DNA from: Amycolatopsis balhimycina FH 1894
GTDB taxonomy: Bacteria; Actinomycetota; Actinomycetes; Mycobacteriales; Pseudonocardiaceae
Length of the DNA: 64,000 nucleotides
Reading direction: 5' to 3'
NCBI RefSeq assembly: GCF_000384295.1
Contig: NZ_KB913037.1
Coordinates: 5,700,822-5,764,821, forward strand
In this document: positions 1 to 64,000 of the stretch, piece after piece
How positions within the stretch are numbered: position 1 is the stretch's first letter
Layout: the number at the start of each line of letters is the position of its first letter
The notes under the pieces: model-generated
Seen by the model: the letters and a program-made list of their open reading frames with translations, nothing else
The model's database searches: none
Told to the model about the DNA's origin: nothing
Position numbers and translations under genes: made by a program

Positions 1-1
1 C

Positions 2-769
2 CGCGGCTGGGACATCGCCGGCATCGACGCGGCGCTGCGCCAGGCGTCCCCGCGCCTGGCGTACCTCGTGGTCGACTTCCAGAACCCGACCGGCCTGCGT
101 CTGGACGCCGAAGGCCGCGAACGGCTCGGCGCGGTGCTCACCCGGGCGCGGACGCCGGTGGTGGTGGACGAAACCCTGGTCGAACTGGACCTCGAAGGCG
201 ACCCGCTGGACGGCCCGCCGCCGTTGTCAGCCTTCGCGGGCGACCTGGCGATCTGCGTCGGCTCGGCGTCGAAGTCGCACTGGGGCGGCCTGCGCCTGGG
301 CTGGATCCGCGCGTCGGAGGACCTGCTCGGCCGCCTGATCTCGGCGCGCTACGCCGTGGACCTCGGCTCGCCCGTCTTCGAGCAGGTGGTGTTCTCGGAA
401 TTGCTGGAGGCCGACGGGTGGGCGGCGCTGGCACGTCGTCGCGAGGAACTGCGCGGCAACCGCGACGCGCTGGCGGGCGCGGTCAACCGGCACTTGCCGG
501 ACTGGACGTTCACGCCGCCGAAAGGCGGCCTGTCGCTGTGGTGCCGCCTCCCGGAGCCGGTCAGCTCGCGGCTCGCGGTGGCGTCGGCGAGCCACGGTCT
601 CCAGGTGACGCCCGGGTCCCGCTTCGGCGTCCACGGTGGCATGGAGCGCTGGATCCGGCTGCCGTTTTCGTTGCCACCGGAGAAGATCAACGAGGCGATC
701 CGCCGGCTGAGTGCCGCGGCGGCGTCGGTCCGGGGCACCCCGGCGTCACTGGACGCTCCGCTCGCCTGA
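2..769 (+). CDS. MocR/PdxR-type aminotransferase-fold regulator, C-terminal part
   Basis: The window opens inside this gene; the frame is open from base 2 to the stop at 767-769, 255 codons. What remains is the large and small domain of a fold-type I aminotransferase. A VDFQNPTGL loop lies near codon 27 and an SASKSHWGG motif follows, whose lysine should form the PLP aldimine. The loose spacing and the absence of a full N-terminal half fit the C-terminal module of a GntR/MocR regulator, which pairs a winged helix with an aminotransferase-like PLP sensor. The DNA-binding half would lie before base 1, so a stand-alone aminotransferase cannot be excluded. Confidence 0.75.
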   Translation, partial: RGWDIAGIDAALRQASPRLAYLVVDFQNPTGLRLDAEGRERLGAVLTRARTPVVVDETLVELDLEGDPLDGPPPLSAFAGDLAICVGSASKSHWGGLRLGWIRASEDLLGRLISARYAVDLGSPVFEQVVFSELLEADGWAALARRREELRGNRDALAGAVNRHLPDWTFTPPKGGLSLWCRLPEPVSSRLAVASASHGLQVTPGSRFGVHGGMERWIRLPFSLPPEKINEAIRRLSAAAASVRGTPASLDAPLA

Positions 770-775
770 AACGAA

Positions 776-850
776 ACGAACCGGTGCGCTGGATGCGAGC
801 CTGCTCCCAGGGATGGGCGGCGTTCATGTGCATCCAGCGCACCGGTTCGT
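776..850. terminator. long hairpin after the MocR-type gene
   Basis: Perfect 21-bp arms (776-796 and 830-850) enclose a 33-base loop. The element begins 6 bp after the stop codon. The arms are long and the loop large for an ordinary intrinsic terminator and there is no T-run, as is common in actinomycetes. Confidence 0.6.
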
Positions 851-1013
851 CGTTCCACACACCCGCTCACGGACGTGACCCCGTTCGCGGGTACCGCGGC
901 TTCCCGGCACAGCCCCTCGACGTGCCGGGAAGCCGGCGGCTCAGGTGCGCTCTCGGTACTGCGAGTCCTCGCTCGGCGCGGTGAGCAAGGGCTCCCGGAG
1001 CGCGCCCGGTGTG

Positions 1014-1050
1014 GGTCCCGGCGCCGCGGGGGCAGCGCGGCGCCGGGACC
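1014..1050. terminator. GC-rich hairpin between convergent genes
   Basis: Perfect 14-bp arms (1014-1027, 1037-1050) with a 9-base loop. It lies 220 bp beyond the 3' end of the minus-strand secreted-protein gene, so its owner is uncertain. Confidence 0.5.
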
Positions 1051-1270
1051 GGGATCCGACCCGGCCGGGCGCGGTCGGCCGGTCGGAAAGACTGGGGTTT
1101 CGCATGGTTTTCGCCCCTCGGGGTACGTCGGACGCGTTACGGCGTCACGAGACGTGAAAGAGCCACGGATTGCGTACTGGAGCAGGGGAATCCTCACGCC
1201 TCAACGGCGTGGTCGTGCGTCGAGTTGATCTTGTTTTGGACGCACTTGTCCCCGGCTGCCCGGTGCGGGG

Positions 1271-2464
1271 TCAGTCCGGGGAGGTGGTGGGCAGGGCGGC
1301 TTCCCTGCCCGCGCCGTCGACGTCGTGGTCGCGGCTGGTGCCGATCAGCTTGAGCTGCGTGGTGGTGACGTCGTCGGTGTGGACGGCGAACGCGTGACGG
1401 GCGCCGCCGGGGCCGTCGTGGCCGGGCGCGGCCGTGGGGGCCGGCGCGCTCGGGGCGGTCGTGCCGCCGGGAAGGCCGGGCGTGGAGTCGCCGCCGCCAC
1501 CACCCGTGGCGTGGACGCCGTAGTCGCGCGGCCGCTCCTGGACCACTGGGAGCTGCTCCTGGTGCCGGACGACCAGGCGCGCGACCGCGGCCCGGCTCGT
1601 GGACTGCTGCGCGTCGGCCGCCGTCGCCGGTGCCGCGACGGGCGCGGTTTCGGTCTGGACCGCGCCGGTGGCCTGGGTGGCGGTGCCGGTCACCAAGCCG
1701 GGCACGATCGCCGTGACGCCGCCCGAGTTCGAGCTGCCGCCGAACACCGGGGCCAGCACGTCGTCGAGGGGCAGCAGCGTGGGCGCGCCCGGGTTGCCCC
1801 CGAGCGGCTGGGTGAGCGGCGCGAGCACGGTGTGGGACAGCGTGTCCGTGACGGCGCCGACCGTGCTCGTGACGGTGGTGAGCGTCCCGCCGACCACGTT
1901 CAGGACACCGCCGACGAGCCCACCGAGCAGGTCACCGCCGGACGACGTGACCTTCAAGGTGGCCGCCGGCTTTTCCACGGACGCGGTGGCCGGAGTGTCC
2001 TTTGTGTCCTTCGTGGGCGCGGTCGCCGTCTCGTCGGGCTGGGTCTCGACCGTCGGCTCGGTTTCGGCCGTGGACGGCGTTTCGCCCGGGTCGGCGCCAC
2101 TGACGGTGCCGTCCGCCGGCTGCGCCGCGCACGCGTCGGCGCCGGTTTCGCGGTGGCTCTTGCGGTGCCTGCCGTGCGCGAACGGCTTCGGGGCATGGTC
2201 CACAGTGGAAACCGCGGGCGCCTCGGGGCACGCCTGCCGTTCGGCCGCCGACGCGGTGTTGCCGGAGAGTGCCGCGCCGAGCAGCCAGCCCGCGAGGGTC
2301 AGGCCGCCGGCGACCAGGATCTTGGCGGCGGGCCGCTGCAGCGACGCCGTCCACGGGCGGGGCGCGCGCAGGCGCGAGTGGGGGGTTGTCTCACCCGCTG
2401 TGAGCCCAGGCTGAAGGGGGGCGCCGCGGCGCACGTTCGCCGTGCTGCTCACCGCCACCACCAC
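1271..2464 (-). CDS. secreted Pro/Thr/Ala-rich protein of unknown function
   Basis: A 397-residue frame starting with GTG. After about 48 basic, low-complexity residues comes a hydrophobic segment (about 49-72) ending in TASAAE, which looks like a signal peptide with an AxA cleavage site, so the true start may be somewhat downstream of the one given. The rest is low complexity: acidic/threonine-rich repeats (TVETQPDETATAPTKDTKDT), a glycine-rich middle with a GGLVGGVLNVVGG-type stretch, and Gly/Pro/Ala-rich tail. I recognise no catalytic domain. The composition suggests a cell-surface or envelope-spanning protein. It converges with the MocR-type gene across a 500-bp gap. Confidence 0.6.
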   Translation of the reverse strand: MVVAVSSTANVRRGAPLQPGLTAGETTPHSRLRAPRPWTASLQRPAAKILVAGGLTLAGWLLGAALSGNTASAAERQACPEAPAVSTVDHAPKPFAHGRHRKSHRETGADACAAQPADGTVSGADPGETPSTAETEPTVETQPDETATAPTKDTKDTPATASVEKPAATLKVTSSGGDLLGGLVGGVLNVVGGTLTTVTSTVGAVTDTLSHTVLAPLTQPLGGNPGAPTLLPLDDVLAPVFGGSSNSGGVTAIVPGLVTGTATQATGAVQTETAPVAAPATAADAQQSTSRAAVARLVVRHQEQLPVVQERPRDYGVHATGGGGGDSTPGLPGGTTAPSAPAPTAAPGHDGPGGARHAFAVHTDDVTTTQLKLIGTSRDHDVDGAGREAALPTTSPD

Positions 2465-2998
2465 CGTCCGCGCCTGTAGCTCTCGCGTTGCACGCTCGAG
2501 TCTGTTGCTGCTGGGGTCTTTCTCCGGCCAGGTCGCAGTTCCCCCGGGGCTGCACTCTTTCTAGCACCGCTCGGGAGTCTTTCATCTCTCCCGGCTTCGA
2601 TCCAGCCCGTAAGGCGGAACGGCCCTACCGGGCAAGGTATCTGCGGCCGAGGAGTTGATCACTCTCAGTGCCGTTCGGGTGCTTGGCTGCGGCCATTTGG
2701 AGGAGTGTCGCGAATTGCTCCCTCGGCGGTTGACCTGATGTTTCCCGCCATCGCATCGCCGTGCGTGCCGAATCGGTCGCGTTAGGTGCTCGTATCACGA
2801 TTTCGACGAGCCGTCCGCGATCGGCCCCCGGCCCGGCGCCGAGGCCCGGAATCCCGTTTCTTTCCGTGATCATGGCCGCGTCACGCCGTCGCGGAAGCGT
2901 CTTCCGACGATCGCGGAGCGTGACAGCGGTGGCCGTCGTAGCCCTTTCGCCGCGCCCCGATCGGCTGTCGGAAGGGGCGCGGCGCGGAACCCCGGTCG
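2465..2998. other. intergenic stretch, no convincing gene
   Basis: About 530 bp between two minus-strand genes. It should hold the promoter of the secreted-protein gene on its left and the terminator of the aminotransferase gene on its right (2948-2984). Short open frames exist on both strands but lack ribosome binding sites and coding character. Confidence 0.55.
2948..2984 (-). terminator. terminator of the dapC-like gene
   Basis: Perfect 11-bp GC arms (2948-2958, 2974-2984) with a 15-base loop, 14 bp past the 3' end of the minus-strand aminotransferase gene. Confidence 0.65.
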
Positions 2999-4165
2999 TC
3001 AGACCAGTTTGCGCAACCGGGTGATGGCCTCGTCGATGACTTCGTTGTGCTTGCAGAACGCGAAACGCAGCAGGTGGTTCCACTCGTCCGGGTGATCGGT
3101 GAACACCTTCACGGGCACCGCGGCGACCCCGGCCCTGGCGGGCAGCTCCCAGGCCAGGTCGGCGGCGTCGGTGAAGCCCAGCGGCCGCACGTCGACGCAG
3201 ACGAAGTAGGTGCCCGCCGTCGGCCGCACGGCGAACCCGGCGTCGGCGAGCCCGGCCGAAAGCCGGTCGCGCTTTTCCTGCAGGCTCGCGCGCAGGCCCT
3301 CGACCCAGGGCAGCTCGTGGTCGAGCGCGTACGCGACGGCCGGCTGCAGCGGGCCGCCGGAGACGAAGGTGATGAACTGCTTCGCCGCCTTCACCGCGGC
3401 GACCAGCTCCGGCGTCGAGCAGACCCAGCCAATCTTCCAGCCGGTGCAGTTGAACGTCTTCCCGGCGCTGGAGATGCTCACCGTCCGCGGCCGCATCCCG
3501 GGCAGCGTGACCAGCGGGATGTGCTCGGCGTCATCGAACACGAGGTGCTCGTAGACCTCGTCGCAGATGGCGATCAGGTCGTGTTCGACGCACAGGGCCG
3601 CCAGCGCTTCCAGCTCGGCGCGGGTGAACACCGTCCCGGTCGGGTTGTGCGGCGAGTTGACGAGGATCGCCCGGGTCCGCGGCGTGACGGCGGCGCGCAG
3701 CCCGGCGACGTCCAGCCCGAACCGGCCGTCCGGGCCTTCGACGAGCCCGACGACCCGGCGCTGTGCGCCGGCCATGGCGACCGCGGCGGCGTAGGAGTCG
3801 TAGTACGGCTCGATGACGATCACCTCGTCGCCGGGCTCGGTCAACGCCAACAACGCTGCCGCAATGGCCTCGGTCGCGCCCGCGGTGACCAGGATCTCCG
3901 TGTCCGGGTCGTACTCGGTGCCGTAGCGCAGCCGGTGCCGCGCGATCGCGGCCCGCAGCTCCGGTCGTCCCGGTCCGGGCGGGTACTGGTTGGCGCCGCC
4001 GAACAGCGCGTTCTTCGCCGCTTCGAGCATCCCGGCCGGGCCGTCGGTGTCCGGGAAGCCCTGGCCGAGGTTGACGGCGTCGTGCCGGACGGCCAGCGCC
4101 GTCATCTCGGCGAAGATGGTCGAGGTGAACGGCCGGAGCCGGGGGACGAGAGCAGGTTCGCGCAC
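2999..4165 (-). CDS. dapC: PLP-dependent aminotransferase, DapC-like
   Basis: A 388-residue class I/II aminotransferase. The N-terminus (RLRPFTSTIFAEMTALA, then NLGQGFPDTDGP) matches my memory of Rv0858c, annotated as N-succinyldiaminopimelate aminotransferase, which would place it in lysine/peptidoglycan precursor synthesis. Visible motifs are NSPHNPTGTVF, ICDEVYEHL and SSAGKTFNCTGWKIGW, with Lys236 as the PLP lysine. The GTG start follows a GAGGA ribosome binding site by about 11 bases. It diverges from the DUF445 gene with only 29 bp between starts. Related enzymes act on methionine or kynurenine, so the substrate is inferred from homology only. Confidence 0.8.
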   Translation of the reverse strand: MREPALVPRLRPFTSTIFAEMTALAVRHDAVNLGQGFPDTDGPAGMLEAAKNALFGGANQYPPGPGRPELRAAIARHRLRYGTEYDPDTEILVTAGATEAIAAALLALTEPGDEVIVIEPYYDSYAAAVAMAGAQRRVVGLVEGPDGRFGLDVAGLRAAVTPRTRAILVNSPHNPTGTVFTRAELEALAALCVEHDLIAICDEVYEHLVFDDAEHIPLVTLPGMRPRTVSISSAGKTFNCTGWKIGWVCSTPELVAAVKAAKQFITFVSGGPLQPAVAYALDHELPWVEGLRASLQEKRDRLSAGLADAGFAVRPTAGTYFVCVDVRPLGFTDAADLAWELPARAGVAAVPVKVFTDHPDEWNHLLRFAFCKHNEVIDEAITRLRKLV

Positions 4166-4194
4166 GATCAGCCATCCTCACGGACAATGGTGAT

Positions 4195-5493
4195 GTGGAG
4201 CAACTGACCCCCGCGAAGGTGACGCCCGCCGACCCACCGGGCGGCGCGGCCGGTGAAGAGGAAAAGCGGCGCGGGCTGCGCAAGATGAAGCTCGTCGCGC
4301 TGTCGTTCCTGCTCGGCGCCACGCTCGTGTTCCTGCTGGCCGGCTGGGCGCAGGCGAGCGGCTGGCCGGGCTGGGTCGGGTACGTGCGCGCCGCGGCAGA
4401 GGCGGGCATGGTCGGCGCGCTTGCCGACTGGTTCGCCGTCACGGCGCTGTTCCGGCACCCGCTGCGGCTGAAGATCCCGCACACGGCGATCATCCCGAAC
4501 AAGAAGGACGCGCTGGGCAACAGCCTCGGCGACTTCGTCGGCTCGAACTTCCTGTCCGAGGAGGTCGTGCGCGACAAGCTCAAGCGCGTCGAGATCGCGA
4601 AGCGGCTCGGCGGCTGGCTCGCGGAACCGGACAACGCCGAGCGCGTGACGTCCGAGCTGGCCACGGTGGTCCGCGCCGCTGTGAAGGTGCTCCGCGACGA
4701 AGACGTCCAGGCGATCATGGAGCAGGCCGTCGCGCGGCGGATCATCGACAAGCCGTGGGGCCCGCCGCTGGGCAAGATCCTCCAGGGCGTGTTCGCCGAC
4801 GGCGCGCACCACAAGCTCGTGGACCTGATGTGCGACCGCGGCTACGAGTGGGTCCGCGACAACCACACGACGATGCTGCGCGTGGTGTCCGACCGGGCGC
4901 CGAGCTGGTCGCCGAAGTTCGTCGACGAGATGCTCGCGGACAAGGTCTACGGCGAGGTGCTGTCGTTCGCGTGGGCGGTCAAGACCGACGTCAACCACCC
5001 CATGCGGCTGGCGCTGGACAAGTTCCTCGGCGAGTTCGCCCAGGACCTGCAGACCAACCCCGAGGTGATGGCCCGCGCCGAGCAGGTGAAGGGCCAGATC
5101 GTGCACCACGAGGAGGTTCAGCGGCTGATCGGCTCGGCGTGGAGCACGGCGAAGGAGATGCTGCTGACCGCGGCCGAGGACCCGTCGAGCGAGCTGCGCC
5201 GGCGCGTCCGGCTCGGCCTGACGTCGCTCGGGGAGCGGCTGGTTTCCGACGACCAGCTGCGTTCGAAGGCCGACGGCTGGGTCGAGGGCGCCGCGGCGTA
5301 CCTGGTGAAGAACTACTCGCGCGAGATCACCACGATCATCACCGACACGGTCGAGCGCTGGGACGCCGAGGAGACGTCCCGCAAGATCGAGCTCCAGGTG
5401 GGACGCGACCTGCAGTTCATCCGGATCAACGGCACGGTGGTGGGCGCGCTCGCCGGACTCGTCATCTACACCGTCGCCGAGCTGCTGTTCTGA
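4195..5493 (+). CDS. DUF445 family membrane-anchored protein
   Basis: A 432-residue protein with one hydrophobic segment near residues 33-52, then a WVGYVRAAAEAGMVGALADWFAVTALFRHP signature region (given in pieces: RAAAEAGMVGALADWFAV and TALFRHPL) and a C-terminal hydrophobic segment (about 413-431). This layout is that of DUF445 proteins; the long middle is charged and probably helical. From memory Rv0473 is the mycobacterial counterpart and sits in the same position relative to the XRE-hbhA genes. Function is unknown. The GTG start has almost no leader, so the transcript may be leaderless. Confidence 0.8.
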   Translation: MEQLTPAKVTPADPPGGAAGEEEKRRGLRKMKLVALSFLLGATLVFLLAGWAQASGWPGWVGYVRAAAEAGMVGALADWFAVTALFRHPLRLKIPHTAIIPNKKDALGNSLGDFVGSNFLSEEVVRDKLKRVEIAKRLGGWLAEPDNAERVTSELATVVRAAVKVLRDEDVQAIMEQAVARRIIDKPWGPPLGKILQGVFADGAHHKLVDLMCDRGYEWVRDNHTTMLRVVSDRAPSWSPKFVDEMLADKVYGEVLSFAWAVKTDVNHPMRLALDKFLGEFAQDLQTNPEVMARAEQVKGQIVHHEEVQRLIGSAWSTAKEMLLTAAEDPSSELRRRVRLGLTSLGERLVSDDQLRSKADGWVEGAAAYLVKNYSREITTIITDTVERWDAEETSRKIELQVGRDLQFIRINGTVVGALAGLVIYTVAELLF

Positions 5494-5535
5494 GCAACCT
5501 GGTGCTATACCACATCTGGGGGACCTTCAACCCAG

Positions 5536-5672
5536 TTGTCCACAGGAAGCTGAGTTATCCCCCGGGTTATCCACAGGTTTTCACGGTGATGGCCTAACGG
5601 CTGTCCACAACGTGTGGGGGCGAGCGGGTCCGGGGCGTGGATATGTGGTGCCTTGTGTGCGAGTTGTCCACA
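5536..5672 (+). other. cluster of DnaA boxes
   Basis: The space between two convergent genes carries TTGTCCACA at 5536-5544, TTATCCACA at 5567-5575, CTGTCCACA at 5601-5609 and TTGTCCACA at 5664-5672, all in the same orientation, plus a weaker TTATCCCCC at 5555. TTGTCCACA is the actinobacterial DnaA consensus and TTATCCACA the general one. Convergent neighbours make a promoter role unlikely. Confidence 0.65.
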
Positions 5673-5706
5673 GCCGTTCGAGGGTCCTCCGCTCGGCTGA
5701 GCCTTT

Positions 5707-6177
5707 TCAGCCCGCGGCGGCGCGGGCCCGCCAGCCGCGAGCCTTCTCGCGGTTGCCGCAGACGCGCATCGAGCACCACGTGCGAGAGCGGTTGCGGGAC
5801 TCGTCGTAGAACGCCCAGAGGCAGGTGCCGGCGGGGCAGATCTTGAGCCGGACCCAGTCGCCGCGCACGACCAGCCGCGCGCAGGCGGCGAACACCGCGC
5901 CGACGACGTCGTCCGCGACCAGCGCCGGCCCGTCGGCGGTGAGGGAGATCCGGGTGCCGACGTTGACGGTGCTGTCGCTGCCGCCGGGCAGCCGCGGGTC
6001 GCCGATCGCGGCGCGCAGGGCGTCCCGCGCCGCGCGCGCCTCGGCGGCCGGGTTGGCCGCCAGCGCGTGGTCCGCCGCCCATTCTTGCCACTGCCCGGGG
6101 TCTTCGAGCAGGTCAGTGCCCTCTTCGACGTTGACCGTGTTGAGGAACTCCACCACGAGGGAGGCGTCGGTGTGCAC
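5707..6177 (-). CDS. CGNR zinc-finger regulator (ABATE domain)
   Basis: The C-terminus carries a cysteine cluster, CPAGTCLWAFYD, then SRTWCSMRVCGNREK, the CGNR zinc finger that defines this family of presumed transcription factors. The N-terminal LVVEFLNTVN is the conserved start of the ABATE domain. I place the start at the GTG at 6177 because the family begins just before this segment and a TACACT -10-like hexamer ends 6 bases upstream, suggesting a leaderless message; an ATG at 6228 would add 17 residues. It diverges from a VOC-family gene that it may regulate. Confidence 0.8.
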   Translation of the reverse strand: MHTDASLVVEFLNTVNVEEGTDLLEDPGQWQEWAADHALAANPAAEARAARDALRAAIGDPRLPGGSDSTVNVGTRISLTADGPALVADDVVGAVFAACARLVVRGDWVRLKICPAGTCLWAFYDESRNRSRTWCSMRVCGNREKARGWRARAAAG

Positions 6178-6268
6178 GAAACCAGTGTACGGCGGAGGGT
6201 GGTTGCCTCCGGGTGCGCTAACCCACATAATGACTTCGCTGGTTACTCATGATCGAAGGGAGCGAGAA

Positions 6269-6637
6269 ATGAGTGCGGTACCGACGCTGGGCGTGGTGGC
6301 CCTCGACTGCCCCGACCCGGTGGCGCTGGCGGAGTTCTACCGGGCGGTGCTGGAGTGGGAGGCGCCCGAAGTCGTCGACGACGGGCACTGGGCGACCTTG
6401 CGCAACCCGGCGGGCGGCGCGGGCCTCGCGTTCCAGCGGGTGCCCGGCTACCGGCCGCCGGCGTGGCCGTCCGCGGAGAACCCGCAGCAGCTGCACCTGG
6501 ACCTGAACGTCACGGATCTGGAGGCAGCGCACGAGCGCGTGCTCGGCTTGGGGGCGAAACTGCTGGACGACCAGCCCAAGACGTTCCGCGTCTACGCCGA
6601 CCCGGTGGGGCACCCGTTCTGCCTGTGCGCCTGCTGA
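6269..6637 (+). CDS. VOC (glyoxalase/dioxygenase-fold) family protein
   Basis: A 122-residue single VOC module. LDCPDPVALAEFYRAVL opens the first beta-alpha-beta-beta-beta unit and LHLDLNVTDLEAAHE the second; it ends with VYADPVGHPFCLC, the family's usual close. The ATG at 6269 is preceded by GGGAGCGAG and is far better than upstream in-frame options. Such short VOC proteins include antibiotic-binding and unknown-substrate members; no substrate can be named. It is divergent from the CGNR regulator. Confidence 0.8.
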   Translation: MSAVPTLGVVALDCPDPVALAEFYRAVLEWEAPEVVDDGHWATLRNPAGGAGLAFQRVPGYRPPAWPSAENPQQLHLDLNVTDLEAAHERVLGLGAKLLDDQPKTFRVYADPVGHPFCLCAC

Positions 6638-6661
6638 CGTTTTCTGGGTAAGCTCGGCGAG

Positions 6662-7006
6662 GTGATTTGTCCGAAGTGTCAGAATCAGATGCGGACCGTG
6701 GCCAAGAACGGCGTCCACATCGACCAGTGCGACGGCTGCCGCGGGATCTTCCTGGACCGCGGCGAGCTCGAGGCGATCGTCGGTGCGGAGAGTTCGTACT
6801 ACGGCCACCAGCCGCCCCCGTACCAGGGTGGGCACGGCCGCCCCGACTCGCCGCGCCCCTATCGCGGCGGCCAGCCGGACTCGCCCCAGGCGTACCGCGG
6901 GGGCTACGCCGACTCGCCGCGGCCGCACCGCGGGTACTCGGACTCGCCGCGTCCGTACGGGCACGGTCACCGCAAGCGCAGCTTCCTCGAGAACCTCTTC
7001 GACTGA
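6662..7006 (+). CDS. TFIIB-type zinc-ribbon protein with Tyr/Arg/Gly repeats
   Basis: A 114-residue protein. CPKCQN and CDGCRGIFLDRGELE (residues 3-38) form a Cys4 ribbon of the zf-TFIIB type with the usual FLDRGELE tail. Residues about 60-103 are a repeat region in which DSP is followed by RPYRGG, QAYRGG, RPHRGY or RPYGHG, four copies. It ends in a basic RKRSFLENLFD. Proteins of this class are widespread and uncharacterised. The next gene starts 2 bp later and also opens with a Cys4 ribbon. Confidence 0.75.
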   Translation: MICPKCQNQMRTVAKNGVHIDQCDGCRGIFLDRGELEAIVGAESSYYGHQPPPYQGGHGRPDSPRPYRGGQPDSPQAYRGGYADSPRPHRGYSDSPRPYGHGHRKRSFLENLFD

Positions 7007-7007
7007 A

Positions 7008-7619
7008 GTGGGGCTCGACCTGCGGATCTGCCCGGCGTGCGGCGACCTGGCGGACCGCCCGGCCGTCGCCGGCGCCCTGCTGCGGTGCGCGCGGTGCGGG
7101 CACGAGTGGCCGTTCCGGAAACTGCCGCTGTTCGCGCTGACCGGCCCGAGCGGCGCCGGGAAGTCGACGATGGGCCCGCTGCTGGCGGCGCGCTTCGCCG
7201 GTGACGTCGTCGTGCTGGAGCAGGACATCCTCTGGACCGGTGCCCTGCGCGACGACGTCACGGCGTTCCGCTCGGTCTGGCTGCGGATGGCGGCGATGCT
7301 GCACCAGAACGGCCGCCCGGTCGTGCTGTGCGGGACGGTGGCGCCCCCGGAGTTCGAGCCGCTGCCGGAGCGCGCGTTCTTCAGCGACATCCACTACCTG
7401 GCGCTGGTCGGCTCGCCGTCGTCGCTGCGAGCCCGCCTGCGGGCGCGCCCGGCGTGGCGGGAGTGGGACGAGCCCCGGATCGAGGAGATGCTGGAGTTCA
7501 ACGCCTGGCTCCGGAAGATCGCGCCGGAACTGGGCGTCGACCTCTTCGACACGACGGAGGTGCCGCCGGAGGTCACGGCCGACCACGTGGAGAAGTGGAT
7601 CCGCGCCCGGCTGCCCTAG
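7008..7619 (+). CDS. P-loop kinase-like protein with N-terminal Cys4 ribbon
   Basis: A 203-residue protein: CPACGD and CARCGH (residues 8-30) make a small zinc ribbon, followed directly by a P-loop, TGPSGAGKSTM (Walker A), and an AAA_33/nucleoside-kinase-like domain with VVLEQDILW and a lid-like RARLRARPAWREWD stretch. The substrate is unknown. The GTG start lies 1 bp after the stop of the preceding ribbon protein, so the two are co-translated. Its last 4 bases overlap the end of the opposing methyltransferase gene. Confidence 0.7.
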   Translation: MGLDLRICPACGDLADRPAVAGALLRCARCGHEWPFRKLPLFALTGPSGAGKSTMGPLLAARFAGDVVVLEQDILWTGALRDDVTAFRSVWLRMAAMLHQNGRPVVLCGTVAPPEFEPLPERAFFSDIHYLALVGSPSSLRARLRARPAWREWDEPRIEEMLEFNAWLRKIAPELGVDLFDTTEVPPEVTADHVEKWIRARLP

Positions 7620-8764
7620 TTCAGCGGCCAGGTGCGGCCGTCCGGGGAGTCGAGCCAGAAGTCCTGGTGGTCGCCGGTCACCGTCAGGCCGAACCGGTCG
7701 CGCTCCGGCTTGCCCAGCTCGCACCACTCGACGTACGCCGCTTCGGCGAGCTCCCACAGCGCCCGCGGCCCGCCCTGGGCCACCTCGTCCGCACCGCCGC
7801 GCTTGCGGTGGCGGACCCACGAGCCGTCCGGGTGGACCAGCGCGACGCTCGGTGCTTCGTCGTCGGCGCCGTCGCGCACCGCCCGGACGCCCGGGAGGGC
7901 GAGCCCGGCGAAGAACTCGAACTGCTTGCGGGGCTGGAGCACCGTCGACATCGCCAGCCGCGTCTGTTCCCAGTCGCGGCGCGACGGCATCGGCAACGGG
8001 CCGGCCTCCGGCAGCCGGTGCGCGCGAAGCGGCATGAAGCGGCCGTCGCGCGCGAGGACGCGGCCCTGCGCGGTGCCGTCCTCGCCGGCGACGAGCCGGA
8101 CGAGCCCGGCGCCGATCGGCCGGTTCAGCGTCGTCACGATCAGCCCGCCCGGCGCGGTCTGCGCCAGCCACCCCACCGGGATCGAAGACACCGAAGCGGT
8201 GCACAGCACCCGGTCGAACAACGTGCCCGCGGGGAAGCCGAGCGCGCCGTCGCCCACCGCGCACGCCGGCCGGTAGCCCGCCGAGGCCAGCCGCTCGCGC
8301 GCCGCCTCGACGATCCCCGGGTCGATGTCCACTGTGGACACCTGACCGGCGCCGCAGCGGTGGCTCAGCAGGGCGGCGTTGTAGCCGGTGCCGGTGCCGA
8401 TCTCGAGCACGCGCTGCCCGTCGCGCACCCGCAGCTCCTCCAGCATGATCGCCATGATCGACGGCATGCTCGACGAGCTCGTCGGCGTGCCCGCCACCGG
8501 CCCGGTGCGCCGGGCGAGCTCCCAGCGGTCCGGGTCGTCGTCCAGCTGGGTCACCAGCACGTCGCGGGAGTAGACCGTCTCCAGCCAGCCCGGATCGCCG
8601 TGGTCCACCGCCGCCCACAGCCCGCCCGCCGGCATGAAGAACCGCGGCAGGAACACGTGGCGGGGCACCGCGCGGAAGGCGGCGATCCATTCCGGCGCGT
8701 GCAGGACGTCCTCGTCGAGGAGGTGCTCGACGAGGCGTCGCCGCAGCCGGGCCGAGCGCGTCAT
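7616..8764 (-). CDS. protein-L-isoaspartate O-methyltransferase family protein
   Basis: A 382-residue PCMT-family protein. Residues about 25-45 contain VPRHVFLPRFF, the family's N-terminal mark, and MPSIMAIMLEEL with VLEIGTGTGYNAAL is the AdoMet-binding motif I region; DIDPGIVEAARERL follows. The C-terminal third is an actinomycete extension not found in the 210-residue repair enzyme, so the target could be a peptide or natural-product precursor rather than damaged protein. It is transcribed away from the XRE regulator; the 108-bp gap holds a paired inverted repeat. Confidence 0.75.
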   Translation of the reverse strand: MTRSARLRRRLVEHLLDEDVLHAPEWIAAFRAVPRHVFLPRFFMPAGGLWAAVDHGDPGWLETVYSRDVLVTQLDDDPDRWELARRTGPVAGTPTSSSSMPSIMAIMLEELRVRDGQRVLEIGTGTGYNAALLSHRCGAGQVSTVDIDPGIVEAARERLASAGYRPACAVGDGALGFPAGTLFDRVLCTASVSSIPVGWLAQTAPGGLIVTTLNRPIGAGLVRLVAGEDGTAQGRVLARDGRFMPLRAHRLPEAGPLPMPSRRDWEQTRLAMSTVLQPRKQFEFFAGLALPGVRAVRDGADDEAPSVALVHPDGSWVRHRKRGGADEVAQGGPRALWELAEAAYVEWCELGKPERDRFGLTVTGDHQDFWLDSPDGRTWPLN

Positions 8765-8802
8765 GGCACCACGTTAGCGGTGAGCACCACCACACCCGAT
8801 AG

Positions 8803-8835
8803 TTGCAAGCAGAGTGCTTGCAATAGCTAGCACTC
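8803..8835. promoter_or_regulatory. paired inverted repeats in the methyltransferase/XRE promoter region
   Basis: TTGCAAGC (8803-8810) and GCTTGCAA (8816-8823) form a perfect repeat with a 5-base gap, and GAGTGCT (8812-8818) pairs with AGCACTC (8829-8835). They lie 38 bp before the XRE gene and between divergent starts, a good place for the regulator's own operator. Confidence 0.55.
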
Positions 8836-8872
8836 GGGCGTACCGTCGAAGGTGTCGCGAGGAGGTGACCGG

Positions 8873-9337
8873 ATGGCAGAAACCGGTGGGACGTCAGGAT
8901 CCGGCAGTCCCATGGAGAAGGTCGCGGACATCGCTTCCGACATCGGCGAGTACATCCGCCAGCAGCGCAACACCGCGAAGATTTCGTTGCGCCAGCTGTC
9001 GAAGCTCGCCGGCGTGTCCAACCCGTACCTGAGCCAGATCGAGCGCGGGGTCCGCAAGCCCAGCGCGGAGATCCTGCAGCAGATCGCCAAGGGCCTGCGC
9101 ATTTCGGCGGAAGCGCTGTACGTGCAGGCCGGGATCCTCGATCTGCCGACGGGCGGTCCGGTGGGCGACGCGATTCGCGCCGACGCCGAGCTGACCGAAC
9201 GGCAGAAGCAGGTCCTGCTCGACGTCTACGAGTCCTTCCGCCGGGAGAACGCCGCGGCCCGGCCGGCCGCCGAGTCCGCTCCCACCCCGGACACCCCAGA
9301 CACCACTCCAGCCGCAGACACCAAGGAGCCAGCATGA
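8873..9337 (+). CDS. XRE-family transcriptional regulator (Rv0474-like)
   Basis: A 154-residue protein with a Cro/C1 helix-turn-helix at about residues 25-80: IRQQRNTAKISLRQLSKLAG, then SNPYLSQIERG and PSAEILQQIAKGL. The tail is Pro/Thr/Ala-rich and disordered. The ATG at 8873 follows a strong GAGGAGGTG ribosome binding site, which rules out the ATG-less extension upstream. It overlaps the next gene by ATGA. From memory Rv0474 lies directly before hbhA in M. tuberculosis, so this is a conserved pair; the regulator probably controls the downstream adhesin-like gene and itself. Confidence 0.85.
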   Translation: MAETGGTSGSGSPMEKVADIASDIGEYIRQQRNTAKISLRQLSKLAGVSNPYLSQIERGVRKPSAEILQQIAKGLRISAEALYVQAGILDLPTGGPVGDAIRADAELTERQKQVLLDVYESFRRENAAARPAAESAPTPDTPDTTPAADTKEPA

Positions 9338-10023
9338 CCACCCCCAAGACCGAAGACGTCAAGAAGGCCGTCACCACCGCCTTCGACCAGGTCCGCACCC
9401 CGCTGCTCGCCGCCCTCGGCGCCGGGAACCTGGCCACCCACGCCGTCACCGACGCCGTGGCGAAGGCCAAGGAGAACGTGACCAAGAGCAGCGAGGTCGC
9501 CCGCAAGAACCTGCAGGAGCTGCCGACCGACGTCGAGAGCCTCCGCGAGAAGCTGGACCCGGCCGAGCTGCGCAAGGTCATCGACGAGTACACCGAGGCC
9601 GCGCTCAAGCTGTACAACAAGCTGGCCGAGTCGGGCGAGCAGGCGTGGGACAAGATCGCCGCGCAGCCGCAGGTCAAGAAGGCCATCGAGCAGCTCGAAG
9701 AGGCCCTGACCACCGCGCAGGGCCAGGTCGAGGTCGTCGGGGGCGAGGTCCGCGAGCGCGTCGACGGCGTGCTGGCCAAGGTGACCAAGCGCACCCGCTC
9801 GGCCGGCGAGAAGACCGCCCGCAAGGTGACCGAGGTCGCCGGCGAGGCCGCCGACGCCATCGAGGAGCTGGGTGACGACGTCGCCCACGAGACTCGTTCC
9901 GCGAGCCGCCGGGTCGCGAACAAGACGGCCCCGAAGACGGCCGCCCCGGCCCGCCGGACGACGACGGCGAGCACCACCAGTGCCGCGGTGAAGAAGCCGG
10001 CCGCGCCGAAGACCGACAAGTAA
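9334..10023 (+). CDS. hbhA: HbhA-like heparin-binding/coiled-coil protein
   Basis: A 229-residue protein, mostly helical and charged. Residues about 10-160 are predicted coiled coil rich in Ala/Glu/Lys, and the last 60 residues are Lys/Ala/Pro/Thr-rich (KKPAAPKTDK at the end), which in mycobacterial HbhA forms the heparin-binding tail. Position after an Rv0474-type regulator supports the assignment. In a non-pathogen the role is more likely in envelope or lipid-body organisation than host adhesion. Translation is coupled to the regulator by a 4-base overlap. Confidence 0.75.
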   Translation: MTTPKTEDVKKAVTTAFDQVRTPLLAALGAGNLATHAVTDAVAKAKENVTKSSEVARKNLQELPTDVESLREKLDPAELRKVIDEYTEAALKLYNKLAESGEQAWDKIAAQPQVKKAIEQLEEALTTAQGQVEVVGGEVRERVDGVLAKVTKRTRSAGEKTARKVTEVAGEAADAIEELGDDVAHETRSASRRVANKTAPKTAAPARRTTTASTTSAAVKKPAAPKTDK

Positions 10024-10037
10024 AAACGCCGTGAACA

Positions 10038-10076
10038 CCCGGCCCCGCCCCCCGGACCTCCGGTGGCGGGGCCGGG
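10038..10076 (+). terminator. terminator after hbhA
   Basis: Perfect 12-bp GC arms (10038-10049, 10065-10076) with a 15-base loop, 15 bp after the stop codon. Confidence 0.7.
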
Positions 10077-10108
10077 GTCGTTCGGGTGGTTTGCCGTAAG
10101 CTGTCGCT

Positions 10109-10402
10109 GTGCTAGTCGCCTTCTGGATCCTCAATGTCATCCACTGGGGCAGCGCGCTGGTCGGGCTCTTCGCCTTCGTGCACGCGCTGCTCCAGCGTGC
10201 CGACGCCTACTCGGCGGCCGACCGCAAGACCAAGCCCATCTGGATGCTGATCACCGGCGGCGCGACGCTCGCCATGGTGCTGTTCCCCGTGATGGGCCCC
10301 GGGATGATCTTCTACGTGCCCGCGATGGCCGCGGCCCTCGTCTACATAGTGGACGTCCGCCCGAAGCTGATCGAGGTCCAGCGCGGCGGCTCCAGCTGGT
10401 GA
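10109..10402 (+). CDS. DUF2516 small membrane protein (Rv0476-like)
   Basis: A 97-residue protein with three hydrophobic segments (about 2-25, 45-60 and 62-82) and a short polar tail. ILNVIHWGSALVGLFAFVHA and a basic ADRKTKPIW loop fit DUF2516. From memory the same kind of gene follows hbhA in mycobacteria. Its function is unknown. The GTG start is the only one that leaves the first membrane segment intact. Confidence 0.75.
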   Translation: MLVAFWILNVIHWGSALVGLFAFVHALLQRADAYSAADRKTKPIWMLITGGATLAMVLFPVMGPGMIFYVPAMAAALVYIVDVRPKLIEVQRGGSSW

Positions 10403-10442
10403 ACTCCTTCCCGTCCTCGCCGCAGCCGGCGGGGACGCTTTA

Positions 10443-10994
10443 ATGGGGGTCATGACCTGGACGATCGCCGGGAGCCTCACCGTCGTTCCCGCCCCCACGC
10501 GCACTGATCTGCTCGCCGAGCCCGTTGCCAAGGCGCTGGCCGCGCTCGCCGACCCGGACGCCGTCGGTGTCACCGAGATCGACCCGTCGCTCGCCGACAC
10601 CGCCGCCTTCTGTGAGGCGTACGGCTCGTCGCTCGAGGCGTCCGCGAACTGCGTCGTCGTCGCCGGCAAGCGAGCGGGCGAAGTCCGCTTCGCGGCCGCG
10701 CTCGTGCTCGCGACCACCCGCGCCGACGTCAACGGCGTGATCAAGCGCCGCCTCGACGTCCGCAAGGCGTCGTTCGCGCCGATGGACGAAGCCGTCGAGC
10801 TGACCGGGATGGAGTACGGCGGCATCACGCCGGTCGGCCTGCCCGCCGAATGGCCCATCCTGATCGACCGGCGCGTCGCCGACGCTCCCGAGCTCGTCAT
10901 CGGCAGCGGGATCCGCGGCAGCAAGCTGCTGATCTCCGGAGCGGCGCTGGCCGCGTTGCCCGGAGCTGAGGTCATCGAGGACCTCGCCCGGTGA
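10443..10994 (+). CDS. YbaK/EbsC-type aminoacyl-tRNA deacylase
   Basis: A 183-residue YbaK-fold protein. CVVVAGKRAGEVRFAAALVLA and KRRLDVRKASFAP carry the conserved lysine region of the family, and ELTGMEYGGITPVGLP is the hallmark GG-x-P-G loop. Family members hydrolyse mischarged aminoacyl-tRNA or small aminoacyl thioesters. A second ATG at 10452 is possible, giving 180 residues. It overlaps the next gene by GTGA, starting a three-gene operon with an ornithine-cyclodeaminase homologue and a lyase, which suggests the deacylase protects against a non-standard amino acid handled by that operon (inference). Confidence 0.8.
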   Translation: MGVMTWTIAGSLTVVPAPTRTDLLAEPVAKALAALADPDAVGVTEIDPSLADTAAFCEAYGSSLEASANCVVVAGKRAGEVRFAAALVLATTRADVNGVIKRRLDVRKASFAPMDEAVELTGMEYGGITPVGLPAEWPILIDRRVADAPELVIGSGIRGSKLLISGAALAALPGAEVIEDLAR

Positions 10995-11998
10995 CGTCCG
11001 TCTGGCTCCGGTACCTGACCGGAGCCGACATCGACACGCTCGGCGTCACGGACGCGGACATCGTCGGCGCGGTCGAGGACGTGCTCGCCGACCACGGCCG
11101 CGGTCAGGTCGTCTTCGAGCCGCGTACGCACCTCGTGCCGGACAACGGCGGCAAGGGCCACTTCAACATCCTCCGCGGCCACCTGTCCGCGAAGCAGGTG
11201 AGTGGCGTGAAGGTCGTCGGTGACTTCGTGGGGAACTTCGAACGGGGCCTCCCTTCGGAAATGGCGTTGATCCTGCTGCTCGACCCGGACACCGGCATGC
11301 CGCGGGCGATCGTCGACGGCACGATGATCACCGAGGCCCGCACCGGCGCGATGACCGCCGTCGGCGCGAAGTACCTGGCCCGCCCGGATTCACGGGTGCT
11401 CGGGCACATCGGCGCCCGCGGTACCGCCTGGTGGAACGTCGTGCTGCTGGATTCCTTGTTCGACTTCGCCGAGATCCGCGTGACCAGCAAGCGCCCGGAG
11501 TCACGGGAGGACTTCGGCCGCCGGCTGTCCGAGCGGCTCGGCAAGGACGTCCGCGTCTGTGCCACGGCCGAGGAGACCCTGGACGGCGCGGACATCCAGG
11601 TCGAGGCGTCCCGGCTGGTCGAACCCGAGGCGCTGGTGCGCCGCGAGTTCCTCCGGCCGGGCACCTTCCTGGTGCCCTACGGCACGATCAGCGCGCTCGA
11701 GCTCACGCTGCTCGACGACATCGACAAGGTCGTCGTCGACGACTGGCGCGAATCGCGGTCCGGCAACCCGCGGTTCGGCGCCCTGCGCCCGCAGCTCAAC
11801 GCCGGCCTTCTCACCGAGGACAAAGTCCACGCCGAGATCGGCGACATCGTGGCGGGCAGCAAACCCGGCCGCGAGCACGACGCCGAACGGATCCTGTTCT
11901 GGCACCGCGGACTGTCCACAACGGACGTTGCGGTGGCGAACATGATCCTCGCCCGTGCCGAGGCTTCCGGCGTCGGCACCATGCTGCCCTACCGATGA
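10991..11998 (+). CDS. ornithine cyclodeaminase/mu-crystallin family protein
   Basis: A 335-residue NAD(P)-dependent family member. GKGHFNILRGHLS and LLLDPDTGMPRAIVDGTMITEARTGA (read as DPDTGMPRAIVDG then ITEARTGAMTAVGAKYLA) are family signatures; the Rossmann glycine motif is the unusual LGHIGARGTAWWNV where typical members have a GxGxQA pattern. Known members make proline from ornithine, reduce cyclic imino acids or make diaminopropionate. The conserved Asp near the C-terminus appears in VVVDDWRES. It is coupled at both ends by 4-base overlaps to the deacylase and the lyase. Confidence 0.75.
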   Translation: MTSVWLRYLTGADIDTLGVTDADIVGAVEDVLADHGRGQVVFEPRTHLVPDNGGKGHFNILRGHLSAKQVSGVKVVGDFVGNFERGLPSEMALILLLDPDTGMPRAIVDGTMITEARTGAMTAVGAKYLARPDSRVLGHIGARGTAWWNVVLLDSLFDFAEIRVTSKRPESREDFGRRLSERLGKDVRVCATAEETLDGADIQVEASRLVEPEALVRREFLRPGTFLVPYGTISALELTLLDDIDKVVVDDWRESRSGNPRFGALRPQLNAGLLTEDKVHAEIGDIVAGSKPGREHDAERILFWHRGLSTTDVAVANMILARAEASGVGTMLPYR

Positions 11999-13440
11999 TC
12001 GTCTCCGACAGCGAGTTCGCTGACAGTGAACGGTTGGTTCTGGACAAACCGCTGGTAGAGACGTTGAAGCGGCGCCGGGAAGCGCTCTTGGCGGCGTTGC
12101 GAGGCGAGGCACCGGTCTACGGCGTCACCACCGGGATGGGCCGCCTCGCGGGCGTCGCCCTCGACGCGCGGCAGCAGGCCGAGCACCAGCGCAACCTGCT
12201 GGTCGGCCGCGCCGTCGGCGGGCCGCCGTGGCTCCCGCCCGAGGACGTCCGCGCGCTGCTCGTCGTCCGGCTGCGCGATTTCCTGCGGCCGTGGTCGGGG
12301 GTGAGCCCGGAACTGGTGCAGTTCCTCGTGGACCGGCTGAACGACGGCTTCACGCCGGCGGTCCCGCGCTCCGGCCTCGGCAGCTCGGGCGAGATCATCC
12401 CGCTGGCGCACGCCTTCCAGACGTTCCTCGGCCTCGGCACAGTCCTGGAGGACGGCGTCGAGGTCCCGGCCGCTTCGGCGCTCGCCGCGCGTGGCGCCGA
12501 GCCGTACGTCCTCGGGCCGAAAGAAGGCGCTTCCCTGTTGCAGGGGTCTCCGCTGGCGATGGTGCACGCTCGGCGCGGCTGGACCGAAACCCAGCAGCTC
12601 ATCGACCTGCAGACGCTCACCGAAGCGATGGCGATCGACGTGCTCGGCGCGCCACGCGAGGTCTTCTCGCCGGTCATGGCGGGCGGCGACGACCACCTGC
12701 GAACGCTGCTGCACGAGCTGAATTCACTGGTCGGAATCGGTCCGGTGCGGCCTGGCGTCGTGCAGGCCCCGCTTTCGGTGCGGGTCGCGCCGCGGGCGCT
12801 CGCCCACGCTTCCCGCGTCAACACCGATCTGCACGAGACCTGGCGGCGCTGGGAGACGATGCCCGGCGATTCGCCGTCTTTCGTCGACGGCGCGTTCATC
12901 CCGGGCACGGGGTACCACGCGGTGGACGTGGGCCTGCGGATGGACGCGGTCACGGCGGCGCTGGTGCACCTCGGCGAAATCTCGGTGCAGCGCACGCACC
13001 GGCTCCTCGACGAGCGGTTCAGCGGTCTCCCGGCGCAGCTCACGGCGGATCCGGGGCCGCGGGCGGGATTGACCCCGCTGCACAAGCGGGCGGCCGGCGA
13101 ACTGCAGGCGCTGCGCCGGCTCGCGACACCGGCGACGCTCGGTTCGATCGACACTTCGGCCGGTCAGGAGGACGTGCAGGCGTTTGCGGCGGCCGCCGGT
13201 GAGCAATTGCGCGCGGCTGCTTCGCACCTCTTCGCGATCACGGCGTGCGAGCTGATCACGGGCTCGCAGGCGCGGTACTTGGCCGGCGGCGACAGTGTTC
13301 CAGGTCTTCGCGCGGCGTACGAGTGGGTGCGGTCGGTGGTGCCGCCGGTGGACGAGGATCGTTCGCTCGGCCCTGAGATCTCGCGGTTGATCGCTGCTTG
13401 CCGGGCGGCCTACTTCGACGATCTCTCCACACTCACCTGA
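11995..13440 (+). CDS. divergent MIO-type aromatic amino acid lyase homologue
   Basis: A 481-residue member of the histidine/phenylalanine ammonia-lyase superfamily. YGVTTGMGRLAG replaces the usual YGVNTGFG, and the cofactor-forming Ala-Ser-Gly is Ser130-Ser131-Gly132 within GLGSSGEIIPLAH. The helical C-terminal half is recognisable from GTGYHAVDVGLRMDAV, LGEISVQRTHRLLD, FSGLP and SIDTSAGQED. The region equivalent to QDRYSLR reads APLSVRVAP, so the Asp-Arg-Tyr of known lyases is missing, and the later QEDH motif is QEDV. It is a lyase, an aminomutase or a non-MIO relative; substrate unknown. Confidence 0.7.
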   Translation: MIVSDSEFADSERLVLDKPLVETLKRRREALLAALRGEAPVYGVTTGMGRLAGVALDARQQAEHQRNLLVGRAVGGPPWLPPEDVRALLVVRLRDFLRPWSGVSPELVQFLVDRLNDGFTPAVPRSGLGSSGEIIPLAHAFQTFLGLGTVLEDGVEVPAASALAARGAEPYVLGPKEGASLLQGSPLAMVHARRGWTETQQLIDLQTLTEAMAIDVLGAPREVFSPVMAGGDDHLRTLLHELNSLVGIGPVRPGVVQAPLSVRVAPRALAHASRVNTDLHETWRRWETMPGDSPSFVDGAFIPGTGYHAVDVGLRMDAVTAALVHLGEISVQRTHRLLDERFSGLPAQLTADPGPRAGLTPLHKRAAGELQALRRLATPATLGSIDTSAGQEDVQAFAAAAGEQLRAAASHLFAITACELITGSQARYLAGGDSVPGLRAAYEWVRSVVPPVDEDRSLGPEISRLIAACRAAYFDDLSTLT

Positions 13441-13472
13441 AAGTCCGGGTTTCCGCTCGCATGTCGACGCCC

Positions 13473-14663
13473 TCACTGCACTCTGCGGGTGCGGGCTGCT
13501 CCGGGATTTCCTTTGCTGCGAAAGGCTTGTGAGTGGTCGGTCCCGCGTGTTTCGCCGCTGTTCAGACTTCGGCCCGCGGGGGCGCCCCCCGTCTCGACAC
13601 TATCACGCGGCACCGACGTTTTCGGGCCGTCGCAACGAAATCCACCGAGTTGTCCACAGGGTTGCCCAGATGTGGACAACCCGCCGCCGGAGGCCGCCGA
13701 AACGGACAGGCGGGCCGGCCGCCGCGCTACGTTCGTCGGTGTGCGCCCTCCGGGGGACACGGGCCCCGGGGAAGGAGGGATACGACGACGGGTCCGCGTG
13801 AAGGTGAGGGTGCGGGCATAGGGGTGGAAGCCCAGATCTCGATACAACGGGAGGGCAGCAACGGATTTCGGATGACCGATCACCGGATACACGACGGCTT
13901 CGCGAGCGCCGGCGTGGTGGGCCGCGCGCAGCGCGGCGAGGCACACCGCGCGGGCGAGCCCACTGCGACGGAACCCCGGCAAGGTTCCGACGGGCTCCAG
14001 CTCGCCGACGGCATTGCGCTCGTCGAGCCAGATCAGGCACTGGGCGGCAAACCGGCCATCGGGTGCTTCGACGACCCAGTCCAGTTCGGCGCGGTACGGC
14101 CAGGCGGCCATGACGTTCCGGTAGCTCGGTCCGGTCACCCGTGACGGGTGCCAGACCGCGCGGTGCACGGCCACGCGCCGTTCGAGATCGTCCGGGCCGA
14201 TCGGCCGGACGGTGAACCCACCGGGCACGACCGGCTCGGGCAGATCCACGAGGAGGCGAGACATATACGACTGGAAAACAGGACGCTCCTGAAGCGCGTA
14301 ACCGCTTCGCTCCAGCGCGGCGAGGACATGCTTTTCGGCGTCGAGCACGGTGACAGCGAGCTCGGCTCCGGAGGCGGTGTCTTCGAACCAGCCGAGCACC
14401 TCGGACGCGAGTCCGGGGCGCGCCGGATCGACGAGCAGCGCCAGTTCGCCGGGTAGCGAAATCCAGCCCCACGCCACGACTTCGCCACTCGCTTCCCACA
14501 GCACGGTCGGCCATTCGGCTTCGCGGCCGGCGTGCTGGAACCGCTGCCACGCAAGATCCCCGACGTGCACCGAACTCGCCTTCGACCAGATCCGGCGGGC
14601 CAGGCTCTGCATGGCCCGCAGGTCCTCCGGACCGGCGTAGCTGCGGCGCGTGGCGGCGGGCAT
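13473..14663 (-). CDS. GNAT N-acetyltransferase with unusual C-terminal extension
   Basis: A 396-residue frame. Residues 1-150 and about 155-290 look like two GNAT domains: EDLRAMQSLARRIW and, in the second, FTVRPIGPDDLERRVAVHR, AVGELEPVGTLPGFRRSGLARAV (acetyl-CoA loop RRSGLA) and LYRDLGFHPYARTLTF. The catalytic domain seems to end near residue 292; about 105 further residues of Arg/Pro/Gly-rich low complexity follow before the first in-frame stop, running through a pair of DnaA boxes. The family normally stops soon after LTFTR, so the tail may be a lost stop codon. The ATG at 14663 has AGGA upstream. Substrate unknown. Confidence 0.7.
   Translation of the reverse strand: MPAATRRSYAGPEDLRAMQSLARRIWSKASSVHVGDLAWQRFQHAGREAEWPTVLWEASGEVVAWGWISLPGELALLVDPARPGLASEVLGWFEDTASGAELAVTVLDAEKHVLAALERSGYALQERPVFQSYMSRLLVDLPEPVVPGGFTVRPIGPDDLERRVAVHRAVWHPSRVTGPSYRNVMAAWPYRAELDWVVEAPDGRFAAQCLIWLDERNAVGELEPVGTLPGFRRSGLARAVCLAALRAAHHAGAREAVVYPVIGHPKSVAALPLYRDLGFHPYARTLTFTRTRRRIPPSPGPVSPGGRTPTNVARRPARLSVSAASGGGLSTSGQPCGQLGGFRCDGPKTSVPRDSVETGGAPAGRSLNSGETRGTDHSQAFRSKGNPGAARTRRVQ
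13650..13679. other. inverted pair of DnaA boxes
   Basis: TTGTCCACA (13650-13658) and its reverse complement TGTGGACAA (13671-13679) face each other across 12 bases, forming 10-bp arms if one extra base on each side is counted. They lie inside the non-conserved 3' part of the GNAT frame. Confidence 0.5.
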
Positions 14664-14825
14664 GGGCAGAATCGTCCTGTGCCGCACCGGCCTTCGCCAA
14701 GCGGTTTTACCAATCCGGCCAAAAGTAGGCCGACCCCCGCGCGGCAGGTAACCGTTGCTACTAAGCCATTCGGCCGTGACTGTGGTCGGATTGGTAACGA
14801 TCGGCACAGTACCGGGAGGGTGGGC

Positions 14826-15389
14826 GTGGACGGCGGGCTGCTCGGGCGCGCGGCCGCGATGTTCGCGGTGACGGACGTCGACGACTTGGTGCTGCTCGCG
14901 GTGTTCTTCGGCCAGGCGGCCGGACGCCGTGGCGAGCTCAAGGTCGTGGCCGGGCAGTTCCTCGGCTTCGCGGCGATCCTCGCGATCTCGGTCGCGGGGG
15001 CGCTGGGAGCAGGGCTGCTGCCGGACGGCACAGTCCGCTGGCTGGGCGTGCTGCCGGTGCTGCTCGGAATCCGCGCGGCGTGGCAGGCATGGCGTCAGGA
15101 CGACGACGAGCCCGCGCCGGCGGCCGGACTGCTCGGCATCGCGACGGTGTGCTTCGCCAACGGCGGTGACAACGTCGGCGTGTACGTCCCCGCGTTCGCC
15201 GCGACCGGACCTGCGGGCCTGGCCGGTTACGTGGCGGTGTTCCTGGTGGGTATCGCGGTGTGGTGCGTCGCCGGGCGGTTCCTCGCGACCCGCCCGGGCG
15301 TCGCCAAGGTGCTCGCGCGGTGGGGGCACGTGGTGCTGCCGGCGGTGCTGATCGCGCTCGGCGTGCTGATCTTCCTCGGCGCGTTCTAG
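14826..15389 (+). CDS. CadD-like cadmium resistance transporter family protein
   Basis: A 187-residue membrane protein with five hydrophobic segments. FAVTDVDDLVLLAVFF near the N-terminus and CFANGGDNVGVYVPAF in the middle are the paired acidic/Asn motifs of the CadD/LysE-type superfamily; the loop QDDDEPAP separates the two halves. Members export divalent cations such as cadmium or act as quaternary-ammonium/solute transporters. GTG 14826 is preceded by GGGAGGG. It diverges from the GNAT gene. Confidence 0.75.
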   Translation: MDGGLLGRAAAMFAVTDVDDLVLLAVFFGQAAGRRGELKVVAGQFLGFAAILAISVAGALGAGLLPDGTVRWLGVLPVLLGIRAAWQAWRQDDDEPAPAAGLLGIATVCFANGGDNVGVYVPAFAATGPAGLAGYVAVFLVGIAVWCVAGRFLATRPGVAKVLARWGHVVLPAVLIALGVLIFLGAF

Positions 15390-15473
15390 CGCGATGTGGT
15401 CGGCACCGGCTTGCGCGGCTCTGGACTCGCCCGTCTGCTCACCGGCATGCGTGGCAGCCGCCAGTGTCGCGGT

Positions 15474-15526
15474 GTCTTGAATGACTCATTCAGGTCTTCG
15501 GAGGTCCTGAATGAGTCATTCAAGAC
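15474..15526. repeat. 53-bp palindromic element, copy A
   Basis: Perfect 21-bp arms (15474-15494, 15506-15526) around an 11-base loop. Each arm contains its own short palindrome TGAATGAnTCATTCA. It lies between the convergent CadD-like gene (85 bp after its stop) and the osmoprotectant permease gene (110 bp past its end), so it can act as a two-way terminator. It has the same length, ends and loop pattern as the elements at 28168 and 54271. Confidence 0.8.
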
Positions 15527-15635
15527 CTCCGGCGAGCAGCCGACCCGCGAGCCGGGCGCGACTTTGCCGGAACCCGGGAGGGGAGGGGTGGGGGTGGGCC
15601 CCGAAGGGGGCGCGGACCGTCACCGCCGAGCAGGC

Positions 15636-16346
15636 CTACCCGCGACGGGCGTTCTGCAGGGCGAGACCCCGAGGTGTCGCCAAGCGGACGATCAGCGCGA
15701 AGACTCCGTCACACAGCAGAGCCAGCACCACAGCCGCCAGGCCGCCCGCGAAGATCTCGCCGTAGCCCTGCGCACCCAATGCGAAGCCGTCGACGATGTA
15801 GCGGCCGAGGCCGCCGCCGTCGTTGACGATCGCTCCGATCGCCACCGTCGCGATCAGCTGGAGGAACGACACCCGCGCGCCCGCCAGGATCACCGGCGAT
15901 GCCAGTGGCAGCTCGAGGCGCAGCATGATCTGCCACTCGCGGTAGCCCGTGCCGCGGGCGGCGTCCACTGTGTCCTGCTCCAAGGACACCACGCCGGCGT
16001 AGGTGTTGGTGAACAGCGGTGGCATCGCCAGCGCGACCAGTGCCAGCAGCAGCGGCCAGAACGTCGTGTCCAGCTCCCAGCGGCTGGCCAGGAACCAGAA
16101 CAGGATGATCAGCCCGAAACTCGGGATCGCCCGGCCGATGTTCACCGCGCTGCTCGCGAGGAACGCGCCGCGGCGGTAGTGGGCCAGCCACAACGCTGCC
16201 GGGATCGTCAGGACCGCCGCGATCACCAGGGCCAGCAGCGAGAACCTGAGGTGCTCGAGCGTCCGGGAGGGGACGCCCGCCTTGTCCGTCCAGCTCCAGC
16301 GGTTCGGGTCGCCGAGCCACGCGTTCAGCTGGTCGAGGAAGCTCAT
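15636..16346 (-). CDS. osmoprotectant ABC transporter permease
   Basis: A 236-residue inner-membrane permease of the OpuBB/OpuCB (ProW) type with about six hydrophobic segments. The EAA-type cytoplasmic loop is DAARGTGYREWQIMLRLELP, which docks the ATPase. It overlaps the second permease by ATGA at 16343-16346 and so is translationally coupled. Together with the binding protein across the divergent promoter it should import glycine betaine, choline or a related quaternary amine. No ATPase gene follows it; the 3' flank is a palindromic element and a convergent gene. Confidence 0.85.
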   Translation of the reverse strand: MSFLDQLNAWLGDPNRWSWTDKAGVPSRTLEHLRFSLLALVIAAVLTIPAALWLAHYRRGAFLASSAVNIGRAIPSFGLIILFWFLASRWELDTTFWPLLLALVALAMPPLFTNTYAGVVSLEQDTVDAARGTGYREWQIMLRLELPLASPVILAGARVSFLQLIATVAIGAIVNDGGGLGRYIVDGFALGAQGYGEIFAGGLAAVVLALLCDGVFALIVRLATPRGLALQNARRG

Positions 16347-17032
16347 CGCGCCCGCACCTTCCTCGACCAGGGGGCCAGGAGGCGCTCGCCGAGCCAGAGC
16401 ACGAGGTCGACGACCACCGCCAGCGCCACCGACAGTGCCACTCCGACGATGATCTCCGTCGGATTGGGCGTCGCCGTCTGGATGCCCGCGCGGATGAAAT
16501 AACCCAGCCCGCCGAGGCCGAGCATCGACGTCACCGTGACCAGTCCGATCGTCGTCACCGCTGCGACGCGCAGCCCGGCGATCACCACCGGCAGCGCCAG
16601 CGGCAGCTCGATCTGCCAGAGCAGCCTGCCCCGCGTGTACCCCATGCCGACCGCGGCCTCGCGGACCTCGTTCGGCACCTGGTCGACGCCCGTGACGATG
16701 TTGCGGACGAGGATGAGCAGCGTGTATGTGGCCAGGGGGATCATCGCGGTGAGGAACGTCAGTCCGAAGAACGGCACCAGCACCGCGAACGCGCCGAGGC
16801 TCGGGATCACGTAAAGCGCGCCGGCCGCGCTCAGGATGAACCCGTACGACCAGCGGAAACGCAGGGAGAGCACGGCGAGCCCGATCGAGACGACCAGCCC
16901 CACGCCGAGCGCGGCGGCGGTCAGTGAGATGTGTTCGCCGAGGCGCTGGACGATGTCGTCCGCGTTGCGGTCCACCCACTTCCACTGGAAGAGCGGGGGT
17001 CCGCTGTCGGCGGCCAGCGGGATCACGTGCAC
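16343..17032 (-). CDS. osmoprotectant ABC transporter permease
   Basis: A 229-residue permease, first gene of the minus-strand pair. Five or six hydrophobic segments and the loop REAAVGMGYTRGRLLWQIELP-like region (EAA motif EAAVGMGYTRG) match OpuBD/OpuCD proteins. Start is GTG 17032, giving MHVIPLAAD. It diverges from the substrate-binding lipoprotein gene, with 138 bp between starts containing a perfect inverted repeat that could coordinate both directions. Confidence 0.85.
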   Translation of the reverse strand: MHVIPLAADSGPPLFQWKWVDRNADDIVQRLGEHISLTAAALGVGLVVSIGLAVLSLRFRWSYGFILSAAGALYVIPSLGAFAVLVPFFGLTFLTAMIPLATYTLLILVRNIVTGVDQVPNEVREAAVGMGYTRGRLLWQIELPLALPVVIAGLRVAAVTTIGLVTVTSMLGLGGLGYFIRAGIQTATPNPTEIIVGVALSVALAVVVDLVLWLGERLLAPWSRKVRAR

Positions 17033-17059
17033 CGGCCGACCCTACCCCGATCGAGCGGT

Positions 17060-17083
17060 CAAATTCCGCAGGCTGGGAATTTG
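17060..17083. promoter_or_regulatory. candidate operator between the osmoprotectant transporter genes
   Basis: CAAATTCC (17060-17067) and GGAATTTG (17076-17083) form a perfect inverted repeat with an 8-base gap. It lies 28 bp before the permease start and 88 bp before the binding-protein start. Its AT-rich arms stand out from the surrounding DNA. Confidence 0.55.
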
Positions 17084-17170
17084 TGACGGTTTCTCCCAGC
17101 ATGTGGATTCTTGTCGGTGGGCGGCGCTAGGGTCCTTTCGTCTGTTCGAGTGACGAGGGAGTGGGGATTC

Positions 17171-18094
17171 GTGCGCTGGTTCCGGAACGCGTCGATGGTG
17201 GCGGTGGCTGTCGCGGCGACGCTCGGCTTGGCCGCCTGTGGTGGTGGCAGCGGCAGCGGTGACAAGCCCGCCGCGCAGAGCAAGGGTGGCGCGCCGATCG
17301 TCGTCGCGTCCTTCAACTTCACCGACAGCCAGATCCTCGCGGAGATCTACGCGCAGGCCCTGGAAGCCAAGGGCTACCCGGTGGCGCGCAAGCTGAACCT
17401 GGGCTCGCGCGAGCTGATCTACCCGTCGCTGAAGTCCGGTGAGCTGCAGTTCATCCCGGAGTACCAGGGTGCGGCGATCACCACCGGCTTCGGCAAGGAA
17501 GCCGGCAAGACCGCGCAGGAGGAGCACGACCAGCTGGCCAAGCTGTTCGAGCCCAGCGGTGTCGCGCTGCTGAACTTCGCGGCCGCCGAGGACAAGAACA
17601 CCTACATCGTCAAGTCCGACCTGGCCAAGGAAAAGGGCCTCGCGTCGATCAGCGACCTGAAGAAGCTGGACAAGGTCGTCATGGCGGGCCCGCCGGAGTG
17701 CGAGAAGCGGCTTCCGTGCTTCAAGGGCTTCACGGACGTCTACAAGCTGACCAACATCACCTTCCAGACCATCCAGGAAGCCGGGCCGCGCGTCCAGCAG
17801 CTCAAGTCGGGCGCGGTCACGGTCATCCCGGTCGACTCGGTCAGCCCGCTGACCGGCGACTCGAACTACACCGTGCTCAAGGACGACCTGAACATCGTGC
17901 CGACCGAGAACGTCGTGCCCGCCGTGAACAAGAAGGTCGCCGACGAGCGCGGCGCCGACTTCGCCAACGCGGTCAACGCGGTGAGCGCCAAGCTGACCAC
18001 GGATGTCATGCGCGACCTGAACAAGCGCGTCGACTCCGACGGCGAGAAGGCCGCCGACGTCGCGAAGGACTGGCTCGCCCAGGCCGGTCTCTGA
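17171..18094 (+). CDS. osmoprotectant-binding lipoprotein
   Basis: A 307-residue lipoprotein. The N-terminus has a basic WFRNAS, a hydrophobic core and the lipobox LAAC, so the mature protein is tethered outside the membrane. The body is an OpuAC/OsmF-type solute-binding fold: IVVASFNFTDSQILAEIYA, LKSGELQFIPEYQG and the C-terminal VVPAVNKKVADERG. Such proteins bind betaine, choline or carnitine through an aromatic box. GTG 17171 with GAGGGAG upstream is preferred over a longer frame because it places the signal peptide at the N-terminus. Confidence 0.85.
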   Translation: MRWFRNASMVAVAVAATLGLAACGGGSGSGDKPAAQSKGGAPIVVASFNFTDSQILAEIYAQALEAKGYPVARKLNLGSRELIYPSLKSGELQFIPEYQGAAITTGFGKEAGKTAQEEHDQLAKLFEPSGVALLNFAAAEDKNTYIVKSDLAKEKGLASISDLKKLDKVVMAGPPECEKRLPCFKGFTDVYKLTNITFQTIQEAGPRVQQLKSGAVTVIPVDSVSPLTGDSNYTVLKDDLNIVPTENVVPAVNKKVADERGADFANAVNAVSAKLTTDVMRDLNKRVDSDGEKAADVAKDWLAQAGL

Positions 18095-18098
18095 GCAG

Positions 18099-18129
18099 GA
18101 GGGCCCTCGGAACACCTCCGAGGGCCCTC
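18099..18129. terminator. bidirectional terminator after the binding protein
   Basis: Perfect 13-bp arms (18099-18111, 18117-18129) with a 5-base loop, sitting 4 bp after the plus-strand stop and 4 bp before the end of the minus-strand SRPBCC gene. Confidence 0.8.
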
Positions 18130-18133
18130 ACCC

Positions 18134-19021
18134 TCACTCGTCGGTCACGAGGATCCCGGCGGGGACGCCCGCTACCTCGATCTTGCGCCAGATCGAGCGC
18201 CAGACCGGCAGCTCGTGGTAGCGCCGCAACTCGGCGACGCCGCTGAGCCAGCCGCCCCAGGCCGAATACGGCGGGTTGGCGGGGTCGAAACCGCTGTGCA
18301 CGATGGTGAGCCGGGTCCGGCCGTCCGAACCGGCCAGCTCCCAGGTGGTCGTCTCGTTGTCGGCGAAGCGCAGGGCCGCCTTGCGGCCTGGTTCGAACTC
18401 GACGAACTTGGCCCCGCCCGGGTCCACATCGAACCCGCCCATCGCGAACCGGCCGCCCAGCCGGGGCTCGATGTCCACGTTGGCGCGGAACCAGCGGCGG
18501 AAGTGCTCCGGCTGGACCAGGGAGTCGAACACCTCGGCCGGTGCCGCGTCGATGACGACCGACGCGCGCAGCTGGTCCGAGGTGAAGTCGATCTTCGGGG
18601 TCAGCTCACGGCCGGCCAGGTAGTCGGCCAGGTTGGCGACCGCCAGCGCCCAGAACGTCTGCACCGCGCCACGGGCACCGGCCTTGTCGGCCAGCACCTC
18701 CTCGAAACTGGGCAGGTCGCTGTGGCTGAGCGTCACCAGCGTGCCGTCCTGATCCTCGTCCACCTCGAACTGCACCGTGTCCTCCACACCCTCCACGGTC
18801 CAGCCGAACCGGATGCTGCGCTCGTCCACGTGCAGCACGCGCTGGTGCGGCTCGGCGCCGTCCGGGGTGGAGGGGCCCCAGAACTCGAATCTGGCGGGCA
18901 GATCGACCTCGGCGTGCTCGGTCAGCCAGACACGCAGCGCGGCCGGATCGGTCAGCGCTTCGTACGTGACCTTCGGCGGAGCCGGAACGACCGCGCGAAG
19001 GACCAGGTCAGGTTCGGTCAT
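18134..19021 (-). CDS. tandem SRPBCC (AHSA1/START-like) protein
   Basis: A 295-residue protein with two SRPBCC modules: the first opens VLRAVVPAPPKVTYEALTDP and the second (from about residue 165) LRASVVIDAAPAEVFDSLVQP, each ending in an amphipathic helix. These folds bind hydrophobic ligands or, in AHSA1 proteins, Hsp90-type partners. It overlaps the upstream ArsR-type regulator gene by 14 bp on the same strand; ArsR-SRPBCC pairs are common and the enzyme-like partner is usually the regulated gene. Confidence 0.8.
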   Translation of the reverse strand: MTEPDLVLRAVVPAPPKVTYEALTDPAALRVWLTEHAEVDLPARFEFWGPSTPDGAEPHQRVLHVDERSIRFGWTVEGVEDTVQFEVDEDQDGTLVTLSHSDLPSFEEVLADKAGARGAVQTFWALAVANLADYLAGRELTPKIDFTSDQLRASVVIDAAPAEVFDSLVQPEHFRRWFRANVDIEPRLGGRFAMGGFDVDPGGAKFVEFEPGRKAALRFADNETTTWELAGSDGRTRLTIVHSGFDPANPPYSAWGGWLSGVAELRRYHELPVWRSIWRKIEVAGVPAGILVTDE

Positions 19022-19571
19022 CGGGATTTCCCTTCGGGTAGCAGGCGACGGCCAGGCGGAACGCGTCGCCTTCGGCGCCGCCGTAGCGGGTGAACAGGTC
19101 CTGCAGCGTCTGCTGCAGGTCGTCGAGGAACGCCTTGCGCTGCTCCGGGCGCACCCGGATTTCGCCGGACACGCCGATCGACGGCAGATCCGGCCGGGTG
19201 CGGTCGAGGGCGGCGACGTCGGCCTGAACGTCCTCCATCAGGTCGATCAGGTAGCCGAGGCTGAGCCGGTCGCGGGTCTGGCGCAGCCCGATCCGCCCCA
19301 CCAGGCTCGGCGCCAGCCAGTAGGACCGGGCGGCCGCCTGATAGATCCCCTCGTGGATCCCGCGCACCCGGCGCTCGGCGACCTGGCCGGCCAGACCGGC
19401 CTCCACCAGGCGTTTCACGTGGTAGTAGACCCGCTGGGGGGTCTGGTCGAGCTCGGCCGCCACCTCGGTGCACGACCGGGGCTCGGCGAGCTGCCGCAGC
19501 ACTTCGATCCGCTGCGGCTTGAGCAGGGCCTCGGCCTGCTCGATCTGATCGAGGTAGACGATGTCTCTCAT
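19008..19571 (-). CDS. ArsR-like helix-turn-helix regulator
   Basis: A 187-residue regulator. The winged helix spans about residues 5-75: LDQIEQAEALLKPQRIEVLR, CTEVAAELDQTPQRVYYHVKRLVEAGL is the recognition region (HVKRL typical of ArsR/PadR-like proteins). The C-terminal half is helical and may bind ligand. I choose ATG 19571 because the extra upstream residues would be encoded by an AT-rich promoter (19584-19610). First gene of a two-gene unit with the SRPBCC gene. Confidence 0.8.
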   Translation of the reverse strand: MRDIVYLDQIEQAEALLKPQRIEVLRQLAEPRSCTEVAAELDQTPQRVYYHVKRLVEAGLAGQVAERRVRGIHEGIYQAAARSYWLAPSLVGRIGLRQTRDRLSLGYLIDLMEDVQADVAALDRTRPDLPSIGVSGEIRVRPEQRKAFLDDLQQTLQDLFTRYGGAEGDAFRLAVACYPKGNPDDRT

Positions 19572-19583
19572 GGCGAAAATCAG

Positions 19584-19610
19584 CTTGTATGTAAAAAAAC
19601 TTTTTGTCAA
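19584..19610 (-). promoter_or_regulatory. promoter of the ArsR-SRPBCC unit
   Basis: On the minus strand TTGACA (19610-19605) and TACAAG (19589-19584) are 15 bases apart within a strikingly AT-rich island. The predicted start of transcription is within a few bases of the ATG at 19571, so the message is nearly leaderless. Confidence 0.5.
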
Positions 19611-19647
19611 TGGTCCGGCCGAGGCCGAGAGCGAGTGGTTCCGGGGA

Positions 19648-20424
19648 CTAAGCGGTCCCGCGCACGACCCAGGCGCGGGCGGACAGCGGGATCGAGCCGT
19701 CCGGTGCGGTCGGCAGGCGGCTGCGCAGGAGTTCGCGGATCTGGTCCCGGCGGGCCTCGGGAAGGGTCGCGAGGTACGCCGGCCCCGGGCCCTGCCGGCC
19801 GAGGAACGGCTGCCAGTAGTCGTCGAAGCCGGTGAACACGGTCGGGATCCTGACCTCGTCGATCGCCACGCCGTCCAGGCCCGCGTCCGACCACAACCGG
19901 CCGAGCGGCTCCGGCCGGCAGAGGGGGAACCGGCGGCCTTCGTGCAGGTCCGCGGCCGCCGGGTCCACCTCGGCCGCGGCGTCCCAGAAGTACCGGAGCA
20001 GCTCCATGCCCTGCGCGAGGTCCCACAGGTAGGCCACGTCGAGGCCGCCGGGAACGGTCACCCGCCTGATCTCCGCGGCGGCCGCGGCCGGGTCGGGGAC
20101 GAAGTTCAGCACGAGCCCGGAAACGACGACGTCGAAGCGGTCGTCCGGGAACGGCAGCTCCCGGGCGTCGGCGAGCGTGAACGACGCCCGCGGATCGGTC
20201 ACGCGCTCCCGGGCCGTGGCCAGGAATCCTTCGGATGGGTCAACGCCGGCGATCTCGGCCGGGTCGGCCGCGGTCAGCACCGCCGCCGTCAGCGCGCCGG
20301 TCCCGCAGCCGACGTCGAGCCAGCGGCGGCTCGCGGGGACGTCGAGCCCCCGCACGAACGTCTCCGCGAGCCGGCGGCTCCAGCGGCCCATGAAGGCTTC
20401 GTAAGCGTCACCCGATTGCCACAT
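19648..20424 (-). CDS. class I SAM-dependent methyltransferase
   Basis: A 258-residue Methyltransf_11/25-type enzyme. Motif I is WLDVGCGTGALTAAVL, motif II region GVDPSEGFLATARERV, and the acidic motif LADARELPFPDDRFDVVVS follows, with LNFVPDP where UbiE-like enzymes place their motif III. Start ATG 20424 is followed by the typical WQSGDAYEAFMGRWSRRLAE. The substrate is unknown. It stands alone between the ArsR and MarR units on the same strand. Confidence 0.8.
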   Translation of the reverse strand: MWQSGDAYEAFMGRWSRRLAETFVRGLDVPASRRWLDVGCGTGALTAAVLTAADPAEIAGVDPSEGFLATARERVTDPRASFTLADARELPFPDDRFDVVVSGLVLNFVPDPAAAAAEIRRVTVPGGLDVAYLWDLAQGMELLRYFWDAAAEVDPAAADLHEGRRFPLCRPEPLGRLWSDAGLDGVAIDEVRIPTVFTGFDDYWQPFLGRQGPGPAYLATLPEARRDQIRELLRSRLPTAPDGSIPLSARAWVVRGTA

Positions 20425-20453
20425 GCTGGGGAGTACAGCACAAAAACCGCTGG

Positions 20454-20927
20454 TCAGCCGTCAGCCAGGTCACCGGTCGCGGTGTGCCCCGCCGACGTCG
20501 CGCGGTGGAGGAACTCCGCGATCAGCGCCAGCTCGTCTTCGCTGTAGCCGGCGCAGAGCTCGTCCATCGCGGTGTTCATCCCCGCGTAGAGCCGGAACAG
20601 CTCGGCGTTGCGGCCGCGGACCGCGCGCACGGCGACCGCGCGCCGGTCGGCCGCTTCGGGGTCGCGTTCGCGGACGATCCAGCCGCCCTTCTGGAGCCGG
20701 TCGAGGATGCCGGTCATCGTCGCCGGGTGCAGGCCCGCGCGGCGGGCGAGCGCACTCGGGCTGAGCGGGCCGTGCCGGGCGATCAGCTCGAGGCAGTCCA
20801 GGTCGACGTCCTTGAGGCCCAGGTGCGCGCTGACCTGGTGGTTCAGCAGCGAAAGCTGGTTGCGCAGCTCCCGCAACGACTCCTTCACCACCACGGTCGA
20901 CCGGCGGCGGCCCGCTCGCGAACTCAT
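20454..20927 (-). CDS. MarR-family regulator
   Basis: A 157-residue MarR protein. Helix-turn-helix and wing occupy about residues 50-100: LSPSALARRAGLHPATMTGILDRLQKGGWI and then DPEAADRRAVAVRA, in which D and R of the wing are conserved. A perfect inverted repeat overlaps its ribosome binding site and start codon, which implies autorepression. It diverges from an SRPBCC gene (146 bp between starts) that is the most likely target. Confidence 0.85.
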   Translation of the reverse strand: MSSRAGRRRSTVVVKESLRELRNQLSLLNHQVSAHLGLKDVDLDCLELIARHGPLSPSALARRAGLHPATMTGILDRLQKGGWIVRERDPEAADRRAVAVRAVRGRNAELFRLYAGMNTAMDELCAGYSEDELALIAEFLHRATSAGHTATGDLADG

Positions 20928-20940
20928 ACGACCCTCGTAT
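20926..20940. promoter_or_regulatory. candidate MarR operator over the start codon
   Basis: ATACGA-CCC-TCGTAT is a perfect 6-bp inverted repeat at 20926-20940. On the minus strand it contains GAGGG (the ribosome binding site) and the first two bases of the ATG, so bound protein would block initiation directly. Confidence 0.6.
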
Positions 20941-21073
20941 CATCTGGACTACCGGCAGCCTAACCGCCGAGGGCCATCCTCGTGTGCGCGCGGACGTCGG
21001 CGTCCCGCCCGCCGGCGGTGCGCCGCTCGGTGAAATCGTGGACCCTGATCCGTACGTCGGGAAAAGGAGTCAA

Positions 21074-21508
21074 ATGGGAAAGGTCACGGCCACCGCGGAG
21101 CGCACGATCGACGCCCCGGCCGACAAGGTCCGCGCGCTCGTCGCCGACTACGCCGAAACGCGCCCGAAGCTGCTCACCGAGCACTACCGCGACTACGAGG
21201 TGACCGAGGGCGGCGTCGGCGCCGGGACCAAGGCCGGGTGGAAGCTGCAGGCAACGTCGAAGCGCGTGCGCGACGTCAAGGCCACCGTCACCGAGCCTCG
21301 CCCGGGGACACTGGTCGAAACCGACGCGAACTCCAGCATGGTCACCACGTGGACGGTCGCCGAAGCGGGTGAACGTAGTGTCGTGAAGATCGAGACCGCC
21401 TGGGACGGTGCGGGCGGCATCGGCGGTTTCTTCGAGAAGACCTTCGCGCCGGGTGGGCTGAAGAAGATCTACGACGGCGTGCTCGGGAAGCTCGCGGAGA
21501 TCGTGTAA
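21074..21508 (+). CDS. SRPBCC family protein
   Basis: A 144-residue single-domain SRPBCC (polyketide cyclase/dehydrase-like) protein: AERTIDAPADKVRALVADY opens the fold and the long C-terminal helix begins GGFFEKTFAPGGLKKIYD. ATG 21074 is preceded by AAAGGAG. Ligand unknown. It diverges from the MarR gene. Confidence 0.8.
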   Translation: MGKVTATAERTIDAPADKVRALVADYAETRPKLLTEHYRDYEVTEGGVGAGTKAGWKLQATSKRVRDVKATVTEPRPGTLVETDANSSMVTTWTVAEAGERSVVKIETAWDGAGGIGGFFEKTFAPGGLKKIYDGVLGKLAEIV

Positions 21509-21604
21509 CCGATCACAATCGGAATCTGCGCCCCGGTTAGCTGGTTACATCGGGTGGAATCCGGGGCGTCTGCCCCGCTTCGAGACTTTGGAGGAGATTC
21601 GACG

Positions 21605-22612
21605 ATGAGCACGGCGACCGAAATCCGGCTGGCTTCGCGGCCGGAAGGTGTTCCGACGCACGACAACTTCGAGATCGTCGACACCGAGGTGCCGGCGCCG
21701 GGTGCCAACCAGATCCTGGTCCGCAACCTGATCATGAGCGTCGACCCCGCGATGCGTGGCCGCATGAAGGACGTCAAGTCCTACGCGCCGCCGTTCGGAG
21801 TCGGCGAGGTCATGTCCGGCGGGGCCGTCGGCGAGGTCGTCACGTCGAACGTCGACGACGTCAAGCCGGGTGACCACGTCCTGCACCAGGCCGGCTGGCG
21901 CACCCACGCCGTGCTCGACGCGGGCCGGTACGTCAAGGTCGACGGGGCCGCGGCGCCGCTGTCGACGTACCTCGGCGTGCTCGGCATGCCGGGCCTGACC
22001 GCGTACTCGGGCCTGCTGGAGTCGGCCGAGTTCAAGCCGGGCGACACGGTGTTCGTGTCCGGCGCGGCCGGCGCGGTCGGCTCGCTGGTCGGGCAGATCG
22101 CGAAGCTGAAGGGCGCCAAGCGCGTCATCGGCTCCGCGGGTTCGGCGGAGAAGGTCCGCCACCTGATCGACGACCTCGGCTTCGACGCCGCCTTCAACTA
22201 CAAGGACGGCCCGGTCGTCGAGCAGCTGCACAAGGCGGCGCCGGAGGGCATCGACGTCTACTTCGACAACGTCGGCGGCGAGCACCTCGAAGCGGCCATC
22301 GACGCCATCACCGTGCACGGCCGGATCGCCATCTGCGGGATGATCTCCACGTACAACGCGACCGAGCCGACGCCGGCGCCGCGCAACCTCGCGCAGGTCA
22401 TCGCCAAGCGGCTCACCATCCGCGGCCTGCTGGTGATCGACCACTGGCACCTGCAGCAGCAATTCGTCAGCGAAGTCGCGCCGCTGGTCAGCTCCGGCGA
22501 GATCAAGTACTCCGAGACCTTCGTCGACGGCATCCGCAACGCGCCCGAGGCGTTCCTCGGCCTGCTGTCCGGGGCCAACACCGGCAAGATGCTGGTCCGC
22601 ATCGCGGACTAG
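21605..22612 (+). CDS. NADP-dependent zinc-free oxidoreductase (CurA-like MDR family)
   Basis: A 335-residue medium-chain reductase without zinc ligands. SVDPAMRGRM near residue 45 and MPGLTAYSGLLE are typical of leukotriene-B4 12-hydroxydehydrogenase/curcumin reductase relatives; the NADP site is VFVSGAAGAVGSLVGQIA. These enzymes reduce alkenal and enone double bonds, removing reactive carbonyls. ATG 21605 has GGAGGAGATT upstream. Its stop overlaps the end of the opposing haloacid-dehalogenase gene by 4 bp. Confidence 0.85.
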   Translation: MSTATEIRLASRPEGVPTHDNFEIVDTEVPAPGANQILVRNLIMSVDPAMRGRMKDVKSYAPPFGVGEVMSGGAVGEVVTSNVDDVKPGDHVLHQAGWRTHAVLDAGRYVKVDGAAAPLSTYLGVLGMPGLTAYSGLLESAEFKPGDTVFVSGAAGAVGSLVGQIAKLKGAKRVIGSAGSAEKVRHLIDDLGFDAAFNYKDGPVVEQLHKAAPEGIDVYFDNVGGEHLEAAIDAITVHGRIAICGMISTYNATEPTPAPRNLAQVIAKRLTIRGLLVIDHWHLQQQFVSEVAPLVSSGEIKYSETFVDGIRNAPEAFLGLLSGANTGKMLVRIAD

Positions 22613-23232
22613 AGCAGCTCGGCCAGCTCCGGCAGGGCCGAGATCGTGTACGTCGGCTCGGGTGAGCCGGGCAGCGGGCGGACGCCGGGACGGGCGAGCA
22701 ACGCCGTCCGCAGCCCGGCCGCCTGCGCGCCCGCGATGTCCCAGTCGTGCGCGGCGATCATCACCGCCTCCTGCCCGGGGTAGGCGGCCACGACCTGGTG
22801 GTACGGCTCCGGCGCGGGCTTGAGCCGGCCGGCCTGCTCGGCCGAGAAGATCCGGTCGAAGAGCGGGGCCAGGCCGGAGTTCTGCAGCTGGGCCTCGGCG
22901 GTGGCGAGCGGCGAGTTCGTCAGCGCGACGACGGTGTGGCCCGCCTCCCGGAGCTTCGCCAGGCCTGCTTCGACGTCCGGATGGGCGGGGAGGCTCCGCA
23001 GCCCTTCCCCGAGCGCGGCGAGATCGACCTCCCGCCCGTGCCGGGCGGCCACCTCGACGGCGGCCGCGCCCGCGATGCCGGCGAAGTCCTGGTAGCCGCC
23101 GGTCGCCGTCACCGTCAGGACGGTGTGGATGGCCAGCCCGAACCACTCGCGCCGCAGTTCGGGGCCGCCGACCAGGGCGTCCATCGGGGCGAGGTCGAGC
23201 AGGGTCTCGTTGACGTCGAACACGCACAGCAT
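22609..23232 (-). CDS. haloacid dehalogenase type II-like hydrolase
   Basis: A 207-residue HAD protein. Motif I is FDVNETLLDL, in which the second aspartate is replaced by Asn-Glu as in L-2-haloacid dehalogenases; motif II is VALTNSPLA, the lysine is in GRLKPAPEPYH, and the last acidic motif is IAAHDWDIAGAQAAG. It therefore resembles haloacid dehalogenase type II rather than a phosphatase. ATG 23232. It diverges from an ArsR gene across 61 bp filled with operator repeats and is probably that regulator's target. Confidence 0.85.
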   Translation of the reverse strand: MLCVFDVNETLLDLAPMDALVGGPELRREWFGLAIHTVLTVTATGGYQDFAGIAGAAAVEVAARHGREVDLAALGEGLRSLPAHPDVEAGLAKLREAGHTVVALTNSPLATAEAQLQNSGLAPLFDRIFSAEQAGRLKPAPEPYHQVVAAYPGQEAVMIAAHDWDIAGAQAAGLRTALLARPGVRPLPGSPEPTYTISALPELAELL

Positions 23233-23257
23233 GCGGCGCTCCGGAGGTTCGAAGGTT

Positions 23258-23293
23258 GTCGTACCTGACCGAAGGTACGACAGCTGTCGTACC
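23258..23293. promoter_or_regulatory. triple half-site operator of the ArsR regulator
   Basis: GTCGTACC (23258-23265), GGTACGAC (23274-23281) and GTCGTACC (23286-23293) occupy the gap between divergent starts. The last two, with AGCT between them, make a perfect 20-bp palindrome that ends immediately before the regulator's ATG. Confidence 0.7.
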
Positions 23294-23689
23294 ATGTCCA
23301 GCATGCCCGGTGAACTGCCGATCCCCGAGATGGCCGACGTCGACCTCGGCGCCGTCCTGTCCGCGCTCGCCGATCCGCACCGCCGCGCGGTGGTCCTGGA
23401 GCTCGTCGGCGGCGACGGCGGTGAGCGGGCCTGCTCGTCGTTCCCGCTGCCGATCGCCAAGTCGACCCGGACGCACCACTGGCGCGTGCTGCGCGAGGCC
23501 GGCCTGGTCCGGCAGCGCGACGCGGGGAACGGCACGTTCGTCCGCCTGCGGCGGGACGAGTTCGACGCGCGGTTCCCCGGCCTGCTCGACGTCGTCGCCG
23601 AGATCAGTACTGCTGGGTCATCGCCCGTTCGTCGAGCCTCGCGTCCAGCTCCTCCGCCGAGACCGGCAGAGCCATCTGGTCGCGCATGA
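23294..23689 (+). CDS. ArsR-family helix-turn-helix regulator
   Basis: A 131-residue frame. The winged helix spans about residues 18-92: VLSALADPHRRAVVLELV, the recognition segment KSTRTHHWRVLREAGLV and a wing RDAGNGTFVRLRRDEF. The last 30 residues are Pro/Ala/Arg-rich and overlap the end of the opposing flavin-binding gene by 86 bp, so the functional protein may end near residue 105. The ATG at 23294 abuts a 20-bp palindrome; an ATG at 23303 is an alternative. Confidence 0.75.
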   Translation: MSSMPGELPIPEMADVDLGAVLSALADPHRRAVVLELVGGDGGERACSSFPLPIAKSTRTHHWRVLREAGLVRQRDAGNGTFVRLRRDEFDARFPGLLDVVAEISTAGSSPVRRASRPAPPPRPAEPSGRA

Positions 23690-24218
23690 TCGTGCCCATC
23701 GACGGCAGCGACGAACGCTCCGGCCACGTCGACGGGTCCCATAGCGACGACCGCAGGAACGCCTTCGCGCAGTGCATGTACAGCTCCTGGACCTCGACCA
23801 CCACCGCGAGCTTCGGCCGCTTTCCCTTGACCACCAGCGAGTCGAAGTACGGCGCCTCCGACACCAGGGTCGCGCGGCCGTTGACCCGCAGCGTCTCGTT
23901 CATGCCCGGCACCAGGAACAGCAGGCCCGCGTGCGGGTTGTCGACGATGTTGCGGAAGCTGTCGACCAGCTTGTTGCCCGGCCGGTCCGCGAGCACCAGC
24001 GTCGTCTCGTCGAGCACCAGTACCGAGCCCGCCGGGTCGCCGCGGGGTGAGACGTCGCAGCTGCCGTCCGGCGCCGACGTCGCCAGCAGCACGAACGGCG
24101 AGTGCTCGATCAGGTTTCGCGCGTGCTCGTCGATCCGGTCGATGACCTTCTTCTGCGTCAGCTCGGCGGCCTCGCCGATCACTTCGCGCAGTGCCTCGTG
24201 TGAGTCGATGATCCCCAT
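23604..24218 (-). CDS. pyridoxamine 5'-phosphate oxidase-fold FMN protein (MSMEG_1061-like)
   Basis: A 204-residue split-barrel flavoprotein. LIEHSPFVLLATSAPDGSCDVSPRGDP is the strand-loop that contacts FMN phosphate (motif SPRGDP), LADRPGNKLVDSFRNI follows and FLVPGMNETLRVNGRA is the conserved centre. The C-terminal AKAFLRSSLWDPSTWP is characteristic of a subfamily I remember under the name MSMEG_1061. Substrate unknown; some relatives use F420 rather than FMN. It ends 86 bp inside the convergent ArsR frame and begins 9 bp after the TetR gene ends. Confidence 0.8.
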   Translation of the reverse strand: MGIIDSHEALREVIGEAAELTQKKVIDRIDEHARNLIEHSPFVLLATSAPDGSCDVSPRGDPAGSVLVLDETTLVLADRPGNKLVDSFRNIVDNPHAGLLFLVPGMNETLRVNGRATLVSEAPYFDSLVVKGKRPKLAVVVEVQELYMHCAKAFLRSSLWDPSTWPERSSLPSMGTIMRDQMALPVSAEELDARLDERAMTQQY

Positions 24219-24227
24219 GTTGCCAAG

Positions 24228-24839
24228 CTAGCGCGCCCCACCGACAGCCCGGCCGATGATGGCGGCGCGCGCGGCTTCCGTGGACTTGCGCACCACGAGG
24301 TCCACCGAATAGCCGTGCTTCACGAAGACGCCGTCGAGGTGGAACGTGCCGTAGCCGTGGGCCTGGGTGAACAGCTGCTCCATCAGCTCCAGCGCGGTCG
24401 CCGGGTCCGGGGCGACGGCCAGGCAGCGCATGAGGAACTCGTCCGTCAGCCGCCGGGTCTGCTCGTGGAGGCCGGTGTGCTGCGGGCCGTGGAGACCGTC
24501 GGCGTAGATGACGTTCATCCCGGCCCGGCGCTCGATCAGGTACCGCGTGTACGCGCCCGCGGCCGCCGCGAGGGCGTCTGCCGGGTCTTCGTGCTCGCCG
24601 GCCGCGGTGGCGACGCGGTCCGCCAGCTGGCAGGCGATGTTGCCCGCGACCTCGGCCAGCAGGCTTTCCCGGGAGGCGAAATGCCGGTAGGGCGCACCGG
24701 GGCTGACCTTCGCCCGCCGCGCGACCTCCGCGACCGAGAAGCCTTCGAGGCCGTGTTCGGCGATCAGGTCGAGTGAGACGCGCACGAGCTCGCCGCGGAG
24801 GTCGCCGTGGTGGTACTTGCCGCCCATGGCCTGGCTCAC
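24228..24839 (-). CDS. TetR-family regulator
   Basis: A 203-residue TetR protein. The DNA-binding domain is residues about 8-60: YHHGDLRGELVRVSLDLIAE, then FSVAEVARRAKVSPGAPYRHFASRESLLAEVA in which the recognition helix is SPGAPYRHF. The helical ligand-binding domain follows. Two matching palindromes lie between it and the divergent zinc alcohol dehydrogenase gene, so it most likely represses both. The flavin protein gene lies 9 bp downstream and may be in the same transcript. Confidence 0.85.
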   Translation of the reverse strand: MSQAMGGKYHHGDLRGELVRVSLDLIAEHGLEGFSVAEVARRAKVSPGAPYRHFASRESLLAEVAGNIACQLADRVATAAGEHEDPADALAAAAGAYTRYLIERRAGMNVIYADGLHGPQHTGLHEQTRRLTDEFLMRCLAVAPDPATALELMEQLFTQAHGYGTFHLDGVFVKHGYSVDLVVRKSTEAARAAIIGRAVGGAR

Positions 24840-24857
24840 ATCTCTCGCTCGGAATAT

Positions 24858-24898
24858 GTAAGAGACCTCTTACGTCGTTGATGTATGAGACCTCTTAC
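24858..24898. promoter_or_regulatory. twin TetR operators
   Basis: GTAAGAG-AC-CTCTTAC at 24858-24873 is a perfect palindrome and GTATGAG-AC-CTCTTAC at 24883-24898 differs by one base. Their centres are 25 bp apart, 19-45 bp from the TetR start and 27 bp before the dehydrogenase start. Confidence 0.75.
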
Positions 24899-24924
24899 GA
24901 CGGTACTTGAACTTGGAGGGTTCC

Positions 24925-25974
24925 ATGAGCACGACCACGCACGCCATCGCCGCCCCGGCGCCGGGCGCGCCGCTGGCGCCGACCACGATCGAGCGCCGTG
25001 ACCTGCGTCCCGGCGACGTGCTGATCGACATCGCCTACGCCGGCATCTGCCACAGCGACATCCACCAGGCCAAGGAGGACTGGGGCCAGGCGATCTTCCC
25101 GATGGTCCCGGGTCACGAGATCGCCGGCGTCGTCGCCGCGGTCGGCTCGGACGTCACGAAGTACCAGGTCGGTGACCGCGTCGGCGTCGGCTGCATGGTC
25201 GACTCCTGCGGCGAGTGCGAATACTGCACGGCCGGCACCGAGCAGTTCTGCGTCAAGGGCAACATCCAGACGTACAACGGCGTCGGCTTCGACGGCGAGA
25301 ACACCTACGGCGGCTACAGCAACCAGATCGTCGTGAAGGACGCCTTCGTCTGCCGCATCCCGGAGGGCATCGACCTCGATGTCGCCGCGCCGCTGCTGTG
25401 CGCGGGCATCACCACCTACTCGCCGCTGCATCACTGGGGTGCCGGCCCCGGCAAGAAGGTCGCCGTGATCGGCCTCGGCGGACTCGGCCACCTGGGCGTC
25501 AAGATCGCCGCCGCCATGGGCGCCGAGGTGACCGTGCTGAGCCAGAGCCTCAAGAAGCAGGAGGACGGGCTCAAGCTGGGCGCTTCCGAGTACTACGCGA
25601 CCAGCGACGAGGCCACGTTCGACGTCCTGCGCGGCAAGTTCGACATCATCCTCAACACCGTGTCGGCCAAGCTGCCGATCGACGCCTACCTGAGCCTGCT
25701 CAAGGTCGGCGGCGCGATGGTCAACGTCGGCGCGCCCGGCGAACCGCTGGCCTACAACGCCTTCTCGCTGCTCGGCGGTAACAAGGTGCTGGCCGGCTCG
25801 ATGATCGGCGGCATCGCCGAGACGCAGGAGATGCTGGACTTCTGCGCGAAGCACGGCATCGGCGCGGAGATCGAGACGATCTCGGCTGACAAGGTCAACG
25901 AGGCCTACGAGCGTGTCGAGAACTCCGACGTGCGCTACCGGTTCGTCATCGACGCCAAGACCATCGGCGCGTGA
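24925..25974 (+). CDS. zinc-dependent NAD(P) alcohol dehydrogenase (cinnamyl/AdhC type)
   Basis: A 349-residue zinc MDR enzyme. Catalytic zinc ligands are in GICHSDIH (Cys) and VPGHEIAG (His), the structural-zinc cysteines in [17 protein letters not shown], and the cofactor motif is [15 protein letters not shown]. The nearest families are NADP-dependent cinnamyl/broad aldehyde reductases. It reduces aldehydes or oxidises alcohols. ATG 24925 has GGAGGG upstream. Divergent from a TetR gene with twin operators, so expression is likely induced by an aldehyde or related compound. Confidence 0.9.
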
Positions 25975-25979
25975 CGAAC

Positions 25980-26022
25980 TGCACGGCAACCGGTCAGAAC
26001 ACCACTGTCCGGTTGCCGTGCA
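25980..26022. terminator. bidirectional terminator overlapping the end of purU
   Basis: Perfect 14-bp arms (25980-25993, 26009-26022) with a 15-base loop that contains the last codons and stop of purU. It begins 5 bp after the dehydrogenase stop. Confidence 0.75.
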
Positions 26023-26869
26023 CCAGCACCCGGTTCTCCAGGTGCCAGCGCAGGCCGCGGGCCAGCGTCACCTTCTCGATGTCCCGGCCCTTGCGGACCA
26101 TGTCCTCGACCGAGTCGCCGTGGTCGACGCGGATGACGTCCTGCTCGATGATCGGGCCCGCGTCGAGGTCCGCCGTCACGTAGTGGCACGTCGCGCCGAC
26201 CAGCTTCACGCCGCGCGTGTGTGCCTGGTGGTACGGCTTCGCGCCGATGAACGACGGCAGGAAGCTGTGGTGGATGTTGATCGCCCGGCCCGCCCACTCG
26301 CGGCACAGGCCGGCGGGCAGGATCTGCATGAACCGGGCCAGCACCACCGCGTGCGGGTCGTGCTCGTCGACCAGCTTGCGCACCTGCTCGAACGCCGCTT
26401 CCTTGCCGCCGGCCGGGAACGGCACGTGGTGGAACGGGATGCCGTGCGCACGGGTGATGTCGCCGAGGCTCTCGTGGTTGCCGATCACCGCCGCGATGTC
26501 GACGTCCAGCTCGCCGGAGGCGACGCGGCCGAGCAGGTCGTACAGGCAGTGCCCGGCCTTCGAGACGAGGATCACCGCGCGGCGCCGCTCGCCGGTGTCG
26601 GTGACCTGCCAGCTCGATTCGGCGGACAGCTCCGCGGCCACCTCACCGAAGCGGGCGCGCAGTTCGGCGGCGTCGAAGGGCAGTGAGTCGGCCCGGACCA
26701 CCTGGCGGGTGAAGAACCAGCCCGTGTCCGGGTCGGTGTGGTAGGCCGCCTCGACGATCCAGCCGCCGTGCTCGGCGAGGAACCCGGAGATCCGGGCGAT
26801 GATGCCGGTGCGGTCGGGGCAGCCGAAGGTGATGACGTAGCGGCGTTCGGGAGCGGTCACGCCGGACAT
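25994..26869 (-). CDS. purU: formyltetrahydrofolate deformylase
   Basis: A 291-residue enzyme that hydrolyses 10-formyl-THF to formate and THF, balancing one-carbon pools. The N-terminal ACT domain (about 8-90) starts YVITFGCPDRTGIIARISGF; the catalytic formyltransferase-like domain has AAVIGNHESLG, HHVPFPAGGK, VVLARFMQILP and NIHHSFLPSFIGAKPYHQA, with the catalytic Asn-His-Asp triad visible in NIHHS and the later DLDAGPIIEQD. Length and order match PurU. It starts with a TCC-preceded GTG/ATG region at 26869 and shares a terminator with the convergent dehydrogenase gene. Confidence 0.93.
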   Translation of the reverse strand: MSGVTAPERRYVITFGCPDRTGIIARISGFLAEHGGWIVEAAYHTDPDTGWFFTRQVVRADSLPFDAAELRARFGEVAAELSAESSWQVTDTGERRRAVILVSKAGHCLYDLLGRVASGELDVDIAAVIGNHESLGDITRAHGIPFHHVPFPAGGKEAAFEQVRKLVDEHDPHAVVLARFMQILPAGLCREWAGRAINIHHSFLPSFIGAKPYHQAHTRGVKLVGATCHYVTADLDAGPIIEQDVIRVDHGDSVEDMVRKGRDIEKVTLARGLRWHLENRVLVHGNRTVVF

Positions 26870-26884
26870 TGTCCCTTGCGCTGG

Positions 26885-27508
26885 TCAGGGCGCCGCGAGC
26901 GGTGCGAGGTCACCCGTGACGGACGCCTGGTGCGGACGGCCCCACAGCGCGCGGTAGACGTCGTCGGCGGCGCCGGCGACCTCCGCGCCGGGCTCGCCGA
27001 CGGTCCACGTGCGCTCCGGCGTCGTGACGCGCACGTCGGCTTTGTTGCCCAGGCGTGGGGTGAGGTAGGTCAGGAACTCGTCGATCCCGTCGTTCGCGAA
27101 CTCCGGCGAGAAGCGCGTCCGCGGGACGTCGTCGAGCGCCGATTCGGCGTCCAGGCGGTGGATCGCCGTCTCGTGGGCCATGCGCCGCGTCCAGTCGCCG
27201 ACCGTCGACTCGAAGCCCGGGTACGGCGAGAAAGCCGGGGCTGCCGGGTCGTGGCTCAACGCTTCGCGCAGGGCGAGACGCTGGCCGTCCCACCACCCGA
27301 GGACGTCGTCCCAGTCTTGCGGAGGCGCCGGTTTCACGGGCCGGTTCACCGCCAGGCCGATCGCGAAGCCGTGCACGAACGCGATGTGCGTCACCAGGTC
27401 ATGGACAGTCCATTTCGGACAGTTCGGCACCCGTGCCAGGGGCCCGGTCGTCAGCGCCGCCCGCTTGAGCCCGTCGGCGTGGACGTCGATCGCTTCGAAC
27501 AGCCGCAT
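26885..27508 (-). CDS. maleylpyruvate isomerase-family mycothiol-dependent protein
   Basis: A 207-residue DinB-fold protein. WTVHDLVTHIAFVHGFA near residue 35 and MAHETAIHRLDAE near residue 115 supply the three histidines that bind a metal in the MDMPI N-terminal domain; the C-terminal WTVGEPGAEVAGAADDVYRALWG is the usual companion domain. Such enzymes use mycothiol as cofactor, consistent with mshA elsewhere in the window. The specific reaction is unknown. Its first 110 bp overlap the 3' end of the DedA gene on the same strand. Confidence 0.8.
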   Translation of the reverse strand: MRLFEAIDVHADGLKRAALTTGPLARVPNCPKWTVHDLVTHIAFVHGFAIGLAVNRPVKPAPPQDWDDVLGWWDGQRLALREALSHDPAAPAFSPYPGFESTVGDWTRRMAHETAIHRLDAESALDDVPRTRFSPEFANDGIDEFLTYLTPRLGNKADVRVTTPERTWTVGEPGAEVAGAADDVYRALWGRPHQASVTGDLAPLAAP

Positions 27509-28106
27509 GGGCCGACCGTAGCCGTCGCCCGGCTTCGATGGCGAACACCAAGCCCAGCCCGAGGCTGAAGGACAGCAGCAGGCCCTTGCCCGGCTCGTCC
27601 GCGAAGGCGGCTCCGCCGGCGAGGCCGATCAGCACGCTGTACACCGCCCAGATCGCCGCGCCGGCGGCGTCGAGCAGCACGAACCGGTGTGGCGGGTAAC
27701 CGAGGCTGCCGTTGGCGAGGGCGCTGGCGACCCGGCCGCCCGGCAGGTAACGGGCGGCGATGATCAGCAGGCCGCCGTGGTCGCGCACCTGGTCGCGCGC
27801 CCATTCGTAGCGACGGCGCCCGTCCGGCCCGCGCTGCAGCCGCGCGACCGCCCGCGGCCCCGCGAACCGGCCGACGGCGTACCCGAGGCAGTCCCCGGTC
27901 CACGCGCCCCCGGCCGCGACCGCGGCGAGCAGCGTGAGCTGCGCGGGATCGGGCCCGAGCAGGACGGCGACGGTGACGACGGTCGTCTCGCTGGGCATGA
28001 ACGGCAGCAGCGCGTCCAGCCCGGCCACGGCGAAGACGAGCACCCACAGCCACGGCGAGCCCAGCGCGCCGCGCAGCAGCTCGGTGACGTACGCCAGCAG
28101 TTCCAC
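27399..28106 (-). CDS. DedA/SNARE-associated family membrane protein
   Basis: A 235-residue membrane protein with five or six hydrophobic segments. Visible DedA marks are LLPFMPSETTVV, GAWTGDCLGYAVGRFAG and the re-entrant-loop signature ARYLPGGRVASALANGSLG (FxxR-x-x-P-x-x-R pattern). Family members flip phospholipids or undecaprenyl phosphate and support envelope homeostasis. The last 35 residues are Arg/Ala-rich without membrane character and run 110 bp into the next gene in another frame, an unusually long same-strand overlap. GTG start at 28106. Confidence 0.8.
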   Translation of the reverse strand: MELLAYVTELLRGALGSPWLWVLVFAVAGLDALLPFMPSETTVVTVAVLLGPDPAQLTLLAAVAAGGAWTGDCLGYAVGRFAGPRAVARLQRGPDGRRRYEWARDQVRDHGGLLIIAARYLPGGRVASALANGSLGYPPHRFVLLDAAGAAIWAVYSVLIGLAGGAAFADEPGKGLLLSFSLGLGLVFAIEAGRRLRSAHAAVRSDRRPRRRAQAGGADDRAPGTGAELSEMDCP

Positions 28107-28167
28107 GGCTCAATGGTGATCACCGCAGGTCACTTCGGGGTGACGGAGCGGGGGTGGCCCGGTGAAC

Positions 28168-28220
28168 GTCATGAACGAGTCGTTCATGTCACCGGACGTC
28201 ATGAAAGAGTCGTTCATGAC
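28168..28220. repeat. 53-bp palindromic element, copy E
   Basis: Two short palindromes, CATGAACGA-G-TCGTTCATG and CATGAAAGA-G-TCGTTCATG, are also inverted copies of each other (19 of 21 positions), joined by an 11-base linker containing CCGGA. It starts 14 bp past the end of the minus-strand methyltransferase gene. Confidence 0.8.
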
Positions 28221-28233
28221 GTCGCCGCTGCGC

Positions 28234-29034
28234 TCAGGCCGGGGCGACCGCAGCCCACGGGACCGTCAGCTCGCCGAGGCGGATCCGGGACGGCGGGCCC
28301 AGCACCGGCCAGCCCCGCGCGGCCAGCAGCCGGATCGTCTCCAGCCACCGCGAACGCACGCCGAAGGACTGGTGCGGCGCCGCCGTCGCCCAGCAAACGT
28401 CGAGGAAAGCAAGCAAGTCGTGGACGCGCTCACCGGGGACGTTCCGGTGGATCAGCGCCTTCGGCAGCCGCTCCGCGACCGTCGACGGACGGTCCAAGCC
28501 GGCCAGCCGCATCGACAACGTCAGCGAGACCGGCCCCGCGCGGGAGACCAGGACCCACGTCGACAGCCGGCCGATCTCGTCGCACGTGCCCTCGACCAGG
28601 AGGCCCTCGGCGGGCATCGAGTCCAGCATCAGGCCCCACGCGCCCGCGACCTCGTCCTCCGCGTACTGCCGCAGCACGTTGAACGCCCGCACCAGCACCG
28701 GCCGCGTCCCGGCCAGCTCGAACCCGCCACGGCGGAAGTCCAGCAACGGCGGCGACGCGGCGGGCAATGCGGCGGCGACCCGCACCGGATCCAGCTCCAG
28801 GCCCAGCACCCGGACGTCCGGCCGGACCCGGCGCAGCCACCGGGCCAGCTCGACCGTCGTCACCGGGGAAGCGCCGTAGCCGAGGTCGACGACGAGCGGC
28901 GAATCGGCCGCGCGCAGCAACCGGGTCGTGGCCGGCGAGGAAGCGATCCACCGGTCGACCCGGCGCAGGCGGTTCGGGTTGGTCGTGCCGCGGGTCGGCG
29001 CGCCGACCGGGCTCAGGCGGCCTCGGCCAGCCAC
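28234..29034 (-). CDS. SAM-dependent methyltransferase-like protein
   Basis: A 266-residue protein. VVDLGYGASPVTTVELARWL is a motif-I-like glycine loop and VLGLELDPVRVAAALP the following acidic strand, giving a class I fold. The rest (FNVLRQYAEDEVAGAWGLM, GLLVEGTCDEIGR) is typical of an actinobacterial family of unknown substrate. Its start overlaps the end of the DUF2505 gene by 22 bp on the same strand, so the two are probably expressed together. A palindromic element follows its stop. Confidence 0.7.
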   Translation of the reverse strand: MAGRGRLSPVGAPTRGTTNPNRLRRVDRWIASSPATTRLLRAADSPLVVDLGYGASPVTTVELARWLRRVRPDVRVLGLELDPVRVAAALPAASPPLLDFRRGGFELAGTRPVLVRAFNVLRQYAEDEVAGAWGLMLDSMPAEGLLVEGTCDEIGRLSTWVLVSRAGPVSLTLSMRLAGLDRPSTVAERLPKALIHRNVPGERVHDLLAFLDVCWATAAPHQSFGVRSRWLETIRLLAARGWPVLGPPSRIRLGELTVPWAAVAPA

Positions 29035-29519
29035 TTCGCGGTGAATTCGGCTTCGCGCTCCAGCAGCTTGGTGACCTGCTCGGCGATCACGCTCTCCAGC
29101 TTCCCGCCGAACAGCGGGATCCGGACCGTCACCTCGCCGCTGATCCGCAGCACCGTCGTGCCGCCGTCGGCCAGCAACGCCGTCCGCGCGCTGATCTCGC
29201 CCGGGACGCCGCCGACCTCGACCGAGGCGTTGCCCTGCCGTCCGGTGCCGTCCTTGCTCACGCGCCAGGTCTGCGTCCGCGTCACCAGCAGGTCACCCTT
29301 GTGCAGCGTCCGGACCGCCTGCGGCAGCTTGTCCGCGCTGATGCCCTGGCGCAGCTGGTACCGCAAGCCCGCGTCGGACTCCTCGTACGCCAGCAGCGCC
29401 GCGCTGTGGCCACCGAGCTCCTCCAGAAGCGCTCGCAGCGCCTTCTCGCCCGCGACCGCCGCGTACACGGACGCGACGTCGGCGGCGAACTCAGCGCGGT
29501 GCTCGATCCGGGATCCCAT
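29013..29519 (-). CDS. DUF2505 family protein (Rv0481c-like)
   Basis: A 168-residue SRPBCC-like protein: RIEHRAEFAADVASVYAAVA at the start, VRTLHKGDLLVTRTQTWRVS in the middle and IPLFGGKLESVIAEQVTKLLEREAEFTAKWL at the end (quoted in two parts: IPLFGGKLESVIAEQ and LLEREAEFTAKWL), the pattern of DUF2505. It lies head to head with murB with only 24 bp between starts, the same arrangement I recall for Rv0481c and murB. Function unknown. Confidence 0.8.
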   Translation of the reverse strand: MGSRIEHRAEFAADVASVYAAVAGEKALRALLEELGGHSAALLAYEESDAGLRYQLRQGISADKLPQAVRTLHKGDLLVTRTQTWRVSKDGTGRQGNASVEVGGVPGEISARTALLADGGTTVLRISGEVTVRIPLFGGKLESVIAEQVTKLLEREAEFTAKWLAEAA

Positions 29520-29543
29520 GAGCCGAACAGTACCGTCAGGCGG

Positions 29544-30596
<1,053 letters not shown>

Positions 30597-30753
30597 GCCG
30601 AAACGGGCAACCCGGACGTGTTAAGGACGTCTTGTCGGCACAAGGCGTCGCCACCTGATCGGATGATCGTGGGTCTCCGGTCGGTAACGTCGGCTGGGTC
30701 GCCGGCGCTAAAGGCGTGTGCCCGCTGGTTGCGGGGGATTTCGGGAGGTATCG

Positions 30754-31929
30754 GTGATCGAACGGCGTACGGTCTTCAAGGCTGCCCTGGCGGCCGGGGC
30801 CGCCCTGGTCGCCGCGGCGTGTTCCAGCGAGAACGGCGGCAACGCACTGCCCACCGGCGCGGCCGGCGCCGACGGCGAGGGTGGCGCGCAGCCCGTGGCG
30901 AAGGTCACAGCCGAGCCCGCCGTGAACGCCAAGGACGTCCCCGTCCTCAAGCCGGTCGTGCTGAAGGTCGCCGACGGCAAGTTCACCGAGTGCAAGGTCA
31001 CCGGCGGCGGCAAGGAGGTCAAGGGCGACACCGCCCCGGACGGCCTCACCTGGACCAGCTCCGAGCCCCTCGGCTACGGCAAGACCTACACCTACGCGGC
31101 CAAGGCCACCGGCAACGACGGCAAGCCGGTCGAGTTCACCGGCAGCTTCACCACGATCAACCCGGCCAAGCAGGTCCGCGCCACGCTCAACCCGGCCGAC
31201 AACCAGACCGTCGGCGTGGCCATGCCGATCAGCGTCAAGTTCGCGTCGCCGGTCAAGGATCGCAAGGCGGTCGAGAAGGCACTGTCCGTGAAGACGGACA
31301 AGGAAGTCGAAGGCGCCTGGGGCTGGCTGTCCGACAGCCAGGTCGACTACCGGCCGAAGGAGTACTGGCCGCAGAACATCACCGTGAACGTCGAGGCGAA
31401 GCTCTACGGCGTCGAGCTGGGCGGCGGCGCGTACGGCAAGGCCGACGTCACGACGAAGTTCAAGATCGGCCGCAACCAGGTGGTCAAGGTAAACACCCCG
31501 GACCACCAGATGCGCGTCTTCCGGGGCGGCTCCCAGGTCAAGAGCTACCCGTGCGCCAACGGGCTGGACGCCGAGGTCGACCGCAACACCCCGAACGGCA
31601 CCTACATCGTCATGAGCAAGGAGCCGACGGCGGTGTTCGACAACGCCCGCTACGGCTACACGAACATCAACAAGAAGTGGGCCTGCCGGTTCTCCAACCA
31701 CGGCGAGTACATCCACGAGAACCAGGACAACGCGGCCCACATCGGGCGGGACAACAACTCCCACGGCTGCGTCAACCTCCTGGAGGCCGACGCCAAGGAC
31801 TTCTTCGACTCCGCGCTGGTCGGCGACCCGGTCGAGATCACCGGCTCGAAGCTGTCCCCGCCGATGAACTCGGACGTCAAGGACTGGAACTACGACTGGA
31901 AGACCTGGCAGTCGCTGGGCGCCAAGTAA
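30754..31929 (+). CDS. L,D-transpeptidase lipoprotein (LprQ/Ldt-like)
   Basis: A 391-residue lipoprotein. A twin-arginine-like ERRTVF precedes the hydrophobic core and the lipobox VAAAC. Residues about 60-250 form two Ig-like domains (GLTWTSSEPLGYGKTYTY; VEGAWGWLSDSQVDYRPKEYWP), then the YkuD catalytic domain with the SHGCVNL motif, Cys339 being the nucleophile. These enzymes make 3-3 cross-links in actinobacterial peptidoglycan. GTG 30754 is preceded by GGGAGG. Its position after murB matches Rv0483 as I remember it. Confidence 0.9.
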   Translation: MIERRTVFKAALAAGAALVAAACSSENGGNALPTGAAGADGEGGAQPVAKVTAEPAVNAKDVPVLKPVVLKVADGKFTECKVTGGGKEVKGDTAPDGLTWTSSEPLGYGKTYTYAAKATGNDGKPVEFTGSFTTINPAKQVRATLNPADNQTVGVAMPISVKFASPVKDRKAVEKALSVKTDKEVEGAWGWLSDSQVDYRPKEYWPQNITVNVEAKLYGVELGGGAYGKADVTTKFKIGRNQVVKVNTPDHQMRVFRGGSQVKSYPCANGLDAEVDRNTPNGTYIVMSKEPTAVFDNARYGYTNINKKWACRFSNHGEYIHENQDNAAHIGRDNNSHGCVNLLEADAKDFFDSALVGDPVEITGSKLSPPMNSDVKDWNYDWKTWQSLGAK

Positions 31930-31932
31930 CCC

Positions 31933-32748
31933 GTGCGCACGGAAGTCGTCGGGCACGGCGGGGTGCGGCTCGGCCTGCGGGTCGAGGGCGCGGGGAACAG
32001 CAGGCCGATCGTGTTCGTGCACGGCTGGGCGCAGTCGTCCGGCTGCTGGGCCGCGCAGCTGGCCGACCCCGCCCTCACCGAGCGGTTCCGGCTGGTCGCG
32101 GTGGACCTGCGCGGCCACGGCGCCTCCGACGTCCCGGCGGTGGGGTATGAAAACCCGCGGGTCTGGGCCGACGACCTCGCCGCGGTGCTCGACTTCGCCG
32201 GCCCGGACGCCATCGTCGTCGCCTGGTCCTACGGTGGCCTCGTGCTCACCGACCACATCCGGGTGCACGGCACCGCACGGCTGCGTGGCCTCGTGCTCGT
32301 CGGCGCCATCACCGAGATCGGCCGCGACCGGCCGGGCGGCCGGGTCGGCCCGCTGATGCGGGAGCACATGCGGGCGATGCTTTCGGACGATCCGGACATC
32401 GCGGTCCCGGCTCTCACCGCGTTCACCCGCGGGATGGTGGCCGGGCCGGTGCCCGGCGCGCAGGCCCAAGCCCTGCTCGGCGCTTCGTTGAGCGTCCCGC
32501 CCGCGGTCCGCGCGGCGCTGTTCCGCCGGGACGTCGGCAGCGAAGACGTGCTGGCCGGGATCGACAAACCGGCCCTGGTCGTGCACGGCACGGCCGACCG
32601 CGTGATCGAGCCCTCGGTGGCCGAGCACGCCATCGGGAAGATTCCGGGTGCCCGCGGGCGTTGGTTCGTTGATGGGGGGCACGCGCCCTTCGCCGAGTCC
32701 GCGGCCGAGTTCGACGCGGTGCTGCGGCAGTTCGCCGAGGAATGCTGA
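31933..32748 (+). CDS. alpha/beta hydrolase
   Basis: A 271-residue alpha/beta hydrolase. [14 protein letters not shown] carries the oxyanion HGW, the nucleophile elbow is [10 protein letters not shown] with Ser99, the acid is in [12 protein letters not shown] and the catalytic histidine in [11 protein letters not shown]. Substrate unknown. GTG start 3 bp after the L,D-transpeptidase stop, so it is co-transcribed and probably co-translated. Confidence 0.85.
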
Positions 32749-32770
32749 AGTACGCAGGAGACGTGACCAG

Positions 32771-34075
32771 GTGACCAGCTTTCACCCGAGGTTCCGCGCT
32801 GTGCCGCGCCGGATCGCGGTGCTGTCCGTGCACACCTCGCCACTCGAACAGCCCGGGACCGGCGACGCCGGGGGCTTGAACGTCTACGTCAGCCAGACGG
32901 CGACCGAGATGGCCCGCCGCGGCGTCGAAGTCGAGGTGTTCACCCGCGCGACCGCGTCCGACCAGCCGCCGGTGGCCGAGCTGGCGCCGGGGGTGACCGT
33001 GCGGCACGTCCAGGCCGGCCCCTTCGAGCCGCTGGCCCGCGACGAGCTGCCCGCCCAGCTGTGCGCGTTCACCTCCGGCGTGCTGCGGACCGAGGCCTTC
33101 CACGAGCCCGGCCACTACGACCTCATCCACTCGCACTACTGGCTGTCGGGCCAGGTCGGCTGGCTCGCCCGCGACCGGTGGTCCGTTCCGCTGGTGCACA
33201 CCGCGCACACGCTGGCCAAGGTGAAGAACGCCGCGCTCGCCGAGGGGGACAAGCCCGAGCCGCGCACCCGCGTGATCGGGGAGGAGCAGGTGGTCGCGGA
33301 GGCCGACAAGCTGGTCGCCAACACCGCGGTCGAGGCCCGCCAGCTCATCGAGCTCTACGACGCCGAGCCGCACGCGGTGCACGCCGTGCCGCCGGGCGTC
33401 GACCTCGAACGCTTCACGCCGGGTTCCCAGCACGAGGCCCGCGCTTTCCTCGGCCTGGCCGACGACGCCATCGTGCTCGCTTTCGCCGGCCGGATCCAGC
33501 CGCTGAAGGCGCCGGATGTGCTGCTGCACGCCGCGGCCGCGTTGCTGCGACGCCGTCCCGAACTGGCGCCGAAGCTGGTCGTGCTGGTCGTCGGCGGGCC
33601 CTCCGGCACCGGGCTGGAACAGCCGCAGGCCCTGCGCGAGCTGGCCGTGTTCCTCGGCATCGAGCCGCAGGTCCGGTTCCTGCCGCCCCAGCCGGGCGAG
33701 GCGCTCGCCCGGGTCTTCCGCGCCGCCGACGTCGTCGCGGTGCCGAGCTACAACGAGTCGTTCGGCCTGGTCGCGCTGGAGGCGCAGGCCTGCGGGACGC
33801 CGGTGGTCGCGGCCGAGGTCGGCGGGCTGCCGGTGGCGGTGCCGCACGGCGTTTCCGGATTGCTGGTCCCCGGCCACGGCGCCGAGGAGTGGGCGGACGC
33901 GCTGGCCGCGGTCGCGCTTCGCCCGGACTGGCGGGCCGAGCTGGGTGCGAACGCCGTTGTGCACGCGCGGCGGTTCTCCTGGCGCCGCACCACCGACGCG
34001 CTGCTCGACATCTATGCTCAGGCCACCAGTGCCTTCTCCCGTGCGCTGGACCTGCGCACGGAGGTGGCGGTGTGA
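32771..34075 (+). CDS. mshA: D-inositol-3-phosphate N-acetylglucosaminyltransferase
   Basis: A 434-residue GT4 glycosyltransferase that starts mycothiol synthesis by joining GlcNAc to inositol 3-phosphate. [22 protein letters not shown] is the N-terminal donor/acceptor loop (key part [14 protein letters not shown]), [14 protein letters not shown] and [11 protein letters not shown] are highly conserved in MshA, and [24 protein letters not shown] is the nucleotide-sugar site (EX7E). GTG 32771 follows a CAGGAGA. It overlaps the YbjN gene by GTGA, as in mycobacteria (Rv0486-Rv0487). Confidence 0.95.
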
Positions 34076-34584
34076 GCCTGGACGAGCTGATCCAGTCTAC
34101 TTTGGACTCCGCGGAGCTGAAGTACGACAAGCGCGGTCCCGGCAAGTACTTCGTCACGCTGCCGGGAACGAAGAAGCTGCAGACGAACGCGTGGCTCGTC
34201 GACGGCGACCACGCGTTTTCGGTGGAAGCCTTCGTCTGCCGCCGTCCCGACGAGTCCCATGAGGACGTTTACCGCTTCCTGTTGCAGCGCAACGCTAAGC
34301 TCTACGGCGTCCATTACACAGTGGACAGTCTCGGCGACATCTACCTGGTCGGCCGGTTCGGCAAGGACACGATGAGCGCCGACGAGCTCGACAAGGTGCT
34401 CGGCCAGGTGCTCGAAGCGGCCGACGGCGACTTCAACACCCTGCTGGAGATCGGCTTCGCGACGTCGATCAAGCGCGAATGGGACTGGCGCGTCTCCCGC
34501 GGCGAGTCCCTGGCCAACCTCCAGGCGTTCAAGCACCTCGTGGCGCCCGAGAAGCCGCACGAACCGGGCTTGACCGAGTCGTGA
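34072..34584 (+). CDS. YbjN domain protein (Rv0487-like)
   Basis: A 170-residue YbjN-fold protein, the secretion-chaperone-like fold. Segments [37 protein letters not shown] and [20 protein letters not shown] are characteristic of the actinobacterial version that always follows mshA. Its role is unknown; tight coupling suggests a link to mycothiol synthesis. GTG start inside the mshA stop. Confidence 0.85.
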
Positions 34585-34587
34585 CCC

Positions 34588-34604
34588 GGGCCGTGCAACG
34601 GCCC
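34588..34604 (+). terminator. short terminator hairpin after the YbjN gene
   Basis: 7-bp GC arms (34588-34594, 34598-34604) with a 3-base loop, directly after the stop codon. Confidence 0.5.
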
Positions 34605-34654
34605 TGAACCGGACATCCGTCTCCTCGTCAGTCGAAACTGGAGGGAGACGCAGG

Positions 34655-35524
34655 ATGCGGACTCGATGGAGAGCCGGGCTCGCGGCCGCGGCCGTGGCGT
34701 TCGCGCTGGCCGGGTGCTCGGCGGCCGAAAACGGGGCATCGTCCACGGCGGACAGTGCGGGCATCGGGCCCGCGGTGCCGCAGCAGGGGACAGGCAAGGC
34801 CGGGCAGAACAAGGTGACCCCGCCGCAGCCCGGGGCCACCGAGCGCAAGCTTTCGCGCAGTGCCCGGCTCGAACTGACCGCCACCAAGGTCGTCGACGTC
34901 GTCGCGCAGGCCCGCGGGATCGCGCAGGGCGCCGGCGGCTACACCGGCCAGGAGAGCACCGGCGACGAGACGGCGACGCTCAGCCTCGCCGTGCCCGCCG
35001 ACAAGCTCGACGGCGTGCTCGACCAGCTTTCGCACCTCGGCACCAGCCTGGTGAAGCGGGAGCTGAACACCCAGGACGTGACCGAGCAGGTCGTCGACGT
35101 CGAAGCGCGGCTGGCGACGCAGCGGGCGTCGGTGGATCGGATCCGCGCGTTGCTGGCGAGGGCGACTTCGGTGTCGGAGATCGCGTCGGTCGAAAGCGAA
35201 CTGACGAGCCGTGAGTCGGCGCTCGAATCCCTCGAGCAGCAGCGGAACTCCCTGGCCGGCAGTGTCGCGATGGCGACCGTCGCGATGACCATCCGCGGCG
35301 TCGCCGCGCCCCCGCCCGCGGCGGAGGACCGCAGCGGGTTCCTCGGCGGGCTGGCCGGCGGCTGGGAAGCGTTCCTCGTCTTCGGCGGTGGCCTGCTGAC
35401 GGTGCTCGGGGCGATCGCGCCGTTCCTGCTGTTCGTCGTGCCGCTGGGCTGGCTCGGCTGGTGGCTGCACCGCCGTCGCCGGACGGGGGTGCCGGAGCCG
35501 ATGCCGGGGCCGAGCGAAAGCTGA
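34655..35524 (+). CDS. DUF4349 lipoprotein
   Basis: A 289-residue lipoprotein with the lipobox LAGC at about residue 21. The DUF4349 domain runs from ATERKLSRSARLELTATKV to about residue 215 and ends in a coiled coil (VEARLATQRASVDRIRALLA; LTSRESALESLEQQRNSLAG). A C-terminal membrane segment (about 240-270) and a basic RRRR stop-transfer follow, so the protein is anchored at both ends. Function unknown. ATG 34655 has GGAGGGAG upstream. Confidence 0.8.
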   Translation: MRTRWRAGLAAAAVAFALAGCSAAENGASSTADSAGIGPAVPQQGTGKAGQNKVTPPQPGATERKLSRSARLELTATKVVDVVAQARGIAQGAGGYTGQESTGDETATLSLAVPADKLDGVLDQLSHLGTSLVKRELNTQDVTEQVVDVEARLATQRASVDRIRALLARATSVSEIASVESELTSRESALESLEQQRNSLAGSVAMATVAMTIRGVAAPPPAAEDRSGFLGGLAGGWEAFLVFGGGLLTVLGAIAPFLLFVVPLGWLGWWLHRRRRTGVPEPMPGPSES

Positions 35525-35533
35525 GCGGAACAG

Positions 35534-35580
35534 GCGGGACGGCTCGAGGGAGGGGGGAGTCGCGACTCGAGCCGCCCCGC
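35534..35580 (+). terminator. hairpin with a G-rich loop after the DUF4349 gene
   Basis: 15-base arms with one mismatch (35534-35548, 35566-35580); the loop holds a run of six Gs. It starts 10 bp after the stop codon. Confidence 0.6.
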
Positions 35581-35637
35581 TGAAGTTCCCGCCGATCAGG
35601 ACCCGGTGACGAGGGGGGTGTCAACGGGGCCGGCGGG

Positions 35638-35669
35638 CCGCGGCTCGGCAGGGGGGAGACGAGCCGCGG
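35638..35669. other. second G-loop hairpin
   Basis: Perfect 10-bp arms (35638-35647, 35660-35669) with a 12-base loop GCAGGGGGGAGA, resembling the loop of the preceding hairpin. Confidence 0.5.
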
Positions 35670-35863
35670 TCAAAGCCCGAACCCGGCCGGGGAGTGCGTG
35701 GAATCCGGCCGTTCGGGACGTAGCCAACCTGTCAGATACCGACGGGTAATCACAAGGCTACCGGCTAACCCGTTCGAGTGAATTTTGGAACGATCGATAA
35801 CGGTGCGCAGCCCGTTGCGGAGTTTTTGCGCGTTGTTGGCGGCCGAACTTGTCGAAGGGTGGG

Positions 35864-35883
35864 GTGTTACTTCCCGGTAACAC
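35864..35883. promoter_or_regulatory. inverted repeat upstream of gpm
   Basis: GTGTTAC-TTCCCG-GTAACAC, perfect 7-bp arms, 74 bp before the gpm start. A candidate operator; no known regulator is implied by the sequence. Confidence 0.45.
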
Positions 35884-35956
35884 ACTCTGGGTAAATCAGT
35901 CGGTGCGACGGAGGTCACCCACGGGCCGCTTGGTGCGTTCTGGCAGGCTGTTGGCC

Positions 35957-36706
35957 ATGGCCGAGATTGGGACGTTGGTGCTGCTGCGGCACGGGCAGAG
36001 CACGTGGAACGCGGAAAACCTGTTCACCGGCTGGGTGGACGTACCGCTTTCGGAGCAGGGTGAGGGCGAAGCCCGCCAGGGCGGCCAGCTGCTGGCCGAC
36101 GCCGGCCTGCTGCCGGACGTGGTGCACACGTCGCTGCTGCGCCGCGCGATCTCCACCGCGAACATCGCGCTGGACGCCGCCGACCGGCACTGGATCCCGG
36201 TGAAGCGCGACTGGCGCCTCAATGAGCGCCACTACGGCGCGCTGCAGGGCAAGGACAAGAAGCAGACCCTCGCCGAGTTCGGCGAGGAGCAGTTCATGCT
36301 CTGGCGCCGCTCGTACGACACCCCGCCGCCGGCGATCGACCCGAAGGACGAGTGGAGCCAGGCGGGCGACGCCCGCTACGCGAACCTCGGCGGCAACGCG
36401 CCGCTGACCGAGTGCCTCAAGGACGTCGTCGAGCGGCTCCTGCCGTACTGGGAGTCCGAGATCGTGCCGGACCTGCGCGCGGGCAAGACGGTCCTGGTCG
36501 CCGCGCACGGCAACTCGCTGCGCGCGCTCGTCAAGCACCTCGACGGGATCTCCGACGCCGACATCGCCGGCCTCAACATCCCGACCGGCATCCCGCTGCG
36601 CTACGACCTCACCGAGGACCTGAAGCCGCTGAAGCCGGGCGGCGAGTACCTCGACCCCGAAGCCGCCAAGGAAGCCGCCGCCGCGGTGGCCAACCAGGGC
36701 CGCTGA
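35957..36706 (+). CDS. gpmA: 2,3-bisphosphoglycerate-dependent phosphoglycerate mutase
   Basis: A 249-residue glycolytic mutase interconverting 3- and 2-phosphoglycerate. [12 protein letters not shown] gives the phosphohistidine His12; [23 protein letters not shown] and [19 protein letters not shown] (second catalytic His) match the cofactor-dependent enzyme along its whole length. ATG 35957. The same gene precedes senX3-regX3 in mycobacteria (gpm1, Rv0489), though here two genes have been inserted between them. Confidence 0.95.
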
Positions 36707-36711
36707 CCCGC

Positions 36712-36770
36712 AAGTCCGTGAATGGCACATTGAGGGACTTGAAGTCCCTCAATGTGCCATTCACGGACTT
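36712..36770. repeat. 59-bp near-perfect palindrome, copy B
   Basis: Perfect 29-bp arms (36712-36740, 36742-36770) around a single base, 5 bp after the gpm stop and 12 bp before the end of the convergent LuxR-type gene. Same sequence family as 46050 and 61085. Confidence 0.85.
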
Positions 36771-36781
36771 AGGCGCTCGCT

Positions 36782-37420
36782 TCACAGCAGCCCTGCCTCG
36801 CGGGCCCGTGCTCCGGCCTGGAACCGCGAAGACGCGCCGAGGAGCTCCATCAGCTCCGCCACCCGGCGCCGGTAGGTCCGCAGGCTGACGCCGAGGCAGC
36901 GGGCCGCCGTCTCGTCCTTGGAGCCGGACGCCAGCTGCTCGAGGATCTCCCGCGCACCCAGCTCGGTGAACCGGGCCTGGTAGGACTCCAGGTCGGTGGC
37001 GCCGTGCCAGGCCGCTTCGAACAGCGACTGGATGCCCTGGACCAGGTCGGGACTGCTGATCACGGTGTAGCCGCGGACCCCGCCGATGTTCTCGCCGGCG
37101 ACGATCGCGATCCGGCGGTCGAGCAGAATCGTCTCGTTGATCTCGCGTTCGGTGATCCGGATCCTCGCCCCGTGGGCGGCGATCTGCCGCAGGTGCTCCG
37201 CGAGCGCCGGGTCGAACAGCACGCCGGGCTGGTAGACCTTGCGCACGGTCAGCCCGCGAACCGACTGCTCGCGCGGGGGCTCGCTCGGGTGCGCCACCGA
37301 CCACGTGTGCAGGTCGCGGGCGGCGCACGAGATCTCCGTCGCCGCGGCGAATAGATGCGCAGTGCGCTCGAACAGCTCCGCCTCGCCGCGCACCGAGACG
37401 ACGTCAGTCACCTTCTCCAC
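36782..37420 (-). CDS. LuxR-type helix-turn-helix regulator
   Basis: A 212-residue regulator from the GTG at 37420. The C-terminal domain has LEQLASGSKDETAARCLGVSLRTYRRRVAELMELLGASSRFQAG (key parts SKDETAARCLGVS and RTYRRRVAELM), a LuxR/GerE-type helix-turn-helix. The N-terminal part (VRGEAELFERTAHLFAAATEI ... ITEREINETILLDRRIAIVAG) resembles TrmB-like/phospholipase-D-like effector domains of actinomycete regulators. A longer frame to 37552 would run into the divergent reductase gene and lacks similarity, so I reject it. Likely regulates the adjacent aldo/keto reductase. Confidence 0.8.
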   Translation of the reverse strand: MEKVTDVVSVRGEAELFERTAHLFAAATEISCAARDLHTWSVAHPSEPPREQSVRGLTVRKVYQPGVLFDPALAEHLRQIAAHGARIRITEREINETILLDRRIAIVAGENIGGVRGYTVISSPDLVQGIQSLFEAAWHGATDLESYQARFTELGAREILEQLASGSKDETAARCLGVSLRTYRRRVAELMELLGASSRFQAGARAREAGLL

Positions 37421-37431
37421 GTATTCCAGTG

Positions 37432-37447
37432 TGGCAGCAAACTGCCA
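37432..37447. promoter_or_regulatory. candidate operator between the LuxR-type gene and the reductase
   Basis: TGGCAG-CAAA-CTGCCA, a perfect 6-bp inverted repeat, 12 bp from one start and 41 bp from the other. Confidence 0.5.
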
Positions 37448-37487
37448 AACCCGGTGGTCACGCGGGCCTTGCCGGAAAGCTGGAGCC

Positions 37488-38357
37488 ATGACCACGAACA
37501 CCCTCCCCGCCGCAGCGGCGGGCACCTGGAAGCTCGGCTCGTTCGAAGTCAACCGGCTGGGCTACGGCGCGATGCGCCTGATGTCCACTTCGGACGGCGG
37601 GATCCGCGATCGCGAGACGTCGCTCGCCGTGCTCCGCCGGGCCGTCGAACTCGGCGTGAACCACATCGACACGGCCGCGTTCTACTTCGCCGGCCCGCGG
37701 TCGGCGAACGAACTGATCAACACCGCGCTGTCGCCGTACGACGACCTCGTGATCACCACCAAGATCGGCGCCGGACGCGACTTCGAAGGCACCTTCTACT
37801 CCGCCCGCCCCGACCAGCTGCGCGCCCAGGTCGACGAGAACCTGCGCCAGCTGGGCGTCGACCACCTCGACGTCGTCAACTACCGGATCGGCCACGGCCT
37901 CGAGCGCGGCACCGGCTCGATCGCCGACGGGTTCGGCGTGCTCGCCGACCTCCGGGAAAAGGGCCTGATCCGCGAGCTGGGCATCTCCAACGTCGGCCCG
38001 GAGCACCTCACCGAAGCCCTGGCCATCGCGCCGGTCGTCTGCGTGCAGAACCAGTACGGCCTCACCGCGCGCCGGGAGGACGACGAACTCGTCCGGCTGT
38101 GCGCCGAGCACGGGGTCGCCTTCGTGCCGTTCTTCGCCATGGCGAGCGGTTCGGCGGAGGAGACGCGGGTCGCCGAGGTCGCGCGCCGCCACGACGTCAC
38201 CCCGGCCCAGGTGCGGCTCGCGTGGACCCTCCACCAGGGACCGAACGTGCTCGCCATCCCCGGCACCGGCGGCCTCGCGCACCTCGAGCAGAACGTCGCC
38301 GCGGCGGCCCTGGAACTCACCGGGGACGACTTGGCGGCACTCGAAGGAGATGCCTGA
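37488..38357 (+). CDS. aldo/keto reductase
   Basis: A 289-residue AKR barrel. VNRLGYGAMRLM is the entry strand, VNHIDTAAFYFAG holds Asp and Tyr of the catalytic tetrad, VITTKIG the lysine; the histidine position reads VVNYRIG instead of the usual xxHxxD, so the tetrad is altered. The cofactor end is AIPGTGGLAHLEQNVAAA. It reduces aldehydes/ketones with NADPH. ATG 37488 has TGGAG upstream. Divergent from the LuxR-type regulator. Confidence 0.85.
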   Translation: MTTNTLPAAAAGTWKLGSFEVNRLGYGAMRLMSTSDGGIRDRETSLAVLRRAVELGVNHIDTAAFYFAGPRSANELINTALSPYDDLVITTKIGAGRDFEGTFYSARPDQLRAQVDENLRQLGVDHLDVVNYRIGHGLERGTGSIADGFGVLADLREKGLIRELGISNVGPEHLTEALAIAPVVCVQNQYGLTARREDDELVRLCAEHGVAFVPFFAMASGSAEETRVAEVARRHDVTPAQVRLAWTLHQGPNVLAIPGTGGLAHLEQNVAAAALELTGDDLAALEGDA

Positions 38358-38396
38358 TTCACCCGGAAGGTCTCGCTCGGGAATCGGCCGGGTGAA
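38358..38396 (+). terminator. terminator after the aldo/keto reductase
   Basis: TTCACCCGG (38358-38366) pairs with CCGGGTGAA (38388-38396) across 21 bases, beginning at the base after the stop codon. Confidence 0.5.
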
Positions 38397-38502
38397 CGTG
38401 GGCTGACACCCCGGCGAACATGTCCTCCCCAGGTGTCGCGGTGCTCACGACAAGGCGGACAACGCTAGGCCGAAAGGCCACATCACCGCTTACGATCGGC
38501 CT

Positions 38503-39747
38503 GTGACCACGCCTGTTTCACTCGCACTGGCCATCGGAGCACTGGTGGCCGGCGCGGTGGTCGGTTACCTCGTGGCGCGGGCACGCACCCGGCGCGAGGA
38601 CGTCCGTCCGCCCGGCCCGACCGTCGCCGAACTCTACGAACGCCTGGTCCGGTCCTCGAACAACGGCGTCGTCGTGCTCAACCGGTTCGGCGACATGGTG
38701 CTGCACAACCCGCGTGCCTACGAGCTGGGCCTGGTGAAGGTCAACCAGGCCGACCCGCGGGCCCGGAAGGCCGCCGAACAGGTCGTCGAAACCGACGAGC
38801 CGATGGAAATCGACCTTTCGCCGCTCGAAGCGCGCGGCCGCCAGCCGGAGGCGGTGCTCGGCCAGGTCCGGCCGCTCGGCGACGGCTTCACCGTCGTCGA
38901 GGCCGTCGACCACTCCGAGGCCATCCGGCTGGAGGCCGTGCGCCGCGACTTCGTCGCCAACGTCAGTCACGAGCTCAAGACCCCGGTCGGCGCGATCGCG
39001 CTGCTCACCGAGGCCGTGCTCGACGCGGCCGAGGACGTCGAAGAGGTCCGCCGCTTCGGCGGCAAGATCCTGCGCGAGTCCACCCGGCTCGGCCAGCTCG
39101 TCACCGAGCTGATCGCGCTGTCCCGGCTGCAGGGTGCCGAGCGGCTGCCCGACCTCAACGTCGTCGAGGTCGACGCGGTCGTCCGCGAGGCGCTCGGCCG
39201 CACCACGCTGTCGGCCGAGTCCGCCGACATCCGGATCACCACCGACACCCCCAGCGGCCTGCTCATCGAGGGCGACCGCACGCTGCTGGTCACCGCGTTG
39301 TCGAACCTGCTGGAGAACGCCGTCGCGTACTCGCCGGCCGGCAGCCCGGTGTCGATCTCGCGCCGGCTCAACGACGGCGTCGTCGAGATCGCCGTCACCG
39401 ACCGCGGCATCGGCATCCACGAGGACGAGCAGACGCGCGTGTTCGAGCGCTTCTACCGCGCCGACAAGGCCCGCTCCCGCGCCACCGGCGGCACCGGCCT
39501 CGGCCTGGCGATCGTCAAGCACGTCGCGGCCAACCACGGCGGCTCGGTCGGGCTGTGGAGCCGTCCCGGCACCGGCTCGACGTTCACGCTGCGGATCCCC
39601 GCGCACATCGGGCCGGAGCACGCGGCCGAACCGGCGAAGGCCGGGAAACAGACCTCGCCGGCACCGCGGCAGGAGAAGATCCCCGAGCGCACCCAGAGGC
39701 TCGTGGTTACCGGGCAGGACAGCCCAGATCATGGAGGAAACCTGTGA
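38503..39747 (+). CDS. senX3: sensor histidine kinase SenX3
   Basis: A 414-residue phosphate-responsive kinase. One N-terminal membrane helix (about 5-27), a PAS-like domain (NNGVVVLNRFGDMVLHNPRA), the dimerisation motif FVANVSHELKTPVGA with His156 as phospho-acceptor, and the ATPase boxes LSNLLENAVAYS, VTDRGIGIHEDEQTRVFERFYR and GGTGLGLAIVKHVA. It pairs with RegX3 by a 4-base GTGA overlap and, in mycobacteria, controls phosphate uptake. The C-terminal 40 residues are a variable tail. GTG start. Confidence 0.95.
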   Translation: MTTPVSLALAIGALVAGAVVGYLVARARTRREDVRPPGPTVAELYERLVRSSNNGVVVLNRFGDMVLHNPRAYELGLVKVNQADPRARKAAEQVVETDEPMEIDLSPLEARGRQPEAVLGQVRPLGDGFTVVEAVDHSEAIRLEAVRRDFVANVSHELKTPVGAIALLTEAVLDAAEDVEEVRRFGGKILRESTRLGQLVTELIALSRLQGAERLPDLNVVEVDAVVREALGRTTLSAESADIRITTDTPSGLLIEGDRTLLVTALSNLLENAVAYSPAGSPVSISRRLNDGVVEIAVTDRGIGIHEDEQTRVFERFYRADKARSRATGGTGLGLAIVKHVAANHGGSVGLWSRPGTGSTFTLRIPAHIGPEHAAEPAKAGKQTSPAPRQEKIPERTQRLVVTGQDSPDHGGNL

Positions 39748-40433
39748 CCAGGGTTCTCATCGTCGAGGACGAGGAGTCGTTCGCCGACCCCCTCGCCTTC
39801 CTGCTGCGCAAGGAAGGGTTCACCGCGGCCGTGGCCGGCACCGGCCAGGCGGCGCTGGAGGAGTTCGACCGCAACGGCGCCGACATCGTGCTGCTCGACC
39901 TGATGCTGCCCGGGATGAGCGGCACCGACGTCTGCAAGCAGCTGCGCCAGCGTTCGGCCGTCCCGGTGATCATGGTGACCGCGCGTGACAGCGAGATCGA
40001 CAAGGTCGTCGGCCTGGAGCTGGGCGCGGACGACTACGTCACCAAGCCGTACTCGGCGCGGGAGCTGATCGCGCGGGTCCGCGCGGTGCTGCGCCGCGGC
40101 GGCGAGCCCGGCTCGGAGGGCGAGCTGGCCCCGCTGGTCCTCTCCGCCGGACCGGTGCGGATGGACGTCGAGCGGCACGTCGTGACCGTCGACGGTGCCG
40201 AGGTGTCGCTCCCGCTCAAGGAGTTCGACCTGCTCGAATACCTGCTCCGCAACGTCGGCCGGGTGCTGACGCGCGGGCAGCTGATCGACCGGGTGTGGGG
40301 CGCGGACTACGTCGGCGACACCAAGACGCTCGACGTCCACGTGAAGCGGCTGCGCTCGAAGATCGAACCGGACCCGGGCTCGCCGCGGCACCTGGTGACG
40401 GTTCGCGGCCTGGGCTACAAGTTCGAGACGTAA
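39744..40433 (+). CDS. regX3: response regulator RegX3
   Basis: A 229-residue OmpR/PhoB-family regulator. Receiver residues are intact: acidic pocket Glu8/Asp9, phospho-acceptor Asp52 in VLLDLMLPG, Thr79 and Lys101. The winged-helix domain (about 130-229) has LKEFDLLEYLLRNVGRVLTR and KTLDVHVKRLRSKIEPDP. It binds PHO boxes to activate phosphate-starvation genes. GTG 39744 is coupled to senX3, with GGAGGA as ribosome binding site. Confidence 0.95.
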   Translation: MTRVLIVEDEESFADPLAFLLRKEGFTAAVAGTGQAALEEFDRNGADIVLLDLMLPGMSGTDVCKQLRQRSAVPVIMVTARDSEIDKVVGLELGADDYVTKPYSARELIARVRAVLRRGGEPGSEGELAPLVLSAGPVRMDVERHVVTVDGAEVSLPLKEFDLLEYLLRNVGRVLTRGQLIDRVWGADYVGDTKTLDVHVKRLRSKIEPDPGSPRHLVTVRGLGYKFET

Positions 40434-40447
40434 GTCCCTTTCGTGGT

Positions 40448-40484
40448 GGTACCGGCCCCGGTGGAGGCGCGCCGGGGCGGTACC
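40448..40484 (+). terminator. terminator after regX3
   Basis: GC-rich arms of 13-14 bases with one bulge (40448-40461, 40472-40484), 14 bp after the stop. Confidence 0.6.
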
Positions 40485-40546
40485 GCACCGAGTGTTGTTG
40501 GTTACATGTTCGAGACCTGAGGCTGGGGCCGGTACGCTGGACCCCC

Positions 40547-41530
40547 GTGCGCCTAGGGGTACTCGACGTCGGTTCCAACACCGTCCACCTGCTCGTGGTC
40601 GACGCCCACCGTGGCGCCCACCCGACCCCGATGCATTCCGAGAAGTCCGTGCTGCGGCTGGCCGAGCGGATCACCCGCGGCGGCGACCTGAGCAAGGCCG
40701 GTGCCGACGAGCTCTGCACCGCGGTCCAGTCCGCGAAGGAAGCCGCCACCCGGCTCGGCTGCGAAGAGGTCATGGCGTTCGCCACCTCCGCCGTCCGCGA
40801 GGCGAAGAACTCCGCGAAGGTGCTCGCCCGTGTGGCCGAGGAAACCGGCGTCGACCTGCAGGTTCTCTCGGGCACCGACGAAGCCAGGCTCACCTTCCTC
40901 GCCGTCCGCCGGTGGTACGGCTGGTCGGCCGGTCAGCTGCTGGTGCTCGACATCGGCGGCGGCTCGCTGGAGGTCGCGATGGGCCGTGACGAAGAGCCCG
41001 TGCTGGCCGAATCCCTGCCGCTGGGCGCCGGCCGCACCACGCGCACCCGCTTCCGGCACGACCCGCCGACGCGCTCCGAGCTCGTCGCGACGTCGGCGTG
41101 GCTGGACGACCAGCTCACCGACCTCGCGCGCAAGATCACCAAATGGGGTGAACCCGATCGGGTCGTGGCGACGTCGAAGACGTTCCGCTCGCTCGCCCGG
41201 CTGACCGGCGCCGCCCCCTCGGCGGCGGGCCCGCGCGTCCGACGTACGCTCACGGACACCGCCTTGCGCCAGCTCCTGGCCTTCGTCTCGCGGATGTCGT
41301 CGGCCGATCTCGCGCACCTCGAAGGCGTCAGCTCGAGCCGGTCGCACCAGCTCGTGGCGGGTGCGCTCGTCGCGCAAGCCACGATGCGGGCGCTCGGCGT
41401 GCCGGAACTCGAGATCTGCCCGTGGGCTCTGCGAGAGGGTGTCATCCTGCGGCGGCTGGACCATTCCCACGGCGCGGATGAGACTGGAGCCGCCCTCGTG
41501 GGGCGCTTCGGCGCACAGGAGGACCGGTGA
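40547..41530 (+). CDS. ppx: Ppx/GppA-family exopolyphosphatase
   Basis: A 327-residue ASKHA-fold phosphatase of the short, Rv0496-like type that lacks the HD domain. The two phosphate-binding loops are LGVLDVGSNTVHLLV and VLDIGGGSLEVAMG; GCEEVMAFATSAVREAKN and YEG-equivalent ICPWALREGVILRR complete the family pattern. It removes phosphate from polyphosphate or pppGpp, a natural partner for the adjacent phosphate-sensing system. GTG 40547. The stop overlaps a small ORF by GTGA. Confidence 0.9.
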   Translation: MRLGVLDVGSNTVHLLVVDAHRGAHPTPMHSEKSVLRLAERITRGGDLSKAGADELCTAVQSAKEAATRLGCEEVMAFATSAVREAKNSAKVLARVAEETGVDLQVLSGTDEARLTFLAVRRWYGWSAGQLLVLDIGGGSLEVAMGRDEEPVLAESLPLGAGRTTRTRFRHDPPTRSELVATSAWLDDQLTDLARKITKWGEPDRVVATSKTFRSLARLTGAAPSAAGPRVRRTLTDTALRQLLAFVSRMSSADLAHLEGVSSSRSHQLVAGALVAQATMRALGVPELEICPWALREGVILRRLDHSHGADETGAALVGRFGAQEDR

Positions 41531-41691
41531 AAGCACGCGGCTGGACTTCGCACACGCAGCACGGGCACGGTGAAGAGGTGACGGACATGCAGAGGACGGC
41601 GTACAGCGCGCGCTGCGCCACCGAGCTGCCGTCGGGTGCCTCCTCGCGAGGTGCCGAGAACCCGGAGCGCGCAGGGGACTACCAGGTATGA
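41527..41691 (+). CDS. small coupled ORF, 54 residues
   Basis: A frame from GTG 41527 to TGA 41691 fills the gap between ppx and the proline-rich gene exactly. It overlaps the ppx stop by GTGA and the next start by ATGA, so it is translationally coupled on both sides. The peptide (MKARGWTSHTQHGHGEEVTD, then MQRTAYSARCATELPSG and a polar end) has no membrane segment and no family I recognise; an internal ATG at codon 21 could be the real start. Alternatively the coincidence arises because GTGA/ATGA overlaps are easy to make in GC-rich DNA. Confidence 0.5.
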   Translation: MKARGWTSHTQHGHGEEVTDMQRTAYSARCATELPSGASSRGAENPERAGDYQV

Positions 41692-43358
41692 CGGACCAGA
41701 CCGGAGGCGACCAGCCGCAGAAGACCGTGGCTGAGCTGCTCGCCCAGCACGGCGCCCAGGTCGACGGCGGACGCCGTCGCCGCCGGCGCGCGGCTGATGA
41801 CGACGACGAACCGGCCACCCCCGAAGCCACCGGCACGCACCGGCGGCCGGGCGTGACCGACACCGGCCCCCAGGCGATCATCGACCGGGTGGCGTCCGAG
41901 GGCACCCCGCCCCCGCCGGCATCTCCCGCCCGGCCCGCCGGACGGCGCCGCGCGGAGCCACCGCCCCCGCCGCCGCCCGCGCCGCGCGTGGTCCCGCAGG
42001 ACTCCCAGCCGCTGCCGCGGCCGGTGCCGCCGCCCCCGGCGCGGCCCGCCCCCGGCGGTGCCGAGTCCGGCCAGTACGCGCGGCCGGTGCCGCCGGAGCC
42101 GGGGCAGCGCCCCCGGCCGCCCCAGGAGTCCGGGCAGTTCGCGCGCCCGCCGGAGCCGGCGCAGCTGCCGGTGCCGCCGCGGCAGCAGGAGTCGGCTCAG
42201 CTGCCCGTGCCGCCGCGCGCCGCGCCGCGCCGCCAGCCGCCCCCGCCGCAGCCGTCGCAGCAACTGCCGACGCCGCCTCCGCCGGCGGCCGAGGAGACCC
42301 GAGGGGTCGTCCCGCCGGTCCGGCGCCGCCCCGGCCCTCCGCAGCCGTCGCAGCAGCTGCCGACCCCGCCCCAGCCGTCCCAGCAGCTGCCGACCCCGCC
42401 GCCCCCTGGACCCCTGCCGCCCTCCGGCCCCCTGTCGGCCCGGCTCGACGGCCTCAACGGCACCCCGGACGCCGACATCGACGTGCCGCCGGGCCCGATG
42501 GCCAGCGGGTCGTTCGCGCCGCCGCCCGCCGCGCCCGGCCGCCCGCGCCGCGCCCCGTCGCGCCGCCCAGAGCCGAAGCGCGAGGACCACACCGAGCAGT
42601 TCTCGGCGGTCCCCGACGACGAGCCGCCCGCCCCGCCGGCGTCGAAGAAGGGCAAGAAGCCCGAGCCGCGGGAGCCGTCCTCGCCCGCCGGCCTGGCGAA
42701 CTGGCGCAAGCGGCGGCAGAAGGAGCAGATGGAGGACACCGAGATCGGCGTCATGCCGGTGGTGCCCGCCGACACCCCGGACGACGGCTACCCCGAGGAC
42801 GACTTCGAGCCCGACGGGTTCGCCCCGGAGAGCAGCGGCTACCAGGCGGCCTACGACGCGGGCCCGGCGACCGGCGCGTACCCGCCGCCGATGCCGTTCG
42901 CGCCCGTCGACCGCGCCTCGCGCGCGCCGATCCCGGACGACCTCGAGCCCTACGAGCGCGAGTTCGCCGACGGGTACCCGCCGGACGGCCCGGACTTCGA
43001 GCAGGACGACTACGCCTACGAGCAGGGCGAAGGCTACGAAGACGACGAGTACGACGACGCGCCCGAGCCGGTCGCGGAGCCTGCGCCCGCGGTGTCGCCC
43101 GGCAAGCAGTGGCTGGCGCTGGCCGGCCAGCTCGCCATGGGTGTCGTCGGCGGCGCCGCCGTCTGGCTCGGCTTCAACTGGCTGTGGGTGAACATCCCGG
43201 CCGCCGCGCTGGTCGCGGCGCTGCTGGTGGTCGTCGCGCTGGTCTGGATCGTGCGGAAGATCCGCCGCGCCGAAGACCTGCAGACCACGGTGCTTGCGGT
43301 GCTGGTCGGCCTGGTGGTGACGGTGTCACCGGCGGCGCTGCTGCTCGTCGGCCGCTGA
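41688..43358 (+). CDS. proline-rich membrane protein (Rv0497-like)
   Basis: A 556-residue protein. A basic RRRRRRAADDDD patch near residue 30 precedes a long proline-rich cytoplasmic region (about 70-270) with three copies of PSQQLPTPP. An acidic Tyr/Asp/Glu stretch (about 360-460) follows, then three membrane helices at the C-terminus (from GKQWLALAGQLAMG to AALLLVGR). In mycobacteria a shorter homologue lies in the same place between ppx and the isomerase gene. Function unknown; disordered proline-rich tails often recruit division or wall enzymes. Confidence 0.8.
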   Translation: MTDQTGGDQPQKTVAELLAQHGAQVDGGRRRRRRAADDDDEPATPEATGTHRRPGVTDTGPQAIIDRVASEGTPPPPASPARPAGRRRAEPPPPPPPAPRVVPQDSQPLPRPVPPPPARPAPGGAESGQYARPVPPEPGQRPRPPQESGQFARPPEPAQLPVPPRQQESAQLPVPPRAAPRRQPPPPQPSQQLPTPPPPAAEETRGVVPPVRRRPGPPQPSQQLPTPPQPSQQLPTPPPPGPLPPSGPLSARLDGLNGTPDADIDVPPGPMASGSFAPPPAAPGRPRRAPSRRPEPKREDHTEQFSAVPDDEPPAPPASKKGKKPEPREPSSPAGLANWRKRRQKEQMEDTEIGVMPVVPADTPDDGYPEDDFEPDGFAPESSGYQAAYDAGPATGAYPPPMPFAPVDRASRAPIPDDLEPYEREFADGYPPDGPDFEQDDYAYEQGEGYEDDEYDDAPEPVAEPAPAVSPGKQWLALAGQLAMGVVGGAAVWLGFNWLWVNIPAAALVAALLVVVALVWIVRKIRRAEDLQTTVLAVLVGLVVTVSPAALLLVGR

Positions 43359-43441
43359 CGCGGGCCGGGACAGCGGAGGACCCGTGATCCGCGTCCCGTT
43401 AGCGGCCCGGCGGCGCCGCGCACCCTCGGTGACGAGGCAGG

Positions 43442-44254
43442 ATGGCGCGCGTGACAGACGAGCAGCCGGTCCCCGTGGGCCTCAGCACGGCGTCGGTGTG
43501 GCCCCTGAAGGCGGGGACGGCCTTCGAGCTGGCCGCCGAGCTCGGCTACGACGGCGTCGAGGTGATGGTCTGGGCCGACCCGGTCAGCCAGGACGTCACG
43601 GCGCTGCGGCGCCTGTCCCGTCGCACCGGGGTGCCCGTGCTGTCGGTGCACTCGCCGTCGCTGCTGATCACCCAGCGGATCTGGTCGCCGGACCCGGTGG
43701 TGCGGCTGCGGATGTCCGTCGACGCCGCGCTCGAGCTCGGCGCGCGCACGGTCGTGGTGCACCCGCCGTTCCGCTGGCAACGCCGGTACGGCGACGCCTT
43801 CGGCGATCTCGTCGCCGAACTGGAGGAGTCGAGCGGGATCGAAATAGCGGTCGAAAACATGTTCAAGGTCCGGCCGCCCGGTGGTTCGAAGAATGCGCGG
43901 GTGTCCGCGTTCCGGCCGTCGATCGATCCGACGGACGTCGGGTTCCGCCACTACACGCTCGACCTGTCCCACACAGCGGCAGCCGAGATGGACGCGCTGG
44001 CGCTGGCGCAGCGGATGGGCGAGGGCCTCTCGCACGTCCATCTGGCCGACGGCACCGGCGTCCCGAAGGACGAGCACCTGGTGCCCGGACGGGGCGGCCA
44101 GCCCTGCACCGAACTGCTGGAGAAGCTGGTCAGCAGTGGTTTCGCCGGGCAGATCGTGCTGGAGATCAACACCCGCCACGCCGTCACCGCGGCCCAGCGC
44201 GTCCGCGACCTGGCCGAGGCGCTGTTGTTCACCCGGTTCCACCTCGGGCAATAA
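43442..44254 (+). CDS. sugar phosphate isomerase/epimerase family protein (Rv0498-like)
   Basis: A 270-residue xylose-isomerase-like TIM barrel. GLSTASVWPLKAGTAFELAAELGYDGVEVMVW is the first strand-helix unit (key: LAAELGYDGVEV), LSVHSPSLL and VVHPPFRW supply metal-binding His, IAVENMF the Glu and LSHVHLADGTG and GQIVLEINTRH the last ligands. Metal-dependent isomerase or endonuclease IV-like fold; substrate unknown. ATG 43442. Confidence 0.85.
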   Translation: MARVTDEQPVPVGLSTASVWPLKAGTAFELAAELGYDGVEVMVWADPVSQDVTALRRLSRRTGVPVLSVHSPSLLITQRIWSPDPVVRLRMSVDAALELGARTVVVHPPFRWQRRYGDAFGDLVAELEESSGIEIAVENMFKVRPPGGSKNARVSAFRPSIDPTDVGFRHYTLDLSHTAAAEMDALALAQRMGEGLSHVHLADGTGVPKDEHLVPGRGGQPCTELLEKLVSSGFAGQIVLEINTRHAVTAAQRVRDLAEALLFTRFHLGQ

Positions 44255-44389
44255 CCGCGCACATTCCGCGGAGGACACGACTACTCCCGAGTGCATTTCC
44301 GCCGGTCGTACCCGTAAAGTGCGGACCGTGAAACCGTCGCTCTCCTTGATCGTCACCTATCCGGATTCCCGAATCGGCGCGGACCGTTC

Positions 44390-45217
44390 GTGAGCGGAAT
44401 GGACGGCACCGCCGTGTCCTTCGACACGGCGAGTGCGGCGCGGTCGCTGGGGGACGGCACCTTCACCGCGGTGCTGCGTGCGGAGTGGGCCATCGGCCCG
44501 CACCCGCACGGGGGATTCCTCCTGGCCCTGCTGGCCAAGGCGGCGGTCGCCGCCCTGCACGAACGCGGGGAGCCGCACGCCGAGCCTCTCGTCGTCAGCG
44601 CCGAGTTCCTGCACCCGCTCGCCCTCGGCCCGGTGCTCCTGCGCACCGACGTCCGCAAGGTCGGCCGCCGCGCGACGGTCGTCGAGGTCCGGCTGGAGCA
44701 GCGCGGCCGCAGCTGCGTCGAGGCCAGGGTGACGACCGGGCGGCTGCCGATGCGGCGCCCGGAGTGGACGGACGTGCCGTCGATGCCCGCCGAGCCGTCG
44801 CCGGGCGCGCTGACCATGCCGGAGAGCCCCGAGGGCCCGTTCAACCTGGCCAAGGGCTGCGAGGTCCGGCTCGACCCGGCGACCGCCGGCTACCTGGCAG
44901 GCCGCTCGGGCGAGCCGCCGCGGATGCGGCTGTGGGTCCGGCCGCGCCACGGCCTGGTCGACCCGTACTTCACGCTGCTGGCCTCCGACGTCAACCCGCC
45001 GGTGGTGATGAACCTCGGCCGGATCGGCTGGGCGCCGACGGTGCAGCTGACGGCGCTGCTGCGCACCCGCCCGGCGCCGGGCTGGCTGCGGGTGGTCGTC
45101 GAGTCGAGGTCGGTGCACGAGTCGTGGTTCGACTCCGACGCCACGGTCGTCGACTCGCAGGGCAGGCTGGTGTGCCAGTCCCGCCAGCTGGGCCTCGCCC
45201 CGGCACCGGGCGGCTGA
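44390..45217 (+). CDS. thioesterase-like double hotdog protein (Rv0499-like)
   Basis: A 275-residue protein of the acyl-CoA thioesterase II-like family. First hotdog: WAIGPHPHGGFLLALLAKAA (residues about 33-52), LVVSAEFLHPLALGPVLLRT; second: MRLWVRPRHGLVDPYFTLLA, VQLTALLRTRPAPGWLRV and WFDSDATVVDSQGRLVCQSRQ, the typical closing strand. It should hydrolyse an acyl-CoA. GTG start; it precedes proC by 24 bp as in mycobacteria. Confidence 0.8.
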   Translation: MSGMDGTAVSFDTASAARSLGDGTFTAVLRAEWAIGPHPHGGFLLALLAKAAVAALHERGEPHAEPLVVSAEFLHPLALGPVLLRTDVRKVGRRATVVEVRLEQRGRSCVEARVTTGRLPMRRPEWTDVPSMPAEPSPGALTMPESPEGPFNLAKGCEVRLDPATAGYLAGRSGEPPRMRLWVRPRHGLVDPYFTLLASDVNPPVVMNLGRIGWAPTVQLTALLRTRPAPGWLRVVVESRSVHESWFDSDATVVDSQGRLVCQSRQLGLAPAPGG

Positions 45218-45241
45218 GCCGCGTTTGGCACGCTTGACGCC

Positions 45242-46063
45242 ATGACGGTCATCGCGGTGCTGGGTGCGGGCAAGATCGGCGAGGCGTTGCTCTCGGGGCT
45301 GCTGCACGGCGGCCACGAACCGGGCGACCTGCTCTTCACCGAGCGGTACCCGGCGCGTGCCGAGGAGCTGACGGCGCGGTACGGCGTCCGCGCCGTCGAG
45401 GTCGAAGAAGCGGCGAAGCACGCCGACGTCCTGGTCGTCGCGGTGAAGCCGCAGGACATCGACCCGGTGCTCGACGAGCTGGCGCCGCTGCTCGGCCCGT
45501 CGTCGCTCGTGGTGTCGCTGTGCGCGGGCCTGCCGACGTCGCTGTACGAGCGCCGGCTCGCTTCGGGCGTTCCGGTGGTGCGGGTGATGCCGAACACGCC
45601 GATGCTGGTCAACGAGGCCATGAGCGCCATCTCCGCGGGCCGCTACGCGACGCGCGAGCACCTCGCGGTGGTGCGGGACCTGCTGACCCACGTCGGCCAG
45701 GTCGTCGAGGTGCCGGAGGGGCAGCAGGACGCCGTCACAGCGCTGTCCGGCTCCGGGCCCGCGTACTTCTTCTACCTGGTCGAGGCCATGATCGACGCCG
45801 GGATCCTGCTCGGCCTGCCGCGCACGCTGGCCGGCCAGCTGATCATCCAGTCGGCCGTCGGCGCGGCGAAGATGCTGGCCGAGTCGGAGGAGCACCCGGT
45901 GCTGCTGCGCGAGGCCGTGACGTCCCCCGCCGGGACCACCATCAACGCCATCCGCGAGCTGGAGAAGCACGGCGTCCGCGCGGCCATGCTGGCCGCCATC
46001 GAAGCGGCCCGCGACCGCTCGGTGGAGCTGGGCAAGGCCCACGACGAAGCCGGAAGTCCGTGA
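45242..46063 (+). CDS. proC: pyrroline-5-carboxylate reductase
   Basis: A 273-residue enzyme reducing pyrroline-5-carboxylate to proline with NADPH. VLGAGKIGEALLSGLL is the dinucleotide fold, VAVKPQDID and VRVMPNTPMLVNEAMSA conserved centre, and ALSGSGPAYFFYLVEAMIDAG with VTSPAGTTINAIRELE the C-terminal signature. Its last three sense codons and TGA lie within a 67-bp palindrome, which therefore supplies the stop. Confidence 0.95.
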   Translation: MTVIAVLGAGKIGEALLSGLLHGGHEPGDLLFTERYPARAEELTARYGVRAVEVEEAAKHADVLVVAVKPQDIDPVLDELAPLLGPSSLVVSLCAGLPTSLYERRLASGVPVVRVMPNTPMLVNEAMSAISAGRYATREHLAVVRDLLTHVGQVVEVPEGQQDAVTALSGSGPAYFFYLVEAMIDAGILLGLPRTLAGQLIIQSAVGAAKMLAESEEHPVLLREAVTSPAGTTINAIRELEKHGVRAAMLAAIEAARDRSVELGKAHDEAGSP

Positions 46064-46116
46064 ATGGCACATTGAGGGACTTCAAGTCCCTCAATGTGCC
46101 ATTCACGGACTTCCGG
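46050..46116. repeat. 67-bp near-perfect palindrome, copy C, overlapping the proC stop
   Basis: Perfect 33-bp arms (46050-46082, 46084-46116) around one base. The proC stop TGA (46061-46063) is in the left arm. Same family as 36712 and 61085; this copy has the longest stem. Confidence 0.85.
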
Positions 46117-46373
46117 GCCCCCGTGCGGCGGCGGGGCCGAGGGCGTGGCGTGTGGCCGGTCCGGGTCCGCACGTGCCCGGATTCGCCGGAAAGGGCGATT
46201 CCGGTGGTCTTGCACGCGCGGGTGCTTGTGCGTTAGCGCAGGTAGGGGCCCATCTCGGTGACAGGCGTCGCATTAGTCCCACCAGTCCCGCTACTCTCGA
46301 TAGAGCACGTGCGTGTCGATACCACAGGTGGGGAAGCCTCGTGGCGCGACACGTGTCGAAGGACGCGGTAAAC
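46064..46373. other. 310-bp intergenic region before bldC
   Basis: After the palindrome there is no gene. The right part should hold the bldC promoter; a CTCT-CGAT-AGAG repeat at about 46295-46306 lies some 70 bp before the start. Confidence 0.4.
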
Positions 46374-46589
46374 ATGTCGCCGAACAAGAAGGAGGATTTG
46401 CCCGCAGTCGGGCAGGTCCAGTTCCTGACGGTCGCCGAAGTGGCCACGCTGATGCGGGTCTCCAAGATGACCGTCTACCGTCTCGTGCACTCGGGTGAGC
46501 TGCCCGCCGTCAGGGTCGGGAAGTCCTTCCGGGTGCCGGAAAAAGCAGTGCACGAGTACCTCCAGGGTGCCTATTACGACGTGGGTTGA
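46374..46589 (+). CDS. bldC: BldC-like MerR-type DNA-binding protein
   Basis: A 71-residue single winged helix: VQFLTVAEVATLMRVSKMTVYRLVHSGELPAVRVGKSFRVPEKAVHEYL (key parts FLTVAEVATLMRVS, TVYRLVHSGELPAVRVG and FRVPEKAV). This is the BldC type of excisionase-like proteins that bind DNA cooperatively at direct repeats and hold back development in Streptomyces; Rv0500A is the mycobacterial relative. ATG 46374 gives the expected length; an upstream GTG would add 11 residues. Confidence 0.9.
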   Translation: MSPNKKEDLPAVGQVQFLTVAEVATLMRVSKMTVYRLVHSGELPAVRVGKSFRVPEKAVHEYLQGAYYDVG

Positions 46590-46754
46590 CCGGTCGCCGG
46601 GCACGCCGTGGCCTGCGGCGCGCAGCGCTACAACGTGCCCGATGACCGGCCCGCGCCAGGTGGCGGGTAACCTGGAAAACCGCTCGTGCCTGTGCGCTCC
46701 ACCCGTTGGACGCTGCGCCGGGCAGCGTGACCGACGACGACCTAAGGAGCGCCC

Positions 46755-46856
46755 ATGGGCTCTGTGATCAAGAAGCGCCGCAAGCGCATGTCGAAGAAGA
46801 AGCACCGCAAGCTGCTTCGCCGCACGCGAGTGCAGCGTCGGAAGGCCGGCAAGTAA
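46755..46856 (+). CDS. ribosomal protein bS22 (AURKAIP1/COX24-type, 33 residues)
   Basis: A 33-residue, extremely basic peptide: [19 protein letters not shown] then [14 protein letters not shown]. From memory this is nearly identical to the small protein bS22 seen in mycobacterial 30S subunits near the decoding site (Rv0500B position, after the bldC-like gene). AAGGAG lies 6 bases before the ATG, and a strong terminator follows, so it is an independent highly expressed gene. Confidence 0.92.
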
Positions 46857-46873
46857 ATCCTGCCGACCGCGAC

Positions 46874-46904
46874 CGTGGCCCGTCCAGCTTCTGGACGGGC
46901 CACG
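46874..46904 (+). terminator. terminator after the bS22 gene
   Basis: Perfect 14-bp arms (46874-46887, 46891-46904) with a 3-base loop, 17 bp after the stop. Confidence 0.85.
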
Positions 46905-47112
46905 TCCATGTGGTGGGCCGGTCCCCCCGTTCGAGTGAGGCGTTCGTCGCTTTCCGGGGGAACCGCGGTTAATAGCACGTAAGACACCCCTGACCTACCA
47001 CTGATGAGCGGTAACATCTCAACGGCGTCCGCGCGATGCTTCCAACGAGTGCAGGTACGCGCACCTCGGGTGACCGTCCACCCCCCACACGCCCTACGCC
47101 GCAGGGAGTCGC

Positions 47113-48159
47113 ATGCCGTCGAACATCGTGCTCGTCACCGGGGTCGCCGGGGAACTCGGCGGGAAACTGCTGGCCCGGCTGGGCAACAACCCCGACTTCG
47201 AACGGGTCATCGGTGTCGACACGGTCCCGCCGGCGAAGGCGGTCCTGCAGCGCATGGGCCACGCGGAGTTCGTCCGCGCGGATATCAGGAACCCGTTGAT
47301 AGCCAAGGTGATCAGCACCGCCACGGTCGACACCGTGGTGCACGCGTCCTGCACCGCGCACCCCGCCGGGCCGGGCCGCCGCACGGCGATCAAGGAAGTC
47401 AACGTCATCGGCACCATGCGGCTGCTGGCCGCGTGCCAGCGCTCCCCGCTGGTGCGCAAGCTGGTGGTCAAGTCGACGGCGGCGGTCTACGGCGCGAGTG
47501 CCCGTTCGCAGGCGGTGTTCACCGAGGACTCCGAGCTCATCCCGACGTCGACCAGCGGGTACGCGAAGGACGCCGTCGAGATGGAGGGCTACGTCCGCGG
47601 CCTGGTGCGGCGCCGCCCGGACATCACCACGACGCTGTTCCGCTTCGCCAACATCATCGGTCCCGAGACCGACACGGTCCTCGCCCGCTACTTCGCGCTG
47701 CCGGTGGTGCCGACAGTGTTCGGGTACGACGCGCGCATCCAGCTGCTGCACTCTTCGGACGCGCTGGCGGTGCTGGAGCGGGCGACGTTGACCGACAAAC
47801 CCGGCGTGTTCAACGTCGGTTCGGAGGGGGTACTCACCCTCTCGCAGGCGATCCGGCGAGCCGGCCGGGTCGAGCTGCCGATGCCGCGGAGCGTGGTGCC
47901 GTCGGTCGGCAAGGTCCTGCGCGGTGCTCGCGTGGTGGACTTCTCCGCCGACCAGGTCCGGCTGCTGAACTTCGGCCGGGTCGTCGACATCGCCAAGCTG
48001 AAGCAGGAGTTCGGGTACACCCCGCGGTGGACCACGCGTGAGGCGTTCGACGACTACGTCGTGGGACGCGGGCTCCGGCCGGTGCTCGACGGTGGCAAGC
48101 TGGCGGGCCTGGCCGGAAAGGTGCTCGTCGCTGCTGCGACCGGGCAGGCGAGCCGGTGA
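47113..48159 (+). CDS. NAD-dependent epimerase/dehydratase family protein (Rv0501-like)
   Basis: A 348-residue extended SDR. The cofactor motif is VTGVAGELGGKLLARL and VVHASCTAHPAG and VNVIGTMRLLAACQ follow the usual pattern. The catalytic tyrosine region reads SGYAKDAVEMEGY: the lysine is two residues after Tyr rather than four, so the YxxxK motif is altered. The C-terminal part is VGSEGVLTLSQAIRRAG and FGYTPRWTTREAFDDYV. In mycobacteria called galE2 but the activity is doubtful. It overlaps the acyltransferase gene by GTGA. Confidence 0.85.
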   Translation: MPSNIVLVTGVAGELGGKLLARLGNNPDFERVIGVDTVPPAKAVLQRMGHAEFVRADIRNPLIAKVISTATVDTVVHASCTAHPAGPGRRTAIKEVNVIGTMRLLAACQRSPLVRKLVVKSTAAVYGASARSQAVFTEDSELIPTSTSGYAKDAVEMEGYVRGLVRRRPDITTTLFRFANIIGPETDTVLARYFALPVVPTVFGYDARIQLLHSSDALAVLERATLTDKPGVFNVGSEGVLTLSQAIRRAGRVELPMPRSVVPSVGKVLRGARVVDFSADQVRLLNFGRVVDIAKLKQEFGYTPRWTTREAFDDYVVGRGLRPVLDGGKLAGLAGKVLVAAATGQASR

Positions 48160-49217
48160 GCAGACCGCACGACTTGAACGACTTCGAAAGCGAGGCGGAG
48201 ACCGTGGGCGGTGCCGAAGCACAGGTCATCCCTCTGCACGGACCGGGCCGGGAGAAGCCGGACGTGGTGAAGGCGGAGCAGGACCTGCGCGAAGAGGAAA
48301 CAGCCCGGGAAACCGAGACCCAGCGGGCGGCGCCGGTCGTCGCCTTCCCCGGCGCCGGTCAGGGAGCGCAGGCCCCCGAAGTCCTTTCGGATGTGGCCCG
48401 GTCCGCGCTCGGCTTCATCCGCGACCGGTTGACCGGGGACTACACCGTCGACGAGTTCGGCTTCGACGCCGAGCTGACCGACGCGGTCTTCCTGCCGCCG
48501 CTGCGCGCGCTGTACAAGAAGTGGTTCCGCGTCGACACGTACGGCGTCGAGAACCTCCCGGCTTCGGGGGGCGCGCTGCTGGTGTCCAACCATTCGGGCA
48601 CGGTGCCGCTGGACTCGCTGATGACGGCGGTGGCGGTCCACGACGAGACGGGTGGCCGTCACCTGCGCGGCCTCGGCGCGGACCTGGTGTTCCAGGTGCC
48701 GCTGGTGGGTTCGTTCGCCCGCAAGTCGGGCCAGACGCTGGCCTGCAACGCGGACGCGGAACGCCTGCTGCGCAAGGGTGAGCTGGTCGGGGTGTGGCCG
48801 GAGGGCTTCAAGGGCGTCGGGAAGCCGTTCTCGTCGCGCTACAAGCTGCAGCGCTTCGGCCGCGGCGGTTTCGTGTCGGCCGCGCTGCGCGCCGGCGTGC
48901 CGATCATCCCCGTGTCGGTCATCGGTGCCGAAGAGATCTACCCGAAGGTCGGCGACATCAAGGTGCTGGCCCGCATGCTGGGTCTGCCGTACTTCCCGGT
49001 GACGCCGTTCTTCCCGCTGCTGGGCCCGCTGGGCACGATCCCGCTCCCGACGAAGTGGAGCATCGAGTTCGGCGAGCCGATCCGGACCGACGAGTTCGAG
49101 CCGGAGGCGGTCGAGGACCCGATGCTGGTGTTCCAGCTGACCGACCAGGTCCGGGAGTCGATTCAGCAGACGCTGTACCGGCGGTTGTCGCAGCGGAAGT
49201 CGGTCTTCCGCGGCTGA
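48156..49217 (+). CDS. lysophospholipid acyltransferase family protein (Rv0502-like)
   Basis: A 353-residue protein. Residues 1-75 are acidic and disordered; the PlsC-type domain begins near 125 with LLVSNHSGTVPLDSLM, where the acidic residue is seven rather than five positions after His, as in a distinct actinobacterial branch. GVWPEGFKGVGKPFSSRYKL is the phosphate-binding EG motif. The C-terminal helix REQIQ-type tail ends FRG. Probable acyl transfer to a phospholipid or glycolipid at the membrane. Coupled to the epimerase-like gene. Confidence 0.85.
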   Translation: MSRPHDLNDFESEAETVGGAEAQVIPLHGPGREKPDVVKAEQDLREEETARETETQRAAPVVAFPGAGQGAQAPEVLSDVARSALGFIRDRLTGDYTVDEFGFDAELTDAVFLPPLRALYKKWFRVDTYGVENLPASGGALLVSNHSGTVPLDSLMTAVAVHDETGGRHLRGLGADLVFQVPLVGSFARKSGQTLACNADAERLLRKGELVGVWPEGFKGVGKPFSSRYKLQRFGRGGFVSAALRAGVPIIPVSVIGAEEIYPKVGDIKVLARMLGLPYFPVTPFFPLLGPLGTIPLPTKWSIEFGEPIRTDEFEPEAVEDPMLVFQLTDQVRESIQQTLYRRLSQRKSVFRG

Positions 49218-49224
49218 GCCATCC

Positions 49225-49256
49225 CCTCCGGGCCGGGAGGGTTCCGGCCCGGGAGG
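49225..49256. terminator. bidirectional terminator between the acyltransferase and serB-like genes
   Basis: Arms of 12-13 GC-rich bases with one bulge (49225-49236, 49244-49256), between convergent stops. Confidence 0.65.
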
Positions 49257-49285
49257 TGGATGGCCACCGAGGACGCCGCGCGCCG

Positions 49286-50188
49286 TCAGCGGCGGCGGTA
49301 GGCCATCCCGGCCGCCACCGCGCCCGCCAGCGCCCCGACGCCCAGCACCGACGGCACGCCGATCTTCGCCGCCTTGCGCCCGGTCCGGAAGTCGCGGATC
49401 TCCCAGCCGCGCGCCCGGGCCACGTCACGCAGCCCGCCGTCGGGGTTGACCGCCACCGCCGTGCCGACCGCCGAGAGCATCGGGATGTCGTTGGCCGAGT
49501 CGGAGTACGCCGTGCAGCGCTTGAGGTTCAGCCCCTCCCGGGACGCCAGCGCGCGCACCGCGTGGGCCTTCGCGCGGCCGTGCAGGAGGTCGCCGACCAG
49601 GCGGCCCGTGTAGACGCCGTCCTTCGTCTCCGCCACCGTGCCCAGCGCGCCGGTCAGGCCGAGCCGCCGGGAGATGATCGCGGCCAGCTCGATCGGGGTC
49701 GCCGTCACCAGCCAGACGCGCTGGCCCGCGTCCAGGTGCATCTGGGCCAGCGCGCGCGTGCCGGACCAGATCTTGTCGGCCATCAGCTCGTCGTAGATCT
49801 CTTCGCTGATCGACGTCAGCTCGGCCACCGTGCGCCCGGCCACAAAGGACAGTGCGCGCTCGCGGTGGGTCTTGATGTCCTCTTTGTTCTCGCGGCCGCC
49901 GAGCCGGAACTTGATCTGGCCCCAGACGAACCCCGCCAGGTCCGAAGACGTGAAGAACTTCCGCGCCGCGAGCCCGCGGGCGAAGTAGAAGATCGACGCG
50001 CCCATCATCATCGTGTTGTCGACGTCGAAGAAGGCGGCCGCGGTGAGGTCCGGCGGCGCGGGCGGGACGTGGGGCTCGGCGGCTTCGGAAACCACTCGGG
50101 CGTGGGCGGCCTCGGCCGACGCCTCGCCCGCGAGCGCGGCGAGCCGTTCCAGCTCCTGACTCTTATCCCTGCCACGCCAAGCTGACAC
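49286..50188 (-). CDS. HAD-IB family phosphatase (SerB1-like)
   Basis: A 300-residue HAD phosphatase. Motif I is [15 protein letters not shown], the cap follows, motif [14 protein letters not shown], and the loop with lysine/Asp is [15 protein letters not shown] then [18 protein letters not shown], a pattern shared with phosphoserine phosphatase-like Rv0505c (serB1). The C-terminus has a hydrophobic segment ([20 protein letters not shown]), probably a membrane anchor. I choose GTG 50188 because GGAGG lies 8 bases upstream; a longer frame to 50275 has none. Confidence 0.85.
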
Positions 50189-50299
50189 GCACACCGCCTC
50201 CACGTCTGCCCACGTCTGGCGACGTCCCCTGCGAACGTCCGGGTCCTTTGCACAGGGTAGCGAGCCGCCCACCACGCCGTCGCAGGTGTGGCCCTGACC

Positions 50300-51367
50300 T
50301 CAGCCGATCACGATCGGCGGCAGCCCGGGCAGCAACGGCGGGAGCGAAATCAGCGGCGGTGGCGACGTGGTCGTGGGCGGCGCCGGCGGTGGGGTCGTCG
50401 TCGAGCCGCCGTACACCGGCGGCGGCGTCACCCCGCCGGTCGGCGCCGGGATGCCCGGGGTCGCGGCCGCGTCCGACGGGGGCAGCTGCGTGCCGGTCGG
50501 CGCGGGCGCCGTGCTCGCGCCGGAGGGCGACGAGGCCGGCTCGGACGACGGCTTGGTGCCGGTCGCCGGGGCGGGGCGGACCGTGCACTCGCCGGTCGCC
50601 GGGAGCAGGCCCAGCTCGTCGGACTTGCCCGTGGTGATCTGGTAGCAGTTCATCCGCGCCACCAGCCCGCTCGTGCGCGCCTGGACCTTGCCGAGCAGGT
50701 CCCGGACGTCGTCGAACACCGGCGCCGCGTCGGCTGGGAGCGGGAGCGAGCCCAGCCGCGCCTCCTGGTTGCGCGCCCACAGCCGGACGTCGGCCAGCGC
50801 CTGCGCGCCACCGCCGTCACTGGTCGCCACGGTGGACATCTGGGCGACACCGGCCCGCAGGTCGGTGGCGAAGTCGTCGTACGCGGTCCGGTAGCCGTTC
50901 CCGCTCGCGCCTTCCTCGGCCAGCTCGCGCAGCTCGGTGATCCGGTTGGTGGCGAACTCGAGGTGCTTCTTCGCCTTCGCCTGGTCACCGAACGTCAGGC
51001 CCAGCGCCGTCGACTCCCCGGCGCGCTTCACGCCGTACAGCGGGTCGCCCGGCAGCGCGTTGCGGGACAGCACCAGCGACAGGCCGGAGAGGACCAGGAA
51101 GAGGAAGAGCGCGGCGGCCACCAGGTCGGCGGTCCGCGGCCGCCACCTCCGACGTGGGGTGGTGGCCGCCGCCGTCTCCAGGCGGCCCGCGATCTCCGCG
51201 CGGATCCGCTGCCGGGTCTCCAGGTCCGGGGCGCCGGCCGTGCCGAGCTCGCGCAGGGCGCCGACGAGGGCCAGTTCGTCGGCGAACTCGCCGTCCCGGG
51301 GTACCGGGGACGGCTCACAGGCACGTGCGAACCGCTCGATCTCGGCTCGCTCACGCGCAAACCTCAC
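50300..51367 (-). CDS. DUF5667 membrane protein, probable anti-sigma partner (RsbN-like)
   Basis: A 355-residue protein. The N-terminal about 75 residues (ERAEIERFARACE, GEFADELALVGALRELG) form a cytoplasmic domain, a membrane helix follows at about 82-100 (LVAAALFLFLVLSGLSLVL), then DPLYGVKRAGESTALGLTFG, the DUF5667 signature, and an outer helical domain with a Pro/Thr-rich tail ending LPGLPPIVIG. It lies 112 bp downstream of a bldN-like sigma gene in the same direction, the arrangement of bldN-rsbN in Streptomyces, so it may be that sigma factor's anchored inhibitor. Confidence 0.75.
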   Translation of the reverse strand: MRFARERAEIERFARACEPSPVPRDGEFADELALVGALRELGTAGAPDLETRQRIRAEIAGRLETAAATTPRRRWRPRTADLVAAALFLFLVLSGLSLVLSRNALPGDPLYGVKRAGESTALGLTFGDQAKAKKHLEFATNRITELRELAEEGASGNGYRTAYDDFATDLRAGVAQMSTVATSDGGGAQALADVRLWARNQEARLGSLPLPADAAPVFDDVRDLLGKVQARTSGLVARMNCYQITTGKSDELGLLPATGECTVRPAPATGTKPSSEPASSPSGASTAPAPTGTQLPPSDAAATPGIPAPTGGVTPPPVYGGSTTTPPPAPPTTTSPPPLISLPPLLPGLPPIVIG

Positions 51368-51479
51368 TGCGCTGCTCCATCTCGGCCTTGGCCGGTACTG
51401 ACACCGGTCTGCGTGGAGTAACGATCCGGACGCCGCGGGGGTTACCGGTTTCGGGCGATGAGCGGAAAAGTTCGCGGGT

Positions 51480-52172
51480 TCAGCGCAATCCCGTGGGCAG
51501 AAGTTGTGCCAAACGGCGTACGGCGCGATGCTGCAGCGCCTTCACCGCGCCCTCGTTGCGGTTCATGATCTCGGCCGTCTCCGCCACCGACAGTCCCTGC
51601 AGGAACCGCAGGACAATGCATTCCCGCTGGTCGTCGCCCAGTTCCGCGACGCAGCGCAGCAGTTCCGCGCGGGTGGCACGGCTGATCGCCTCCTGTTCGG
51701 GGCCCACCTGGGCGGTCGCGCCGACGCTGAACGGCGCGGAACGCGGCTCGGTCACCTCGTCGGTGACGACTTCGAGCTTGAACCGGCTCGACTTCACGTG
51801 GTCGAGCACGAGGTTGCGGGCGATGGTGACGAACCACGCGCCGACGTCACGTCCCTGGTAGCTCACCGACGAGATCCGGCGCAGCGCGCGCAGGAACGTC
51901 TCGCTCGTGACGTCCTCGGCGAGATCGCGGTCGCCGAGCCGGAACAGCACGTAGCGGTAGACGACGTCGACATAGCGGTCGTAGAGCCGGCCGAAGGCGG
52001 ACGAATCGCCGTCCTGCGCGGCGCGCACCAGCTCCCAGGCCTCGGCCTTCGCCACCTCGGCGCGCTCGTCGTCGGACGCCTGCCTGCTCATCGGCACGGT
52101 CGACGAGCGCCCGAAGACGCGCTCGGCGAACATGGCGACGGGCCCGCGGCTCACGGCGGTCGGCAGGGTCAT
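51480..52172 (-). CDS. ECF sigma factor, BldN-like
   Basis: A 230-residue group IV sigma factor. Region 2 is AFGRLYDRYVDVVYRYVLFRLGDRDLAED with TSETFLRALRRISSV and QGRDVGAWFVTIARNLVLDH; region 4 is LLRCVAELGDDQRECIVLRFLQGLSVAETAEIMNRNEGAVKALQHRAVRRLA (key: FLQGLSVAETAEIM, NEGAVKALQHRAVRRL). The wording KSSRF and QGRD matches S. coelicolor BldN from memory. About 45 residues precede region 2, much shorter than the Streptomyces pro-sequence. ATG 52172 overlaps a 40-codon ORF by ATGA. Confidence 0.9.
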   Translation of the reverse strand: MTLPTAVSRGPVAMFAERVFGRSSTVPMSRQASDDERAEVAKAEAWELVRAAQDGDSSAFGRLYDRYVDVVYRYVLFRLGDRDLAEDVTSETFLRALRRISSVSYQGRDVGAWFVTIARNLVLDHVKSSRFKLEVVTDEVTEPRSAPFSVGATAQVGPEQEAISRATRAELLRCVAELGDDQRECIVLRFLQGLSVAETAEIMNRNEGAVKALQHRAVRRLAQLLPTGLR

Positions 52173-52291
52173 CGGGCGGCACCTCCGGCGGCGGCTTCGG
52201 CCCAGTGGGCCACGGTACCCCCGGAACCCGGAGGAGCAGGGGCTTGCCGGCTCGCGTGCCCCACGACCTCGTGGGCAGGCAAGTTCGTCAC
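52169..52291 (-). CDS. small ORF (40 residues) coupled to the sigma factor gene
   Basis: GTG 52291, preceded by AGGGAG five bases upstream, opens 40 codons (MTNLPAHEVVGHASRQ, then Ala/Pro/Gly-rich, ending EAAAGGAAR) that stop at TGA 52169 overlapping the sigma gene's ATG as ATGA. A good ribosome binding site and exact coupling suggest a leader peptide or small protein that sets sigma-factor translation. I recognise no family. The sigma gene has no obvious binding site of its own at 52172, which supports coupling. Confidence 0.5.
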   Translation of the reverse strand: MTNLPAHEVVGHASRQAPAPPGSGGTVAHWAEAAAGGAAR

Positions 52292-52485
52292 GGCGACTCC
52301 CTCTCTCCGGACGCGGCGGTGATCAACACCCGCCCGCGACGCAGTGCAGCATACGTGTAGTTACCGCTAAGTAGGTAGTGGTTCCGGGGTTGCGCAGACG
52401 CGACGCTCGCGGTCAGCACCCATGACGTCGCTTCAGATGACAGACTTGCAACGGTTCGCATCGGACGAGGAGAGGCGGGTCGCGG

Positions 52486-53997
52486 GTGAGTGCGCCAGAG
52501 GGGACGCAGCCGGGGGTCGGCGAGCTGCTCACGCGGGCCGCGGCGGCGTGGCCGGAGCACCCGGCGGTGTGCGAGACCGGCACCGGGCGCGGCCTGACCT
52601 ACCGCCAGGCCGAGGCCGCCGCCCAGGCCCAGGCCAGGAGACTCGCGGACGCCGGCGTCGAGCCCGGCGACCGGGTGGCGCTGCGGCTGCCGACGTCGGT
52701 GGACTTCGTGGTCGCCTTCTTCGGCGCGCTGCGCGCCGGGGCGATCGTCGTGCCGCTGTCGCCTCAGGTGCCGGGCCCGGAGCTCGGGAAGCTGCTCGCG
52801 CACAGCGGGGCCAAGGTCGTCGTCCAGCGGGACGCCGAGGAGGAGCTGCCGGACGGCGTGAGCGGTCTCACGCCGGCCTCCGACTCTGACGACGGCGCCG
52901 ACTTCGCCGACGCCGGCCGGGCCGGCGAGGACATCGCGGTCGTTTCGTACACCTCGGGCACCACCGGGCCGCCGCGCGGCGTGATGCTGTCCCACCGCGC
53001 GCTGCTGGCCAACCTGGCGCAGATCAGCGGCGTCGAGGGCGTCCTGGAGCAGGACGACCGCGTGCTGATCACCATCCCGCTCTTCCACGTCTACGGCCTC
53101 GGCCCCGGGCTGCTGCAGGCGACCGCCGTCGGCGCGACCACGGTCCTGTCCGAGCGCTTCGAAGCCCAGCGCACGCTCGACGACTGCGCCGAACAGCGCG
53201 TCACGTCGATCACCGGCGTCCCGACGATGTACGCCGAGTTCGCCGCGCTCGGCCCCGACGAACTGCGCCGCGGCCTGGCCACCGTGCGGCGGATGACGTC
53301 CGGTGCCGCGCCGCTGCACCCGAAGACGCTGACCGCGATCCGCGAGGCCACCGGCCTCGACGTCTACGAGGGCTACGGCCTCACCGAGTGCGCGCCGGTG
53401 GTGACGTCGACGCTGGTCACCGGCTACCCGAAGCCCGGTTCGGTCGGCCGCCCGCTGCCCGGGATCGAGCTACGGCTGGTGGACAGCGACGGCACCGACC
53501 AGACCGTGCCGCTCGACCCCGACGACGTCGACGACGTCTTCGAGGCCGAAGGCGAGACCGGGCTGGTGTCGATCCGCGGCGCGAACCTCTTCTCCGGTTA
53601 TTGGCCCGACGGCGACCACGGTCCCGACGCCGAGGGCTGGTTCCGCACCGGTGACGTCGGCTACCTCGACACCGACGGTGACCTGCACCTGGTCGACCGG
53701 GCCAACGACCTGGTCATCGTCAACGGCTTCAACGTCTTCCCGCGCGAGGTGGAGGCAGTGATCACTGAGCTGCCCGAGGTGGCCGAAGCCGCCGTCGTCG
53801 GCGTGGTCGACGAGCGCAGCGGCGAAGCGGTGAAGGCGTTCGTCGTGCCGGCGACCGGGGCCGCGTTGTCCGAGCAGCAGGTCGTCGACCACTGCGCCGC
53901 GCACCTGGCCGGGTACAAGGTGCCGCACGCGGTCGAGTTCGCCGAGTCGCTGCCGCACTCGGCGACCGGGAAGCTGCGCCGGACGCGGTTGCGGTAG
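52486..53997 (+). CDS. acyl-CoA synthetase / AMP-dependent ligase
   Basis: A 503-residue ANL-superfamily ligase. P-loop VVSYTSGTTGPPRGVMLSH, acyl site GVPTMYAEFAAL, adenine motif YEGYGLTECAPVV, the hinge WFRTGDVGYLDTDG and DLVIVNGFNVFPREVEAVI, and the C-terminal catalytic lysine in SATGKLRRTRL. It activates a carboxylate as acyl-AMP and transfers it to CoA; LFHVYGL suggests a fatty or aromatic acid. The start at 52486 follows GGAGAGGCGG. The 190-bp space upstream is shared with the small ORF and sigma gene reading the other way. Confidence 0.88.
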   Translation: MSAPEGTQPGVGELLTRAAAAWPEHPAVCETGTGRGLTYRQAEAAAQAQARRLADAGVEPGDRVALRLPTSVDFVVAFFGALRAGAIVVPLSPQVPGPELGKLLAHSGAKVVVQRDAEEELPDGVSGLTPASDSDDGADFADAGRAGEDIAVVSYTSGTTGPPRGVMLSHRALLANLAQISGVEGVLEQDDRVLITIPLFHVYGLGPGLLQATAVGATTVLSERFEAQRTLDDCAEQRVTSITGVPTMYAEFAALGPDELRRGLATVRRMTSGAAPLHPKTLTAIREATGLDVYEGYGLTECAPVVTSTLVTGYPKPGSVGRPLPGIELRLVDSDGTDQTVPLDPDDVDDVFEAEGETGLVSIRGANLFSGYWPDGDHGPDAEGWFRTGDVGYLDTDGDLHLVDRANDLVIVNGFNVFPREVEAVITELPEVAEAAVVGVVDERSGEAVKAFVVPATGAALSEQQVVDHCAAHLAGYKVPHAVEFAESLPHSATGKLRRTRLR

Positions 53998-54016
53998 ATG
54001 CGGTAGTAAGGACGGC

Positions 54017-54253
54017 ATGGCGCACGAAGTGACGGTGATGGGCCGGGACGGCTGCCACCTCTGCGAGGTCGCGGAGGCCGAGGTCGAGCGGATCTGCGGC
54101 GAACTCGGTGTCCCCTGGAAGGCCGAGGACGTCGACACGGACCCGGAGTGGCGCGCCGAGTACGGCGACCGCGTCCCGGTGATCCTGGTCGACGGCGCCG
54201 AGCACGGCTACTGGCGCGTCGAAGAGGACCGGCTGCGGCGCGCGCTCGCCTGA
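54017..54253 (+). CDS. glutaredoxin-like protein (Rv0508-like)
   Basis: A 78-residue thioredoxin-fold protein with the redox motif CHLC at residues 13-16 (MGRDGCHLCEVAEAEVERI), the cis-proline in DRVPVILVDG and a closing EEDRLRRAL helix. Of the DUF836 glutaredoxin type, it probably reduces disulfides using mycothiol or thioredoxin reductase. Begins 19 bp after the ligase stop. A palindromic element follows 17 bp after its stop. Confidence 0.85.
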   Translation: MAHEVTVMGRDGCHLCEVAEAEVERICGELGVPWKAEDVDTDPEWRAEYGDRVPVILVDGAEHGYWRVEEDRLRRALA

Positions 54254-54270
54254 GTTGGTGCGCCGCCGAT

Positions 54271-54323
54271 GCCGTGAACGACCCTTTCCTGACGTCCGAT
54301 GACAGGAAAGGGTCGTTCATGAC
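54271..54323. repeat. 53-bp palindromic element, copy F
   Basis: 17-bp arms (54275-54291, 54303-54319) around an 11-base loop. Read on the minus strand it matches the element at 28168 at 44 of 53 positions and has almost the same loop; most differences sit in the stem and are compensated on the other arm. It starts 17 bp after the glutaredoxin-like gene. Confidence 0.8.
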
Positions 54324-54410
54324 GTTCGTGCCCCGCGCTCGCCGGAGCCGTAACCGGCTCGTAAGCCACTTCGGGCCGCCCGGACGGGCTCGCGCTCCGA
54401 AGATGGAGAC

Positions 54411-55970
54411 GTGAGCACTTTGCAGGACGCGCCGCCCGAGGCGCCGAAACGGCTTTCGCTTCCGGTCTCGACGCTGATCGGGCTGCTGGCGCTGGCCGCC
54501 GCCCTCGGCGTCGGGCACCTGGTCGCCGGTTTCGTCGGCTACACGGCGTCTCCGTTCATCGCGGTGGCCAACTACGTCATCGACCACAGCCCGACCGGCA
54601 TCGTGAAGTGGGCCGAGCGGACGCTGGGCACCTGGGACAAGCCGGTGCTGAAGCTCGGGCTGGCCGTGGTGCTGGTCCTCTTCGCGCTGGTGGCCGGGCA
54701 GCTGTCGCGCCGGACGCCCCGGGCCGGGCAGGTGCTGGTCTTCCTGCTCGGCGCCGCCGGGGTCGCCGCCGTGTTCGTGCGCACCGACCTCGGGCAGGTC
54801 GCCCTGCTCGCGCCGGTCGCCGCCCTGGTCGCCGGGCTCGTCGTGTTCACCTTCCTGCACCGGATCGCGCTGCCCGCCGAAGCCGTCCCCGGCGACCAGG
54901 GCTTCGACCGGCGGAAGTTCCTGCGCGCCGGCGTCGGGGTCGCCGCGGGTTCGGGAGTCGCGGCCGTGGTCGGCCAGGTGGCCGGGACCAGCGCGAACGC
55001 CGAGGACTCCCGGGCCGCCGTCGGGCCGCTCGTTCCCGCGCGCACCGCGCCGCCGCTGCCCGCGGACGCCGACTTCGCGAAGCTCGGCTCGCCCGCGTTC
55101 ATCACGCCGAACCCGGACTTCTACCGCATCGACACCGCGCTGGTCGTGCCGCAGATCCGCGCCGAGGACTGGCGCCTGAAGATCCACGGCATGGTCGACC
55201 GCGAGGTGACGTTCTCCTACGCCGACATCCGCACCCGGCCGCTGGTCGAACGCCGGGTGACGCTGACCTGCGTCTCCAACGAGGTCGGCGGCCCGCTGAT
55301 CTCGAACGCGACGTTCATCGGCGTCGACCTCGTCGACCTCCTCGACCAGGCCGGTGTGCAGGCCGGCGCCGAGCAGATGTTCGCCACCAGCACCGACGGC
55401 TGGACGTGCGGCACCCCGGCGAACGTCGCGCTCGACCCGGCCCGCGGCGCGATGCTGGCGATCGGGATGAACGGCGAGCCGCTGCCGGTCGAGCACGGCT
55501 TCCCGGCGCGGATCGTCATCCCCGGCCTGTACGGCTACGTGTCGGCCACCAAATGGGTCGAATCGCTCGAATTCACCAAGTGGGACGCGCGGCAGGCGTA
55601 CTGGCTCAGCCGCGGCTGGGCCGAGCAGGCGCCGATCAAGACCGAGTCGCGGATCGACACGCCGAAGGGGTTCGCCGGCGTCACCGCGGGCAAGGTCCGG
55701 CTGGCCGGCACCGCCTGGGCCCAGCACACCGGCATCGCGAAGGTCGAGGTCCGGCTCGACAAGGGGGAGTGGCGGGAAGCGACGCTCTCGGCCGAGGTGA
55801 GCAAGGACACCTGGCGGATGTGGTGGATCGAGCTCGACGTGCCGAAGGGGACGCACCAGGCGTTCGTCCGGGCCACCGACCACGACGGCTACACCCAGAC
55901 CGAAAACCGCGCGGATCCCGTGCCGGACGGCGCCACCGGCTGGCACTCGGTCACCCTCGACGCCCGCTGA
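54411..55970 (+). CDS. membrane-bound molybdopterin-dependent (sulfite-oxidase-type) oxidoreductase
   Basis: A 519-residue protein. Four hydrophobic segments (about 18-42, 78-98, 103-118, 125-148) precede a twin-arginine-like DRRKFLRAGVGVAAG, then an oxidoreductase molybdopterin domain in which the molybdenum ligand is Cys287 (RRVTLTCVSNEVGG). Other marks are GVDLVDLLDQAG, LPVEHGFPARIVIPGLYGYVSATKWV and the C-terminal dimerisation domain (GTAWAQHTGIAKVEVRLD). It should oxidise or reduce a small oxyanion outside the membrane; substrate unknown. GTG start. Confidence 0.88.
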   Translation: MSTLQDAPPEAPKRLSLPVSTLIGLLALAAALGVGHLVAGFVGYTASPFIAVANYVIDHSPTGIVKWAERTLGTWDKPVLKLGLAVVLVLFALVAGQLSRRTPRAGQVLVFLLGAAGVAAVFVRTDLGQVALLAPVAALVAGLVVFTFLHRIALPAEAVPGDQGFDRRKFLRAGVGVAAGSGVAAVVGQVAGTSANAEDSRAAVGPLVPARTAPPLPADADFAKLGSPAFITPNPDFYRIDTALVVPQIRAEDWRLKIHGMVDREVTFSYADIRTRPLVERRVTLTCVSNEVGGPLISNATFIGVDLVDLLDQAGVQAGAEQMFATSTDGWTCGTPANVALDPARGAMLAIGMNGEPLPVEHGFPARIVIPGLYGYVSATKWVESLEFTKWDARQAYWLSRGWAEQAPIKTESRIDTPKGFAGVTAGKVRLAGTAWAQHTGIAKVEVRLDKGEWREATLSAEVSKDTWRMWWIELDVPKGTHQAFVRATDHDGYTQTENRADPVPDGATGWHSVTLDAR

Positions 55971-56009
55971 CGCGCGCCGGTGCCGTTCGCCGCGCCCGGT
56001 GGCCCGCTC

Positions 56010-56032
56010 GTCGCGCCGCCGGGCGGCGCGAC
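56010..56032 (+). terminator. terminator after the molybdoenzyme gene
   Basis: Perfect 9-bp arms (56010-56018, 56024-56032), 5-base loop, 40 bp after the stop. Confidence 0.55.
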
Positions 56033-56135
56033 CGGCCGGCCCGGGGCAAGTCCGACCCGGAAGTGCCTGGCGGACAAGGATTCTGACGGGGCGTCATGAT
56101 CGAGTGGCCGCCGGAAACGCCTCCGACCAGTGACT

Positions 56136-56153
56136 TTGTGCGCGCGTTCACAA
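56136..56153. promoter_or_regulatory. Rex operator upstream of rex-hemACD
   Basis: TTGTGCGCGCGTTCACAA matches the Rex consensus TTGTGAAnnnnTTCACAA at all but two positions. It lies 131 bp before the rex start, so Rex should repress its own operon until NADH rises. Confidence 0.85.
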
Positions 56154-56283
56154 GTGGTCTACCGTAGGGCCATCGCCTCCGGGGCGGCCGGTATCGAACC
56201 CGACTCCGGGTCCTGGGTCAAGACACAGTTCCGAACGGCCGTGGCGATGGCCGCCAGACGCACAGCGGGCAGGAGACAACGGC

Positions 56284-57201
56284 GTGGTGACACAGCGGGG
56301 GAGGCGCGACGGAGCGGACTCCGCCGGCCGGCCGCCACGACGGTCCCGCCGCCAGGGCACCCCGGACGCCGACAACGCGCCGACCGCGGAAATGCCCGCC
56401 GTGCCCGCCGAAACCAACGGCGACGCCCCCGAGGCCGTCCGGGCGAAGTCGATCCCCGAGGCGGCGGTCGCCCGGCTCGCCGTCTATCTCCGCGTGTTGT
56501 CCGGAATGTCCGAACAGGGCGCGACGACCGTTTCGAGCGAAGAGCTGTCGCAGGCCGCCGGCGTCAATTCCGCGAAACTGCGCAAGGACCTCTCCTACCT
56601 CGGCTCCTACGGCACCCGCGGCGTCGGCTACGAGGTCGGCGTCCTGGTCAGCCAGATCGAGCGCATCCTCGGCCTGACCCGCCAGCACAAGGTGGCCGTG
56701 GTCGGGATCGGCAACCTGGGCCACGCGCTGGCCAACTACGGCGGCTTCCCGGGGCGCGGCTTCCCGGTCGAAGCGCTGTTCGACCTGGACCCGGACCTGA
56801 TCGGCGTGCCGGTCGGCGGCCTCCTGGTGTCGCACATGGACGACATCCCGCGGGTCTGCTCCGAGCGCGGCATCTCCATCGGCGTGATCGCCACCCCGCC
56901 CACCGCGGCGCAGTCGGTGTGTGACCGCCTGGTCGCGGGTGGTGTCCAGTGCATCCTCAACTTCGCACCCGTCGTGCTGCAGGTTCCTGCTCACATCGAG
57001 GTCCGCAAAGTGGATTTGGCCGTGGAGCTGCAGATACTCTCGTTCCATGTGGCCCGCCGGGCGGACAGCGAAGCGCCGGCCGCCGGGAATCAGGGCAATT
57101 CCGGATTACCGGCCGGTGGCTCGCCCGCCCAGAATGGCAAGCGGGGCGGCCGGAACGGCACGGGTCCGGACGGCGGACGGGAAATGGTGGTGCGCTCATG
57201 A
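56284..57201 (+). CDS. rex: redox-sensing repressor Rex
   Basis: A 305-residue repressor that binds DNA when NADH is low. About 50 disordered residues precede the winged helix ([55 protein letters not shown] in pieces: [20 protein letters not shown] and [13 protein letters not shown]); the NADH fold is [19 protein letters not shown], and [14 protein letters not shown] the C-terminal signature. The tail after residue 260 is Gly/Asn-rich. GTG 56284 has AGGAGA upstream. Overlaps hemA by ATGA. Confidence 0.95.
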
Positions 57202-58505
57202 GCGTGTTGGCGGTCGGTCTTTCGCACAGAAGTGCGGAGCTGAGCACGCTCGAACGCGTCGCGGTGCCCACGCCCGAGATCGGCAAGGTGCTCGACGAGC
57301 TGCAGCAGGCCGAGCACATCAGTGAGGTCATGCTCGTCTCGACGTGTAACCGCATCGAGGTTTACGCGGTCGTCGAAACCTTCCACGGCGGCCTGGGCGA
57401 CGTCTCCGAAGTGCTGGCCCGCCAGGCCGGGATGGAACCGGCCGAGCTCTACGACAGCATGTACGTGCACTACGCCGGCGCCGCTGTCGAGCACCTCTTC
57501 TCGGTCACCTCGGGCCTGGACTCGATGGTCGTCGGCGAGACGCAGATCCTCGGCCAGATCCGGTCGGCCTACGCCACCGCGCGCGAGGCCGGCACCGTCG
57601 GCCGCACGCTGCACGAGCTGATCCAGACCACGCTGCGCGTCGGCAAGCGCGTCCACACCGAGACCGGCCTCGACGCCCTCGGCGCGTCGGTCGTGTCCGA
57701 AGCGCTCGCCGCGGCCGGGGACGTCACCGGCAAGCACGCCGTCATCGTCGGCGCCGGCTCGATGGGCGCGCTGAGCGCGTCGCAGCTGCGCAAGGCCGGC
57801 ATCGGCGAGATCACCGTGGCCAACCGCACCGACGCCCGCGCCCGGCGGCTCGCCGCGAACGTCACCGAGCAGGGCGTGCCGGCCCGCGCGATCCCGCTGT
57901 CGGGGGTCGTCGAGGCGGTCCGCGACGCCGACGTGGTGATCTGCTGCACCGGCGCGCAGGACGCCGTCTTCGGGCCCGGCCAGGTGCTGCCGCGCCGCGG
58001 CCGCGACCTGGTCGTCTGCGACCTCGGCCTGCCGCGCGACGTCGACCCGGCGGTCGGCGAGCTGGCCGGCGTCCGGGTGGTCGACCTGGCCACCGTCCAG
58101 CGCCGGATGCGGGAGGCGGGCACGCCGACCACCGAGCGCCAGACCGCCAAGGCCACCGGGATCGTCCTCGACGAGGTTCGCGACTACCTCGCCGGGCAGC
58201 GCAGCGCCGAGGTGACGCCGACCGTGACCGCGCTGCGCCGCCGCGCGGCCGAGGTCGTCGACGCCGAGCTGCTGCGGCTCGACAACCGCCTGCCCGAGCT
58301 GGACGCCGGGGTGCGCGAAGAGGTCGGCCGCACGGTCCGCCGGGTGGTCGACAAGCTGCTGCACGCGCCGACCGTGCGGGTCAAGCAGCTGGCCGCCGAG
58401 ACGGCCGAAACCGACTACGCGAACGCGTTGCGAGAGTTGTTCTGCCTCGACCCGCAGGCCCCCGCCGCGGTGGCGAGCCCCAAGCCCCCACCGGAGAAGA
58501 AGTAG
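57198..58505 (+). CDS. hemA: glutamyl-tRNA reductase
   Basis: A 435-residue enzyme, first step of C5 heme synthesis, reducing glutamyl-tRNA to glutamate-1-semialdehyde. [17 protein letters not shown] and the catalytic Cys50 in [12 protein letters not shown], substrate-recognition [23 protein letters not shown] fold [17 protein letters not shown], and a dimerisation helix bundle at the C-terminus. Translation is coupled to rex, tying heme supply to NADH/NAD status. The glutamate-semialdehyde aminomutase gene is not next to it here. Confidence 0.95.
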
Positions 58506-58507
58506 TA

Positions 58508-59455
58508 GTGACCAGAGTCATTCGCATGGGAACGCGGGGATCGAAGCTCGCGCTGACCCAGACCGGGACCGTCGCCGACGCCCTGCGCGCCACCGGCGTC
58601 GAGGTCGAGATCGTCACGGTGACCACGCCCGGCGACAAGTCGCTGGCGCCGATCGCCACGATCGGCGTCGGCGTGTTCACCTCCGCGCTGCGGGAAGCCT
58701 TGCTGCGCAACGAGGTCGACGTCATCGTCCACTCGTACAAGGACCTGCCGACCGCGCCGGAGCCGGGCATCACGCTGGCCGCGGTGCCGCCGCGCGAGGA
58801 CCCGCGGGACGCGCTGATCGCGCGCGACGGGCTCACCTTGGGCGAGCTCCCGCCGGGTTCGACGGTGGGCACGGGGGCGGCGCGGCGCACCGCGCAGCTG
58901 CACGCGCTGGGTCTCGGTTTGGAAATCGTGCCGATTCGCGGCAATATCGACACCCGCATGCGCAAGGTCACCGACGGCGAGCTGGATGCCGTGGTGCTGG
59001 CGCGTGCCGGACTGGCCAGGGTCGGACTGGTCGGGGTGATCACCGAGACCCTCGACCCGATCCAGATGCTGCCGGCGCCCGCACAGGGCGCGCTGGCGGT
59101 GGAGTGCCGGACCGCCGACGTGGACCTCGAGCACCTGCTCGCATCCACATTGGACGACGAGGGCACGCGGGCCGCGGTGACGGCCGAGCGGGCCATGCTG
59201 GCCGCGCTCGAGGCGGGGTGCAGCGCGCCGGTGGGCGCGCTCGCCGAGATCGTCGAAGATCTCGACGCCGAGGGCAAGGTCGTGGAACGGATTTCGCTGC
59301 GCGGCACCGCCGCGGTCGACGGCGAGAACGGCGCGGTGGACATGGTCCGGGCCATCGCGCTGGCCGACAAGGACCAGGCCGCCCAGCTGGGCAAGGACCT
59401 GGCCGCCGAGCTGCTGGACCTCGGAGCCGGAGCCTTCTCCGGCCCGGCTCAGTAG
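58508..59455 (+). CDS. hemC: porphobilinogen deaminase
   Basis: A 315-residue enzyme that joins four porphobilinogens into hydroxymethylbilane. [13 protein letters not shown] opens it, [10 protein letters not shown] and [11 protein letters not shown] hold the active-site residues, [12 protein letters not shown] the arginines, and Cys238 in [12 protein letters not shown] carries the dipyrromethane cofactor. GTG 58508 two bases after the hemA stop; GGAGAAG is its binding site. Confidence 0.95.
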
Positions 59456-59493
59456 CGCTCTCGCGAGCGCTTCGAAGAACGTAGGAGACCCCT

Positions 59494-59519
59494 GCGTCCG
59501 TGCGACCGCGCACGGACGC
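59494..59519 (+). terminator. hairpin in the hemC-hemD gap
   Basis: Perfect 11-bp arms (59494-59504, 59509-59519) with a 4-base ACCG loop, 39 bp after hemC and 21 bp before hemD, just ahead of its AAGAGGAG binding site. It could be a partial terminator, an RNA-processing site or a translation-control hairpin. Confidence 0.55.
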
Positions 59520-59540
59520 CGCAAGAGGAGAAACGCACAG

Positions 59541-61073
59541 ATGACCCCCGCGCGAAAGACCACCGGGCGCGTAGCGTTCGTGGGCTCCGGCCCCGGCGAT
59601 GCTGGCCTGCTCACGGTCCGTGCCCAGGAACTGCTCGCCAAGGCCGAGGTCGTGGTGACCGACCCCGACGTGCCGCAGGCCGTGCTGGCCATGGCCGCCG
59701 AGGGCGCCGAGGTCCGGCCCGCCGTCGGCGAGGCCACCGAGGTCGCCAAGGACCTCACCACCGAGGCCAAGGCCGGCCGGCTGGTGCTGCGGCTGATCGC
59801 GGGCGACCCGCTGACCACCCCGGCCGTGGTGGCCGAGGTCCAGGCCGTCGCGCGCACGAGCGCCGTGTTCGACGTCATCCCGGGTGTCTCCCCGGCCGCG
59901 GCCGTCCCGGCGTACGCGGGCGTCGCGCTGGGTGGCACGCACACCGAGGTCGACGTCCGCGGCGACGTCGACTGGGCGGCACTGGCCGCCGCACCCGGCC
60001 CGCTGGTGCTGCACGCGTCATCGGCGCACCTGGCCGAGGCCGCCTCGGCGCTCACCGGCAACGGCGTGCCGTCGGCCACCCCGGTCGCGGTCACCGCGAA
60101 CGGCACCATCAACACCCAGCGCACCCTCGACACGACGCTCGAGAAGCTGGCCAACGACGCCGGCGAGCTCGTCGGGCCGCTGATCGTCACGATCGGCCAC
60201 GCCGCGGGGCAGCGCTCGAAGCTGTCGTGGTGGGAGTCGCGGGCGCTCTACGGCTGGAAGGTCCTGGTGCCGCGCACCAAGGAGCAGGCAGGCGAGATGG
60301 CCGAGCGCCTGCGCGGCCACGGCGCGACGTCGCACGAGGTGCCGACCATCTCGGTCGAGCCGCCCCGCAGCCCGGCCCAGATGGAGCGCTCGGTCAAGGG
60401 CCTGGTCGACGGCCGCTACCAGTGGATCGTCTTCACCTCCACCAACGCGGTGCGCGCGGTGTGGGAGAAGTTCGAGGAGTTCGGCCTGGACGCCCGCGCG
60501 TTCTCCGGCGTGAAGATCGCCTGCGTCGGCGAATCGACCGCGGCGAAGGTGCGCTCGTTCGGCATCATCCCGGAGCTGATCCCGTCCGGCGAGCAGTCGT
60601 CCGAGGGCCTGCTGGCCGAGTTCCCGCCGTACGACGACGTCCTCGACCCGGTCGACCGCGTGCTGCTGCCGCGGGCCGACATCGCCACCGAGACGCTGTC
60701 GGCGGGCCTGCGCGAGCGCGGCTGGGAGATCGACGACGTGACGGCCTACCGGACCGTCCGGGCCGCCCCGCCGCCCGCCGAGACCCGCGAGATGATCAAG
60801 ACCGGCGGCTTCGACGCGGTCTGCTTCACCTCGTCCTCGACCGTGCGGAACCTGGTCGGCATCGCCGGCAAGCCGCACACCCGCACGCTGGTCGCGTGCA
60901 TCGGCCCGAAGACCGCCGAGACCGCGGTGGAGTTCGGGCTCCGGGTCGACGTCCAGCCGGAGAAGGCGGACGTCCCGCACCTGGTCGACGCGCTCGCCGA
61001 GCACGCCGCCCGGCTGCGCGCCGAAGGTGCCCTGCCGCCGCCGCGCAAGGCGAAGCGGGCCCGCCGCTCCTGA
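59541..61073 (+). CDS. hemD: uroporphyrinogen-III synthase with N-terminal methyltransferase-like domain
   Basis: A 510-residue fusion. Residues 9-245 resemble an SUMT/tetrapyrrole methylase: VAFVGSGPGDAGLLTVRAQELL keeps the AdoMet loop GSGPGD, and VIPGVSPAAAVPAYAGVALGG is present. But the GGDPFVFGRGGEE motif reads AGDPLTTPAVVAE, suggesting altered or lost activity. Residues 250-495 are the HemD domain (WKVLVPRTKEQAGEMAERLR, FTSTNAVRAVWEKF, VDRVLLPRADIATETLSAGL, VCFTSSSTVRNLV). The C-terminus is basic. The fusion is usual in actinobacteria. ATG 59541 with AAGAGGAG upstream. Confidence 0.93.
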   Translation: MTPARKTTGRVAFVGSGPGDAGLLTVRAQELLAKAEVVVTDPDVPQAVLAMAAEGAEVRPAVGEATEVAKDLTTEAKAGRLVLRLIAGDPLTTPAVVAEVQAVARTSAVFDVIPGVSPAAAVPAYAGVALGGTHTEVDVRGDVDWAALAAAPGPLVLHASSAHLAEAASALTGNGVPSATPVAVTANGTINTQRTLDTTLEKLANDAGELVGPLIVTIGHAAGQRSKLSWWESRALYGWKVLVPRTKEQAGEMAERLRGHGATSHEVPTISVEPPRSPAQMERSVKGLVDGRYQWIVFTSTNAVRAVWEKFEEFGLDARAFSGVKIACVGESTAAKVRSFGIIPELIPSGEQSSEGLLAEFPPYDDVLDPVDRVLLPRADIATETLSAGLRERGWEIDDVTAYRTVRAAPPPAETREMIKTGGFDAVCFTSSSTVRNLVGIAGKPHTRTLVACIGPKTAETAVEFGLRVDVQPEKADVPHLVDALAEHAARLRAEGALPPPRKAKRARRS

Positions 61074-61084
61074 AGTTCCAAGGT

Positions 61085-61135
61085 CCGTGAATGGCACATT
61101 GAGGGACTTAGAGTCCCTCAATGTGCCATTCACGG
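61085..61135. repeat. 51-bp palindrome, copy D, after hemD
   Basis: 24-bp arms (61085-61108, 61112-61135) with a TAG centre. It belongs to the 36712/46050 family but has lost the last bases of the right outer arm and 2 bp of stem near the centre. It begins 12 bp after the hemD stop. Confidence 0.8.
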
Positions 61136-61197
61136 CTTTCAGCCAGGACCGCTGAGCACCCTTGCGGAACTCCGGCAAAAGCCGCGGGAGTAACTTG

Positions 61198-62175
61198 GTG
61201 AGGGTGTTCCCCGAGCATCGTCCCCGCAGGCTTCGCACCACCCCGGCCATGCGCAGGCTGGTGGGCGAAACGACGCTGCGGCCACGCCAGCTGATCCTCC
61301 CGATGTTCGTCGCCGAAGGGCTCGACGTGCCGCGGCCGATCTCGAGCATGCCCGGCGTCGTGCAGCACACCCGCGACACGCTGCGGAAGGCCGCCGTCGA
61401 CGCGGTCAACGCCGGCGTCGGCGGGCTCATGCTCTTCGGCATCCCGGCCACGCGTGACGCCGAGGGCTCCGGCGCCGTCGACGAAAACGGCATCCTCAAC
61501 GTCGCCCTGCGCGACCTGCGGCACGAGCTGGGCGACGCCACCGTGCTGATGGCCGACACCTGCCTCGACGAGTTCACCGACCACGGCCACTGCGGTGTCC
61601 TGGACGCCGACGGCGGGGTCGACAACGACGCCACCCTGCGGATCTACGCCCAGATGGCCATCGCGCAGTACGAAGCCGGGGCGCACGTGCTCGGGCCGAG
61701 CGGGATGATGGACGGCCAGATCGGCGTCATCCGCCGGGCGCTCGACGAGGTCGGGCACAAGGACGCGGCGATCCTCGCGTACTCCGCGAAGTACGCCAGC
61801 GCGTTCTACGGCCCCTTCCGCGAGGCCGTCGACTCGCAGCTCAAGGGTGACCGCAAGACCTACCAGCAGGACCCGGGCAACGGCCGCGAGGCGCTGCGCG
61901 AGATCGAGCTGGACCTCGCCGAGGGCGCGGACATGGTCATGGTCAAGCCCGCGCTGGCCTACCTCGACGTCATCAAGGCGGCGGCGGACATCTCCCCGGT
62001 GCCGGTGGCGGCGTACAACATCTCGGGCGAGTACGCGATGGTCGAGGCAGCCGCGGCGAACGGCTGGCTGGACCGCGAGCGGACGGTCCTCGAGGTGCTC
62101 ACCTCGATCCGCCGGGCCGGTGCCGACCTGATCCTCACGTACTGGGCCGCCGAAGCCGCTGCCTGGCTGGACTGA
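61198..62175 (+). CDS. hemB: delta-aminolevulinic acid dehydratase (porphobilinogen synthase)
   Basis: A 325-residue enzyme that condenses two aminolevulinates. [15 protein letters not shown] opens the barrel; the metal site [14 protein letters not shown] has two of the three cysteines of zinc enzymes and an Asp in place of the third, so metal use is uncertain. Schiff-base lysines are Lys198 ([16 protein letters not shown]) and Lys250 ([12 protein letters not shown]). GTG 61198 has GGGAG nine bases before; GTG 61204 is an alternative. It is separated from hemD by a palindrome. Confidence 0.93.
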
Positions 62176-62192
62176 CCGGCTAGAGTCACCGC

Positions 62193-62735
62193 GTGGCGGA
62201 CAAGGACACCGAGGACCTCAACGGGCTCACCGACGACGAACGGCGCAAAATGGGACGTTCGCCGGACCCGGTGCTGCCGGGGCAGCCGGCGCCGAAGATC
62301 GACCCACCCGGCGCGGTGCGGGCTTCGTTCTGGCTGTGGCTGGTGGGCGGCGTGGTCCTGGTCGGCGGCCAGGTGTTCACCCTGGCCATCAAGCAGCAGC
62401 TGATCGACGCGCTGATCCGGCAGAGCCGGGAACGCGGCCAGAAGGTCGACGAAGCCGCGATGGCCAACGGCGCCACGACGGCGTTCTGGCTGCTGCTCGG
62501 CGGGTCGGTCGTGTTCGCGCTGCTCGTCGCACTGTTCGCGTACAAGGCCCGCGAAGGCACCCGCTCGGCCCGCACGGTGCTGACCGGCTTCGCGGTCGCC
62601 TGCGTGCTGTTCCAGCTGGGCATCTTCTACAGCGTGCCTTCGATCATCGCGACGCTGCTGATGGTCATCGCGCTGGTCCTGATGTACCTGCCGTCGGTGA
62701 CGGACTACTTCCCGAAGGCGGTCAGGAAGCCGTGA
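62193..62735 (+). CDS. four-helix membrane protein (Rv0513-like)
   Basis: A 180-residue protein. The first 42 residues are polar with a Pro-rich stretch, then four membrane helices (about 45-66, 98-118, 127-146, 148-166). From memory an unknown membrane protein, Rv0513, follows hemB in mycobacteria. No motif suggests a function. Overlaps the next gene by GTGA. Confidence 0.7.
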   Translation: MADKDTEDLNGLTDDERRKMGRSPDPVLPGQPAPKIDPPGAVRASFWLWLVGGVVLVGGQVFTLAIKQQLIDALIRQSRERGQKVDEAAMANGATTAFWLLLGGSVVFALLVALFAYKAREGTRSARTVLTGFAVACVLFQLGIFYSVPSIIATLLMVIALVLMYLPSVTDYFPKAVRKP

Positions 62736-63178
62736 GCGACCGGCTCTACGCCGAGTCCGGCGTGAGCTGGGGCGCCATCCTGTGGGGTCCGGTGTTCGCC
62801 TTGGCCGGCGCGCTCGCGGAGCTCGTCACGGGTGGTCCGGTGCACGTCGTGGGCTGGCTGATGGTCGGGTTCGGGCTGGGCGTCATCACCGTGCCGTGGG
62901 TGTACGCGCGGCGCCGGTTCCTGTCGCTGGAGGTCACCACGCGGCAGCTGCGGCAGGGCCGCGAGGAGGTGCCCGCCGAGCAGATCGCCGAGGTGACGGA
63001 CGTCGGCACGCCGGTGGGCGCGCGGGTGCTCGGCGGCGGCTGGTCGGTGCCGCGCAAGTACGACTCGCTGCCGGTGAAACTGGCCGACGGCACGGTGGTG
63101 CTCGCGTGGGCGAAGGACGTCGAAGCCCTGCAAGACGCGCTGGACCGGCTCGTCCGGGCGACACCGCGTGAAGCATGA
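62732..63178 (+). CDS. small membrane protein with a C-terminal soluble domain, unknown function
   Basis: A 148-residue protein. Two membrane helices (about 12-33, 38-58) precede a soluble domain that ends VLAWAKDVEALQDALDRLVRAT; VGARVLGGGWSVPRKYDSLPVKLADG looks like a small beta fold (key: LGGGWSVPRKYD). The pattern resembles DUF3093, but I am not sure. GTG start inside the previous stop; the next frame overlaps its end by 11 bp. Confidence 0.65.
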   Translation: MSDRLYAESGVSWGAILWGPVFALAGALAELVTGGPVHVVGWLMVGFGLGVITVPWVYARRRFLSLEVTTRQLRQGREEVPAEQIAEVTDVGTPVGARVLGGGWSVPRKYDSLPVKLADGTVVLAWAKDVEALQDALDRLVRATPREA

Positions 63179-63530
63179 GAAAATCGTCGCCGTGATCGAC
63201 CTTCCGCAGCCCACCGGGGCCGAACTCTGGCCGACGGACGAACCCGGCCCGCGCGCGCGGCTGCACAAGCCGTGGCGGACGCTGGTCGCCGTCGTGGAGG
63301 TCGTGCTCGCCGTCCTCGCCGGCTGGGCGGCCTACGCCTGCTGGCACCACGCCGCCGCCACCGTGGTCACCCGGACCGAAGACGGCGCGCTGCTCGAGTC
63401 GCACCGGTACTTCGGCGGGCTGCTCGCGGCGGCCATCGGGATCGGCACGGTGGCCGCGTTGCTGCTGGTCGACGCGGTGCGTCAGCTCCTGCTCGCGGTC
63501 CGTGCGCGGGCCCCCAGAGCCAAGGACTGA
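63168..63530 (+). CDS. small membrane protein, unknown function
   Basis: A 120-residue protein with two membrane helices (about 38-60 and 84-106) and short polar ends. VVTRTEDGALLESHRYFGG forms an external loop. No family recognised. The start is GTG 63168 or GTG 63192 (giving MIDLPQPTG); the first overlaps the preceding gene by 11 bp. Confidence 0.6.
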   Translation: MKHEKIVAVIDLPQPTGAELWPTDEPGPRARLHKPWRTLVAVVEVVLAVLAGWAAYACWHHAAATVVTRTEDGALLESHRYFGGLLAAAIGIGTVAALLLVDAVRQLLLAVRARAPRAKD

Positions 63531-63592
63531 TACACAGCTGCCGCACAGGCAACGAACAGTCAATTGCTAAACAGCGGCACCAAGGTTGCCGC

Positions 63593-64000
63593 ATGACGCG
63601 CGTGCGTGCCTCGAAGGCATGGGTGATCAACGGTGCTCTGGTCGTACTGCTGGCCGGAGCGGGATTCGGGATATACCAGGCGTTCAGCCCGGCGCCGAGC
63701 TCGGCGCAGGCGCAGTCGCGCAGCACCCCGGTCCGCCGGGCGACGGTCACCGAGACCGTCTCCGCCGCCGGCACCCTCGCCAGCAGCTACACCGGTGCGG
63801 CGAACTTCGCGACGGCCGGCAAGGTCACGTCGATCGACGTCAAGGTCGGCGACGTCGTCAGCGCCGGGCAGAAGCTCGCCACCGTCGACAGCACGCAGGC
63901 GGCGAAGCAGCTTCAGGTCGCTAAGGCGAACCTGGCGGTCGCGCAGGACAACCTGGACACCGCCGAGACGGCCGAAGCCACCCCGGCCACCGGGCAGAAC
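63593..64000 (+). CDS. efflux periplasmic adaptor-like (HlyD/MFP) protein, N-terminal part
   Basis: 136 codons are present before the window ends. A signal-anchor (about 9-30) is followed by a linker and then the start of a membrane-fusion fold: VRRATVTETVSAAGTLASSY, the biotinyl-lipoyl-like hammerhead AGKVTSIDVKVGDVVSAGQKLATVD and the start of a helical hairpin, QAAKQLQVAKANLAVAQDNL. In actinomycetes such adaptors are usually followed by MacB-like ABC transporter genes. ATG 63593. Confidence 0.8.
   Translation, partial: MTRVRASKAWVINGALVVLLAGAGFGIYQAFSPAPSSAQAQSRSTPVRRATVTETVSAAGTLASSYTGAANFATAGKVTSIDVKVGDVVSAGQKLATVDSTQAAKQLQVAKANLAVAQDNLDTAETAEATPATGQN

Follow-up and report, generated by a model that had tools for sequence, protein, structure and literature searches.

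What does a palindrome do whose stem differs from copy to copy, with both arms changing together, and is it kept for its fold or for its sequence? The question is raised by an element at position 28168 of a 64,000-nt stretch of the 10.86-Mb single-contig genome of Amycolatopsis balhimycina FH 1894 (positions 5,700,822-5,764,821; hereafter the window). A preliminary description had reported three such elements of equal length with a common 13-base centre, and had read their compensating stem changes as selection on a folded structure and not on the sequence. Genes were predicted with a codon-usage script rather than a standard gene finder; the script missed one window gene, 27399-28106, which encodes a VTT domain. 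The proC-like protein of the window has its nearest named relative in Amycolatopsis vastitatis (locus L056, 99% identity). The genome G584, used below for comparison, is identical to that record where their loci overlap. Features of the window are collected in Table 1.

Table 1. Palindromic elements of the window and the features that adjoin them.
Feature	Position	Strand	Remarks
Sub-family A element	15474..15526	.	Between convergent genes; dyads 15480-15490 and 15510-15520
53-bp palindromic element	28168..28220	.	Dyads 28174-28184 and 28204-28214, centre 28194; in alignment A1
Sub-family C member	36712..36770	.	59-bp palindrome between convergent genes
Sub-family C member	46050..46116	.	67-bp palindrome; its own TGA is the stop codon of the proC-like gene
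Sub-family B element	54271..54323	.	Tandem context; 17 bases past stop codon; dyads 54277-54287 and 54307-54317
Sub-family C member	61085..61135	.	After plus-strand gene; the site in G584 has a three-unit element of another family
64-bp insertion	28170..28233	.	Three-way alignment with G584 and G556
Gene, 3' end adjoining 28168 element	28234..29034	-	No Pfam family
Gene (Cad family) before 15474 element	14820..15389	+	Convergent with next gene
Gene (BPD_transp_1), other side of 15474 element	15636..16346	-	Convergent partner of 14820..15389
Glutaredoxin-like gene before 54271 element	54017..54253	+	

A fixed frame and a high copy number

The three elements first described (at 15474, 28168 and 54271) are real, each exactly 53 bp long and matching its own reverse complement at 48, 42 and 44 of 53 positions, respectively, but six elements of the window belong to the class. 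All three share the reported centre, GTCnnCGGAnGTC (on the minus strand at 54271). However, this centre is not general and was set aside as the definition of the class: at 36712, 46050 and 61085, the frame is unchanged but the centre is a different one. Chance does not account for such sequence: TGAANGANTCNTTCA occurs nine times with at most two mismatches (0.37 expected from shuffles), and eight inverted repeats score 15 or more, versus none in 20 Markov-shuffled windows.

Common to all sub-families seen is a frame in which the dyad AAnGnnnCnTT occurs twice within a 53-bp palindrome, with centres exactly 30 bp apart. Among dyad pairs 12-100 bp apart in 1.66 Mb of the genome's own sequence, 101/104 lie at 30 bp, with one each at 25, 28 and 29 bp, while a reversed-dyad control gave 3 scattered pairs. 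Across 80 named loci (1.57 Mb), 44 pairs lie at 30 bp, 10 at 60, 2 at 90 and 6 elsewhere (control, 8), and in another genome, G019 (0.4 Mb, most of it in tiles chosen by matches), 42 lie at 30 bp, 9 at 60 and 18 elsewhere (control, 9). The 60-bp pairs mostly belong to tandem arrays with a 30-bp period, for example in A. vastitatis and A. iheyensis. Complementarity between the arms is high out to an offset of 26 on each side and then falls, which gives the 53 bp of the preliminary description; in the flanks, A is common at -28 and -29 and T at +28 and +29. The 81 elements of our main alignment (A1) aligned without any gap.

Copy number was assessed in several ways. An exact pattern for two of the sub-families alone matched 159 places in the genome, and its reversed form none. 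Densities and context tests were restricted to the window, itself chosen through the finding, and to contiguous tiles that had not been chosen by matches, since the other own-genome tiles and 18/20 of the G019 tiles were placed at known matches. This 1.084 Mb holds 59 framed elements, of which the window contributes 6, and simple extrapolation gives some 600 for the genome. The idea that only the three reported copies matter was set aside.

The class is distributed across the family. A search model, R1, found it in 114/200 genomes and 31/46 genera of a family sample (own genome and genus counted), versus 1/295 genomes besides our own in a phylum sample, there as a weak match (E = 7e-6). The R1 copy numbers are lower bounds, as at most 150 candidates were scored in the own genome, 18 per genome in the phylum sample and 27 in the family sample. 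Outside Amycolatopsis, the named loci with R1 matches or framed elements include Prauserella, Saccharomonospora, Labedaea and Actinophytocola. Two R1 matches, L094:10827-10917 and L097:13810-13921, span 91 and 112 bp instead of the usual 61, the first corresponding to one additional 30-bp unit. A 73-base query around the 15474 element had no match in 72,556 plasmid records. Rfam gave no match in the window at curated scores, and a known RNA family was therefore rejected; at 28100-28300 only three microRNA models appeared, far under their gathering scores.

We also observed a second fixed-frame class, TCGTGAGTG-N9-GTTnnAAC-N9'-CACTCACGA, of 44 bp. It occurs at L057:9901-9944, L068:18755-18798, L072:5247-5290, L240:4657-4700 and other sites, and in the own genome at L158:15691-15734. 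Of 20 distinct spans delimited by the end motifs, 18 measure exactly 44 bp, and in 10/17 full matches the N9 blocks are perfect reverse complements that differ in sequence from one match to another.

Paired stem changes and fast gain and replacement between species

Outside the anchors, the stem varies from copy to copy and also among species and genera, and both arms change together. A1 comprises 80 of 105 picked elements plus the 15474 copy (25 of the 58 own-genome picks were dropped by hand, by no rule, and tandem arrays were excluded both here and from the framed mismatch counts). Standard pairs make up 92.0% of the cells over its 24 pairs, versus 67.0% when shuffled, and 466 paired cells are doubly changed versus 135.1 ± 11.7 (500 shuffles, none as high), with 76-121 in slid controls. 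The covariation score is 0.604, versus 0.141 shuffled and 0.085-0.121 slid. With all 105 picks, there are 589 doubly changed cells versus 169.2 shuffled (maximum of 200 shuffles, 214), and the excess holds in each set: 248 versus 92.2 in the own genome, 179 versus 52.3 at named loci and 92 versus 28.5 in G019. All 18 variable pairs of A1 have changes on both sides, a count that alone says little considering that shuffles give 16.7; the other 6 pairs are invariant because the elements were collected by the dyad.

The covariation originally noticed in three copies is thus very strong, although compensation is imperfect in the single copy. The 28168 element has two mismatched stem pairs apart from the centre and is a mixed member of sub-family B, in which the own-genome copies have same-type arms in 15/34 cases and unlike arms in 19/34. 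The phrase "not on the sequence" holds only in part, as each arm keeps its anchor bases in a fixed register.

Comparisons at the same site show the pairing at work between relatives. The 54271 element differs from its same-site copy in the related genome G584 by one compensated C-G to T-A pair, plus further single changes; at the L018 site, an extra G in the left arm is matched by a C in the right arm; one compensated pair is the sole difference between L073 and L077, and between L067 and L070 a single change accompanies one such pair. Over 48 same-site pairs, compensated changes numbered 280, single changes 121 and double changes without compensation 82; these pairs lack independence, and a few of them lie within one genome or at the same place. 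These compensated pairs in related species speak for the part of the earlier claim that invoked a folded structure, but the paired changes are also compatible with one arm having been copied from the other at the DNA level.

The elements come and go quickly. The insertion at 28170 (Table 1) comprises 51 of the element's 53 bp and 13 bp more, the element's first GT being also present in the empty site; the stop codon of the minus-strand gene lies at its end, and the exact borders depend on the alignment. The site is empty in both G584 and G556, for which the simplest explanation is that the own lineage gained the element. Another own-genome copy, at L020, likewise corresponds to a site without an element in G584. 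No target duplication is evident at two aligned pairs of empty and filled sites.

In 240 kb of G584, 17 of 31 own palindromes could be mapped (14 could not; against G556, 23/31 could not). Sorted by eye, 3 of the 17 sites have the same element, 6 a different palindrome and 8 none; for the 11 framed elements among them, the figures are 2, 4 and 5. Among the eight sites classed as "none", a decayed relative occupies that of the 15474 element, and four contain other DNA of 305-1425 bp, inserted or as a replacement, hence are not clean empty sites. The site at 36712, after a histidine-phosphatase gene, has a sub-family C element in the own genome and in L063, a framed element with another stem in L058, other palindromes, shorter or imperfect, in L060, L061 and L062, and none in L056 and L057. 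Beyond these, framed elements with other stems occur there in L080 (A. xylanica), L117 (Labedaea) and L127 (Actinophytocola). After the gene that precedes the 54271 element, no element is present in L057-L060 or L063, and the palindrome found there in L061 belongs to a different class.

In A. vastitatis, a gene with a DDE_Tnp_4 transposase domain (PF13359, E = 3.3e-24; L056:10816-11709) lies 9 nt from a framed element, on its right side. The last bases of this element are unlike those of other copies, and the insertion may have used the palindrome as its target. In the window, a hairpin, CGTGGCCCGTCCAG...CTGGACGGGCCACG, at 46874-46904, ~210 bp upstream of the next gene, is found in the same place in the nearest Amycolatopsis species (L056-L066) and is conserved, unlike the fast-turnover elements.

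Position at gene ends and the transcribed strand

The 58 elements that could be classified in the 1.084 Mb comprise 37 in convergent, 19 in tandem and 2 in divergent gaps, where intergenic length predicts 8.4, 31.6 and 18.0 (chi-square p = 4e-26; divergent depletion p = 1.5e-7). By gene pairs, a framed element occurs in 36/181 convergent, 19/607 tandem and 2/179 divergent pairs, and other strong palindromes occupy a further 27, 19 and 7 pairs, respectively. In 73 tandem cases (array members counted separately), the element lies a median of 18 nt past the stop codon and 138 nt before the next start. A stop codon lies within 50 nt of 141/173 elements, a count that takes only the left gene of convergent pairs and again counts array members separately. 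Some gene ends make use of the element, as 21/273 adjoining ends stop at its own TGA. At 46050-46063, where the proC-like stop is the TGA within the element, L059, L060 and L064 have their own TGA and no element. The link to gene ends on which the earlier reading depended is therefore very strong, but promoter avoidance alone would also yield much of the position bias. None of the three outcomes by which the preliminary description could have failed, namely just three copies, no significant covariation or no link to gene ends, was obtained.

The six window elements fold at -29.7 to -64.6 kcal/mol (z of -5.1 to -17.3). No U-tract follows the stem: in 32 own tandem elements, the T fraction is 0.84 at +28, 0.50 at +29 and 0.22 at +30. 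A classical intrinsic terminator (hairpin plus U-tract) was rejected for this reason, and the known analogue is the "I-shaped" terminator.

Selection on RNA predicts more G-U than A-C mismatches in the transcribed strand of tandem, but not of convergent, copies. Framed tandem elements gave 25 G-U versus 18 A-C (p = 0.18), and the other tandem palindromes of the first count 37 versus 23. In a full recount of all tandem palindromes, the figures were 63 versus 41 (p = 0.02), with 64 versus 67 in the convergent control. A stricter set of 128 palindromes of at least 40 bp near a stop codon gave 37 versus 33 in tandem (p = 0.36) and 55 versus 51 in convergent gaps. The excess leans towards RNA selection but is weak and not robust, and wobble pairs are rare overall (G-U, 2.7% of cells; A-C, 2.3%). 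Taken together, the weak strand signal and the rarity of wobble pairs suggest that symmetry may also be restored at the DNA level, or that the copies are too young for intermediates. The earlier claim of selection on a fold is supported in part, as one of two readings.

Competing explanations and known systems

Where the elements lie, how symmetric they are and how stably they fold all indicate a hairpin that acts in both directions at mRNA 3' ends. On balance, we think that the element is probably a dispersed, portable palindrome acting as an end-of-gene hairpin in both directions, either as a terminator or as a protection of the mRNA 3' end, with arms perhaps kept partly by DNA-level copying; we hold this with modest confidence. 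Transcription from either side would produce a stem of ~26 bp right after the stop codon, and this hairpin would end transcription without a U-tract, in the manner of an "I-shaped" terminator, or would fix and protect the mRNA 3' end. The symmetry of the element would let it serve each gene of a convergent pair. At the DNA level, fold-back copying, or conversion among arms and copies, might help to keep the arms complementary. Termination, spread by insertion and a DNA-level arm-matching process are thus what we infer from the observations above. Against this explanation stand the missing U-tract, the non-robust strand signal and the unlike arms common in sub-family B. In addition, the strict 30-bp frame, which to our knowledge is not a requirement of terminators, counts against a terminator.

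It is possible, although we consider it rather unlikely, that the element is a selfish REP- or MITE-like repeat without host function, copying itself via an enzyme that recognises the anchored frame; copies would merely be tolerated just past stop codons, since in other places an insertion would damage a gene or promoter. Sub-families are indeed homogeneous to a degree (28 C-C, 20 A-A and 16 D-D elements among 101 in the own-genome set), insertions are clean, only 3 of the 17 mapped sites have the same element in G584, the frame is stricter than a terminator needs and the strand signal is weak. Against this, tandem gaps are under-used and convergent ones over-used, and one and the same gene is followed by framed elements with unlike stems in further species and genera, as at 36712 (L080, L117 and L127). 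No transposase is known for it, and the two aligned empty sites give no evident target duplication.

More doubtful is a wider proposal, in which mobile bidirectional terminators throughout the Pseudonocardiaceae would be defined by a geometric frame that an enzyme recognises, rather than by sequence, with stems re-symmetrised by arm copying and the second, 44-bp class behaving alike. Arm copying during or after insertion would then allow drift to produce new sequence families without loss of structure or of function at the site. The weak strand signal makes this proposal slightly less likely.

A double DNA-binding site, with a protein dimer on each dyad, two dimers 30 bp apart and the hairpin secondary, would explain the fixed dyad spacing and the arrays with a 30-bp period (the 60-bp pairs of the named loci and G019). 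Such a site might serve nucleoid organisation or block RNA polymerase, for example. We regard both the site and such a role as improbable, considering that two sites do not require the 18 variable stem pairs to be complementary between arms, and that the invariance of the dyad reflects how the set was chosen, its members having been collected by the dyad.

Least probable is an ordinary REP or REPIN moved by a REP-associated Y1 transposase (RAYT), despite the two inverted, partly self-palindromic arms in one larger palindrome, the high copy number and the intergenic position near gene ends described for REPs in parts of PMC3733652: this system was rejected for the own genome, which has no Y1_Tnp match (5/14 control genomes do), and the tags GTAG and CGTC occur within the outer 13 bases of only 4/202 and 35/202 own arms. 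The same tags occur in 0/54 and 6/54 named-locus arms and in 2/44 and 0/44 G019 arms, respectively. Monomers of the REP super-families are self-palindromes of 20-40 bp; in the present arms, the positions not used in collecting the elements (k = 1, 3, 6 and 7) are paired inside one arm at 0.28-0.89 over the three sets. Across the family sample, Y1 was found in 25/114 element-positive and 17/86 element-negative genomes (crossed by hand), in which we see no association.

If the bidirectional end-of-gene hairpin is the right reading, much of the gene-end punctuation of antibiotic-producing Pseudonocardiaceae would be a rapidly moving repeat (36/181 convergent pairs over 1.08 Mb). As sister species carry different hairpins, or no hairpin, at one and the same gene end, the elements would also offer many natural tests of U-less hairpin termination in actinobacteria, a disputed question. 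They may further be a case in which strong covariation arises partly from DNA copying and not from RNA selection alone, a caution for covariation-based RNA discovery.

Several known systems resemble the class. MITEs are short, non-coding, dispersed sequences with inverted-repeat ends that are present or absent between relatives. Our elements are like them in all these respects but differ in being palindromic throughout, and the two empty sites, a small sample, show no evident target duplication.

"I-shaped" mycobacterial terminators, according to the portions of PMC12288462 drawn on here, are hairpins without poly-U within 50 bp of the stop codon in a GC-rich actinobacterium. The same source indicates a dispute over U-less hairpin termination, in that two titles it cites are opposed (U-tract required versus dispensable). 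The present elements are likewise predicted to form a stable hairpin close to the stop codon, without poly-U, in a GC-rich actinobacterium; unlike those terminators as portrayed there, they are a symmetric, fixed-length, repeated family, dispersed and with fast turnover, for which termination is our own interpretation.

REP dimers are the other close kind, which qualifies the earlier remark that no named element of this form was known; none was found in Rfam, nor in titles and abstract openings among the literature matches listed. In the excerpts of PMC3733652 (Di Nocera et al, 2013) used here, they are high-copy intergenic palindromes with two inverted, partly self-palindromic arms that can form one large hairpin. 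They lie near 3' ends, mainly between convergent and unidirectional genes, their ends may provide stop codons, heterodimers occur, the spacers of most are 20 to 100 bp, and CGTC REPs occur without a transposase. The main text of PMC3733652 contains no word starting with Amycolatopsis or Actinobacteri. By that account, our elements share with REP dimers, BIMEs and REPINs the high copy number, the intergenic position near gene 3' ends, the two-arm architecture and the use of stop codons, and with CGTC REPs the lack of a transposase, as no Y1 match was obtained in the own genome; some sub-family B copies look like CGTC REPs. By the same account, they are set apart from REP dimers by the exact 30-bp frame across sub-families otherwise different in sequence and by the free stem sequence, and from REPs by 30-bp-period arrays and by having no general GTAG or CGTC tag. 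The nearest known kinds are REP dimers or REPINs, on the one hand, and "I-shaped" terminators, on the other.
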